From contig NZ_OZ026465.1 of the NCBI RefSeq assembly GCF_964019845.1, positions 1 to 64,000 on the forward strand: a stretch of 64,000 nt of DNA, read 5' to 3'. Shown here piece after piece: positions 1 through 64,000 of the stretch. Within the stretch, counting starts at the first letter, position 1. Each line of letters begins with the position of its first letter. The stretch comes from Spiroplasma endosymbiont of Labia minor. Lineage in GTDB: Bacteria > Bacillota_I > Bacilli_A > Mycoplasmatales > Mycoplasmataceae. The position numbers and the translations under genes are program-made. The notes beneath the pieces were generated by a model. The model worked only from the letters and a program-made list of their open reading frames with translations, was not told where the DNA came from and searched no databases.

Positions 1-1346
1 TGAAAAAAGAAATTGAAAATATATGGAAGAAATTGAAAATATGACTTGGATCTTCAACAATAATGGATTCCAAAACATATAATGAATATATTCATGAAGC
101 AAAACTGGCATACATTGGCAATGAAAATGGGTACGCGATTGTTACACCAACAGATTTTTCTAAATTAGTGTTATCAACATATGAAACAGATTTACATAAA
201 AAATTACAAGAATTATTTAATGAACCAATTACTTTAGAGTTTTTAACTAAAGATGAATATGAATTACGTGAACAAATTTTAAATAAAACTACATTAAATA
301 ATGAGCAATTTGTTGAGTTTTCATTCAAAAATTTTATATCAGGTTCAACAAATAATAATGCATTTGCTGCAGCAAAAACAGTGTCAGAAAATTTAGGAAA
401 AGCTTGAAACCCTCTGTTTATTTTTGGTTCTACTGGTCTTGGTAAAACTCATTTACTGAAAGCTATTGAACATAATGCATTAATAAATTCTAAATATAAA
501 TTAAAAATCCGTTATATAGATTCAGAAACTTTTGGTAATGCAGTTGTAGAAATTATTTCCTCTGGTCATGAAGCTATTGAAAAATTCATTAATCAAACTT
601 TTGGATCATATGATGTTTTATTAATAGATGATATTCAATTAATTGCAAAAAGACAAAAAACTAATGAAATATTTTTCAAAATCTTCAATTATTTCATTAA
701 TAATAATAAACAATTAGTTTTAACTTCAGATAAGTATCCAGAAGAACTGGATGGTTTTGAAGAAAGATTAATATCTAGATTTCAATCGGGTTTAACAGTT
801 GGAATAGAAGCACCAGATTATGAAACGGCAATGTTAATTATTAAAAGTGACCTAGAAAATCAAGGAATATTACAATTAATTTCAGATGAAGTAAAAATTT
901 ATATGGCACAAAATTTATCATCAGATGTTAGAAAAATAAAAGGATTTATTATAAAACTACAATTCTGAAATATACAAAATAATTCTGAAGAACATATTAT
1001 TACTTTAGATGATATTTTTTCTTTAACAAAAGATGCACCTATTTCAAATATCGGTAAATTGAACCCACGTAGAATAAAAGAAGTAGTTGCAGATACATAT
1101 GGTGTAAATGTTAAATCTATGGAAAGTCAAAGCAGAATAAAACCTTTAATTATACCTCGCTATGTTGCAATGTATTTAATGAAACATCTATTAAATATGA
1201 CTCTTGATCGTATTGGATCACAATTTAGTGGTAGAGATCATTCAACTGTTGTAACTGCGATTACAAGAATAGAAGAAGAAATACAAAAAAGTATTTCCTT
1301 TAAAAAAGTTGTAGAAAAATTAAAAAAACAACTTTCTAGACCATAA
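1..1346 (+). CDS. dnaA: Chromosomal replication initiator DnaA (start codon cut by window edge)
   Basis: DnaA binds DnaA boxes at oriC, melts the origin and loads the helicase. The first two bases are the TG of a probable ATG whose A lies just outside the window. In frame the protein begins KKEIENIW and runs about 448 residues with UGA read as Trp, normal for mollicute DnaA. The Walker A motif GSTGLGKT lies at about residues 143-150, Walker B (LLIDDIQ) near 208, and the domain IV helix-turn-helix signature GRDHSTV near 412. dnaN follows, the usual origin order. A downstream ATG at 63 would remove the conserved ENIW segment and is not preferred. Confidence 0.97.
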
Positions 1347-1483
1347 TTTTTATTAACAATTTTGCTTTTTAAATGTTAACAATATAACAAAAATAGATAG
1401 TAATATAAGTATTTTTAATAAAATTATTAACTTTTCCACGCTATAATAACAATAATAAATAATTAATAATAAAGGAGATACAG
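1347..1483 (+). promoter_or_regulatory. dnaA-dnaN intergenic: dnaN promoter and weak DnaA-box-like sites
   Basis: A TATAAT -10 box lies at 1442-1447, with no convincing -35, ahead of the dnaN ribosome site AAAGGAGAT. Degenerate DnaA-box-like 9-mers are seen at 1350-1358 (TTATTAACA), 1374-1382 (minus strand TTGTTAACA) and 1432-1440 (TTTTCCACG), each with two or three mismatches to TTATCCACA. The dnaA-dnaN spacer is part of oriC in several mollicutes, so an origin role is possible but not shown; the segment upstream of dnaA is outside the window. Confidence 0.4.
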
Positions 1484-2611
1484 ATGATAATCAATATTCA
1501 AAAAAATTTACTATTAGAAAATTTATCAAAAGCATCGAGAATTATTGATCAAAAAACTTTTAACCCATCATTACTAGGAGTTTTTTTAGAAGCAACAGAT
1601 CAAGGGCTAATTATAATTTCTTCTAGAGGTGAACAATCCATTAAAATTTTTATTAAAGCAGATAATTTAAATTTAACAATTAAACAACCAGGTAAATTAT
1701 TATTAAAAGCAAAATATTTATTAGAAATTTTAAGACGATTAGATGATTTTAATATTACAATGACATCTGTTGATACAAATCAATTAAGAATATCAGGTAA
1801 TAATGTTGAATTTAATTTAAATACAATGTCATCAGATGCATATCCACTATTAGGCTTTTTTGAAAAAGGTGATCAAATTATAATTGATGCAAATTTATTA
1901 AAAATAGCTTTAACACAGACTTCAATTTCTGTAAATGAATTAAACAAAAAAATCGTTTTATCAGGACTAAATTTTAATATACAAGAAAACCTTTTATATA
2001 TTTCTGGAACGGATTCATACAGATTATCAAGAAAATCTATAAATATTAAATCATTTGATGGTGATCCATTTGCAATAAATATTCCACTAAAATCAATAAA
2101 TGAAATTATCAAATTAATTGATGAAAACAAAGAAAATATTAAAATAATTAAAAATGATGAACACGTAGCTTTTATAATTGATAATGTTATTTTCCAATCA
2201 ACTTTATTAATAGGACAATTTCCAGACATAAACTCAGCATTTCCTACAGACTTTAATTCAGTAATTTCATTAGGAAATAAAGAATTTGCAAAAGTTATTC
2301 AACGTGCTGATATTACATCTGATGAATCAAATACAACAGTAGTTAATTTTTCATTACAAGGCAATAAAATTACAGTTACTTCAGTTTTATCTGAAATTGG
2401 TAATTTTGAAGAGGAATTTTCAGAATTCGATTTAGAAGGTTTTGATGAACAAATGTTGTCATTTAATGCAAAATATTTTTTAGATGCTATAAGAACTTTT
2501 AATACAAAAATAATAAAAATTAAAATTATAGAAAAAAGAAAACCAATATTAATTTCTTCAGATGAAGATCCTGAATTAATTCAAATGGTTTTGCCAATGT
2601 TAATTTCTTAA
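1484..2611 (+). CDS. dnaN: DNA polymerase III beta sliding clamp
   Basis: The 375-residue protein has the length and three-repeat layout of the ring-shaped clamp that tethers polymerase III to DNA. Recognisable stretches are the DSYRLSRK segment near residue 180 and the C-terminal LISSDEDPELIQMVLPM region, the usual end of bacterial clamps. The ATG is chosen because AAAGGAGAT sits 4-8 bases upstream. It directly follows dnaA and has its own TATAAT promoter. No truncation is seen. Confidence 0.95.
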   Translation: MIINIQKNLLLENLSKASRIIDQKTFNPSLLGVFLEATDQGLIIISSRGEQSIKIFIKADNLNLTIKQPGKLLLKAKYLLEILRRLDDFNITMTSVDTNQLRISGNNVEFNLNTMSSDAYPLLGFFEKGDQIIIDANLLKIALTQTSISVNELNKKIVLSGLNFNIQENLLYISGTDSYRLSRKSINIKSFDGDPFAINIPLKSINEIIKLIDENKENIKIIKNDEHVAFIIDNVIFQSTLLIGQFPDINSAFPTDFNSVISLGNKEFAKVIQRADITSDESNTTVVNFSLQGNKITVTSVLSEIGNFEEEFSEFDLEGFDEQMLSFNAKYFLDAIRTFNTKIIKIKIIEKRKPILISSDEDPELIQMVLPMLIS

Positions 2612-2673
2612 CTAGATTTTTTACTATTTTTTTTGTATAATATAAACATACTTGTATAGAAAGTATGTAAAAT

Positions 2674-3660
2674 ATGATTCAAGATAGTTTAAGAAAAACT
2701 GAAAAAGGTCTTAAACTTAAAACAACAAAAGTTGATGATAAAAATGAACGTATTTCTAAAAAAATAAATAACGATGTACCAAAAATAAATGATATTGTTG
2801 AAAAATCAAAAGCAGAAATGATTGCAAATTTTGAAGTCGATGAACCTAAAAAAAATAAGATTCAATTTCTTTTCAAACTTCTTTTTTTATTTGCATTATG
2901 TCTTTTTTTAGCTATTGATTTTGTTATTGAAGTTTTTTATCCGGTGCCAAAATATCAATCATTAAATTATGTTCAAAGATCAAATGTAATGTTTGCTTTT
3001 TTTACAACACAATCCAATTTTATTGTTATTGGTTTATTAATATATTCTATATTTAAATTCAAAATCAAAAATAAGCTTCCAGAATTTAAGGCAAGATTAG
3101 CAATAACGGTTTATATAACTATAGCTATGGTGGTTTTTTGAATTGGGATTGCTACTGGTGGAGATTATAGTGAATGAAAATGATATCATTGAATTTCAGC
3201 CGTAATGTTACATACAATTATTCCAATAGTTATGATTGTTTATTTTTTGTACACTAGTGGAGAACAAATATATAATATTAAAAAACATCATACATATGGT
3301 TTAATTTTAATTTTAGTTTACCCTTTAATTTATATTATTGTCATGATGATTAGAGGTTATTTATTTCATAGAACTTATTTAAATATTATTAATTCAGGAG
3401 AAATATATAGTGGTCCACCAATGAGCACATGATTTCCGTACTATTTTTTTAATTATTATTCATTTAACATTGGACTTCTTGTTTTATTTATTCTTTTAAT
3501 TGTAGCTTTTGGATGCGGATTGCAATATTTATTTATTTATTTGAATAATAAATATTATAAATATTTGCATAATGAAGAAGGAAAAATTATTATTCGCAAC
3601 CAACGTTGATATAACAGAAAATTCATAAAGACCTTAAAAATTAAAAAAACAAACAAATAA
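2674..3660 (+). CDS. Multi-pass membrane protein, Pr6Pr / FAR-17a-AIG1-like family (tentative)
   Basis: This 328-residue protein has a charged N-terminal tail of about 68 residues, then roughly six hydrophobic segments and a basic C-terminus. The segment FAFFTTQSN near residue 109, a conserved-looking HTIIPIVM histidine segment near 182 and a WFPYYFFN segment resemble the bacterial Pr6Pr family related to AIG1-type membrane proteins; that assignment is from memory of motifs and is tentative. A TATAAT at 2636-2641 lies 32 bases before the ATG, and the ribosome site is weak. A strong terminator follows, so the gene is probably monocistronic. Function is unknown. Confidence 0.75.
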
Positions 3661-3675
3661 TCAAATCTCAATTAA

Positions 3676-3700
3676 AATAGCTCTAAAATAGAGCGTTTTT
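3676..3700 (+). terminator. Intrinsic terminator after the membrane protein gene
   Basis: The stem GCTCTA/TAGAGC has a 3-base loop, is flanked by an A-run on the left, and ends in GTTTTT. It separates the membrane protein gene from gyrBA. Confidence 0.8.
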
Positions 3701-3740
3701 AACCAATATACACAATAAAAAAATCGTTTGTGTGGAACTA

Positions 3741-3762
3741 CTAATAAATAATTATTTATTAG
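3741..3762. repeat. 22-bp perfect palindrome upstream of the gyrB promoter
   Basis: CTAATAAATAA is followed immediately by its exact reverse complement. It lies 32 bases before the gyrB -10 box, where an operator or an extrusion-prone site could act. Palindromes of A and T alone arise fairly easily in such AT-rich DNA, so a function is uncertain. Confidence 0.45.
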
Positions 3763-3793
3763 TTTAATGCACTGATTAAGTCTTTTTTAGGTG

Positions 3794-3799
3794 TATAAT
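3794..3799 (+). promoter_or_regulatory. gyrB -10 box
   Basis: A perfect TATAAT preceded by GTG lies 29 bases before the gyrB ATG. The -35 is poor (around 3771-3776), as is common in mollicutes. Confidence 0.6.
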
Positions 3800-3828
3800 C
3801 TCATTGGAATTGAGGTTTGATTTTTTAT

Positions 3829-5727
<1,899 letters not shown>

Positions 5728-5732
5728 ATTGA

Positions 5733-8189
<2,457 letters not shown>

Positions 8190-8190
8190 A

Positions 8191-9452
<1,262 letters not shown>

Positions 9453-9453
<1 letters not shown>

Positions 9454-9486
9454 TTTAAAAATGTTTCACGTGAAACATTTTTAAAT
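9453..9486. promoter_or_regulatory. parS-like centromere site inside a 34-bp palindrome
   Basis: Positions 9462-9477 read TGTTTCACGTGAAACA, an exact match to the 16-bp parS consensus (TGTTNCACGTGAAACA) bound by ParB/Spo0J. The symmetry continues outward to a perfect 34-bp palindrome that begins in the serS stop codon. Position close to oriC is typical of parS. The A-flanked stem and T-run could also let the transcript act as a serS terminator. No parA or parB lies in the window, so use as a centromere is an inference. Confidence 0.8.
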
Positions 9487-9530
9487 ATTATTAATTTATT
9501 AAGAAGTTTAAAAAATATGATAATATTATA

Positions 9531-9616
9531 TTGCCACGGCAAGAATAACGCTCGAACTATGTCAGGACCGGAAGGTAGCAGCATTAAGGGAATGTGTTCT
9601 GTGTTGTGGTTTTTTT
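9531..9616 (+). ncRNA. ffs: Signal recognition particle RNA (4.5S / small SRP RNA)
   Basis: The conserved SRP helix 8 core GTCAGGACCGGAAGGTAGCA lies at 9561-9580. The 5' part (CCACGGCAAGAA) pairs with the 3' part (TTCTGTGTTGTGG), giving a hairpin of about 80 nucleotides that ends in a T7 run. Ends are approximate. The RNA partners Ffh to target membrane proteins. A -10-like GATAAT/TAATAT lies at 9519-9526. tadA follows at once with its own strong ribosome site. Confidence 0.95.
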
Positions 9617-9630
9617 ATGGAGGAATATGA

Positions 9631-10113
9631 ATGATTGGTTTTTTGACAAAAAATCATTATGCTAGATTATTAGAATTAGCTAATACTGCTTTTAATAATA
9701 ATGAAGTACCTATTTCAGCAATAATTATAGATAGCACAGGAACCATTTTGGTTGGAGCTTACAATACAGTTAGTTCATCAAATAGTGTGCATAATCATGC
9801 AGAAATAAACGCCATAAATAAACTTTTTTATAAATTAAAAATTAATTCATTGAAAAATTATAGAATGATTTCAACGCTTGAACCATGCTTAATGTGTTTG
9901 GGAGCAATTTTTCATTCACAATTAGATTCTGTAGAATATATATGTAAATCAAATGATGGCTCATTTTCAAAATTTGAAAATTTATATCCTATAATGTATC
10001 AGCAAATTGGCAATAATAAACAAAAGATAATTTTTAAAGAATTACTTGAGAATTTTTTTAAAATTTTAAGAGATAATAAAAATGAGGTGAAAAAAAATGA
10101 ATTCTTTGTATAG
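9631..10113 (+). CDS. tadA: tRNA-specific adenosine deaminase (A34 to inosine)
   Basis: The 160-residue cytidine/deoxycytidylate deaminase-fold protein has the zinc and proton-shuttle motifs HNHAEINA (His and Glu) and EPCLMC (two Cys). TadA makes inosine at the wobble base of tRNA-Arg(ACG). GGAGG lies 7 bases before the ATG. Its 3' end overlaps dnaX by 17 bases, and the order SRP RNA-tadA-dnaX-recR matches low-GC Gram-positive relatives. Confidence 0.92.
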   Translation: MIGFLTKNHYARLLELANTAFNNNEVPISAIIIDSTGTILVGAYNTVSSSNSVHNHAEINAINKLFYKLKINSLKNYRMISTLEPCLMCLGAIFHSQLDSVEYICKSNDGSFSKFENLYPIMYQQIGNNKQKIIFKELLENFFKILRDNKNEVKKNEFFV

Positions 10114-11965
10114 AAAATATAGACCTGTAGATTTTGATTCTGTTGTAGGGCATGAAAATGTAGTTAATATTTTAGAATCTACATTAATAAAAAATAATTT
10201 TTCACATGCAATGTTATTTACAGGACAACATGGCACAGGGAAAACATCGCTCGCTAAAATATTTGCAAAAGCTGTTAATTGTACAAATAAAGACAATTAT
10301 ATGTCATGTGGAAAATGTCAAAATTGTTTGCAATCATTAACGGGAGCTCATCCAGATATTTTTGAAATAGATGCAGCATCAAATAATGGTGTAGATGAAA
10401 TTAGAAATATAAATGCTAATGTATCCACTTTACCTATATTAGGTAAATATAAAATTTATATTATAGATGAAGTTCATATGTTATCAACATCTGCCTTCAA
10501 TGCTTTATTGAAAACTTTAGAAGAACCACCTTTTCACGTAATTTTCATACTCGCAACTACAGAATATAATAAAATTCCACAAACTATAATTTCCAGATGT
10601 CAAATTTTCTATTTCCAAAAAATAAATAATTATGATCTTAAAAAAAGGTTAACTTTTGTAGCTACTTCTGAAGGTTTTGAAGTAGACAAAGAAGTTTTAG
10701 ACGAGATATGTTATTTATCCGAAGGATCTTTGAGAGATGCATTAAATAATTTAGAACAACTCACAAATTTGAATATTAATAAAATTACAATGTCTGAATT
10801 TAAACAATTTTTCACTGTAGCTACAAATAAAGAAAAAATAGATTTATTGAAAGCTATATTTAATAACGATATTAAAATGATAATTAATTACTTTGAAAAT
10901 GCTGCAAAAATAGGAATGGACTTTGATGTTTTATCTTTATCGTTGTTAAATGTTATTAAAGAAATTATAGAATTTAAAATTACAAAAGACAATTCATTTG
11001 TGTCTCTTTTTGATTTAAACGATTTAATTGAATTTGAAAATATTTCATTAAATGATTTCTTCATTCTTTCGGATGAATTAGCCAATGCGTTTTCAAAAAC
11101 AAGAGGAACAAGTGTTAATTTAAATTATTTATTAATTAGTATTCTTAAAGTTACTTCTAATCTAGGCAAAGAAATTAATTTGGAGATTAAAACTGAAAAA
11201 TTGACTAATAAATTTGATGAAAAAAAAGTCACCAGTAAAGAAATTATTAATGAAGATAAAATAAATGATACAGAAAATATTATTATTACTAATAATAATA
11301 TGGAATTAAATTCTAGTAATACAGAAAATATTTCATTACCTTCAACTAGTTTTGTTAAAAAACTAGCCACTAATATAAAAGATATAGATGTTTTATTAGC
11401 AAACAAAATAGAAGAAGATAATAATATTCATTATGACAATATAGAATTTACAGATGAACAAATAATTAATGCTTTAATGGGATCGCACATTTGAAAAGAA
11501 AGAAAAACTTTATCAGATAAACTTATTTCATGATTTGATTTAGATGAAAATGGCAATTTGCTTCATCCACAGATTGCATCAGATTTTGCTATGATACACG
11601 AAATGAATGTTGTTGCTGCTTCAAATACAGAAATGATAATAGTGGGTGATGAAAGAATATTTGCTAAATGATTAAATAATAAATTACAAGATAATGATTG
11701 AAGAAATAAATTTTTTAATAAACTTGGCAAAAAAATTTCAGTTATTGCAATTTCAAAAATAAGATGACGACAAATAACTGAATTTTATAAAGAACAAATT
11801 TCAAATTATAATTTAAATAGTGAATCTCAAAATTACCAACCAACAGATCCAGAAAAATTTTATTTGAAAATTAAAGAACAAACTCAAAAAGAATTATTAA
11901 AAGAATCAGAGGTTTATAGAAACGCAGTGGAAACATTTGGAATTCCTATTAAGGTAGTAGATTAA
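10097..11965 (+). CDS. dnaX: DNA polymerase III gamma/tau subunit
   Basis: This 622-residue AAA+ clamp-loader subunit has Walker A GQHGTGKTS near residue 45, the zinc module CGKCQNC near 73, Walker B DEVHMLS near 125 and the sensor 1 region ILATTEYNKIP. The C-terminal 250 residues are tau-like and divergent, as in other mollicutes. The ATG lies inside the end of tadA with GAGGTG upstream. It works with HolB, encoded 1.2 kb downstream. No obvious slippery frameshift site was noted. Confidence 0.94.
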
Positions 11966-11966
11966 T

Positions 11967-12566
11967 ATGATTGATAAATTTCAAAGATTAGAAGAGATAA
12001 TTTCAGAATTTCGCGAAATAGATGCGCTAGGTAAAAAAACAACAGAAAAAATGATTGTTTCTTTTATTCAAAATTCTAATAAATTAAAAAAAATAAAAAA
12101 AATACTTAATGATATAGAAAATGATTTTGATGTATGCCAGATTTGTTTCTTTTTTAGAATTTTAAAAGAATGTCCATTTTGCGATGACAAGACTAGAATT
12201 AGAAATCAAATTTGTGTTGTCCCAACCATAAGCGATGCACTTAATATAGAAAAATCAAAAACATTTCATGGTCTTTTTCATATATTAGGTGGAGAAATTG
12301 CTTTAAATAAAAATATTGGGCCTGAAAAATTAAATATAGATAAATTATTTGATAGAATTAATAAAAATGAAGAAATTATTATTGCATTAAACGTTACTTT
12401 AGATGGTGAGGTAACTACAAATTATATTGCTGCTATTGCACAAAATCTAAATATTAATATAACTCGTCTCGCCACTGGAATACCAGTTGGAGGAATGATT
12501 GATTATCTTGATGATGTAACATTACAAAATGCAATTAAAAATAGGAAAAAAATAAGGAGTGATTAA
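11967..12566 (+). CDS. recR: Recombination protein RecR
   Basis: The 199-residue protein has a C4 zinc finger (CQIC ... CPFC) near residues 53-71 and a C-terminal Toprim domain, and ends with the RLATGIPVGGMIDYLD segment typical of RecR. RecR works with RecO and RecF to load RecA on gapped DNA. It starts one base after the dnaX stop, so translation is likely coupled, and it is followed at once by tmk. Confidence 0.92.
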   Translation: MIDKFQRLEEIISEFREIDALGKKTTEKMIVSFIQNSNKLKKIKKILNDIENDFDVCQICFFFRILKECPFCDDKTRIRNQICVVPTISDALNIEKSKTFHGLFHILGGEIALNKNIGPEKLNIDKLFDRINKNEEIIIALNVTLDGEVTTNYIAAIAQNLNINITRLATGIPVGGMIDYLDDVTLQNAIKNRKKIRSD

Positions 12567-12568
12567 TA

Positions 12569-13213
12569 GTGTTATTTGTTACATTTGAAGGTATAGATGG
12601 ATCTGGTAAGACAACAATCATAAAACTTTTAATAGATAAAATACGACAAAGAGGTTATGATGTTATCTCAACAAGAGAACCTGGCGGTGATGAAATCGCT
12701 GAGCAAATTAGAAATGTAGTTTTAGATGTTAATAATAAAAATATGTCTCCTTGAGCTGAAGCTTTATTATATATAGCTGCAAGAAAACAACATTTAGATT
12801 CAACAATTATTCCTGCGTTAAAAAATAATAAAATAGTTATTTGTGATAGATTTATGGATTCAACTACTGTTTATCAAGGATTTGCAAGAGGATTGGGTAT
12901 GGAAGAGGTAGATGAAATACAAAGAATAGTTTTGAATCACGCAACACCCGATGTCACTATTTTTTTTGATATAAATCCAGATCAAGCAAGGCAAAGAATT
13001 AATGAAAGACAAAAAGCCGAAGATAGACTTGATAGCGAAAACTTAGCATTTCATAAAAAAGTTTATGAAGGATACCAAATTCTTATTTCACAAAATTCAG
13101 ATAGAATTAAAATTGTTGATGCAAGACAAGAAATTAACGATGTAATTCAAAAAGTTGAATTTATTATATTAGAGGCTATAGAGTCTGTTTTAAATAATAA
13201 AAATGAAAAGTAA
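12569..13213 (+). CDS. tmk: Thymidylate kinase
   Basis: The 214-residue kinase phosphorylates dTMP to dTDP. The P-loop FEGIDGSGKTT is at residues 6-16, the DR(F) motif near 96, and the lid segment near 150. The start is GTG, with AAGGAGTG 9-16 bases upstream. holB begins inside its 3' end with an 11-base overlap. This order (recR-tmk-holB) is common in Firmicutes. Confidence 0.93.
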
Positions 13214-13943
13214 AGAATTATTAATGGAATTACATTTAGATATTGTTAAAAATAAATTAAGTCATGCAATTTTAATTAATACAAATAATTTGTCGGAAAT
13301 AGAAAAATTTAAATTGGAATTTGTTAGAATACTTTTTTGTTCAAATCATTCTTTTATAAATGATCAATGCGTTTGATGCAAAAAAGTTTTGACAAACGAA
13401 GTTTTAGATTATGTCTCGGTTGGAGATGGACATTCAACAATTAAAAAAGATGAAATACAAAACATAATTAGAAAATTTTCACAAAGTGCAATTGAAACAA
13501 GAGGATATAAAATTTATTTTTTAATAGGTGTTGAATATATGACAAAAGAGTCTGCTAATTCGCTTTTAAAATTTTTAGAAGAACCACCAGCAAATACATT
13601 TGCATTTTTAATAACTAGAGATATAAGTTTAGTTTTGCCTACTTTAAAATCAAGAACTAGAAATTATGTTTTGTGAGAGGAATTAAATTATTTAGAAAAT
13701 AATTCACTTAAAGAATTATTGCATATAGAAAATAAATATGAAATTTTATTATTTGGAATAAAATTAAAAACTAAAACTAAAGAAGAATTAATAATTTACG
13801 TTCAAGATTTGTTAGATCAAAAATCATTATTTTCTAATGAGTTTTGAATAAGTTTATTAGTTGAATTTAAATCAAATATTGAATCGCAAATTAATCAGCA
13901 ATTAGCAATAGAAAAATTATTGATAGGATTATATGAATTATAA
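13203..13943 (+). CDS. holB: DNA polymerase III delta prime subunit
   Basis: The 246-residue protein matches the clamp-loader delta prime subunit: a degenerate P-loop region, the CVWCKK zinc-like half motif, the YKIYFLIGVEYMTKESANSLLKF stretch (Walker B/sensor region, about residues 103-125), then LEEPP. The ATG at 13203 lies within the tmk end, and the stop overlaps the next ATG (TAATG). It is shorter than in Bacillus, and only one Cys pair is seen in the zinc module. Confidence 0.88.
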
Positions 13944-14665
13944 TGGAAATTTTAAATAGTGTTTTAAATTATAAAAATCTAAAAATTTATCAAGACACAG
14001 AAATGTTTTCTTTTACTTTAGATTCAATATTAATATCTAGGTTTGCAAAATTTAATTCAAAAATAAAAAAGGTTTTGGATTTTGGAACAAACAATGCAAT
14101 TATACCTTTAATAATTTCAAGATATTCAAATGCAAAAATAGTTGGAATAGAAATACAAAAAGAAGCGTGCATAATTGCACAAAAAAATGTGGAAGAGAAT
14201 AATTTAAAAGATAAAGTTAATATTATTAATGAATCAATTCAAGATTACACAGAAAAAAATTTACATCTATTTGATATGGTGATTTGCAATCCTCCATTTT
14301 TTTCGGTTAAAAAAAATTCTCATCTTACAGAAAAATCTAAATTTTTGTTAACTGCTAGGCATGAAACAAAAATAGAACTTGAGCAAATTGTTATTTGCGC
14401 ACAGAAATGTTTGCGAAATGGTGGAATTTTTATTTTAATTCATAGAGCAGAAAGATTTGCAGAAATTTTGGAACTGATGTTGGAAAATAAAATTATTCCA
14501 AAAAGAATTCAATTTGTTTATTCTAAGAAAAACAAAAATGCTAAAACAATCCTTATTGAAGGAATTTTAAATGGCAACATAGGAATGGAAATACTTCCAC
14601 CTATTATTGCCCACAATGATGATGACAGTTACACTGATGAATTAAAAAAATGATTTGAGGATTAA
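13943..14665 (+). CDS. tRNA1(Val) adenine-37 N6-methyltransferase-like protein
   Basis: This 240-residue Rossmann-fold methyltransferase has the SAM-binding segment VLDFGTNNAIIPL near residue 45 and the N6-adenine catalytic motif NPPFF near 117. These, and the position between holB and other tRNA-related genes, match the TrmN6/YabB family that modifies A37 of tRNA-Val. Read with UGA as Trp it ends at TAA 14663-14665, four bases before the tilS ATG. The exact RNA target is inferred from family membership only. Confidence 0.8.
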
Positions 14666-14669
14666 AAAT

Positions 14670-15875
14670 ATGTTATTGGATAACGATAAAAAATACTTAG
14701 TTGGTGTTTCTGGCGGACCTGATAGTATTTTTTTAATTAACAAATTAATTTTAGAATTTAATAAAAATAATTTTATTGTTGCAGTTGTTAATTATAATTA
14801 TAGATATGATTCAACTGTCGACGAAAATATTGTTAGAGATTTTTGTAAATTAAATAATTTGCGATATGAAATTTTACAGACAAAATGAAATAATATTGGT
14901 AATTTTGAAGCATGAGCAAGAGAAAAACGTTATAAATGATTTTCTGATTTAACTAAAAAAAATAATTTAGAAGGAACAATTATAGCACATAATATGAATG
15001 ACAATGTGGAAACTTTTTTATTGCAATTGGAACGAAAATCTATTCCTGACCATTTTGGTTTAAAAGAGCATCAAAAAATTTTTGATACAAAAATTTTTCG
15101 CCCAATTTTAAATTATAAAAAATCTGAAATTATAAATTTTTTGAATAATAAAAAAATTTTATACGCATTGGATTATACCAATGAAGATATAAAATATAAA
15201 AGAAATAATATTCGCAAAAATGTTTTAGAAGAAGATTTTGAAAAATATTTAAAACAAATCAATGAAAAAAATAACGAATTAGAAAAAAATAAAACAAAAG
15301 CTAATAATTTTATTAAACAGAAAAATATAAAAAACGAAATCCTTATAGAAAATGATTTTAAAAAGTTAACAATTGTAGAATTGAAATTATTGTTATTTAA
15401 TTTTTTTAAAATTAATAATAAGTTTAATTTAATTAAAAACAGAAAGCATAGTGTTATATCTGAAATTATAAATAGAATTTTAAATGGCAAAAAAAAATAT
15501 TGGGAAATTAGCATAGACTCTACATTTCTAATTTATGATTTTGGAAAATTAAAATTTTCAAATCATTCATTATTTGATAATAGATTTACATTTAACGATA
15601 TAGAAAATATAAAAATCCAAAAATTAAAAAATATATTTGTAAAATATATAACTCAGCTTTCAAACTATGAAATTACAAATGATTATTTTAAATACAAAAA
15701 GTACGCTAAAATAGCCAATAAAAATTTAAACAAAATATTTAAAGATAACAAAATTAATTATGAAATACGATCAAAATTAATTATATTAATAGACAAAAAT
15801 ACTGATAAAATTGTAAAAATTATTGATATAGATACATTTAATGATATTCAAATTAAACAATTTTATTTAAAATAA
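14670..15875 (+). CDS. tilS: tRNA(Ile)-lysidine synthetase
   Basis: TilS attaches lysine to C34 of tRNA-Ile(CAU) so that it reads AUA. The 401-residue protein has the N-type ATP pyrophosphatase loop SGGPDS near residue 16 and a very Lys/Asn-rich C-terminal half. The ATG at 14670 is preferred over the in-frame TTG at 14655, because GAGG at 14657-14660 is spaced nine bases from this ATG. The ftsH promoter follows. Confidence 0.9.
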
Positions 15876-15878
15876 TGC

Positions 15879-15884
15879 TATAAT
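15879..15884 (+). promoter_or_regulatory. -10 box for ftsH
   Basis: A perfect TATAAT lies 33 bases before the ftsH ATG, just after the tilS stop codon. No clear -35 is seen. Confidence 0.55.
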
Positions 15885-15916
15885 TTGATTGCGTTATAGA
15901 AAATGGTGGACAAATA

Positions 15917-17875
15917 ATGAATAAAAAAAGAAATTGGTGATTTTTTACACTTATATTGTTAATTTTCTTAGCTCTTTTAATTTTTGGGATTGTCTATTTT
16001 TTAAATGGATCAACCACTCAATGAAATATTGATACACTTCATAATTATGCATTAACTGGTAATTTGCAGAATATTCATATGGTTGTTAGCAATAATGTTG
16101 TAACCATTTCTGGTTATTTAATATCAGATGATGGTGCGATAACCCAATTTTCAATCACTATTGCAAGAGACGCGTATAATTTATTGTTACTTGAAGATTG
16201 ATTTGCAAGTTTAAATTCATTAGCTACAGTTTCAGATGGTTCATCAACACCATTATGATTAACATTATTATCAAGCTTCTTACCATTTATTATTATGATA
16301 TTGATTTATGTATGAATATTTAGAATGATGATGAAAGGCGGAGGAATGGGTGGTGCTGGTGGCATATTTGGAATGTCAAAAAACAGAGCAAGACAAACTA
16401 AATCGGATGTTAAATTTTCAGATGTTGCCGGTATTTCTGAGGAAAAAGCAGAAATTGTTGAATTAGTTGATTATCTTAAAAATCCATCAAAATATGCTTC
16501 AGCAGGAGCACGTGTTCCAAAAGGTGTCTTGATGGAAGGGCCACCAGGAACAGGTAAAACTTTATTAGCTAAAGCCGTTGCAGGAGAAGCTAATGTACCG
16601 TTTTTCTCAATAGCGGGTTCTGAATTTGAAGAAATGTTTGTTGGATTAGGTGCAAGTCGTGTTCGTGAAATGTTTGCGGATGCAAAAAAAACAGCTCCTT
16701 GTATTATATTTATAGACGAAATAGATGCAGTTGGAAGAAAACGTTCAGCAAATATGGGATCTGGTACAAACGAACAAACTTTAAACCAATTACTTGTTGA
16801 AATGGATGGTTTTGGAACTAATTCTGGAATTATTGTTATGGCAGCTACAAATCGTGTTGATGTTTTAGATAGTGCTTTATTAAGACCTGGTCGTTTCGAT
16901 AGAACTATTCAAATTTCATTACCTGATATTCGCGAACGTGAAGCGATACTTAGATTACATGCAAGAAATAAAAAAATATCACCAAAAGTTGATTGAAGAC
17001 GTGTGGCTGAGAGAACACCAGGGTTTTCTGGTGCTCAGTTAGAAAACGTTTTAAATGAAGCTGCTATTTTAATGGTTCGTGAAAAAAAACCAATTATTTC
17101 AATTCAAGAAATAGACGAAGCAATTGACCGAGTAGTTGGTGGACCTGCAAAAAAATCTCGTGCAATGACAGCACAAGACAAAGATATAGTTTCATATCAT
17201 GAGGCAGGTCATGCACTGATTGGATTAAAATTAGACTCTGCTTCAAAAGTTCAAAAAGTAACTATCATACCTCGTGGTAATGCTGGTGGTTATACAATTA
17301 TGACTCCAAAAGATGAATCGGTATTTTCATCAATTCAAGATTTAGAAGCTTCAATCGCTGGTTATTTAGGCGGAAGAGCAGCCGAATCTATAATATTTGG
17401 AGATAAAAATGTTACAACAGGTGCCCATGATGATTTAGATAAAGCAACAAACATTGCGAGAAGAATGGTCACACAATTTGGTATGTCATCACTTGGTATG
17501 ACGAAATTTATAACAATGCAAGATGATGCTTATGGTAAAACTACAGGAGCTTATTCTGATGAAACTGCTGCTAAAATTGATGCTGAAATAGCAAAAATGT
17601 TAGATAGATCTTATGAAATTGCTAAAAAAATCATTTCAGAACATCGTGATACTTTAGAATTGATAGCGGAATCATTAAAAATTTTAGAAACTATTACAGC
17701 AGAGCAAATAGAATTTATTAATAAAAATAAAAAATTGCCTCAAGAAGTTATTGATGAAAAACTTAAAAGAGAAGAACGTAAAGAAAAAGAAGAACGTGGA
17801 GAAATTCTTGATTTTTCACCAGATGAAAATGATGATACAGATCCCACAAATAATTCAGAAGAAAAAGATAAATAA
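15917..17875 (+). CDS. ftsH: ATP-dependent zinc metalloprotease FtsH
   Basis: This 652-residue membrane protease degrades misfolded and short-lived membrane proteins. It has an N-terminal transmembrane helix, a short extracytoplasmic domain, a second helix near residues 118-137, the AAA domain (Walker [12 protein letters not shown] ending LLRPGRFDR) and the M41 zinc motif HEAGH at residues 428-432. The C-terminal tail is highly charged. GGTGG precedes the ATG. A strong terminator follows. Confidence 0.96.
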
Positions 17876-17883
17876 TTTAAATA

Positions 17884-17905
17884 AAAACCGCTTGGCGGTT
17901 TTTTT
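17884..17905 (+). terminator. Intrinsic terminator after ftsH
   Basis: A GC-rich stem AACCGC/GCGGTT with a 3-base TTG loop is followed by a seven-T run. Confidence 0.9.
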
Positions 17906-17908
17906 CGT

Positions 17909-17914
17909 TATAAT
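17909..17914 (+). promoter_or_regulatory. -10 box for the small ORF and hslO
   Basis: TATAAT lies directly behind the ftsH terminator and 24 bases before the ATG of the 57-residue ORF. Confidence 0.5.
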
Positions 17915-17937
17915 TTTTATGTGGTGGAGATTTAGTT

Positions 17938-18111
17938 ATGAAAAGAAACGTAATAAAAAGAAAAAAAGAATTAGATAAAATAAGTGAGAATTATAATAGT
18001 TTTGTCCAAATACCTGAAGATTTAAAAATAGAATTTGTAGAAAAACCAAAAGAAGAATTGGATAAAGATTTCGTCGAAAGTATAAATGTACTTCCAAAAA
18101 TAAAAGAATAA
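17938..18111 (+). CDS. Small charged protein, unknown function (57 aa)
   Basis: The ORF begins MKRNVIKRKKELDK and ends NVLPKIKE, with no membrane segment and no cysteine. It is strongly basic at the start and acidic later. GGAGA lies eight bases upstream of the ATG, and a TATAAT is placed just before, so both transcription and translation signals are good. hslO follows after 14 bases and may be cotranscribed. I do not recognise a family. Conservation between relatives would decide whether it is real. Confidence 0.6.
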   Translation: MKRNVIKRKKELDKISENYNSFVQIPEDLKIEFVEKPKEELDKDFVESINVLPKIKE

Positions 18112-18125
18112 TAGGAGTAAATAAT

Positions 18126-18986
18126 ATGGATTTAGAAATTAGAGCAATAAGCGAAAAGCATAATATAAAAATGTCAATAATAGATATAACAGAATCTTTC
18201 CAAAAAATAGTTGATTTGCAGCAAACTAACCCTTTGGCATCTTTAGCTGCTGGGAGAGTAACTATAGCTAATGCACTTATTGGCCTATCTCAAAAAAATA
18301 ATGAAAAAATAACTTCAGTTATTAATGGTGCTGGATATATCGGAACCATTATTTCAGAATACCAAAATAATGCAGTAAGAACCTATGTGCAAATTCCTGA
18401 TTTTGATATAACAGGTATTACTCAAGGAGAAATTTCTCCTTTAGCACAAGTTGTTGGTAAAAATGGATTTTTGCAAGTGACAAGAGATAGTGGTATGAAA
18501 GAACCATATACATCAAGAGTACAATTGGTTAATGGAGAAATAAATATTGATTATATGTATTATTTGAATCAGTCAGAACAAATTCATTCAATAATAGCTT
18601 CTGATGTCAAAATAGATAACAATGGTAAAATTAAAAAAGCAGTAGGTTTAATTGTTCAACTGCTTCCTGAATATACAGATGAAGATATAAATTTTTTAGA
18701 AGAAAAATTAGGTTCTTTAGATTACACGACTAAAGTTTTAAGCAAAACTACTAATTATCACGAATTTTTAAAAGATATTGCTTTTGATGTTAAAATACTT
18801 TCAAATAATACTTTGAAATTCGAATGTACTTGCTCAGTTGAAAAAGTATTAGCTTCAGTAAAATTGTTAGGTAAAGATGAATTAGAAAAAATAATAGAAC
18901 AAGCAGAAGATGTAGAAGTAGTTTGCGATTTTTGCAAGAAAAAATATGTAGTTTCAGTTAATGAAGTGAAAAAAATTTTGAACTAA
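18126..18986 (+). CDS. hslO: Redox-regulated chaperone Hsp33
   Basis: Hsp33 is a holdase activated when its zinc site is oxidised. The 286-residue protein has the family length, the NGAGYIGTI segment near residue 68 and the C-terminal zinc cysteines: CTC near 239-241 and CDFC near 270-273. The ribosome site TAGGAGTAA is spaced well from the ATG. Confidence 0.93.
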   Translation: MDLEIRAISEKHNIKMSIIDITESFQKIVDLQQTNPLASLAAGRVTIANALIGLSQKNNEKITSVINGAGYIGTIISEYQNNAVRTYVQIPDFDITGITQGEISPLAQVVGKNGFLQVTRDSGMKEPYTSRVQLVNGEINIDYMYYLNQSEQIHSIIASDVKIDNNGKIKKAVGLIVQLLPEYTDEDINFLEEKLGSLDYTTKVLSKTTNYHEFLKDIAFDVKILSNNTLKFECTCSVEKVLASVKLLGKDELEKIIEQAEDVEVVCDFCKKKYVVSVNEVKKILN

Positions 18987-19061
18987 TAAAATTTTATATT
19001 AGTTTGTTAGAAAAAAGAGTAAAATATATAGTGACATTGTTTTATTAGAAAGAAGTACCTT

Positions 19062-19991
19062 ATGGCTGATACTGATAATAAACCTAAAAAAATAACTGAA
19101 GAAAATCTTCCACTAGAAAGAGAATTCATTGTTACTCAACCATTTACAACTACATCTGAAGGTGTAAAAGCGATAAAAGAGGAAAATAAATTCCAAAAAA
19201 TTTTAACAGCAAAATATTCAAAACAAATTTTAAATGGAAAAATTGTTTCAACTTCGGGTAAAAAACCTGATATTGAAAATTATGTAATTGAACTTGAAGA
19301 TGTTAAAAAATCTTATATTACGGGAGATGTTGATACACCAGTTTTAAAAGGGATTAATTTACAACTTAGAAAAGGTGATTTTATAGTAATTTTAGGTCCA
19401 TCGGGATCTGGTAAAACTACTTTATTAAACATCATTTCTGGGTTGGATAAAGTTTCATCTGGTGATGTTTTTGTTTTGGGTAATAATTTATCATTGTTAA
19501 AAGATTCACATTTAACTAAATTTAGACGTGAAAATGTTGGTTTTATATTCCAACAATATAACTTGTTAACTAATCTAACTGCAAAAGAAAATGCTGAAGT
19601 TGGTGAAAACTTATCAAGAAATAAAAATAAAGATTTAACAATTAATGATATTTTTGAAACAATCGGAATGAAAGAACAAATGAATAAATATCCTCACCAA
19701 ATGTCTGGTGGACAACAACAACGTGTTTCGATAGCTCGTGCACTTGCAAAAAATCCTAATATTTTATTTGGAGATGAACCAACGGGAGCTTTAGATGAAG
19801 AAATGGGTCGAAAAGTACTTGAAATATTAGTTGATGTAAATAAAAAATATAAAACTACTGTAATTGTGGTTACACATAACCCAAATATAGCTTTAATTGC
19901 AAATACTGTTATTCATGTTCGCAATGGTTTAATAGATGAGATTAAAAATAATACTAATCCAAAAAAACCATCAGAAATAGATTGATCATAA
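19062..19991 (+). CDS. ABC transporter ATP-binding protein (LolD/MacB type)
   Basis: This 309-residue ATPase has Walker A GPSGSGKTT near residue 112, the signature MSGGQQQR near 219, and Walker B LFGDEPTGALDEE, which is diagnostic for the MacB/LolD/FtsE-like class that powers lipoprotein, peptide or efflux permeases. About 75 extra residues precede the ATPase domain, which is unusual. No permease lies next to it, so its partner must be elsewhere. A strong terminator follows, so it is probably a single-gene unit. Confidence 0.88.
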
Positions 19992-19998
19992 TAAAATT

Positions 19999-20033
19999 AA
20001 AATCTCCGTTATATACGGAGATTTTAATTTTTT
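19999..20033 (+). terminator. Intrinsic terminator after the ABC ATPase gene
   Basis: An 11-bp perfect stem (AAAATCTCCGT/ACGGAGATTTT) with a TATAT loop is followed by a T-rich run. Confidence 0.9.
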
Positions 20034-20088
20034 GTTTTTTATAAATTATTTAATGAAAAAGTTAAAATAACTAAGAGAGGATAATTAT

Positions 20089-20175
20089 ATGGTAATTATT
20101 TATATTTTTAATATTAAAGATTATAAAAATAAGAGAAATAATTTTACTAAATTAAATGAATATTGATGAAAATAG
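20089..20175 (+). CDS. 28-residue leader ORF overlapping the dus start
   Basis: MVIIYIFNIKDY...EYWWK reads from an ATG with a strong ribosome site (AGAGAGGA, six bases upstream). It ends in TAG ten bases inside the dus gene, so its two UGA Trp codons straddle the dus ATG. The dus gene itself has no visible ribosome site. The arrangement suggests translational coupling, or a UGA-Trp-sensitive leader peptide; both are inference. Confidence 0.45.
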
Positions 20176-21137
20176 GTAATGTTGAAATAAAAGGGAAATT
20201 AATTTTAGGGCCAATGGCAGGTACTACAAATGAGGCATTTAGGATTATTGCGAAAGAAAAAGGAGCTTCTCTTGTGTATGCAGAAATGGTTTCTTCAGAA
20301 GGATTAATTCATAATAATAAAAAGACATTTGAAATGATTAATATTGAAAATATTGAGCATCCAGCAACTTTACAAATTTTTGGTTATAATGTCAATTCGT
20401 TTGTTGAGGCCGCAAAATTAGTAGATAAAGAATCAGAATGTGATATTGTAGACATAAATATGGGATGCCCTGTTCCTAAAGTTGCAATAAAATCGCAAGC
20501 AGGGGCCAATTTATTAAAATTTCCAGATAAAGTTTTTGAAGTTGTAAAATCTGTAGTAAATAATACAACTAAACCTGTTACGGTGAAAATGCGAATAGGT
20601 TGGGATGAACAATCTAAAAACTGTGTTGAATTGGCAAAAATTTGTGAAAAGGCAGGGGCAAAAGCAATCGCTTTACATGCAAGAACTAGATCACAATTTT
20701 ATACAGGAAAAGCTGATTGAAGTTGAATAAGAAAAATCAAACAAGCAGTTTCCATTCCTGTAATTGGTAATGGCGATGTTATTGATGGAATATCAGCTAA
20801 AGCAATGTTTGATGAAACAGGATGCGATGCAATTATGATTGCAAGAGCCGCACAGGGTAATCCTTGAATTTTTGAACAAATAAATTATTATTTAGAAACA
20901 GGTCAAGAATTAGAAAAACCAACATTCAGTGAATGAAGAAAAACTGTTTTAAGACACGCCGAATTATTGATTACAAAAAGAGGTCAAGAACTAGGTATTA
21001 AAGAAATGAGAAAACAATTATTATGATATTTGAATGTTTTAGAAAAAAATAAAAATATTTTGGAAATGAAGAAAATGATAACAAGCATAAATACGATTGT
21101 TGAATTAAATAATGTTATAGATATGTATAATAATTAA
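20166..21137 (+). CDS. dusB: tRNA-dihydrouridine synthase
   Basis: This flavin enzyme of 323 residues reduces uridines in the tRNA D-loop. It shows the FMN-binding start GPMAGTTNEAFR, the catalytic-cysteine motif NMGCPVPKV near residue 100, VKMRIGW, and HARTRSQFY near 174. The subfamily is given as DusB because low-GC bacteria normally carry that type; this is not certain. The ATG at 20166 is within a 28-residue upstream ORF and lacks its own Shine-Dalgarno. Confidence 0.88.
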
Positions 21138-21163
21138 AATAAATAAAAAAGGGAGATTAGACT

Positions 21164-22681
<1,518 letters not shown>

Positions 22682-22687
22682 TTTGTT

Positions 22688-23689
22688 TTGCGTTATGGAA
22701 TAGAATTAGGTTACAAATCAAAATTGACAACTAGGGAAACAATAGAAGGTTTATCAATAATTAAAGAAAATTTTTCAGATGAATTAAAAAAACATTTTAA
22801 TTTGATTTCTGTAGAAGCTGCCGTTGTAACAGATAAATTTTCATGATTGAATGATGACTATCAAGGTACATTAAGAACTATAGACTTTGATTCTGATAAA
22901 GGAAATTTATTTGGTGAAATAATTCAAGCCAATAATAAATGAAGAAGATGATTTTTGTATAAAAATAAAATTAAAGATAATAATTATGGAATTTTAACAT
23001 GTTCTAATTTAATACAAAGAGATGCAATAATATCTAATGTTAATTCTATTGTTCAAACAGAAATCGGTTTTGAAATAATTGAAGAAAAAAAAGACATAAA
23101 AAAGATTCAAGAAATTATGGTAAAGATTTATTCGATTATTTTAAAAATTTACAAAAATATCAAAAAATCATTTCCAATTTTGAAAGGTGAGTTATTTTCT
23201 CAAAATTTAATATTTATTTCTATTTCAAAACTGAAAGCTCTTTATCCACTTTTAAATTTAAATGAATGTCTAAGTAAATTTTCAAGAGAAAATGGCTCTT
23301 TTGTTTTAATGTCTACTGGTAATAATGAAACAAATAAAATACCTAATAATTTTTCACAGGATGTTTTTGATTATAGTACATATATGCAATTATTTATTTA
23401 TTCTCCCGCATCAGAAAATGCAATAGAGTTAGTTTATCTTGCATACACGGTTAATCATGATTCGCTGCAAATTCAAAATTCTAAATTAAAAGAAAATTAT
23501 AAAACAGAAACAGAATATAATCATTTAATTACAATTGAGGAATTGCCATTAACTATTTCTTGCGGGTTAAATTTAGCTCGATTATCAATGACCATTTTGC
23601 AAAAACAACATATTGGTGAAGTACAGCATTCTGTTTGACAAAAAAAATTTTTAGATTATTGTGAAGCTAATGAAATTACAATATTATAA
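22688..23689 (+). CDS. Divergent aspartate-ammonia ligase (AsnA-like), possibly altered activity
   Basis: The 333-residue product (E. coli AsnA has 330) aligns by eye along its whole length with AsnA. The match includes SKLKALYPLLNLNE (AsnA SQELLSRYPDLDAK) and HIGEVQHSVW (AsnA HIGQVQAGVW) near residue 309. Key motifs are eroded: the GDGTQDNLSG loop is replaced by TDKFSWLNDDYQG, and the ATP-site GGGIGQSRL by SCGLNLARL. It may have lost asparagine synthesis or changed substrate. The TTG start is chosen because it follows AGAGG; there is no upstream in-frame ATG. It overlaps the IspD-like gene by 20 bases. Confidence 0.72.
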
Positions 23690-24356
23690 AAAAAAATCTA
23701 AAATAAATTATTCAGCAATTATTGTAGCAAACGGAGATTCAAAAAGATTTGGTTCGGAAAATAAATTATTAAAGAAATTAAAAAGTAGCAATGTTTTAAT
23801 TGAAGCAATAAAACCATTTTTGAAAAATAATTTTATTGATCAAATAATAATAGTTTGTCCAAAAGAAATAGAAAATGTAATTTTAGATTACTTTGCAGTT
23901 AAAAATTGAGCAATAGACAGACTGCAATTTTCTAGAGGCGGATCAGAAAGATATCTTTCTGTTCAAAAGGGTATGCATTATGTCAAAAATAATTTTGTAT
24001 TAATTCATGATGGAGCTAGACCGTATTTGTCAAATGAATTATTAGATAAAATTATGTTAAATCTAATAAATAATGATGCTGTTATTCCTAGTTTAACAAT
24101 CAATTCTGCCTTAAAGCAAAAAAATACTAGTGGTGATTTTATTCATGTGAATAGAAATGATTTTTTAATAACACAAACACCACAAGGTTTTAAGACAAAA
24201 ATCTATGATAATGCATTAAAAAGAAACAAACCGAACAATTATAATTATGATGATGATGCAACCTTTATAGAATTAAATTCACCAGAAATAAAAATGATAT
24301 ATATAAATGGAGACATAAAAAATATAAAAATAACAAATAAAGAAGATATTTTTTAA
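23670..24356 (+). CDS. ispD: IspD-like nucleotidyltransferase
   Basis: This 228-residue GT-A fold cytidylyltransferase resembles 2-C-methyl-D-erythritol 4-phosphate cytidylyltransferase. It has the nucleotide loop ANGDSKRFGSENK near residue 20, RGGSERYLSVQKG near 92, HDGARPYLS near 113, and TPQGF near 172. The same family includes TarI-type ribitol-phosphate enzymes, so the substrate is uncertain; no other MEP pathway gene is in the window. The ATG at 23670 is used; an in-frame GTG at 23661 is possible. It ends in a spacer leading to the rpsF operon. Confidence 0.8.
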
Positions 24357-24445
24357 ATAGTTATTTTCTTATTTAAAATGATATACAATATATTAGCGAG
24401 TTAATATTTATTTAAAAAACTAATAAAATTACAAATAGGTATTTA

Positions 24446-24482
24446 ACTCCTTGGCATTTATGCCCAAAAGACCACAAGGAGA
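24446..24482 (+). promoter_or_regulatory. rpsF leader hairpin that masks the ribosome site (S6:S18 leader-like)
   Basis: CTCCTTG at 24447-24453 pairs perfectly with CAAGGAG at 24475-24481, which contains the rpsF Shine-Dalgarno AAGGAG. Inside is a second short hairpin (GCA-TTTA-TGC) followed by CCAAAAGACCA. The layout and position match the S6:S18 autoregulatory leader known upstream of rpsF-rpsR operons in many bacteria. Repression by the S6/S18 complex is inferred from that family. Confidence 0.7.
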
Positions 24483-24491
24483 CATATTTTT

Positions 24492-24950
24492 ATGATTAGA
24501 AAATACGAAGTTATGTATATCATTGATCAAGATGCAAAAGATTTAAATTTGATAACATCTAAATTAAATGATGCTTTAACTGCAAATGGAGGAAAGATTG
24601 TTGAACAAGCAGAATGAGGATTGAAAAATTTCGCTTACTCAATTAATCACAAAAATAAAGGTTATTACTTTGTTTTAATAGTAAATACCGAAGCTGCAAA
24701 TATTAATGAAATGAAACGTATTGCAGGAATTGATAAAAATGTTATTCGTGTTTTAGTTATTAATACAGAATCAGAAAGTCATTATGAACAATCTACTGTA
24801 TATGCAAAAACAGATATGACAAAATTTAAAGAAGAAAAAAAACCAGCAGGTCCACGATTTGAAAGAAAATTCAGATCAAGAAATGAATCAGATGGAAATG
24901 CCGGAGCTAAATTCAAAACAGAAGCACCAGCAAATAAGCCAACTGAATAA
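24492..24950 (+). CDS. rpsF: Small ribosomal subunit protein bS6
   Basis: The 152-residue protein begins MIRKYEVMYIID, the classical bS6 start, and keeps the S6 fold to about residue 97. The C-terminal 50 residues are a charged low-complexity tail, longer than in Bacillus (95 residues). AAGGAG lies 11 bases before the ATG and is enclosed in the leader hairpin. It forms an operon with ssb and rpsR. Confidence 0.95.
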
Positions 24951-24985
24951 ATTATTAACAATATTGGAATAGGAGTTGAATTACA

Positions 24986-25468
24986 ATGAATCAAGTTCAA
25001 TTAACTGGGAGATTGGTTAGAGACCCTCAATTACGTACAGCAAATAACGGTAAATCATTTTGTGCTTTTAATTTAGCAGTATCAAGTTTTTCTTCTAACG
25101 GACAAGATTATACTAATTATATTTCTTGTTTTGCGTGAGAAAAAACTGCAGAAAATTTGGTTAAATATCAATCAAAAGGCAGCTTAATTGCTGTTGAAGG
25201 CTCTTTGGCTGTAAGATCTAATAAAAAAGATGATGGTACTTATGATAATCAAATGTCTGTATCAGTACAAAGAATAGAATTTTTAGGTTCAAAAAATGAT
25301 CGACCTTCATCATCTGTAGAACAAAATTATGATGTAAATAATTTTGAACGTTCTACAACAGGATTTGATTTTGAAGAAATTAATAATTTTGCTGCTGAAA
25401 ATAAAGCAGAAGAAAAAAATTCAAATTCTAATACATTAGATGATTCAGATTCAATTTTATGAGATTAA
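24986..25468 (+). CDS. ssb: Single-stranded DNA-binding protein
   Basis: The 160-residue protein has an N-terminal OB fold (NQVQLTGRLVRDPQLR ... FNLAV) and an acidic, disordered tail. The end reads DDSDSILWD instead of the usual DDDIPF tip that docks partner proteins, a departure worth noting. The position between rpsF and rpsR is conserved in Firmicutes. AGGAG is present upstream of the ATG. Confidence 0.94.
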
Positions 25469-25483
25469 TAAGGAGTAAACAAA

Positions 25484-25711
25484 ATGGCAATTCGTAAATT
25501 TGTAAAACGCAAAAAAATTAATTTTTTTGCAAAAAATAATATAAATTATATAGATTATAAAGATGTAGAATTATTAAAAAAATTTATTTCTGGTTCAGGA
25601 CAAATTCTACCACGTAGAGTCACAGGTACTTCACCAAAACATCAACGTATGTTAGCAACTGCGATTAAACGTTCAAGAGTTATGGGACTTTTACCATTTG
25701 TAATACAATAA
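25484..25711 (+). CDS. rpsR: Small ribosomal subunit protein bS18
   Basis: This 75-residue basic protein contains the conserved stretches [15 protein letters not shown] and [21 protein letters not shown] precedes the ATG. It is the last gene of the rpsF-ssb-rpsR operon and is followed by a terminator. Confidence 0.96.
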
Positions 25712-25716
25712 TTTTT

Positions 25717-25746
25717 AAAATCACTCATATTAGAGTGATTTTTTAT
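25717..25746 (+). terminator. Intrinsic terminator after rpsR
   Basis: A 10-bp perfect stem AAAATCACTC/GAGTGATTTT with a six-base loop runs into a T-run. Confidence 0.9.
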
Positions 25747-25828
25747 TAACATATTAACATTGGTATTTATAAATTATAGAAATTATTATTATTGAGTTAA
25801 GATAATATTTGGAAAGTAGGGCGTGTTT

Positions 25829-26281
25829 ATGAAAGTTATATTTTTAAAAGATGTTAAAGGTAAAGGGAAGAAACATGAAGTTAAAAATGTTACTGATGGT
25901 TATGCAAAAAATTATTTAATACCAAATGGTTTAGTTGAAATAGCTTCACGTGATAGCATAAATCAAAATGTTCGTGAAATTAATCACGAAAAAGAAACTG
26001 AAAATAAACTACGTGATGAATTATTAAATTTAAAAACTCAAATAGAATCAATAAAAGATTTTAAATTTATTTTAAAAATTAAAGATAATAAACCATTTGG
26101 ATCTGTTTCTTTAAAACAAATAGAAGAAAAATTGCACACAAAAAATCATTTGATGCAAATTGATAAACGTAAATTTATTAATGCAAATAATTTAAATAAG
26201 ATAGGTACATATTATTTGAACTATAAATTAGACCATGATATTATTGCGCGATTGACAGTAATTGTAGAAGGTGAACAATAG
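25829..26281 (+). CDS. rplI: Large ribosomal subunit protein bL9
   Basis: The 150-residue protein starts [21 protein letters not shown]-like and continues with [11 protein letters not shown], the bL9 signature; the C-terminal domain follows. The ATG at 25829 is used rather than GTG at 25823 because bL9 proteins begin MKVI. TAGGG lies close upstream. dnaB follows with a one-base gap. Confidence 0.95.
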
Positions 26282-26282
26282 T

Positions 26283-27677
26283 ATGATTGAAAATAATGAA
26301 ATGACAAATTCTATTTTATTAAATGCAGAGGCGCAATTGTTATCTATTGCAATTCACTCTTCAACAGCTTTTAATGAAATTTCTTTGCAGGTAAAAACAG
26401 ATGATTTTACAAAGCAGGCTAATCAAATTATTTACAAAACATTATTTGAATTAAGAGATGAAAATAAAGATATTTCATTGACGCAATTAGCAGATTATTT
26501 AAATTATTCAAATAAATTAAATCAAGCTGGCGGAATGGTATATTTATCAGAATTATCATCTTTATACTATACAGATGAAGGATTTGAAAATTTTGTTCAA
26601 ATTATTTTTGAACATTCACTTAAAAGGCAACTAACTAAAACAGTTACTGATATAAAATCATGATTAGATTCAGGTCAATCATCTATAATGCAAATTTTTT
26701 CTCAAGCTCAGTCGAGTATTTTAGATATTAAAACAGATTTATTATCAGATTCAATGACACCAATTTCTGTTATTGCAGATGAAGTACTACATCACATAGA
26801 TAAATTGCGTCAGAATAAAGAAATAATAACAGGAGTTCCCTCTGGATTTAAAGATTTAGATAATATGACAGCTGGTTGACAAAATGGTGATTTAATTATT
26901 TTGGCTGCTAGACCTTCAATGGGTAAAACTGCATTTGCATTAAATTTAGGTTTTAATGCAGCAATAGAATCATTACAACAAGGAACATCAAAAACAAATG
27001 GAATTGCATTTTTTTCTTTAGAAATGCCAAAAGAACAATTAGTTCAACGTATATTTGGTATGCAAGCACAAATTAATTCTCAAACTATTAGAACCGGACA
27101 AGTTAATAATAGTAGCAACCAATCAATTGCAAATATGGAATTGATGGAAAAATTGGCTAATGCTAATGAAACAATCAAACGTTTAAACATCGTAATAGAT
27201 GACACACCGGGAATGACGGTCTTACAAATTCAATCAAAGTTAAGAAAAATGAAACGTGATTATGGCATTAATTTATGTGTAATAGATTATTTACAATTAA
27301 TTTCTTCTGTGAATGGTTTTGGTGATAACAGGCAAAATGAAATTGCAACAATTTCAAGACAATTAAAAAAGGTAGCCAGAGAATTAAATATGCCAATAAT
27401 TTGTTTATCACAATTATCTCGTTCTGTTGAAAAACGTGAAGATAAAAAACCTATTATGTCTGATCTTCGTGATTCTGGTGCTATAGAACAAGATGCAGAT
27501 ATTATTATGTTTTTGTATCGACAAGATTACTATCTACACGATAACCAATTAGTTAATGAACAATCAGATGTTGATGAAACAGAAATAATTATCGCAAAAC
27601 ATCGTAATGGGCCAACAGGAATTATTAAATTGAATTTTAATAAATTATATGGAAAATTTACAAATACAATAAATTAA
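26283..27677 (+). CDS. dnaB: Replicative DNA helicase
   Basis: This 464-residue hexameric helicase (called DnaC in Bacillus) has an N-terminal helical domain and a RecA-like domain with Walker A ARPSMGKTAF near residue 214, Walker B CVIDYLQLI near 333 and the SQLSRSVEKR loop. The ATG at 26283 follows GAAGGTGA in the end of rplI; an in-frame GTG at 26271 is less likely. The rplI-dnaB pairing is conserved in Firmicutes. Confidence 0.95.
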
Positions 27678-27740
27678 TAATTTTAAAATAAATCATTTTG
27701 GTGATTAATAATATTTATGTATTATAGGGTTCGTTTTTGC

Positions 27741-27746
27741 TATAAT
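27741..27746 (+). promoter_or_regulatory. -10 box of the 27.8-kb lipoprotein
   Basis: TATAAT lies 29 bases before the ATG. The -35 is not evident. Confidence 0.5.
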
Positions 27747-27775
27747 AAATTTATGATTTGTGGGAGAGAGACTAT

Positions 27776-28831
27776 ATGAAAAAACTATTATCAATTTTAG
27801 GTTCATTATTTTTAATGTCAACATCAGCAATATCTGTTGCATCTTGTTCTATACCTAAAAAAACAATTGATATATCAATAGGAGATGGGTCAAATAAACT
27901 TGAAGATTATCAAGGAACAACAGGTAATTTAGTGACTATGGTTGTTTTTGATATTTTAAATTTATTGAATTATAATCCTGAAGTGCATGAAAATGATGAT
28001 ATTAATTTACCAGATAATATAAAAAATCTACCTTTATTAGCTGACGGAAATAAAGAAAAATTAATTCAAAAAGATGAGAAATGAAAAGATTTTTATAAAG
28101 ATTTTGAATCATCTAATGATTTTTTTTATAAAAATGTTAATGTAACAAATAGTAGTGGAGCAAAACCAAATAATCCTTCTGCAGATAGTGGTGGTTATGT
28201 TGGTAAAACATTTAAACAAGGAATGACTAATGATGGCTCTCCAGAAAGTATAGAAAATGCAAAGCCAATATTCCCAAATATAGATGTGCCATCATCTACA
28301 ACAGAAGAAATAAATAAAACTCAAACTAATGTTTTGGGTGATCAAATTTTTAATACATTAAGTGGCGTAAATTTTAATTTGCAATATGATGATAGTGAAA
28401 ATGAAGATATTGATACTTCAAAACCAATAGAGGTCGCACCAAACGCAACTGATGTTCCACTTTATTATACTAATGCTATTAATAGTGATTCAAAGGGTGA
28501 TGAAGATAAATATAAAACTCAAATAGAGGGAACTATTTACGAAACTGCAATTCCTGATATGACTTTTATAATTACTTTTGAAGGCATTAAAAATTATACA
28601 ATTACTTTACCAATTACAAATGTTGTTTATTTGTTATGAACAATTAACGCAATTGAAAATACAGATGCAGATACAAAAGATGATTTTTCTGGATCGTTAT
28701 ATACATTTGCATATCAATATCAATTTTCAAAAGATGTTATTGCATCTCGTTCTGGAACAGATTATATGTCAACAGCATTTCAATTATTTAATGATAATAC
28801 TTTTGATCAAATGTCAATAGATTTTTCATAA
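27776..28831 (+). CDS. Lipoprotein of unknown function
   Basis: The 351-residue product has a typical mollicute lipoprotein signal: MKKLLSILGSLFLMS, a hydrophobic core, and a lipobox ending SVASC with the acceptor Cys at residue 24. The mature part is Asp/Asn/Ser-rich with no motif I recognise, and it is probably surface exposed. GGGAGAGAG precedes the ATG. It is a single-gene unit with its own promoter and terminator. Confidence 0.85.
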
Positions 28832-28837
28832 TAATAT

Positions 28838-28868
28838 AATGGCTTCATTTTTTGGTGCCATTTTTTTT
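28838..28868 (+). terminator. Intrinsic terminator after the lipoprotein gene
   Basis: The stem AATGGC/GCCATT with a 13-base loop is followed by eight T. Confidence 0.8.
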
Positions 28869-28872
28869 ATGT

Positions 28873-28878
28873 TATAAT
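28873..28878 (+). promoter_or_regulatory. -10 box of the Q/N-rich protein gene
   Basis: TATAAT lies 28 bases before the ATG at 28907. An in-frame ATG at 28883 would fall at or near the transcription start, which supports the later start codon. Confidence 0.55.
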
Positions 28879-28906
28879 AACTATGATTTTCAAGGGGTGT
28901 GAATCA

Positions 28907-30247
28907 ATGAACAGCAATCTGGTTATTTTTAAAACAAATACTTCATATGATGTTGTAGAGCAAGATACAAAAAAAGTATTAGCTCAATTTCAAACAGAAG
29001 AATTAGCACAACAATATGCTTTATCAATAATTAACTCACAATCTCAATCATCAAATGATTATCAAATTTTGCCATTTTTTTCACCTTCAAATGAAAATAA
29101 TGCTACAAATAGATTATTACAACAACAAACAGAATCGCAACTTGAACAAATGCAATTAGAATATATGAAACAACAACAAACGCCACCAAATATTCAATTT
29201 GTTTCAGTTCCTCAACCACAATACATCCCATATCCAATTAATAATGCTAATGCAATACCACAAAATAATATGTCATATGGCGGTATTAACCAACAAATAA
29301 GAAGAAGTGTACCACAAAGAAAAGTTTTATATACAGATTCTGATGAATATCCAACATATGATCCATACGATAATTTTACAATGACATCAGATTTTGACGG
29401 GCCATTTAACTTAAATAATCAGACAGGTGAATTAGAAATACCACCAACAATAGACGCGACACAAAGTTTATATGATAATTCAAAAAATAAATTATTGAAA
29501 GATCAAGTATTTGATGACTATGGTGCGTTTGTTTTAACAGAACCACAAAAAGTTTACACAACAGATGATAGATCACATGGTGAATCTATTAATTATAAAT
29601 ATGATGATTTAGGATATGAAAATAATGACTTCAAAACTATAGAACCTATAAAACCGATTTTTAAAACAGAAACTTTGGATGATAATTCGTTAAATGCATT
29701 AGATAATCTTAATATAGCAAATAATGAAAAAATGAAAAATTTAAGTAAGGCTGAAAAAAAACAAGTAAAATTAATGAAAAAACAGCAAAAAAAAAATAAA
29801 TCTAACGTAGAATTAATTGAAGATGATTTTGATGAACCAGAGCCCTATTTAATAAATGATAATTCAAAGCAAATTCCAAATAATAATCAAGGAGGTAAAG
29901 ACAAATATATTTATGATCCTCAACCAACTTCAATTAATGTCCGCCAATCAGCGGTAAATAATGTCTCAAATTATAGATCAAATGATGTATCTTCAATTTA
30001 TAGAGGTTCAAGCAATGTTATTGATTTAGGTCCCGAAGCCGAAGAAGATGATATTTTCTCAAATCCAAGAGAAGATGCAAGGCAATATGCGAGAAATAAT
30101 GGCGGAGATTTAGGAGATTTTGAACGTTTTGATAATAATCCTCGTTTAGAAAAAAAGAGATTGAAACAAGAGAATAAATTAATGAAATTACGTGAAAAGG
30201 AAATAGCACAAGAATATAAATTGAAAGAAAAGAGTAAAAACAAATAA
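28907..30247 (+). CDS. Q/N-rich, charged cytoplasmic protein of unknown function
   Basis: The 446-residue protein has no signal peptide or membrane helix. Residues 60-130 are rich in Gln, Pro and Asn (QQQTES, KQQQTPP); the middle is Asp/Tyr-rich; there is a basic Lys/Gln block near 285-305; and the last 40 residues form a charged helix or coiled coil. Such composition suggests a disordered or scaffold protein, but nothing identifies it. The ATG at 28907 follows AAGGGGTG. Its stop codon overlaps the ung start (TAATG), suggesting coupled translation. Confidence 0.7.
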   Translation: MNSNLVIFKTNTSYDVVEQDTKKVLAQFQTEELAQQYALSIINSQSQSSNDYQILPFFSPSNENNATNRLLQQQTESQLEQMQLEYMKQQQTPPNIQFVSVPQPQYIPYPINNANAIPQNNMSYGGINQQIRRSVPQRKVLYTDSDEYPTYDPYDNFTMTSDFDGPFNLNNQTGELEIPPTIDATQSLYDNSKNKLLKDQVFDDYGAFVLTEPQKVYTTDDRSHGESINYKYDDLGYENNDFKTIEPIKPIFKTETLDDNSLNALDNLNIANNEKMKNLSKAEKKQVKLMKKQQKKNKSNVELIEDDFDEPEPYLINDNSKQIPNNNQGGKDKYIYDPQPTSINVRQSAVNNVSNYRSNDVSSIYRGSSNVIDLGPEAEEDDIFSNPREDARQYARNNGGDLGDFERFDNNPRLEKKRLKQENKLMKLREKEIAQEYKLKEKSKNK

Positions 30248-30906
30248 TGATGAAAATAGATTCAAGCTGGCAGGATTTTTTTTCTCAAGAATACAAAAAA
30301 GATTATTATAAAAAATTGATGAAGCAAATAGAATTTGAATATAAAAATAAAAATGTATTTCCAAGTCATGATGATCTTTTTCGATTATTTTCACTTGTTA
30401 AATCAGAAAATATTAAAGTTGTGATTATTGGGCAAGATCCATATCATGGTATAAATCAAGCAAATGGATTAGCTTTTTCAACAAATTCTTTTAAAACACC
30501 GCCATCTTTAAAAAATATTTTCAAGGAATTGAAAGATGACTTAGGTGTTGATCATTCATTTGCAAATTCACTAGATGGATGGGCAAAACAAGGTATTTTC
30601 CTAATGAATGCAATTTGAACAGTGGAAGAAAAAACACCATTAAGTCACGAATCAACCGGGTGGTTAATTTTTTCAAAAAATCTCTTAAATTATTTATTAA
30701 AAATTAATTCAAATGTTATTTTTTGTTTGTGAGGTAATTTTGCAAAAAATCTATATAATAATTTAGAAAGTAAAAGTAATTTTGTTATTGAATCTGGACA
30801 TCCTTCACCATTTAGTTGAAAATATTTTCATAATACAAAACCTTTTTCAAAAATAAATCAAATTTTAATATCACAGAACCAGCCAATCATAGATTGATCA
30901 AAATAG
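30247..30906 (+). CDS. ung: Uracil-DNA glycosylase
   Basis: This 219-residue family 1 enzyme excises uracil from DNA. It shows the catalytic motif GQDPYHG near residue 60, FLMNAIWTV near 120 and the HPSPFS loop near 180, all diagnostic. Two adjacent ATGs (30247, 30250) are possible; the first overlaps the preceding stop codon. Start ribosome site is weak. Confidence 0.93.
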
Positions 30907-30922
30907 AAAGAAAGGTTTATAT

Positions 30923-31828
30923 ATGCAGCAAATTAGTGAATGATTGTTAACAAGTAATCATATGGCAATTATGGTTACGGGCTTAATAGGTGGATTTGCA
31001 TTTATTTATATTATTTATAATGCAATTTCATATGCAATATTGCGTGAAAGATACCACGGTATTCGATTTACAACAAAAAATATTGCCTATATTACAATGT
31101 TCACTGCAGTTTCTGTTTCTGTTACAGTTGTTGTTTCTATGACTGTACCAATTACTGTTTTTCCACCGATTAGAATAGCAATTGAAGGTGTTATGGTTAA
31201 AATTACTGGTTTTATGTTTGGACCAATTGTTGGTTTATTGGTTGGATTGATTACAGAAGGATTAACTATGTTATTTGTACCTTCTTTTATTCATCCTGCT
31301 TTTATAATTTGTATATGTGCTTTTGGTTTTATCTCTGGAATTGGATCTTCTTTTAACAGAATTTCAGGTTCAAAAAGAAATATCTTATTGATTTTAATAA
31401 ATTTATTTGTTACTTTATTTGGTATTTTTATTTATGTTATTTATGCATACTGAAGGCCAGTAAACAACCAAGTATCAATTTTGGGAATTGTAATGTCTAA
31501 AGAAATTTATATGTGATTTTTTATTGCAACATTAATTTTGACTTTACTCATTGTCTGAATAACGTATTTTTCTTTAATAAAGAATCATGCTAAAATGTTA
31601 GATGAACTTTTGCCCGTGATGTTAATTGCAATCACATGCGAATATTTAGCGACAACGTTAATTTCAGCTTGAGGAGATGGCGAATTTTTAGGAATTCCAT
31701 CAACAGAAGGATATTCTACAATGGTTGCTATACGTTTAGTTCAAGCACCTTTAAAAATAATTTTTAATAGTTTTGTTTTGTATTTTTCATATAAAGCGGT
31801 AAAACCGTTAATCAAAAAAGATAGATAG
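30923..31828 (+). CDS. ECF transporter S component (substrate unknown)
   Basis: This 301-residue membrane protein has about seven hydrophobic segments. The central block ITMFTAVSVSV ... GVMVKITGFMFGPIVGLLVGLITEGL resembles the vitamin-binding S components of energy-coupling factor transporters. No EcfA or EcfT genes are nearby, as usual for group II ECF systems that share one energising module. Substrate cannot be told from sequence; folate or riboflavin types are common in mollicutes. AAAGAAAGG lies upstream of the ATG. Confidence 0.75.
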
Positions 31829-31853
31829 AACAAATAGTAAAGGAAGATGAGGA

Positions 31854-33188
31854 ATGAAATTTTATAGTTCATTTAGTCAACGTGAAGTAGAACTTGATGA
31901 TGATTTTATAAAAATTTACTTATGCGGGCCTACAGTTTATAGTGACATACATATCGGTAATGCAAGACCGATTTTACTTGTTGATTTTTTTGTTCGTTGT
32001 TTAGAATTTTTAGATTTTCAAATTGATTACATGCAAAATATTACAGACATTGATGACAAAATAATTAATAAAGCGAGAGCTGAAAATGTTAACGAAGAAG
32101 TTATAGCAAAGAAATATACCGATGCTTATCTTGATATTTTGAAAAAACTTAATATAAGAAAACCAAATTCGTTAAGACCAATTTCACAAAAAATTGAAAA
32201 AATAATAAAATTTATAGATCTATTAATTGAAAAAGAAATGGCCTATGAAGTCAATGGTAACGTTTATTTTTCAATTGATAAATATAAAGATGAATACGGT
32301 AAACTTTCAAATAAAAAACTTGATGAATTGAATATAGGGAAAAGAATAGCTATTGATAAAAATAAACATAATCCTTTAGACTTTGTAATTTGAAAAAAAA
32401 CAACAGAAGGTAAACAATGATACACTAAATGATCGAAAGGTAGGCCAGGTTGACACACAGAATGTGCCGTTTTAATAGATAATCATTTCGGAAGTGAAGG
32501 TGTAGATGTTCATTTTGGTGGAGTAGATTTACAATTTCCTCATCATGAAAATTCTCGTATTCAATTTTTGGCAAAAAATAAACATGAAATTGCAAAAATC
32601 TGAATGCATAATGGTCATGTTACACTTGGTGATGCTAAAATGTCAAAATCATTAGGGAATATTTTAACTGTTAAAGAATTTTTAAAAGATAATTCTGTAA
32701 ATGAATTGCGATATATTTTCATGACAAAAAACTATAGAGCACCTATTGATTTTAATAATGATTTATTGCAACAAGCAAAAAAATGAGAAGACAGAATTAA
32801 AAAATTATTAATTAAAATTCGTTGACAATGTGCAGTCGGTAAAATTTTTATTACAGAAAATATACCAATTGATGAAGAATTAAATTCGTATCATTTCATT
32901 GCTAATTTTAAAGATTACATTACAAATGATTTAGACCTTCCTGCAATGATAACACAAATAGATTTAATGGTTAAACATATAAATCAACAATTGCTATTTG
33001 AAGAGATAGACTCAACGCCAACTAAATTAAATATAATTTTAAATGTTTTAGGTTTTGATTTTAAATTAAAAGAATTAACAAAAGATGAAGTGAATGAAAT
33101 TTTAGAATGACAACAATTATTATTTGAAAAGAAATTTGACATGGCAGATAGTTTAAGAAAAAATTTATTAGAACGAGAGTTATTATAA
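31854..33188 (+). CDS. cysS: Cysteinyl-tRNA synthetase
   Basis: The 444-residue class I synthetase shows the zinc cysteine in LCGPTVY near residue 25, the HIGH-type motif IHIGNA, the zinc ligands HTECAV and HHENS, and KMSKSLGN near residue 264. Length is normal. AAGGAAGATGAGGA lies directly before the ATG. The stop overlaps the rlmB ATG (TAATG). Confidence 0.95.
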
Positions 33189-33943
33189 TGCAGCATACTA
33201 ATAAAAATGAATTAATTATCGTAACCGGTAAGCATTCTGTTTTTGAATTAATTGAAAAACAACCTAATCAGATAAAAAATATTAAAGTTATTTCAAAAGT
33301 GCTTCTAACAAAATATAGTTCAATTTTAAAAGAGTATAATATCGATGTGCAAGTACAAAAGAAATTAACAAATATAAATGAAATTGATTCTAATAAAACA
33401 CAAGGAATAACAGCTGAGTTAAAAGATTTTTTATATACAGATCTGCAAAAATATTTAAAAATTGCAAGCAATTATAAAAAACAAACAGTTTTAATTTTAG
33501 ATAAAATTAATGATCCGCATAATTTCGGTTCTTTAATTCGTTCTGCCGTTCAACTTGGTGTTGACGCAATTATTATTCCAGAAAAAAATCAAGTTAAAGT
33601 TACATCAACGGTTATAAAAACATCTGTTGGTGCAATATGAAGTATACCGATTATTTTAGTTCCAAATTTAGTTTCAACAATAAATTTATTAAAAAATAAT
33701 GATTTTTGAATATACGGAACTAATCTTTCAAAAAATAAAACAAAACTGAATGAAACTCCTTTCTATGAGAAAATAGCTTTAATTTTGGGTAATGAAGGAA
33801 ACGGTATTTCACAAAAATTAAGTGAAAAACTAGATTTTAATATTTTTGTGCCGATGACAAATTTAATTGACTCTTTGAATGTGAGTGTTGCTGGAGCAAT
33901 TATTATGTATCACATTTTTATAAGCCAAAAAAACAATGAATAA
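33188..33943 (+). CDS. rlmB: 23S rRNA 2'-O-ribose methyltransferase, TrmH/RlmB family
   Basis: This 251-residue SPOUT methyltransferase has an N-terminal substrate-binding domain, motif 1 NDPHNFGSLIRSA near residue 110, motif 2 LGNEGNGI near 200 and motif 3 SLNVSVAGAI near 228, which form the SAM knot. The cysS-rlmB adjacency is the same as in Bacillus. It overlaps the preceding gene by one base and the following gene by eight. Confidence 0.9.
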
Positions 33944-34670
33944 AATCATAAATTCATCGCAGTTTAATTTTCTTAAATATTTAAGAAAATTCTTCACAAA
34001 TGCAAATTTCTTTATAGTTCAACAATTCGTTAGAGAAGTTTTAAATTCTTTTAGAACAAATACAAAAATATTAAAAAGTAGAGATCCATATTTGAAATTT
34101 ATGAATTTAATAAACTATTGAACAAAAATTTTTTTGAATAGTGAAATAAATTTTATAAAATATAATAATAATCCATTGAATCAACTTTATGAATTGTGTC
34201 TTAATTATTTAAGAAATTATTTTGAAGATTATATCCAACATATCAAAATAAATTTCAAATCGAATGAAAGATTAAATAATTTAATTTTATTTAAAAAGTC
34301 TCTCAAAAAAAACGAAATAAAATTAGCAATTAAAAATAGAATAAATAATCAAGATAACGTGTTAAAAATTTTTTATATAACTAATGATTTAGTTTTAAAA
34401 AGATTTTTAATAGGAAATAAAAATCAAAAAAATGAAGTTGATTCTAAAAAAATATATGTAAGATATTTTGTTAAATATGCAAAATTTAATAAAATTGGAG
34501 ATAAGTTAACTAATTTAGATAAATTTATTTTAGATGAAATAAATTTTGATAATAGATTAACAATGCGAGATTTTCTGTATGAAATTAGTCAGCAAAATTA
34601 TATGGGAAAATATAAAAATAATTTCAAAAATTCTATTTACATTTTAAGAGAAATTTGAGAAAATATCTAA
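33936..34670 (+). CDS. Unknown protein in the syntenic place of rae1/sigH
   Basis: The 244-residue protein is very rich in Asn, Lys, Ile and Phe and has no recognisable motif, signal peptide or clear membrane helix. Bacillus carries rlmB-rae1-sigH-rpmGB-secE-nusG here, so a highly diverged sigma-like factor is one possibility. The C-terminal part (LTMRDFLYEIS ... YILREIWEN, residues 205-243) could form a helix-turn-helix, but this is guesswork. The catalytic aspartates of a NYN domain are not apparent, so Rae1 is unlikely. It overlaps rlmB by eight bases and ends before a strong terminator. Confidence 0.65.
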
Positions 34671-34678
34671 TGTAATTT

Positions 34679-34701
34679 ACAACTCTTAGGAGTTGTTTTT
34701 A
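34679..34701 (+). terminator. Intrinsic terminator before rpmG
   Basis: The stem ACAACTC/GAGTTGT with loop TTAG is followed by a T-run. Confidence 0.9.
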
Positions 34702-34702
34702 T

Positions 34703-34730
34703 TTGCTCAATTTAAAATTTAGTGTATTAT
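34703..34730 (+). promoter_or_regulatory. Promoter of rpmG-secE-nusG
   Basis: TTGCTC (34703-34708) and TATTAT (34725-34730) are separated by 16 bases, with the rpmG ATG 17 bases on. Confidence 0.5.
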
Positions 34731-34746
34731 GTAAGTGAGGTAAAAT

Positions 34747-34905
34747 ATGGGTAATAATTCAAAAAAAGTAATTCTTGTTTGTGAAGAATGTCTATCAAGG
34801 AATTATTCAATAACAAAAAGTGCTATTGGACAACGCGAAAGAATAGTAATCAAAAAACATTGTGTAAAGTGTAATAAACATACAATACATAAAGAAACAC
34901 GTTAG
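34747..34905 (+). CDS. rpmG: Large ribosomal subunit protein bL33 (zinc-binding type)
   Basis: The 52-residue protein keeps the two zinc-binding pairs CEEC and CVKC, so it is the C+ form of bL33. It contains the typical central VLVCEEC...NYSITKS and C-terminal [13 protein letters not shown] precedes the ATG. It heads the rpmG-secE-nusG operon as in Bacillus. Confidence 0.93.
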
Positions 34906-34916
34906 GAGATTCATTT

Positions 34917-35399
34917 ATGAAAGATAATTTGTCAAATGATAATAAAGAAATAGACGTTATAGAAAAAAACAAAGTAAAACAAAAATTGGCAGAGCAGAAA
35001 GCTCAAATAAAATTACAAAAACAAAAAGATAAAGAAAGTGTAAGGAAATTAAAAAATAATTTAAAAATAACTAAAGCTGAAAATTTAAATCAAAATGATG
35101 AAACACTTTCTGATAAAGAAATTAGAAAAAGAGCAAAAAAAGAACAAGAATTAGCATATAAAAATGCAGCTGCTGTAAAATTAAAAAAAACTGAAAAAGA
35201 CAAAATAAATTGAAAACAAACTATTCGTGAATTTCCAGCTGCAATGACTAAAGAAGTTTTGAAAATTAGATGAGGAACTGCATCATCACTTGGATTTAAA
35301 TTTTTGATAACAATAATTTTTCTGGCGCTATCCGCAGTCTTCTTTTTCTTAATTGATTGAGGATTACAAGAATTATTTACATTAATGCATGTTTTATAA
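34917..35399 (+). CDS. secE: Preprotein translocase subunit SecE with long charged N-terminus
   Basis: The conserved SecE core lies at the C-terminus: an amphipathic segment (EFPAAMTKEVLKIRW, residues 103-117) followed by one transmembrane helix. About 95 highly charged Lys/Glu residues precede it, making 160 residues in total against about 60 in Bacillus. Identification rests on that core plus the position between rpmG and nusG. AGGAGAT precedes the ATG. Confidence 0.88.
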
Positions 35400-35411
35400 A
35401 AGGAGAATAAT

Positions 35412-36011
35412 ATGATACAAGATAATTTAACTAATGAATTAAATCAACCAAAAGGACAATGATTTGTTATCAATTGTAATGTTGGATACGAAGACAGAGT
35501 TCGTCAAGATCTATTACAAAAAGTAGAAACAGGTAATTTGACTAATTTAATTTATGATATTAGAATAGCCAAATTACCATTTGAAGGTAAAAATGGTAAG
35601 GTTTATGATAAAAATAAATTTCCAGGATATGTTTTTGTGAATATGCAAATGACAGATGAGGCTTGATTTATTGTTAGAAATACACCTGGAGTAACAGGAT
35701 TTATTGGTTCATCTGGTAAGGGGGCTAAACCACTTCCCTTAATGGCAGATGAAGTTGAAAAAATGCTAATAGATGAAGTAAATAAACCAACTATTGAAGA
35801 TTATAAAAATCAATTACAAGAAAGAATTAAACTTTCATTTAAAATCGGAGATACAGTTGTAATAAAAAGTGGGACTTTATCTGGAAAAGAAGGTAAAGTT
35901 GCAGAATTAAATAATGCAAATAAAACCGCTGTTATTAATATAGAATTGTTTGGCAGATATGTTCCTTCTGAAATTGCATACGATAATATTGAAATAGCTT
36001 ACAAGGATTAA
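35412..36011 (+). CDS. nusG: Transcription termination/antitermination factor NusG
   Basis: The 199-residue protein has the NGN domain (WFVINCNVGYEDRVRQDL ... FPGYVFVNM, VRNTPGVTGFIG) and a C-terminal KOW domain (FKIGDTVVIKSGTLSGKEGKV). It binds RNA polymerase and affects pausing. AAAGGAG precedes the ATG. A strong terminator closes the operon. Confidence 0.95.
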
Positions 36012-36022
36012 TTTATATATGC

Positions 36023-36056
36023 AAAATCTAATAATTTTGATTATTAGATTTTTTAT
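36023..36056 (+). terminator. Intrinsic terminator after nusG
   Basis: A 13-bp perfect stem (AAAATCTAATAAT and its complement) with a TTTG loop and T-tail. The following 150 bases to the next gene hold only AT-rich sequence, with a possible extended -10 (TGTGATAAT) near 36096. Confidence 0.9.
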
Positions 36057-36212
36057 TTTGATTGCTAAAATAATTTATTTTTTTGTATTTTTATGTGATA
36101 ATCTACAAGCGCAAAAGATATATATGTATTTTTATGATTTTATTTATGCATAGATACAAATTAAATTGGGCTTACAAATTATTATTAGTTATAAAATGAA
36201 AGATAAATTATC

Positions 36213-38179
36213 ATGAAAAAAATATTAAGTTTATATATCATTTTAATAAACCAAATTATAAAACATAGTTATCATTTTTCTTCTTTTGATTGATGCAATA
36301 AAACAATAGATATTTTAAATTATGAAAATTATGAATCTTTTTTGTTTTGGCAGTTGTAGCAACATTTGTTTATGCTGCTGTATCTTCTTATAATAATTCT
36401 ATTAACTATCAAGCAGCATCATTAGCAGAATCTTTAGTAAACTATAAATTATTTTTTGGACCAGTATTAATTTTTGCACTTTTACCTATAATGTGTTTTG
36501 TAGAATCAAGAGAATTATATTTATTTAATTTTAATACTTTATACTATGAGGAACTACGAAACTTTCACAAACGATTAAGAATTAATTTATTGCAGTTATT
36601 ATTTTCCATTATTTTTATATTTGCTGAAACATTAGTTATACAAATATTTTATTATATGATTTTAATATCAATGCAATTTAATGCGTTAAATTCTTTAATT
36701 GCTTTATGTATTTTAGAACTAATTGTGATATTTTCAATAATCATTTGCTTATCGTTATTTTGAATTGCTCATAAATTGATTGGCAAATGAATATTGCTTT
36801 CAAATTTATTTTTATTTCTATCGTTTATATTTTTATTTATTAATCAAATAATGAATTGAAAATCATCAACTACTGAATTAAATAATTATGATGAAACAAA
36901 AATTCAATTAAATGATGAAACAAAAATAAATTATATAGATTTAAAAAATATTTTGTCTATAGAAAATACAGAACTTTATAAAAAAGAATTTTCAAATACA
37001 AAAGATATTTATACACTTATTCACATGTTAAATTATGATTTAAGACCCTTTAATGACAATAATAAAATTATTATTAAAATTTCAAAGTCGAATGATACTT
37101 ATGCATTTCGAAAATTTGATTATCAAGAATTAATTTCGTATGTTTCAAATAAAAATTTGATGAGTTGAAATATTGCAAAAAATTTAATTCATGAAGAAAA
37201 TGAAATTAGTTATTTCAATAAATTATTTTCATATTTAAAAGAAGATCAAACTATTGAAAAATTATTAGATTTCTTTAAAGATGATAGTTTACTGGATAAA
37301 GATTTAGTGTCAACAAATTTATTAGATTATATATCTATAGATAATGATGGAATACATTTAAATATTAAAATCACAAATGATGATGAATTATTTTTGACAG
37401 AATTGTTTAAAGAAATATTTCTTTATTGTTTATATGATAGTGTAACAAATGATAATGATATTGCTGTAAATATTTTGGATGTCATGTTTACAGATAATAA
37501 TTATAAAAAAACAAAATTAAATTGTTTGGATCAAATGTTGTGAAGTGAACCAATTTATAATAATGAATTGATTGGTATTTTAAAAAAATTTAATTATTCA
37601 AATGAAAACTTAAATCAATTTATTGACTATTTTATAACTTCGTTGATTATGAATGTTAATTTAAAACAAATTAATATAACACTTGACATGGCAATTAAAA
37701 TTTTAAATTATCAAAATAATCAACGAATGAGAAATTATTTTGATATTACAAATCATATGTTCAATTTAGAAATATCTTTTGTATCACAAAGTAAATTAAA
37801 TAATTATTCATTCTTACACAATAATAATTTAGATAATGTATCTAAAGAAATTAATTCTTTTAATGAATTAGAAATATTGGAAACAGATGACGGTTATTTT
37901 ATTACAAATAATCTAACTTATTCCAATACGTACACTATATGAATTTTAGTTATTTACACATTAGTAACTTTGACTTTATTTGGTTTGATTATTATTTTAA
38001 GAGAACAAAGAATTCGAAATTTTGTTTTTAATTATACATCAGCAGATTTATTAAATGACATTATTAATCAAGTATATAAAAAAGAGGAATATTCAAATGA
38101 AAAAACTATTAAGTATATTAGGAACATTAGCATTGGGAGCATCATCAACAGCTCTTTCGGTTTCTTGTTCAACAAATAA
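36213..38179 (+). pseudogene. ABC-2-like permease with large extracytoplasmic domain, frameshifted
   Basis: The reading frame from the ATG at 36213 (GAAAG upstream) ends at a TAG near 36357, while frame +2 carries an uninterrupted membrane protein to 38179. Restoring one T near 36332 joins them (NYENYWIFFVLAVVATF) into about 655 residues. The N-terminal third has five or six hydrophobic helices, then roughly 350 residues of soluble, Asn/Asp-rich sequence, and a last helix near restored residue 580. This resembles ABC-2/FtsX-like permeases of mollicutes, but no ATPase is nearby. An alternative start at TTG 36347 lacks a ribosome site. It overlaps the next lipoprotein gene. Confidence 0.6.
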
Positions 38180-40569
38180 CTTTAGTCATAATGATTCAGG
38201 CAATAATCAAAATGATGAACAAAGTCAGTACAGTTTATTTGGCAAAACTTTTTATCAAAAGAAGATGCTATTTCTTATTATTTAGACAATGAAGTAAAAA
38301 TAGAAAATAAATCAGATTATCAAAATGATATTCGTTTTGATAATAGACAATACGATACTTTGAGTGATTTATATAATATGGTTGATAAAACAGACGATAT
38401 TAAATTACAAGTAACACATAAAAATCCAGACAATTATCGTTTGGATGAATTAGGAATGATATCAGATGATGTTGTCACTAATGAAGACAATGAAACAACA
38501 GTTTATAAGAATTCAGCAAATCAAGTTGTTGATAGTTTGAGTGAAGCACAAGATTCATATACAAATAAAATTCACACTAAATATCAAGTTGATGGTAATT
38601 TGTTTGATAATGAAACTGCAATAATTAGTTATTATAAAAATAAATATGAAGTAGAAAAACCAGATATAAAAAAAATAGATAATTATCATTTAGGTAATTC
38701 TTGATATTCAAAAACAGGTTTTGACAAAACACTTGATGCAAGCATTTTAAAAGATGTTTATTACAACAATCAATTAATTAATGAAAATAATAAAGATAAT
38801 TATGATAGTTTTGAACTAGCACAATACGATAAAGAAAAAGTAACTGAATTAAAAAATAGACCAGGAATGTATTATATACAAACTAAAGCTGATGCCAAAG
38901 GTAGGTTAACAGGCAATTTATTTCAGCAAACGCAAGATGATTTAATGCAAAGTGTTTTAGATGCAAAAAATTGAAGTTTAGATAGTATTTCAAGCGAAAG
39001 TGTTATGGATTTAATTGAATCATCGATGTTTGAAGTATTTGCAGCAATAGCCTCTGTAGGGCCTTTGAACTTATTGGCAAATGCCAAGACATCATTTCAA
39101 CAAACAATTTATGATAATTTTGATGAATCAGTTTCACTTTATTTTTCTAAACTGCCAACAAATAAAGTAAATGTGTCTACAGATCAATTTATAAATATTT
39201 TAGATAAATACGGTATAAAAACTACTGCGCAAAGTTATTGAAAAATATGACACCATTCACAAATTTAAATTATAATCAAAAAATTACTATTGAACTTTAT
39301 TTTATTAGAGAAATTTTAAGAAATTTAGATGTAACAAATGATGACAATGACCGAATAAAAAATTTTTATTGTCAAGCTTTATTATCGTTAAATTTAGTTC
39401 AAATAGATGGTTCAGATAATGAAGAGCAGTTAAATAATTCATGAACCAATTTGGTAGATTCATATAAAGAAGACAACATAATGGACTTATTAGATTATTT
39501 AGTTGAACCAACAGTTTTGAATAATGATGGAGAATCAAAATTAAATATTGATGTAAAACATAAAAATTATTTTGAAATATATTTAAAATTAAATGAATCA
39601 CTATTTAAATGACAATTAAAAGCCATTGAACCAATTTTGAAAACTATTAAAGCATTTTTAAGATTGACTGCAAGCGCAACTAAAATTGTTGAAGCTTTAT
39701 CTGTTGCCTTTATTTGAGTTGATTTAGCAATAGAGTTGTTAGATTCAATTGATATTAGAACTACTAAAATTTATAGATTTGAAGTAAGTAAAAATCAATT
39801 TTTAACATATCAACAAACAAATTGAGCATGAGAACCGTCAGATTTTGATCCAAGCAGAACTTTTGATGTTTTGGAAATTGCAAAACCAGTAAACGAAATT
39901 ACTTATTTGTATAATGATAAATATTTTTCAAATTTAAATGAAGCTTATCGTTATGAAAAAAGAGATATTATCAACGATTTATTTAGTTATGAAAAAAATA
40001 TTAAATATACTTCAAAATATTTTGATGGTTTAACTTATGATTCAAAAGAAGAATTAATTGTGCAAGTCTATAAAACAGTTGAAGTGAAAAGAGCATATGC
40101 AGATGAATTTGGTGACATTTTTGATTCATATGAACAAGCATTAAATAGCATTTTGAGACATATTGAAAATATAGATTATAATAAGATTTATTTTTATGAT
40201 TTTAATGGTATTCAAATTTTAAGAGAAACATATCAACAAGTTTATGATGAAGTACTCTTAGATATTAATATCGAATCAAAATTAATTGACTTTGATGAGT
40301 TATTTTCAACTACAATTTTTGATCAATTAACAGATTTAAATAATGAAGGTTATCAAATTTATACATTTGTATATGTAGGGAAGAATTATTATTTTAATTC
40401 ACAAAGTGCCGCAATAATTTATTATTTAAAATTACATAATTTTACCAATGAATTAGTCAAAATAGATTATTCAACATACACTTTAAATAATCAAACTTTT
40501 GATTCTAGAGAATCGTATATTGATTATTTATATGCCAATTTAAAAGAAATTACAGGAGAAAATTTATAA
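38097..40569 (+). pseudogene. Large lipoprotein, two single-base frameshifts
   Basis: The start is clear: AGAGGAA, then MKKLLSILGTLALGASS with lipobox SVSC. The frame ends at 38285. Adding one T to the T5 run at 38249-38253 restores FGKTFLSKEDAISYYLD and continues to about 39241; a second lost T near 39239 (restoring QSYLKNMTPF) leads into the last frame, which ends at 40569. The repaired protein would have about 824 residues. It contains several copies of a short motif of the form Y-x-x-N/D-G-K-x-F-x-S-x-E-x-A. It forms a cassette with the permease upstream and the exported protein downstream. Confidence 0.65.
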
Positions 40570-40570
40570 T

Positions 40571-42770
40571 ATGTTTAAAATGTTTTTGTTATTAACATCA
40601 ATATCAAATATTGGTGCAAGTTCACTTGCAGTTATTAGTACTACCCAATCTTTATATAATGAAATAACTGCTATTGAACAATCTATTAAAGATAATTCGT
40701 GATTCTTGCGAGAAGAAGATATTTATTTATATCAAAATAAAGAATATCGCAATAAAAATGAAATTTTGGAAGATGTTATAAAAGAAAATCCATTAGAAGA
40801 AATTTCAACTTCATCAAATCCAAACAAAATTATGTTAGATGTTAATAGTGGTAAATTAGATCTATCACAAGTATATTCAACAAAAAAAGATGATTATGTT
40901 AAAGTTTATCAAAATACTTATGGTAATGTTTTGTTACCAAGTTGTAGTGAAGTTAACTTTATAGATGGTTGTATCCAAAGTGATGAATCAGCTAGAGAAA
41001 GAGCATTAGATTCTTATGTATCTCTTGGGAATATTAGGATCAAATATAGTTATGATAATTCAAACTGAAGAGATTCAACAGAAGAAGCCATGACAGCATA
41101 CAAAAATGCAAAATATAGTGAAGATATTCAATCTTCTTTGTTTTATAATTTTAAAGGACTAAAATATAATGCTTTTAATCAAAATGATTTACAAAAAATG
41201 AAATCTATTATGACACCAGGAATTTATTATGATCCAATTGATAGTAATGCTGGTGATGAATTATCAAAACCATTTATAGAAAAAAGAGATAATTTTGGTA
41301 AAACAATTGTTAATAAAATTAATACAGAAATAAATTCAACTTTAACAGATAAAAACGAAAATTTATATGAGTAAATGAATTTGAATACACGATACAGTTT
41401 TCAATTTCAGATTCAAGTTGATTTGAAATAGGAACTGAATTAGAAAATACAACAGAATTTGCTGATTTAGGTAATGGTGTTAGTGCAATATGCAAAGATC
41501 ATAAATTAATTATTAAAATTAATGATTCTAAAAATTTTCGTAATTTAAATGTTGATAATATTAAAAATAATATTTTAAATAAAAATTTGTGGTCTGTTAA
41601 ATATCATTATACAATTGGGCACCATCAAAAGCGTCATGATTATTATTTACAAACAATAATTATAAATAATGTATCATTAAATTTAATTGCTACAACAAAT
41701 AGTGATAGTTTTGGTCATATTGGTTATAATAGAACAGATATGAATAGTTTATCTTTTGATTCAGAATTATTTAATAATAATTCAAATCAATTATCTATTA
41801 ATGGTAACCTAAGTCAAAATGTTAAAAATATTTTAGATTGAGTATTTCCAACATATAGTGATGAATTAGATTGAAATACTTTTTTGAAAAATTCTTGAAT
41901 GGGATTAACAATTGATTTTAAAAATGCTTTTATGAATTTATTAGCAGATAAAATTCAATCAAAATTAACAGAAACAAGCAATGATGATATAATTTTAAAT
42001 CATTTTAAACAAGATTGAATATATAAGGAATTAACGAATAATGAATATTTCTCTTTGGATTCTTCTAAAAAATATTTTGAAGAGAATATTTTGACAACTT
42101 ATAGTCAGTATCAAAATGGTCAGAAATTTTCAATTGCGGAATTATCTTCAAATATTGAAATGACATATGATGAATGATTAAATGATTTTTATTATTTAGA
42201 TACAACAAATTCAGAATTGACATTAAATGAAATGTGATTTGTTGGAAATAACAATGATACTAGAATTACATTCTCTGATGTAATTGGAAACAATATTGCA
42301 TCATCAATTGAAGGGGCAAAAAACATCAGAGCGCAAAAAGATAATTCAATTTTATATAAAGAATATATCTTATATGATACAAATGTCCAAGAATTAATGA
42401 TAAGTTTAGATGAAGATCAAGCGATAGAACAGTTAAAAAACAATATTAACCCAACATTTAGATATGTCAATAAAAATGAATTAAAAAAATTACAAAATAA
42501 TATTTCAAGATTTACAGATATAGTATCTGATGGTTTATATACAATTTATCGTTTTAAAATTGATGATAAAAATTATGTTTATTATAATTCATATGAAAAT
42601 GCTTTAGCTATGTATGAAAATAAAGAAAATTTAATTGTGGGAATTACTAAAATTAGTAAATTATTTTATGTTTATAGTACAATTGTCAATGGCAGTATTA
42701 AAAATATTACTGATCAAGTGATGAAGATATCACTTTAATTGCACAAGAATTATATAATCAATTAAATTAA
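40571..42770 (+). pseudogene. Large exported protein, two single-base frameshifts
   Basis: AGGAGA inside the end of the previous gene and an ATG at 40571 start a product with a hydrophobic N-terminus (MFKMFLLLTSISNIGASSLAV) but no lipobox Cys. The frame stops at 41374. A one-base insertion (GAGTGAAAT, giving LYEWNEFEY) restores the long frame to 42738, and one more A near 42716 gives a natural end (DEDITLIAQELYNQLN) at 42770. Repaired length is about 733 residues. It shares the repeated motif with the lipoprotein before it. Function is unknown. Confidence 0.6.
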
Positions 42771-42788
42771 GAAAGGAAAAATATAAAA

Positions 42789-43191
42789 ATGAAAAAATTA
42801 TTAAGTATGATATCAGCTTTTGGTTTAACGTTAATGTCAACTACAAGTATTGTATCTTGTACTAGTCATTCATCGGAAGACGATTATGTTATTGATGTGG
42901 GTAAAATGCAATTTACCAATATATATGTTAAAGTTAAAAATAGAGATAATTTAACTCAAGCTGATATAGATAAAGCTAAAATACAAGCAAAAGATTCAAT
43001 TCAAGCAGATCTTTTAAAATATAATAAAAATGCTGATATTGATCGTGATGTTAGATTAGAGTTTGATGACTTAATTCATGCGCCAAATGGATCTAATATA
43101 TATATATGGCACCATGGGAGATGACATCAATAGCAATGGATTATTTGATGGTTATAATTGAGCTTGAATAGAATTTGTTAATGAAGTTTAG
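42789..43191 (+). pseudogene. Short lipoprotein broken in a TA repeat (possibly phase variable)
   Basis: GAAAGGA precedes the ATG, and the signal MKKLLSMISAFGLTLMS with lipobox SIVSC is typical. The frame runs into a stop at 43131-43133 after (TA)5 at 43097-43106. One more TA unit would give NIYIYGTMGDDINSNGLFDG and a natural end at 43191, about 134 residues in all. Slipped-strand change in the repeat could therefore switch the full-length protein on and off, or this may simply be decay like its three neighbours. Confidence 0.65.
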
Positions 43192-43196
43192 TTTAT

Positions 43197-43230
43197 AAAA
43201 AATGAATATTTTAATATTCATTTTTTAATT
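43197..43230 (+). terminator. Intrinsic terminator closing the cassette
   Basis: The arms AAAAAATGAATATT and AATATTCATTTTTT are perfectly complementary across a two-base spacer. Confidence 0.75.
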
Positions 43231-43271
43231 TGATTGCAATTATTAAAAATTACTTTATTTAACAAATTAAA

Positions 43272-43395
43272 AACTACATTCTCTGATGTAATGGAAACAA
43301 TACCGCATCTTTAATTGGAGGGTAAAAAATATCAGAACGTAAAAAATAATCCAATTTTATATAAAAATATTTCTATATAACTCAAATGACAAGAG
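43272..43395 (+). repeat. Degenerate duplicate of 42264-42395
   Basis: ACATTCTCTGATGTAA is shared exactly with 42268-42283, and the similarity continues, with several indels and substitutions, through ATCAGA(A/G)CG and CAATTTTATATAAA to CAAATG. No open frame is kept. It is the relic of a second copy of the exported-protein gene, so the cassette was once larger or underwent recombination. Confidence 0.7.
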
Positions 43396-43402
43396 TGTTT
43401 TT

Positions 43403-43536
43403 TAATAAATCGAAATTAAATTCCGATTTATTATTTAAATCATATTTCATAAAAATGTGTTTATAATACACATTATCCAAAATAATTTTGCGATTATTTT
43501 GGATGTGCCAATTTTAAAATATGAAATATTAAATTT
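43403..43536 (+). other. Non-coding segment with strong nested hairpins
   Basis: Hairpin AATAAATCG/CGATTTATT (43404-43432) is followed by a possible three-way junction: an outer stem ATATTTCAT/ATGAAATAT (43442-43450 with 43521-43529) enclosing AATGTG/CACATT and TCCAAAATAAT/ATTATTTTGGA hairpins. There is no ORF. It lacks purine-riboswitch signatures and lies before the T-box promoter. It may be a structured RNA, a remnant of a mobile element, or chance in AT-rich DNA. Confidence 0.35.
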
Positions 43537-43569
43537 AACATAATAAATCTATAAATGTAATATCTAGTA

Positions 43570-43575
43570 TATAAT
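43570..43575 (+). promoter_or_regulatory. -10 box of the pheST T-box transcript
   Basis: A perfect TATAAT lies about seven bases before the presumed leader start and upstream of the T-box elements. Confidence 0.6.
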
Positions 43576-43581
43576 AAAGCA

Positions 43582-43776
43582 TGTAACGAACATAGTAGAC
43601 AATAAATTTATTTTTAAAGCGAGATTCTAGCGGTGAAAAGGAATCAAAAATAATTGTTGAATTCACTCGTGAAATTATTTAAATAGTTAATTAAGAGAAT
43701 GATTATTCATTAATTAGGATGGTACCGCGGGCTAAACTCGTTCCTATGCATAAATTGCAAGGAACGAGTTTTTATT
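43582..43776 (+). promoter_or_regulatory. T-box riboswitch controlling pheST
   Basis: The T-box sequence AGGATGGTACCGCGG is at 43716-43730. Stem I elements are visible: AGTAGA near 43595, GCGAG at 43619, GGTGAAAAG near 43633 and a candidate specifier codon TTC (Phe) at 43662-43664 in GAATTCAC. The terminator AAACTCGTTCC/GGAACGAGTTT with T-tail spans 43734-43776. Uncharged tRNA-Phe is expected to stabilise the antiterminator and turn on pheST. Confidence 0.92.
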
Positions 43777-43794
43777 TATAAAGGAGAAATTAAA

Positions 43795-44835
43795 ATGACA
43801 TTAAAAGAATTAGTTGAGCAATTAGATGTTTTTTTAGATGAAATTAAAAAAACAAATAATGAAGAATTAAAAGTATTGAAAGCAAAAATATTTGGTAAAC
43901 AAGGAGCAATTGCAACCTCAATGCAAGAGATGAAGAATTTATCTGCAGATCAAAAAAAAGAATTTGGTCAAACTATTAATAAAATTAGATTAAATTTAAT
44001 AGATGAGTTTGATAAACGTGAGTTAAAGTTAGAGAATGAACAAATAAATAAAATAATTCAAAAAGAATTAATTGATATATCTTTACCGGGCAAAGTACAT
44101 CAGACCGGAAGTTCACACATTTTAAATCAGACATTAAATTCATTGGCCGATATTTTTTCTAGAATGGGTTTTAGAATAATAGACGGTCCTGAAATTGAAT
44201 ATGATAGTTATAATTTTGAAATGCTAAATATACCAGTAAATCATCCAGCGCGTGATATGCAAGATACATTTTATTTTGATGCACAAAAACTTTTACGTAC
44301 ACATACTTCACCAAATCAAATTCGTGAAATGATTCGTACTAAATCTAAAGATGATGTATTAGCAATAATAGCACCAGGTAAAGTTTTTAGAAGAGATTCA
44401 GATGACCAAACACATTCTCATCAATTTATGCAAATGGAAGGATTAATGGTTGGCAAAAATATTAATATGGGCCATTTAAAAGGCACATTAGAAACATTCG
44501 TAAAAAGTTTCTATGGAATTGATCGAGAAATTAAATTTCGCGCTTCTTATTTTCCGTTTACAGAACCATCTGTTGAAGTTGATGTAATGTGTGGTATATG
44601 TACAGGTAAAGGATGTCAGTCTTGTCATAATGTTGGCTGAATAGAAATATTGGGCGCTGGTATGGTGCATCCAAATGTATTGAGAAACGGCGGATACGAT
44701 CCAAATATTTATTCTGGGTTTGCATTTGGTATGGGTATTGAAAGAATTACTATGTTAAAATACAACATTAAAGATATTCGTTATTTTTATAATGGAGATA
44801 TTAAAGTTTTAGAACAATTTAAAGGAGAAAATTAA
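43795..44835 (+). CDS. pheS: Phenylalanyl-tRNA synthetase alpha subunit
   Basis: The 346-residue catalytic subunit has an N-terminal coiled coil that contacts tRNA, motif 2 [19 protein letters not shown] near residue 202 and motif 3 [14 protein letters not shown] near 310. AAAGGAGAAA precedes the ATG. pheT starts one base after the stop codon. Both lie under the T-box leader. Confidence 0.96.
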
Positions 44836-44836
44836 A

Positions 44837-47233
44837 GTGAAATTGTCATGAAATTTACTAAATCAATTTGTTGACTTGCAAAAATTTACTGTTAACGATG
44901 TTGCAAATAAGTTAACATTAACAGGAATTGAAGTTGAAGAAATTGTGCCTTTATTTGAAAATACAAATTTAGTTGTAGGTGAAATAATTTCTGCAATATC
45001 AATTGAAGCTAAACCAGAAGATAAATTATGCAAAGTATCAATAGGTAATGAGATTTTACAAATTATTTGTGGTGCACCTAATGCTAGAGCGGGAATAAAA
45101 GTTGTTGTTGCAAAATTAGAAGCAAACTTAAAACATATAAATAAAATAATAGACAAGAGAACTGTTGCTGGTGTAGATTCATTTGGTATGATTTGTTCAC
45201 TTGAAGAAATAGGAATTAAAAAAAATTATTTATCAGAAACAGAACAGATGTCTATAATAGAACTACCAAACGATGCAGAAGTTGGCAATGAAAACCCATT
45301 AAAATATATAGGTGCTGATGATGTATCGTTGGAACTTTCTATTACACCAAATCGTATTGATGTTTATTCTGTTTATGGGGTTGCAAAAGAAATTTCATCA
45401 ATTATGAATGCTAAATTCATTTGAGACGAAAAAAAATTTGAAAGAAAGTTTAAAACAAAATTTGATGTTGAAATCAAAACAACATCAATAATTGCATATA
45501 CTATGTCTGAAATAAAAAATGTTTCTACTACAATATCAAATTTAAATTTACGTTTATGATTATTAGCATCAGGTCAACAACCAATCAATAATTTAGTTGA
45601 CGCAGGTAATTTAGTTATGCTAATTTATAATCAGCCATTGCATGTTTTTGATGCAGATAAATTAAGTTCAAATAAATTTACACTTGTAGACAATATTGAT
45701 GAAAAGATAACAACTTTAGATGGTGAAACAAACGAAATAAAAAAAGAAGATATAGTTATTTCAAATGTTAATCCTGTAGTTATTGCTGGAGTTAAAGGAC
45801 TATTGAATTCAGCTGTATCTAGTGAAACAAAAAATTTATTGATTGAGTCAGCTATTTTCGATCCGATCTCGATTAGAAAAACTGCAAAGCGTATGCAAAT
45901 ACAATCAGAATCATCAAATAGATTTGCTAGAGGGTTAGTTGGTGATCATTTACTTAATGCACATGAATTGTATTTTTCTATTTTGGGTGAAGCAAATCAT
46001 AATGCAATTCCATCTAATATTGCAGTGTTTAAAAATTTTGAAAATGTAAATCCACAAATTAATTTTGAAATAAAATGATTAAATAATTATTTAGCTACTA
46101 ATTTTTCTGATGAAAAAATTTTAGACACTTTAAAAAAATTGAATTTTAAAATTATAGATAAAAATAATTCATATGATGTTACTGCACCATCATATCGAAA
46201 TGATATAAAAATACGAGAAGATATAGCAGAAGAAATAATTAGAGTAAATGGTTTTGGATTTATAAAAACAGAACTTCCTGTGGTTCAAGTCAAAGAAATA
46301 AAACCACATAGTGATTATTTTTCACATGCAAATATAGTTAGAAATTTATTATCTGCAAATGGATTAAATGAAGTAATTACGTATTCACTAGTAAATCAAA
46401 AAAGTTATTCGCATTTTGATTCATTAATAAAAACAAAAAATCAATATAAATTGTCAAACCCCGCAACTAATTTGCATGAAATAGTTAGAAAATCATTAAT
46501 ACCTAGTTTGTATCAGGTAATAAATTATAATTTAAATAGAAAACAATCTAATATAAATATTTTTGAAATTTCAAAAGTTTCAATAGATGACGATAAAGAA
46601 ATTCAATTGTTATCTATTGCTTTATGTGGAAAATTAATTGTAAAGAAATTTTATAACGAAAATAAATCAGATTTTTTTGTTTTAAAAGGCATAATTGAGA
46701 ATTTATTTTTAAGTTTAAATATTAATGAAAATAAAATTAAATGAGAAAGAATTGAAAATAACAATCAAGATCTACATCCAAATAAATCAGCTTATATAAA
46801 AATAGATGAAGAAATTGTTGGTGTAATTGGTGAAATACATCCTTTGAAAGCAAAACAAATAGGTATTCCAAATTCTGTATTAATTTGCGAAATAATTTTA
46901 GATAAGTTATTAAATAATTCTATAACTAAGAAATTTTTTATAGCACCTTCAATTTACCCAATTCAAGAAAGAGATATTGCATTTATGATTAATTCAAATA
47001 TCTTGGTAAATAACATAGTTGATTTTGTAGTTTCATTGAATATAAAGGAAGTAAAATCAGTGGAATTATTTGATGTTTTTGTGAATCATGAATTTGGTGA
47101 TCGAAAAAAATCTATAGCTATAAATATAATTTTTCAATCAGATGATAAAACTTTAGATTCTGTTTTGATTGATGAATATACATCTACAATCACAAATGAA
47201 GTTATTAAAAAATTTAAAGCAGAAATTCGTTAA
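44837..47233 (+). CDS. pheT: Phenylalanyl-tRNA synthetase beta subunit
   Basis: The 798-residue subunit starts at GTG with AAAGGAGAAAA in the pheS end. It begins MKLSWNLLNQFVDL, the family start, then has an EMAP-type tRNA-binding domain (VVGEIISAI near residue 45), the B3/B4 editing region, the B5 domain (YDVTAPSYRNDI near 445), and a C-terminal FDX-ACB anticodon-binding domain (PSIYPIQERDIAFMI). Length is normal, and the frame is uninterrupted with UGA as Trp. Confidence 0.95.
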
Positions 47234-47279
47234 ACGTTAAATAATTTCAAAAATAAGATAAAATAATCTTGTAGTTAAT

Positions 47280-47345
47280 GTGTTTATATATGTTGCAATA
47301 ATGGTGCAATGTCTCTACGACTAACCAATTAGTCTCTATAAATAC
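47280..47345 (+). promoter_or_regulatory. Purine riboswitch aptamer, guanine type, upstream of purine permease
   Basis: P1 is GTGTTTATA/TATAAATAC (47280-47288 with 47337-47345). P2 is TTGCA/TGCAA with loop ATAATGG. J2/3 is TGTCTCTAC. P3 is GACTA/TAGTC with loop ACCAAT, and J3/1 contains TC then TAT, placing a C at the position of C74, as in guanine sensors. The J2/3 base corresponding to U51 appears kept, which argues against the 2'-deoxyguanosine variant. The region 47274-47282 could also pair with CACACTAA at 47368-47375 as an expression platform. Confidence 0.85.
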
Positions 47346-47402
47346 AATTATTTTTTATTTTCTTAAGCACACTAATTGCATAATTTATTGAGGAGAAACT
47401 AA

Positions 47403-48890
47403 ATGAACGAAAAGACTTTAGAATCTGAAAAGAAAAAAGATTCCAAACTTTTAAAAGATGAAAATAATCATGATTTAGAAGTTAGTAAATCTAAAAATAA
47501 TAAATTAGAGAAGTGATTTAAATTTTCAGATTTAAACACAATATTAAAAAAAGAAATAGTTGGAGGAATTTCAACATTCCTAGCTATGGTTTATATATTA
47601 TCTGTAGAACCAGATATGCTTTCACAAGCTAAAGGTATTGATGGAACTCCATCAATGTCTGCGGGTGGTGTTTTCTTAGCAACTGTTTTAATTTCCTTTT
47701 TAACAACAGCTTTAATGGGGATTTTTGCAAATTTACCAATTGGAATGTCTCCATCTATGGGTGTTAATGCCATGTTTACTTTTACAATTTCAAATAATTC
47801 AAATATTGGCTATCAAGGTGCACTTATTGCCACTTGTTTGTCTTCTATTTTATTTTTCATTTTTTCATTAACAAAAATCAGAAAAATAATTATAGAATCA
47901 ATACCTCATTCGCTTAATTTAGCAATTGGTTCTGGAATCGGTTGTTTTATAGCTTATGTTGGTATTTCATCTATGGGTTGAGTTAGCCATTCTGGTGGTG
48001 TACCTGTCGCAAGTTTATCGAATTTGAAAGATACGTACGTTGGCATAATTATTGGTATGGTTGTATTTTCATTAATATTAATTTTTCATACATTAAAAAT
48101 CCCTGGTGCAATAGCAATAGCAATAGCAATTGGATTAATTCTTTCTTTAATTATTGCAAATACTGCATATCAAAATAACGCAGTCAGTACTTATATAGGA
48201 AGTAGTAAGTGAAAAGGATGAAGTTATTCTGATTTTTCTGGTTTATGAACAAATCTTAAAAATATTTATTCAGAAATTGGTAATAAAAAAATCTGATCAA
48301 GTCCTACCTTATATATATCTTCATTAGTATTTATTTTACTAATATTTTTTGATGCAACAGGTACAATTACATCACTTAATCGTAATATTACACATTTTGC
48401 AAATTTACCAGAAAGAAACTTGCCAAAAACAGCTTTAATTATAGATTCATTATCATCTGTTTTAGGATCAACTGTTGGTTTGTCGCATATGACTGCTTAT
48501 GTTGAATCAAATGTTGGTATCGCAGCTGGCGCAAGAACAGGTGTAGCTGCAATTGTAATAGCTATTTTCTTTGGTCTAGCTGTAATTTTATATCCGTTAT
48601 TTTCATTAATACCACCTTGTGTTACTGCTGGAGCAACTTTATTTGTTGGTTCACTAATGTTTTTACAAATAAAAAATATAGAATGAGCAAAACCAGAAAT
48701 TACAATAAGTACGTTTGTATTGTTGATATTTATGATAGTTACATATGATATTACAAATGGTATAGCTGTTGGAATAATCACATATACAGTAGTGGCTTGT
48801 GCTGCAAAAAAAATTAAAGAAATTTCGCCGATTTTATGGATATTAAATGTTGTGTTTATTATTTATTTTGTCGCTTTTGCATTTTTATAG
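47403..48890 (+). CDS. NCS2-family purine permease (AzgA-type guanine/hypoxanthine transporter)
   Basis: The 495-residue protein has a charged cytoplasmic N-terminus of about 50 residues and then about 12-14 membrane segments. Characteristic stretches are EIVGGISTFLAMVYIL near 51, GMSPSMGVNAMF near 115, FFDATGTITSL near 318 and ESNVGIAAGARTG near 368, as in the AzgA branch of NCS2. A guanine riboswitch upstream supports guanine or hypoxanthine uptake, which mollicutes need because they do not make purines. GAGGAG precedes the ATG. Confidence 0.92.
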
Positions 48891-48920
48891 TTATTTTTTC
48901 ATATTTGATTTTTTTTATTA

Positions 48921-48957
48921 TATAATCTTCGTGTGGAGTAGTTCAAAAAATTACTCC
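48921..48957 (+). promoter_or_regulatory. Promoter and 5' leader hairpin of the HTH gene
   Basis: TATAAT is at 48921-48926. The presumed transcript starts with a hairpin GGAGTA/TACTCC (48935-48940 with 48952-48957). The hairpin could be an mRNA stabiliser or a symmetrical operator. Confidence 0.5.
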
Positions 48958-48984
48958 CGTAAAATTAATTTGGAGGTTTGCTAT

Positions 48985-49167
48985 ATGGAAATGATTTCTC
49001 CAAAAGATAAAGAAAAAATTATCAAAGAATATGAGAAATCGGGTGTTTCTGCAAAGAATTTTGCACCCACACGTAATATAAGTGACGTTTCACTACGCAA
49101 CTGAACTAAAGCGTATAAAGCCAACGGTATTGATGGCTTATATACAAAATATGACAAAGACAGATAA
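48985..49167 (+). CDS. Stand-alone helix-turn-helix protein (60 aa), transposase-OrfA-like
   Basis: MEMISPKDKEKIIKEYEKSG ... SLRNWTKAYKANGIDGLYTK resembles the N-terminal HTH of IS3/IS481-type transposase OrfA proteins (a K-x-x-I-I-x-x-Y start, then R-N-W-x-x-x-Y-x-x-x-G-x-x-G-L). The ORF stops after 60 residues, and no further transposase frame or terminal inverted repeats are visible. TTGGAGG, a TATAAT promoter and a terminator frame it neatly, so it may be a domesticated small regulator rather than simple debris. Target is unknown. Confidence 0.65.
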
Positions 49168-49181
49168 AACAAAAAACAACA

Positions 49182-49212
49182 AACGCAGTTATTTTATAAT
49201 TGCGTTTTTAAT
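49182..49212 (+). terminator. Intrinsic terminator after the HTH gene
   Basis: AACGCAGTTAT pairs with ATAATTGCGTT (one G-U pair), followed by T-rich sequence. The extended -10 of the next transcript (TGCTAAAAT, 49222-49230) lies right behind it. Confidence 0.85.
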
Positions 49213-49261
49213 TTTAATTTATGCTAAAATCAATTATGAAATTAGATTTCACGATATATAT

Positions 49262-49415
49262 AAAACATTAATTAGTGTAAAGGGAACAAGGTGTAAATCC
49301 TTGGCTATACCAGTAACTGTAAGATGGATGTTAAAATAATAAACCACTGTATTTAAAAATATGGGAAGGCTATTTTAACAGATGAAGTCAGAGTCAGGAG
49401 ACCTACTAATAAATG
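49262..49415 (+). promoter_or_regulatory. Cobalamin (vitamin B12) riboswitch
   Basis: The conserved blocks occur in order: AAAGGGAACAAGGTGTAAATCC (B12-riboswitch 5' core, 49279-49300), CCAGTAACTG, ACCACTGT (49343-49350), GGGAAGG (49363-49369), GATGAAGTCAGAGTCAGGAGACC (the B12-box, 49381-49403, of which AGTCAGGA is the hallmark). A terminator lies 90 bases downstream, before the ATG of a lipoprotein. Binding of cobalamin is expected to switch the downstream uptake genes off. Outer boundaries are approximate. Confidence 0.93.
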
Positions 49416-49494
49416 AACCAATTTTACTTCTGGTTAAGGTAAATGCGTCAATAATTATTTGATTTTTTAATAGTCGAATAAAAAACGTAATCTT

Positions 49495-49522
49495 AATCAC
49501 AAGACCCCTTGTGATTTTTTAT
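49495..49522 (+). terminator. Attenuator terminator of the cobalamin riboswitch
   Basis: AATCACAAG pairs with CTTGTGATT across a four-base loop and is followed by a T-run. A possible competing stem (AACCA/TGGTT) lies at 49416-49435. The next gene begins 39 bases later. Confidence 0.85.
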
Positions 49523-49560
49523 TTCACCAAAAAATTCAGATTTGAAAGGTAAATAAAATT

Positions 49561-50616
49561 ATGAAAAAATTATTAACAATTTTAATGATAAGCATTTTTG
49601 CTGCAAATTCTCCAATGGTTGTTGCTTGTAGTGCAGCGCCAGAAAATTCATATCCGGGTGATGATGATAATGTTGAATATAAAGATTCAATTATGAGTGT
49701 AAATACAGATGGTGTATCAATAGATGGCGAAATGTATAAATATAATGGCGAAGTCTCTACAGCGGGTAAAGTGATCCCGAATACAAACCTATTAACTATG
49801 ACTTCTAAGGGTGCAAATTCCATTGAAATGGAAAAAAATGATTCAATAGAAATTAATTTAACGGCTTTAAAAAATTATTATGAAGATAATAATTTATCGT
49901 TTGACAAAATAGATCCTTTAGATATGTTTTCAATCGTAGACACAATGACAGCTTCTACAATAAGTCAAGATGGTTGAAAAGGAACTAATCAAGCTTTGTG
50001 AAAATCATCTGCTGATTTTGATTTAAATAACCCATTTGGTCATTACTTGACAAAAGTTTCAGACAATTACTGAACGGTTGGTGGAGATTTTTATGGGTCA
50101 TCATTTTCAGACATTGAATCTGCGGAGACTTTATTTGAAATCAGAAAAACATCAAATTTAACATTTATAATAACATATAATCCATCCGAATTATTTTCAA
50201 GATCAACCACTGCTTATTATTATCTTGCTGGATATATTTGTGATGATGAAGGAAACAGAATTTTAACGGATGAATATTCAAATAACTGACAGATAATTTA
50301 TAATTCATCTTGAATATTTACAGATTTAACAAAAACAGATTTGGATGCATCATTGAATGATTCAACTCAAGGATGAACTATGTTAGATATTGATAATGTT
50401 TATAACTCATCGAATATTTCATTTGACAATGATCCATTTATGAAAAAATATTTGATTGGTACAGAAGATGGGAAATCAACCTACAATTCTATAGTTATTT
50501 CACCCCTGGCATTACACAAAAAAACCATTTGATATTATTTGGAAAAATTCATATCTATAGATATTAAGTATTGATTTGAAAATTATTCTATTAAAGTTCC
50601 TTTAAAAGAAATTTAG
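49561..50616 (+). CDS. Lipoprotein under cobalamin-riboswitch control (candidate B12 capture protein)
   Basis: The 351-residue protein starts MKKLLTILMISIFAANSPMV and has lipobox VVAC with Cys near residue 21. The mature part is rich in Ser, Asp, Tyr and Trp, with no motif I recognise; it is not visibly a BtuF-type protein. Its position as first gene after the riboswitch and seven bases before an ECF S component suggests a surface protein that captures cobalamin or a carrier. That role is inferred from context only. GAAAGGT lies upstream of the ATG. Confidence 0.8.
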
Positions 50617-50622
50617 AAAGAA

Positions 50623-51804
50623 ATGTTACAAGTGAATAAAAAACTATCTAAAAAAACTATTCCAAACATTGCAAAAACTAAAAGATTAGTGGCCATAGCA
50701 GTATTTACGGCAATAGCAATTGTGATAAGGATATCTACTGCATCAATACCGGGTGTCGAATTCGTTACGTTTTTAATTTTAAGTTATGCATTTTTTTTAC
50801 CATTAATGGATTCTTTTATAATTTGTTTTATCACAACTTTAATTGCGACATTACTTACGGGGTTTGGCCCTTGATATTTAGTTCAATTTATTTATTATCC
50901 ACTTTCTGTACTAATTATTTGATTATGTAGAAAATTAATTTTAAACCAATGAATTTTTGCTTCAGTAATAAGTTTTTTTTCTGGCCCTTGAGTAATTTTT
51001 TGATATTTTATGTCAGATTTGACATTAAATAATGTTGTTTATGCAATAGCAAATATATTTACAGCTGTACCAATCGCTTTGATTCAAATGATTGTTTCTT
51101 TTTGCGCTTGTGTTATTTTATTGCCGGGTATAAATAAAATTATGGAAACTTCGGGTACAAGTTTGTATGCACCATACATTAAAATAAATCTGATGAAAAC
51201 TTATCGTTATTCGACTGTTATTAATGGTTTGATAGCATTTGTATTTATATTGGCAGGAATTGTGGGGACTTATTTTTTGTTTCAAACAACTTGATATTTT
51301 ATAACATTACAACATCAATATGTTTGAAAAAATACATATGAATCTAAATACGGTTTACTACCTGAAAAAGAATATAATAAAGTACTAAATAATTTAAAGA
51401 ATAATCAAAGTGCTGTGGTTACTATAATTGGTGATATGAAATTAATTAGTTATGTAACGGTGTTAGATTCAAAAACTAAACTTTCTGAATACATTATTTC
51501 TACAGATAACGAATTATCAGGTGATGATTTTAAAATGGTTTTTGATTATAAAGGATATGGACAAGCAATTTATTTAACGGGTTTCTCTTTAAAAATAGAA
51601 AATCCATATTCTAGTCAAAATCCAGTTCAACATTGAGGTGGAGATTATACAAATAATGCAGGACATGGAACATGTCCTTATATTTTACAAGGATCTAATT
51701 TTGAATCTTCCGGAGCAGGATTTATTAACATTGAAAAAAATGTTGTCTATCAATTTTCATACGATTATATATCAGGAATATCGCATAAATCATGCACTTA
51801 CTAA
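50623..51804 (+). CDS. ECF S-component-like transporter with extracytoplasmic C-terminal domain (candidate cobalamin uptake)
   Basis: The 393-residue protein has an N-terminal membrane part whose first helix AVFTAIAIVIRISTAS and following segments look like ECF S components, in about six or seven helices to residue 225. The last 165 residues are soluble and probably external, ending in a Gly/Asn-rich section with two Cys (HGTCPYIL ... HKSCTY). A fused external domain is unusual for S components. Cotranscription with the lipoprotein behind a B12 riboswitch, and nrdJ downstream, suggest cobalamin as substrate, comparable with CbrT of lactobacilli. No ATPase or EcfT lies here. Confidence 0.75.
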
Positions 51805-51805
51805 C

Positions 51806-51823
51806 TTATCAACATGTGGAAAA
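51806..51823. promoter_or_regulatory. Two head-to-head DnaA-box-like sites before nrdJ
   Basis: TTATCAACA (51806-51814, one mismatch to TTATCCACA) abuts TGTGGAAAA (51815-51823, minus strand TTTTCCACA, one mismatch). The pair is upstream of a terminator and about 100 bases before the nrdJ promoter. DnaA controls RNR genes in some bacteria; here that is speculative. Confidence 0.4.
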
Positions 51824-51861
51824 TTTTTTAAAAATATTTTATATTTTGCACTAACATGATA

Positions 51862-51903
51862 AAATTTGTTTACACGCCCAAAGTGTTAACAAATTTTTTA
51901 TTA
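51862..51903 (+). terminator. Intrinsic terminator between the uptake genes and nrdJ
   Basis: AAATTTGTTTACAC pairs with GTGTTAACAAATTT (one mismatch, loop GCCCAAA) and runs into a T-run. It ends the riboswitch-controlled transcript, so nrdJ probably has its own promoter. Confidence 0.85.
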
Positions 51904-51918
51904 AATTTTTTTAACATT

Positions 51919-51947
51919 TTGCGTATTTCAAATTAATAAGTTATAAA
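51919..51947 (+). promoter_or_regulatory. nrdJ promoter
   Basis: TTGCGT (51919-51924) and TATAAA (51942-51947) are separated by 17 bases, a good sigma-A spacing. The ATG is 32 bases on. No NrdR-box pair is recognised. Confidence 0.6.
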
Positions 51948-51978
51948 TAATGGTAAATTTTAGAAAGAAGATAATTTT

Positions 51979-54522
51979 ATGTACGATAAACAATTAATAG
52001 AGTCTTTAAATAAAGATATAAAGGATCATTTTCCTCATTTAAAACAAATTGAAGAATCATATAGTAAATATTTTGAAGGTGTTTCTCGTTTAGTAATGAT
52101 TGATAGATATTCACAAAAAGACAAAGAATTACTATCTTTAAAAAAAGGTGATTTAATTGTTACTGTCTTAAAAGAAAATTCAGTTTTCCCGGCCAGAGGA
52201 ATAGGAAGAGTAACTCATATAAATAAAGAAAATGAAACAGTTAAAATAGTTGTTGAAGAGGAATTTATAGGTCAAATAGATACTGCAATTTTAGTTGATG
52301 GAACAAATAATATAATCGAGAGACCATTAATTTTAGTCGAAAAACCATTAGAAATATTTTATGAACAAATAGCTTATAGAGTGGCTCACGCTTTGGCTAT
52401 TAATGAGGACTCTAAAAATAAAAATGAAATTGCTGAAGACTTTTTTCATGAACTTTCTGATTTAAACGTAATTCCAGCGGGTCGTGTCTTACATGGTGCT
52501 GGTTCTGGATCAAATGTTACTTTTTTTAATTGCTTTGTAATGCCTATGATTAAAGATTCTAGAACTGGCATTTCAAATCATCGTTCTGAAGTTATGGAAA
52601 TTATGTCACGCGGCGGTGGAGTTGGTACAAATGGTTCTACTTTGCGACCTAAAGGGGAACTTGCAAAAACAGTTGGTGGTAAATCATCTGGAGCAGTTTC
52701 TTGATTGAATGATATAGCTTCTTTAACACATTTAGTTGAACAAGGTGGATCAAGACGCGGAGCACAAATGATTATGATGGCAGATTGACATCCAGATATC
52801 GTTGAATTTATTATTTCAAAAATGCAAAATCCTAAAATTTTACAATGATTAAAAAATAATGCAAAAGATGAATTAATTCGTGAAGAGGCAAGACGTAAAT
52901 TAAAATTTATACCATTAACATATCATGAACAAATAATGTATGAACATTTATTACGTGATCAAACTTTACCAGCTGATGTAATATCTGAAATATCTACTAA
53001 ATTAAATGATGGAGGAATTTGAGAAGTTAATAATCCTAATTTCTTAACTGGTGCAAATATTTCTATAGCAATTACTAATGATTTTATGAATGCAGTTGAG
53101 AAAGATTTAGATTGAGAATTAAAATTTCCAGATATTACAAATTATACAAAATCACAAAAAGAAGCATATGATGAAAAATGATCTTCAATTGGTGATGTTA
53201 GAGTTTGAGAGCAAATGGGTTATAAAATAAAAACTCATCATAAATTAAAAGCAAAAGATTTATGAGATTTAATTAATTTTTGTGCAAATTATTCTGCAGA
53301 ACCTGGAATATTCTTTATGGATGTTGCAAATGAAATGACAAATGCAAAATCATATGGTATGAGTGTTGTAGCTACAAATCCATGTGGTGAACAACCTTTA
53401 GCTGCCTATTCTGTTTGTAATTTAGCAGCAGTTAATTTAGCTAATTTTGTAAATAAGAAAACAGGAGAAATTTTATTTGATAAATTAAAACACACAATTA
53501 CAACAACTGTGCGTATGCAAGATAATGTTATTGATGTTACACCGTATTTTTTAGAGGCAAATAAAAATCAAGCAATTAATGAAAGACGAGTTGGTCTTGG
53601 TGTAATGGGATTACATGATTTATTAATTTGATCAGGATATCGATATGGAAGTAAAAAAGCAAATGAAATAACAGATAAAATATTTGAAGTGATTGCCACA
53701 ACCGCCTATCAAGCTTCTGTTGATTTAGCTAAAATAAAAGGTTCATTTCCATATTTAGAATCTAAAGAAGCATTTATTAATACAGGCTATATGAAAAAAA
53801 TGCCACAAAAAATTAGAGAAGCAGTCTTGCGTGATGGAATAAGAAATTCACATTTATTAACGATTGCCCCAACAGGTTCAACAGGCACAATGGTCGGTGT
53901 GTCAACTGGATTAGAGCCATACTTTGGTTTTAAATTTTATCGTTCTGGAAGATTGGGTAAAAACATTGAAATTAATGCTAGAATTGTTACTGAATATTTA
54001 ACGCAACATTCAGAATATACAGATAAAAATCTACCAGATATTTTTGTTTCAGCAATGGAATTAACGCCAGAAGAACATGTAGATGTACAAACTACAATTC
54101 AAAGATGGGTTGACTCTTCAATATCAAAAACCGTCAATGCGCCAAGAGGCTTTGCTGTAAAAGATGTTGAAAAAATTTATATGCGTTTATTTAAAAATGG
54201 AGCTAAAGGGGGGACTGTTTATGTTGATGGTTCTCGTGATTCACAAGTATTATCATTATCAAATGATGATTCAAAACAAGATCAATCTTCATTTGTACAA
54301 CTTGAAATTGATGAAGTAGCCAAAGCATCTTTAGAGCAAGCAAATAGTCAATTAACAGATTCGGAAACAGAAATCGCTAAATTAAGAGGTTCAAAAATAG
54401 ATAGAAAAATAGGTACAAATATTGGGGATTTATGTCCAATATGTACTGAGGGAACTGTAATTGACATGGGTGGATGTAATACTTGCAATAATTGTAATGT
54501 ACAACTTAAATGTGGTTTATAA
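51979..54522 (+). CDS. nrdJ: Class II ribonucleotide reductase, adenosylcobalamin-dependent
   Basis: The 847-residue enzyme converts ribonucleotides to deoxyribonucleotides using adenosylcobalamin. Seen in order: the NrdJ N-terminal region (LKKGDLIVTVL...FPARGIGRV), NCFVMPMIKDSRTG near residue 188 with the redox Cys, EIMSRGGGVGTNGSTLRPKG, the active-site NPCGEQ near 466 with Cys and Glu, LLTIAPTGSTG near 630, and a C-terminal cysteine-rich redox tail (CPICTEG ... CNTCNNC). No NrdEF or NrdI genes are present. It follows two candidate cobalamin-uptake genes. AGAAAGAAG precedes the ATG. Confidence 0.94.
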
Positions 54523-54536
54523 AAATAATAATTTTT

Positions 54537-54566
54537 TATAAATTATTATAAATTATTATAAATTAG
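54537..54566 (+). repeat. Three tandem copies of a 10-bp AT unit
   Basis: TATAAATTAT is present twice exactly, and once with the last base changed, directly before the promoter of the candidate RNA. It may be an upstream promoter element or simple sequence drift. Confidence 0.6.
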
Positions 54567-54580
54567 GTTATAATTAATAT

Positions 54581-54804
54581 GAGTGTTTTACCAAATGGCA
54601 AGATACTCATATTTATAATTGTTATTATTAATACATTTTCTTAGCAATAATAATTGTCGTAACTTTATTGCTTAATCTGTCCTTATATGGATGTGTTAAT
54701 ATTTTTTTCGATTCCTGCTTTATTAAATAAATTCTGTGATTATTTAATAAAGTGTCTCTTTCAATCGATTTAATTCTCAGCTGCCAATTTAGGCAGCTTT
54801 TTTA
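54581..54804 (+). ncRNA. Candidate structured RNA (about 220 nt) or attenuated leader
   Basis: The 360-base gap after nrdJ holds no ORF, but has a promoter-like TATAAT (54569-54574), an ATGAGT/ACTCAT hairpin, a long hairpin CTTTATTAAATAA/TTATTTAATAAAG (54718-54730 with 54740-54752) enclosed by TCGATT/AATCGA, and a strong GC-rich terminator. I do not recognise SRP, tmRNA, RNase P or any riboswitch class. It could be a free small RNA or an attenuating leader of the lipoprotein gene 79 bases further on. Confidence 0.5.
54779..54804 (+). terminator. Intrinsic terminator of the candidate RNA
   Basis: AGCTGCC pairs with GGCAGCT across a six-base loop and is followed by a T-run. A TATACT -10 candidate for the next gene is at 54823-54828. 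Confidence 0.9.
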
Positions 54805-54882
54805 TATTAAAAATTATTAATTTATACTATCATTAATCTCTATAACACATATTGTAGTTTATAATAATTCAGAGGTGAGTAA

Positions 54883-55665
54883 ATGAAAAGGCTACTACTT
54901 AGTTTTTTAGCAATACTACCAACACTCACACTCACACTAGCAACAAATGTTGTTTCGTGTGGTACCAAATATGAAATATTACCTAAATGTATAAACGATT
55001 GAGATAAAGAAGGCATTTTCACCCCCTCTAATGCAGAGAAAGTTTATAAGGCTTTATGATTAAATAAAGCAGGTGTAATCATTCCTGGTAGCAATGGTTT
55101 AATTGTTAGACTAGATGAAAATGGGAAATATATAGAAGCTCCATCTTCATTTGAAGAATTGGAAGATTCTTGAGAAAATGAAACTGAAAAAATAGGAATG
55201 TGACAATATATACAATTAAAATATTTAATTCCTTCACTTGTGTATTTTTATGAAAAACTAACTAGTGATTCAGAAATTATGTCGTATGAAAAATTTGCAA
55301 GTAATTTTGAAGTTACTTATGAACAAAAAAATCCATATTTGTTGACTAATAAATCTGAACCGACAGTGTCAAAAGTTTATAATGAGACAGATGAAAATTA
55401 TCCATTAGATGAAGAAAAAAAATTAAGAGATAGTGGTTTTGCATATGATGGTGCGGTGTCCACTTATAAATGAAATAGTGGTCAAGGTTATGAAAGTTAT
55501 GAAGCAGATTTTTGATTTAAATTAACAATAAAAAAGGATCATCAAGCTGAAATTAATGGTTCTCTAACCCAAATAAGTAAGGATGGCTATTATTTTAATA
55601 ATGCAGATGATTTTTTATCTATGTCAATTGGCTTTTATATAAGTTGGGATGGATGAGGCTTTTAA
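54883..55665 (+). CDS. Lipoprotein upstream of the sugar operon
   Basis: The 260-residue product begins MKRLLLSFLAILPTL and has lipobox VVSC with Cys near residue 26. The mature part is acidic, with Glu/Asp/Tyr/Trp-rich stretches, and no known motif. AGAGGTGAG precedes the ATG. It ends three bases before a DeoR-type regulator, so it is probably in the same transcript; a role as sugar-related surface protein is only a guess. Confidence 0.82.
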
Positions 55666-55668
55666 ATT

Positions 55669-56430
55669 ATGTATAGAGAAGAACGCATATTAATATATTT
55701 TGGATATTTAAACAAACATAAATTTGTTTCAACAAAAGCATTTTTACAATTTGCAAAAAATGAAGATATAAAAGAAATAACAGCCAGAAGAGATTTAATT
55801 AATTTAAAAAACCATGGTTTAATTTCAATGGAATTGGGGCTAATTCAACTTTTAACATCCAAAACCGGAGAAATTCCCAGGATTAAAAAGCAAACTTTAA
55901 ATAATGATTCTAAACTTGAAATAGCCAAAAAAGCTGTTAAATTTTTGTCAAATGATGATGTTATTTTTGTATCTGCTGGAACAACTATGGAAAAATTTAT
56001 TTCAAAAATTCATGTTATTATAGATACTTTATATACAAACGGACTTGAAATCGTTAGGGAAGCTTCAAAAAATCCATATATTAAAAAAATAATTTTATTT
56101 GGAGGTAGATTTCGTTCTAAATCAAGTTCAGTTGTTGGCACATTTGCTTTAAGAGAAATTGAACAAATGCGATTTTTTAAAGCTTTTTTTTCAGTAACTA
56201 ATTTAGATTCTAATGGTACATTATGAAATAATCATATAGAAGAAGCCATAGTTTTAAATGAAATTATAAAAAAATCTAATTATTCATATTTATTGTTGGA
56301 TGATTCTAAAATTGGCAGTTTAGGAACATCAAAAGTTTGTTATTTATCTGAGGTAACACATTTCATTACAAACAAAAATGAAAGTAAAGATCAAATTGAT
56401 AGACTAAGTAAATTCACCAATATTATCTAG
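55669..56430 (+). CDS. DeoR/LacR-type transcriptional regulator
   Basis: This 253-residue regulator has an N-terminal HTH (VSTKAFLQFAKNEDIKEITARRDL, residues 20-43, the DeoR pattern with 'T-x-R-R-D') and a C-terminal sugar-phosphate sensor domain with the SAGTTM loop near 105 and the GGRFR segment near 145. Located ahead of PTS and lacAB genes, it likely senses a galactose/tagatose phosphate. GATGAGG precedes the ATG. It is followed by a terminator and by possible operators. Confidence 0.85.
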
Positions 56431-56444
56431 TTTAATGTTTTGAT

Positions 56445-56472
56445 AAAAATGATATTTTATTATCATTTTTTT
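56445..56472 (+). terminator. Intrinsic terminator after the DeoR-type gene
   Basis: AAAAATGATA pairs with TATCATTTTT across a six-base loop, with a T-tail. Confidence 0.85.
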
Positions 56473-56512
56473 TGTTTTTGTAAAGTTTTTTTGTTGCAAA
56501 GAAATGGGTGAT

Positions 56513-56546
56513 GCATAAAAATATGCTTAGGAAGTAAACATACTTC
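56513..56546. promoter_or_regulatory. Two inverted repeats before the PTS operon (candidate operators)
   Basis: GCATA-AAAA-TATGC (56513-56526) and GAAGT-AAACAT-ACTTC (56531-56546) lie side by side, 17-50 bases before the EIICB ATG. They suit binding sites for the DeoR-type regulator, or mRNA hairpins. No clear -10 box is identified. Confidence 0.45.
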
Positions 56547-56562
56547 GTAGAAAGGAAATATA

Positions 56563-58587
56563 ATGCAAAAAGAAAAAGCAATTGCAAAGCAAAAAATTCC
56601 TGTCAGCAAACGTATGGAAAACTGAATGAACAAAAATTTAGTACCCGTATTAAAAGTGGTAGCAGCGAATAAATATTTGCGCGCTTTAATGGAAGGTTTT
56701 TATGTAACGTTACCAATAATTGTCTTTTCATCAATTATTGGAATAATTATGTGAGTTCCACCAGCAATTCATGGTGATATGGCATGATATCCACTTGTAG
56801 CACGACGTTGTTTGATGAGAATTTATTCATTGACAATGGGCTTAGTGTCACTTTGATTTACTATGGGTATTTCGGTCGCTTTGGCAGAAAAATTAAATGC
56901 TCAATTACCTGTTGGAAGAAAAATGAATATTATGATGGTAGCTTTTGCAGCCGGATCTGCAATATTCATGATGTCAGTATCTGGAACATTTGCAATTAAT
57001 TCAGACGGCACCGGTACTGAAAATTTTGCTAGTTTATTAATTAGTAATTTAGGGGCCCAAGGAATGCTAACTGGTATTATTGTTGGTTTAACATTACCTT
57101 GAGTTTTTTATCTACCCGTTCGTTTTGGTTGAACAATAAAATTACCGAAAGCCGTTCCGCAAGGTGTATCACAATCATTTGCAGATGTGATTCCCTATGG
57201 ATTATCTGTACTTGTATATTGAGGATTTGGCTATATTTTCATTGGTATATTAGATGAATCGTTTACGGATGCGTTGTTTAGGGCAATTAAACCTATATTT
57301 AATGGCTTGGATTCATATGGTTTCTTAGCAGCTGTGGCATTTTTAACAGCTTTTATATGATTTATAGGTGTTCATGGTCCATCGGTTACTCGTCCGTTTT
57401 TGACTCCATTCATGTATTCAAATCTTTCAGATAATCAAGCATTATTAGCTCAAGGACAACATCCCCACTGAGCTTTAACATATGAATTTTCATATGACTT
57501 TACATCAACTTTAGGAGGAACTGGGTGTACGTTTGTAATACCAATTCTCTTTATATTATTTGCAAAATCTAAACAATTAAAAGCCGTAGGTTTTGCATCA
57601 TATATTCCGATTTGATTTCAAGTAAATGAACCAGCTTTATTTGGTGCACCTATGATATTGAATCCAATTTACATGTTGCCATTCTTTATCTTACCTATTA
57701 TTAATATTGTAATTTATAAATTCTTTATTGATGTTTTAGGTATGAATGGGGCAATAGCTGATGTACCGTGATCGATGCCGGCCGTTGCTGGTTTACTGAT
57801 TGGTTCTGCATTTGATCCTCTAACGGCTTTATTATGAATAGTAATGGTAACTATTGATTTCTTCTTTTATATACCGTTCGTATTAATTCATGATAAAATG
57901 GTTTGCAGTGATGAATTAAAAACTGCAGAAGAAAAACACATTGTTAAACCACTTCATTTTTCTTATTTCACTTTAATCTATCTCGGCTTAAAATCTAAAA
58001 TGAATGCAAATTCTGAAAAACGTGCGTTAGCTGCCAATTTATTGAAACAAATTAATGTTGAAAGAAAAGATGTTCGCTTAGCTGTAAAACAAGAGAGAAT
58101 TGAAAATAAAGCAGCTATGGCTGCGGAAGCTTTAAGAATTAAAGAAGAAAAATCTTTAGCTAGAGCAGCTAGAAAAAATCCTGCTTTAAAAGCAAAAATA
58201 GAAAATGAAAATAAATCAAATCAAACACAAATATTAGATACAAAAAAAGAAATAAACGTTTTAGTAATTTGTTATGGTGCTGGGTCATCTGCAATGATGG
58301 CTCAATCAGCAACAAAAGGTGCAGTAGCTCGTGGAATACAAAATTTGAAATTTGATTCAGCAGCGTATGGTGCACACGCAGATAAATTTAATCATGCGGA
58401 CTTAATTATATTGTCTCCACAAGTAAAAATGTATTACGATGACTTTAAATTAGCTTTAAAACCAAATCAATTTATAGTGCAAACTAGTGGAAAACAATAT
58501 GTTGATGCTACAAAAAATAAAGATTTAGCAATAGATTTAGTAATTGAAAATTTACCGGAAAATTCTATTAAATATGGTAGTGATTAA
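56563..58587 (+). CDS. lacE: PTS lactose/cellobiose-family EIICB component
   Basis: The 674-residue transporter has an EIIC membrane domain with about ten helices ([15 protein letters not shown] ... [14 protein letters not shown] ... [14 protein letters not shown], the sugar-site NEP motif) to about residue 455. A charged linker rich in Lys/Ala/Glu follows (about 470-560), and then an EIIB domain with the phosphorylation Cys in [11 protein letters not shown] at residue 570. The EIIB loop differs somewhat from the usual CAGGGTS. Sugar is likely lactose or galactose, judged from the LacAB neighbours. GAAAGGAAAT precedes the ATG. Confidence 0.85.
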
Positions 58588-58614
58588 AAATAAATAATTG
58601 TAAGAGGTGTAATA

Positions 58615-59124
58615 ATGAATATTAGATTTAGAAGAAGATTAAATTTTTGATGAGCTTTAATTTCACTGTTAATTGTCATGTCTGTTTTTTTAATTATTCT
58701 TTTTACTATTAATTCAAATTACAATAAAATGATTTGAGTAGATTTTATTATAGAAGCTGGAGGAGGAATTGGGATATTTTGAACATATTATCTAATTAGA
58801 TTTTGTTTTTCAAAAACTAGATATCCTTTTGTAACTGCAGATAGAAATGATTTTGAAAGTAAATTTGGAAAATTAATATCAGAACAAATGTGATTTTGAT
58901 TATGATTTTTGCCTATTTTGCTAGCTATAATTATTCCTGTTATATATTTTTTATCAGTTGCAATGTCATTTCAATTTCAACTTGATAAAAATAAAATTTG
59001 AAGAATCGTTATTTTTATAATTATTTCTCTGATATTAATTACAAATAATATTTCTTATTTAATTGTTGTTCGAAATAAAGGACAAGAAATTACAAACAAT
59101 TTTGATGTTAGACCACAAAATTAA
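58615..59124 (+). CDS. Small membrane protein of the sugar operon, unknown function
   Basis: The 169-residue protein is visible only when its seven or more UGA codons are read as Trp. It has a basic N-terminus (MNIRFRRRLNFWW) and four hydrophobic segments (about residues 12-32, 44-62, 95-118, 132-153). AGAGGTGT precedes the ATG. It sits between the EIICB and EIIA genes with short gaps. No family is recognised. Confidence 0.75.
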
Positions 59125-59143
59125 TTATGGAAAGTAGATATTT

Positions 59144-59464
59144 ATGACAAAACAAGATGTAACCTATAAGGGAATTGAACTAGTAGGTATTGCGGGAGAC
59201 GCAAGAGCTGATTATTTAATAGCAATAAAAAAAGCTAGCGAAGGCAAATTTGATGAAGCAAGAAAATTAGTTGCAACAGCATCAGATACTTTAACACAAG
59301 CACATATTGCACAAACAGAAATGCTCCAAGAAGAGGCTAAAGAAAATTATTCTGATGTAACTTTATTGATGGTACATGGACAAGATCATTTAATGACCAC
59401 TGTTTTATTGAGAGATTTAGTAAATACCATAATTGATTTGTATGAAAGAATAGGGAAAAAGTAA
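59144..59464 (+). CDS. lacF: PTS lactose/cellobiose-family EIIA component
   Basis: The 106-residue protein is a typical all-helical EIIA(Lac). AHIAQTEMLQEEA (residues 53-65) and MVHGQDHLM place the phosphorylated histidine at residue 78, the same number as in known EIIA(Lac). It passes phosphate from HPr to the EIICB. Its stop codon overlaps the lacA ATG (TAATG), so translation is coupled. Confidence 0.92.
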   Translation: MTKQDVTYKGIELVGIAGDARADYLIAIKKASEGKFDEARKLVATASDTLTQAHIAQTEMLQEEAKENYSDVTLLMVHGQDHLMTTVLLRDLVNTIIDLYERIGKK

Positions 59465-59898
59465 TGAAAGTAATTATTACAACAAATAAATTTCATAGTT
59501 TAGTTAGTAAACTCTCAAAAGAGTTAATTAAATTAAATTTTGAAGTTATTTTACCTTTGGAAAATAAAGATGTAGATATTTTTGAAGCCGGAGTTGAAGC
59601 TGCAAATTATATAATTTCAAAAAAAGCAGATCGTGGAATAATCATTGATGAATATGGTTCTGGCGGATTTATGGTAGCTTCTAAAGTAAAAGGTACAATT
59701 GTTGCCCAACTTGCTGATGAACATTCGGCACATATGACTAGAGGGCACAACAACACAAATATTATTACAGTAGGGGCCAATTTAACAGCTTTTGAACAAC
59801 TTAAAAAAATTATAATTAAATATTTAACAGCTGATTTTGAAGGTGGACGCCATATGGTGAGAATAGATATGTTAGATGAAATGTTGAGGGATGAGTAA
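59464..59898 (+). CDS. lacA: Galactose-6-phosphate isomerase subunit LacA
   Basis: The 144-residue RpiB/LacAB-fold protein has the LacA pattern: a degenerate active-site loop (IIIDEYGSGGFMVASKVKG) and EHSAHMTRGHNNTNIITVGA near residues 87-106. With LacB it forms the heteromeric isomerase that makes tagatose 6-phosphate. lacB begins in the base after the stop codon, with GAGGGATGAG as ribosome site. Confidence 0.88.
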   Translation: MKVIITTNKFHSLVSKLSKELIKLNFEVILPLENKDVDIFEAGVEAANYIISKKADRGIIIDEYGSGGFMVASKVKGTIVAQLADEHSAHMTRGHNNTNIITVGANLTAFEQLKKIIIKYLTADFEGGRHMVRIDMLDEMLRDE

Positions 59899-60408
59899 AT
59901 GAAAATTGTTGTAGGTTGTGATCATATCGTAACTGATATTAAAAATAAAGCAAAAGAATATTTACAATCACTTGGACATGAAATTATTGACGTTGGAACA
60001 TTTGATAATGTTCGTACTCATTACCCAATTTTTGGACATAAAGCAGCTAGCTTGGTGGCTCAAGGTAAAGCTGATTTTGCATGTATAATGTGTGGCACTG
60101 GAGTCGGTATTGCAAATGCAGCAAATAAAACAAAAGGTGCAAGATGTGCATTAGTTAGAGATGTTTCATCGGCGGTTCAAGCTAGAGAAGAATTTAATGC
60201 AAACGTAATCGCTGTTGGTGGTAGAATTACAGGTCTTGGTTTAATAGAAGAAATTTACAAAACTTTTATTGAAACAAAATTCCAACCAACCCCTGAAAAA
60301 TTAGCTATTATTAAAAAAATTGATTCATTGATTAAGAAAGATAACTATCAAGATGATATGTTTGATTTAGAATGTCAAAGATGAGACGAAGGTTATTATC
60401 ACGATTAA
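59899..60408 (+). CDS. lacB: Galactose-6-phosphate isomerase subunit LacB
   Basis: This 169-residue partner of LacA (usual length about 171) has GCDHIVTDIKNKAKEYL at the start, the catalytic-Cys loop CGTGVGIANAANK near residue 72, and the ending ECQRWDEGYYHD typical of LacB. RpiB would be an alternative, but the paired LacA and the C-terminus favour LacB. Confidence 0.9.
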
Positions 60409-60439
60409 TTTTTTTAGATTTTAGTAGAAAGGAGCAAAT

Positions 60440-61189
60440 ATGAAAAAAATATTATCTGCTTTAGCAACAATTAGTATTGCATCTAGTATGGCTGTATCAA
60501 CTGTGGCTTGTGCACAACGTCCAGTTGCATCGCTAGATGATTTAAATAATAAATTAGGTAATTCTAATTATTACGATATGTTTAAATGATCAACATCTGT
60601 TATTTCCTCTGATATATACAAACAAAATTTCATTGATTCTTTTGAAAAAAATAATATTGAAGGAAGTGGTGGTGGAGTTTCATATTTAAAATTGGTTCAA
60701 GGTGTTGACGATAAGGGGCAATACACCCAATATCCATTGGTTGACCAAATCATTGCAAATTATCAAAAAACAACTAATACAGTTGAAAATGTTCAACAAT
60801 CTCAATTTACAGATTTAGATCTACTATCTAAATCCATTTCTATAAGTATTTTTGACAATAATATAGATACAAATTTAGCTGTTTCTAATTGAAATGGTAG
60901 TGCATGAGATTCTACTGGAGAGTTATCTGTTCTAAAAAATTCTGAAACAAATGTTTATGTAATTAATTTTAGTGTTTCTTTAGAACCGATTGATGGCAAT
61001 GCATTAGTTAGAGGCGCTAGAATAAACGTCACCAATGATATTCAAAATTCTTTAAAAGATAATTATTATAAAGATGTCAATGATGAAGATCTTGCAAATT
61101 CAATTCTAAAAAAAGATGATAATGGTAATTGAACTACAGGTAATTATGATTATCGTTTTAAAGTACAGTTTTACTTTACTTTATCGTAA
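60440..61189 (+). CDS. Lipoprotein at the end of the sugar operon
   Basis: The 249-residue product begins MKKILSALATISIASSMAVS and has lipobox TVAC with Cys at residue 24. The mature part is Asp/Asn/Ser-rich with no known motif. AAAGGAGC lies eight bases before the ATG. It follows lacB by 31 bases and ends at a very strong terminator; it may assist sugar capture, but that is only from context. Confidence 0.82.
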
Positions 61190-61203
61190 TGAATATATAT
61201 GTT

Positions 61204-61279
61204 ATAAATAAAAAAGCATAAAATATAAGGCGAACCCCACTTTTGGGGTTCGCCTTATATTTTATGCTTTTTTATTTAT
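61204..61279. terminator. Bidirectional terminator with a 35-bp perfect stem
   Basis: 61204-61238 is the exact reverse complement of 61245-61279, with loop ACTTTT. The GC-rich part GGCGAACCCC is flanked by A- and T-runs on both sides. It serves the sugar operon and the convergent aldolase gene, whose stop codon begins one base later. Confidence 0.95.
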
Positions 61280-62125
<846 letters not shown>

Positions 62126-62143
62126 ATATCCTCCATTATTAAG

Positions 62144-62149
62144 ATTATA
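62144..62149 (-). promoter_or_regulatory. -10 box of the aldolase gene
   Basis: ATTATA on the + strand reads TATAAT on the minus strand, 19 bases from the ATG. The 62150-62284 gap holds nothing else I can identify. Confidence 0.5.
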
Positions 62150-62284
62150 TAAATATATATTTATTTTGGAAACTAATTTAAAAAAAATAAATAAATGATA
62201 TTAATTTTTCATTTCATACATTTTAAATTATCAATAATGGCGATTTTATTTAATAAAATATAGTTAAAGTTTAAAAAATTAATT

Positions 62285-62290
62285 TATAAT
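62285..62290 (+). promoter_or_regulatory. -10 box of tRNA-Ser
   Basis: TATAAT lies 19 bases before the tRNA 5' end. Confidence 0.55.
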
Positions 62291-62308
62291 TATAAATGGT
62301 TAATAAAT

Positions 62309-62397
62309 GGGTGAGTACTCAAGTTGGTGAAGAGGGCACCCTGCTAAGGTGTTAGATCGTTCGCGATGCAAGAGTTCGAGTCTCTTCTCACCCGCCA
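62309..62397 (+). tRNA. tRNA-Ser (anticodon GCT)
   Basis: Acceptor arms GGGTGAG (62309-62315) and CTCACCC (62387-62393) pair perfectly, with discriminator G and an encoded CCA. The anticodon loop is CTGCTAA with GCT at 62343-62345. A long variable arm (TAGATCGTTCGCGATGC region) marks a class II tRNA, and the T-loop GTTCGAG is standard. It reads AGU and AGC codons. Confidence 0.97.
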
Positions 62398-62409
62398 TTT
62401 TTAAACACT

Positions 62410-62450
62410 AAATTGTCATGCAAAGTATTTTTTTGTATGACAATTTTTAA
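62410..62450 (+). terminator. Intrinsic terminator after tRNA-Ser
   Basis: AAATTGTCAT pairs with ATGACAATTT, followed by a short T-run. Confidence 0.85.
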
Positions 62451-62485
62451 TTAATGTATAATAAAGAAGTTGGGAGATATTTATA

Positions 62486-63070
62486 ATGGCTAAAAATATT
62501 AATTCAGATGAAGAATTAAAATACGGTGAACCTAAAAAAAATTTCTTTAATAAATTATTTAATAAATTCGCAAATCAAAAAAAGATCATGCTGAATGTAA
62601 AACAAAAAAATATTAAAAACTTCTTGTTTTATACCGATGTTAATAACATTATTCATATTTTAGAATATGGAATTAAAAATATAAATTCACAAAAATTACA
62701 AAAAGATGAAATTTATACAGTTTGAACTTATTTAGAACATGATAATTCTATTGGAGTTGAATTAGATACTTCAACAAGAGCACATTTTTGAAAATGAGCA
62801 TCAGATAATGATGTTGATGTAAATCAAATAGCTGTAATAGGTATTAATCCATATAAATTAGTTGATGATTCAACCAAAGATTGAGCAAAAGATGAAACAA
62901 CCAATATTATTTATATCTATGACAATATACCGATTAATGCAATAGATTGAATAATGATTAAAGACAAACACCATTTAAAGCAAATTAGAACTTTAATAGA
63001 CTCAAATAATATAAATGTTGATGTATACTTTGGTTCAGAAGGTAATTTACTAAAAGGAGATAACAAATAA
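62486..63070 (+). CDS. Unknown protein, faint similarity to DarT (DUF4433) ADP-ribosyltransferases
   Basis: The 194-residue protein has a basic N-terminus, then FLFYTDVNNIIHILEYGIKN (residues 48-67), similar in pattern to the start of DarT-like ADP-ribosyltransferases (a conserved 'H/Y-T-x-x-x-N-I-x-x-I-L-x-x-G-I'). The rest (TRAHFWKWAS, IGINPYKLV) fits less well, and there is no macrodomain antitoxin gene next to it. Calling it a toxin would be unsafe. GGGAGATA precedes the ATG; proS starts six bases after the stop codon, so the two are likely cotranscribed. Confidence 0.55.
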
Positions 63071-63075
63071 GTTTT

Positions 63076-64000
<925 letters not shown>

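Follow-up and report, generated by a model that had tools for sequence, protein, structure and literature searches.

Can a mollicute make its deoxynucleotides with a ribonucleotide reductase (RNR) that depends on adenosylcobalamin (AdoCbl), and does it carry the genes needed to fetch and activate that cofactor? Class I RNRs are what one generally expects in mollicutes, and these bacteria are not known for B12 use. We found, in open-licence full texts, no earlier report of a mollicute or Spiroplasma NrdJ, class II RNR or cobalamin riboswitch. A 2009 survey of 17 mollicute genomes recorded B12 use in none of them; 88.2% were without either metal, and the remaining two were nickel users (PMC2667541).

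The stretch of DNA analysed here (the ‘window’) covers positions 1-64000 of a genome assembled as one contig (984,411 bases, 97.9% complete); reading frames were taken in code 4, with TGA as Trp, and presence or absence across the genome was established through family-by-family searches. A first-pass annotation had described four parts in series, the first a cobalamin riboswitch, followed by genes for a lipoprotein, an ECF S-component-like protein and NrdJ, and all four are indeed found, in that order and on the + strand, with nrdJ intact (Table 1). Judged from its genes, we think it highly probable that the organism has a complete system for scavenging B12 and for using it in dNTP synthesis. 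The components all belong to known families; what appears to be new is a sole, B12-obligate RNR in a mollicute, an extended form of CbrT, and a regulon built around dNTP supply.

Table 1. Features of the B12 locus, in window coordinates.
Feature	Position	Strand	Basis
Cobalamin riboswitch aptamer	49256-49424	+	RF00174 (Rfam), full-length over model positions 1-189; 87.2 bits, E 3.7e-20
Candidate antiterminator	49431-49499	+	RNA folding of growing leader; candidate from folding alone
Intrinsic-terminator-like hairpin, then U tract (expression platform)	49495-49516	+	9 pairs
Lipoprotein gene, 351 aa	49561-50616	+	Code 4 ORF; signal peptide ending VVAC
CbrT-family ECF S component, 393 aa	50623-51804	+	Code 4 ORF; family profile versus 6fnp
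S-component domains: S domain, ~aa 1-190; C-terminal TM and extracellular extension, ~aa 200-393			
Terminator-like hairpin separating the S-component gene from nrdJ, then U tract	51861-51897	+	-11.9 kcal/mol
NrdJ, 847 aa, AdoCbl-dependent class II RNR	51979-54522	+	NF005991, TIGR02504; active-site residues
Terminator-like hairpin 3' of nrdJ	54779-54798	+	7 pairs, 5 G-C, U tract

The enzyme itself is readily recognised. NrdJ passes two equivalog cut-offs (NF005991, 1294.8 bits against 854; TIGR02504, 562.9 bits against 400), and both its NPCGE thiyl cysteine and its redox cysteine pair align with those of the Thermotoga class II enzyme TmNrdJ (1xje); residues N467, C469, E471, C185 and C480, which align with 1xje, are invariant in nine mollicute NrdJs. 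The assignment to the AdoCbl-dependent class II enzymes is thereby borne out. NrdJ is also the sole PF02867 match, and therefore the only RNR large subunit encoded in the genome; family searches of the whole genome returned no nrdE, no match to the R2 subunit NrdF (PF00268) and no anaerobic NrdD. By these profile matches NrdJ is a class II RNR and the sole RNR of the genome, and since there is no other it would, with AdoCbl, carry out all of the cell's reduction of ribonucleotides to deoxynucleotides. Such a dependence implies a growth requirement for B12 that is open to direct test.

It could be argued that the organism relies chiefly on salvaged deoxynucleosides, with NrdJ dispensable or already decaying, as nrdJ has been lost or broken in relatives (stops or fragments in G195, G305 and G307-G309) and some relatives place a deoD-dNK-tkt-eda-ndt operon under the riboswitch. 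We regard this as unlikely, given that nrdJ here is a full 847-codon frame that keeps the invariant catalytic residues.

A B12-dependent RNR calls attention to the source of its cofactor, and here the S component is central. Taken as a single sequence, it gives a weak match to PF12822 (ECF_trnsprt; E 2.5e-4, below the Pfam cut-off), is longer than the usual S component, and has ECF-CbrT (6fnp, E 0.02) as its top and sole plausible match in the PDB; a single-sequence search of GTDB contigs found no relatives, and a single-sequence fold was unusable (pLDDT 43). A family profile, built from relatives that sit beside B12 riboswitches or nrdJ, matches 6fnp at 2.2e-25, the match spanning positions 8-169 out of 177, and a Mycoplasmatales-only version, with the non-mollicute rows removed, still does so at 5.5e-18; the next solved S component in these searches lies at E 0.08-0.1. 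By profile comparison the protein is a homologue of the CbrT (cobalamin) family, and is thus predicted to bind and transport B12. The B12 role first given to both membrane-associated genes from their position has accordingly gained an independent footing for the S component, through CbrT homology, and still depends on position for the lipoprotein.

S components have a common fold, and a single protein that falls under the Pfam cut-off might carry a different vitamin, its place between riboswitch and nrdJ being due to chance. We find this very hard to credit, both from the gulf between the 5.5e-18 match to CbrT and the next S component (E 0.08) and from the company that the family keeps: three genomes (G197-G199) encode it as a fusion with a CobA-type adenosyltransferase, and in 320 genomes it is never seen without NrdJ. 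The fusion and the co-occurrence, along with an Erysipelotrichales operon described below, link the CbrT-type S component to B12 independently of this locus. Natural fusions of a CbrT-like S component with CobA/BtuR are seen directly downstream of nrdJ at L059 3995-5071, L060 3996-5072 and L061 4009-5085.

The S component is solitary; its energising module is encoded elsewhere, as a complete EcfA1A2T set within 775000-788000 of the genome, where EcfT (781273-782004, 132 bits) is adjoined by two EcfA ATPases (EcfA1 and EcfA2). The search for a cobalamin adenosyltransferase, which the first-pass annotation had called for, revealed one of the CobA/BtuR type at 661101-661622 (PF02572, 126.2 bits against a gathering score of 25.7), no PduO-type enzyme being present in the genome. 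Against the NCBIfam cobA equivalog TIGR00708 this protein reaches 69 bits, below the cut-off of 167.75, so that it is best described as a diverged homologue with a predicted activity. The opposite combination of genes, intact nrdEF with neither adenosyltransferase nor EcfAT, is on every count not what this genome holds. With NrdJ, CobA, EcfAAT and a CbrT-type S component all present, there is a candidate gene for each step from import to use, and the proposal of a B12-dependent deoxynucleotide supply, with NrdJ as sole RNR and the riboswitch alongside, has held up well. We have, then, what looks to be a mollicute with an AdoCbl-dependent enzyme as its only RNR and all of the parts to fetch and activate B12.

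The same parts travel together across the Mycoplasmatales. In a sample of 320 genomes, for which the Fisher P values ignore shared ancestry, CobA is found in 42 of the 44 genomes that have NrdJ (1e-42), all 33 genomes with strong S-component matches also have NrdJ (33/33; 8e-36), and the riboswitch is present in 32 of the 44. NrdJ is apparently intact in 34 of the 320, 18 of which, this genome included, are without NrdF. In the NrdJ tree, obtained with a quick method that leaves long branches unsure, the Mycoplasmatales rows group by genome family, which favours a history of inheritance with repeated loss; this is the reading that we prefer, and horizontal gain of nrdJ is disfavoured on the same grounds. 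Copies of nrdJ broken by stops or fragmented occur in G195, G305, G307, G308, G309 and G315.

Turning to regulation, the riboswitch is present as a single copy in the genome and its Rfam score is far over the gathering score of 31.5 bits, so the comparison with the Cobalamin model leaves its family in no doubt. The terminator claimed to follow it is likewise there, as a terminator-like hairpin with a U tract. Folding of the growing leader yields a long helix, in which 49431-49440 pairs with 49490-49499. This helix shares bases with the 5' side of the terminator stem, and the two would be mutually exclusive. Across the order, a terminator-like hairpin lies just 3' of the riboswitch in 10 of 30 riboswitch loci, with 0.1 expected from shuffles. 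The RF00174 element is predicted to bind cobalamin, and we infer from this arrangement that it probably switches towards termination when it does so.

What the riboswitch governs is a separate matter. All four parts share a strand and an order, the S component and nrdJ being just 174 nt apart, and in Erysipelotrichales the S component, PduO and nrdJ are contiguous behind a single riboswitch; riboswitch, lipoprotein, S component and nrdJ might then form one operon, repressed throughout by B12. We consider this the less probable arrangement, albeit one with a real chance of being correct, in that a terminator-like hairpin with U tract separates the S component from nrdJ (z -4.4, equalled in 0/200 shuffles), related Spiroplasma-like genomes carry nrdJ on the opposite strand, beyond the reach of the riboswitch, and repression by B12 of a B12-using enzyme would make little sense. 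The intervening hairpin suggests instead that the riboswitch probably controls the uptake genes only, with B12 repressing uptake and nrdJ probably being transcribed separately.

How cobalamin is captured at the cell surface is the most speculative part of the picture. The lipoprotein falls into no recognised domain family and has no relatives with which it can be aligned; lipoprotein genes at the same position, before the S component or a DUF4430-S pair, occur in G014, G067, G068, G069, G155 and G179, and when these proteins are aligned with that of the window their similarity is confined to the signal peptide. From gene position, we propose that it may act in surface capture of B12. Identity as a DUF4430 protein is not claimed: it scores 11.4 bits with the DUF4430-like family profile, the top score among 1007 other mollicute stretches, but with the matching pieces out of order.

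The second candidate for capture is the C-terminal extension of the S component, which recurs, with its TM segment, in G014, G067, G068 and G069, in each case immediately preceded by a lipoprotein gene, just like its counterpart in the window. In many relatives, by comparison, the S component is accompanied by a small protein that combines an N-terminal TM helix with a DUF4430-like domain; the profile of this family matches the DUF4430-type structure 3u7z at 2.3e-11, 3 of 15 members match Pfam DUF4430, and the present genome has no free protein of this kind. DUF4430 is present in the C-terminal region of vertebrate B12 carriers (PMC4350170). The extension may itself be a DUF4430 (transcobalamin beta-like) domain. 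Its match to the DUF4430-like profile is collinear but weak (5.8 bits, which 33 of 2863 shuffles also attain), hhalign against the family returns E 0.001 with a probability of 8%, and Pfam PF14478 gives no match to it, the extension of the related L038 reaching 17.1 bits, under the gathering score of 23.8. Folded with DUF4430 rows, the extension yields a beta-rich model of low confidence (pLDDT 48) for which Foldseek has no match at E < 0.001, and a shared fold is not claimed. With a weak profile match and a fold model of low confidence, fusion of a DUF4430 partner onto the S component is a hypothesis, and we tentatively entertain, at somewhat less than even weight, a protein in which a transcobalamin-beta-like domain captures B12 at the surface and hands it directly to the CbrT pocket, in a bacterium wholly dependent on scavenged B12 for DNA synthesis. 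If true, this would be a one-piece ‘capture-and-transport’ S component. The likeness to the C-terminal domain of transcobalamin and intrinsic factor (PMC4350170) is carried by the DUF4430-like protein beside CbrT in relatives and, possibly, by the extension in the window; the bacterial proteins differ from the vertebrate carriers in having no alpha domain and in being membrane-anchored, and their B12 binding is putative.

Bringing these elements together, we suggest the following model. When cobalamin is scarce, the leader would let transcription reach the lipoprotein and CbrT-type S component genes; the S component, aided by the lipoprotein, by the extension that it bears outside the cell, or by both, would bind presumably scavenged cobalamin and dock, so loaded, on the shared EcfA1A2T for import. 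The CobA-type enzyme would then attach the adenosyl group, supplying NrdJ, whose gene probably has a transcript to itself. Once cobalamin is abundant, the riboswitch would stop the uptake genes by termination.

Two arrangements in other bacteria bear comparison with this one, a parallel with the first having been drawn at the outset. Lactobacillus delbrueckii has an nrdJ-cbrS-cbrT-pduO cluster, and cobalamin transport by its CbrT has been demonstrated (PMC5997447); it shares with the present organism a class II RNR, a CbrT S component served by a shared ECF module, a cobalamin adenosyltransferase and B12 auxotrophy, here predicted from genes. Our genome differs in several respects: it encodes a CobA-type adenosyltransferase, at a distance of 600 kb; the gene in front of that for CbrT specifies a lipoprotein; CbrT itself bears a C-terminal extracellular extension; and the organism is a mollicute that reads TGA as Trp. 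CbrS of L. delbrueckii is, at a guess, a DUF4430 protein. The Erysipelotrichales operon (DUF4430-like protein, CbrT homologue, PduO, NrdJ) is preceded by a B12 riboswitch in 4 of 10 loci scanned (L086, L088, L092, L097) and is alike in riboswitch family, CbrT homologue, NrdJ (~60% identity) and order; it is unlike in having a separate small membrane-anchored DUF4430-like protein, where the window has a lipoprotein and an extension, and in holding PduO inside the operon.

In the relatives the riboswitch reaches further. Among 79 matches in the order, 23 precede an S component and 21 precede nrdF, which in the loci that were read is followed by nrdI and nrdE; distances of 0.2-0.45 kb to nrdF are seen in the nrdFIE operons of L009, L017, L019, L022, L028, L029, L078, L080 and others. 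B12 thus probably represses the B12-independent RNR in these organisms, much as a B12 riboswitch controls the B12-independent RNR isoenzyme of Streptomyces nrdABS; the present genome differs from Streptomyces in having no second RNR, its riboswitch probably acting on uptake genes only. One riboswitch would then decide, in those relatives, between B12-dependent and B12-independent dNTP supply. A riboswitch also stands before a deoD-deoxynucleoside kinase-transketolase-KHG/KDPG aldolase-nucleoside deoxyribosyltransferase operon (L068 2866-8033, L071, L195, L197, L199, L202, L207 and L208), where deoxynucleoside salvage is apparently under B12 control. Its position before nrdFIE or salvage genes in relatives identifies dNTP supply, together with B12 uptake, as the theme that the predicted riboswitch loci share.

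Two genomes, G284 and G291, keep NrdJ and CobA, are missing the S component, and have a lipoprotein-FecCD-FecCD-ATPase transporter behind a weak riboswitch match. The loci L211 and L212 (963-4901), from genomes that have NrdJ and CobA but lack the S component, show such a match (27-30 bits, below cut-off), followed by genes for a lipoprotein, a pair of FecCD permeases and an ABC ATPase; a FecCD-type ABC transporter likely replaces the ECF importer in the L211/L212 genomes. Weak matches (22-27 bits, below cut-off) also lie upstream of nrdF in G183, G188, G189 and G190, which are without NrdJ, and are possible riboswitch relics.

Within the window, a short frame directly 5' of the riboswitch (48980-49167) matches the transposase-type HTH family PF01527 at 22.7 bits, just under the cut-off, and looks like an insertion-sequence remnant. 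Just past the module, at 55669-60408, lies a sugar-use cluster with a DeoR-family regulator, lactose-type PTS IIC/IIB and sugar-isomerase-subunit-like genes.
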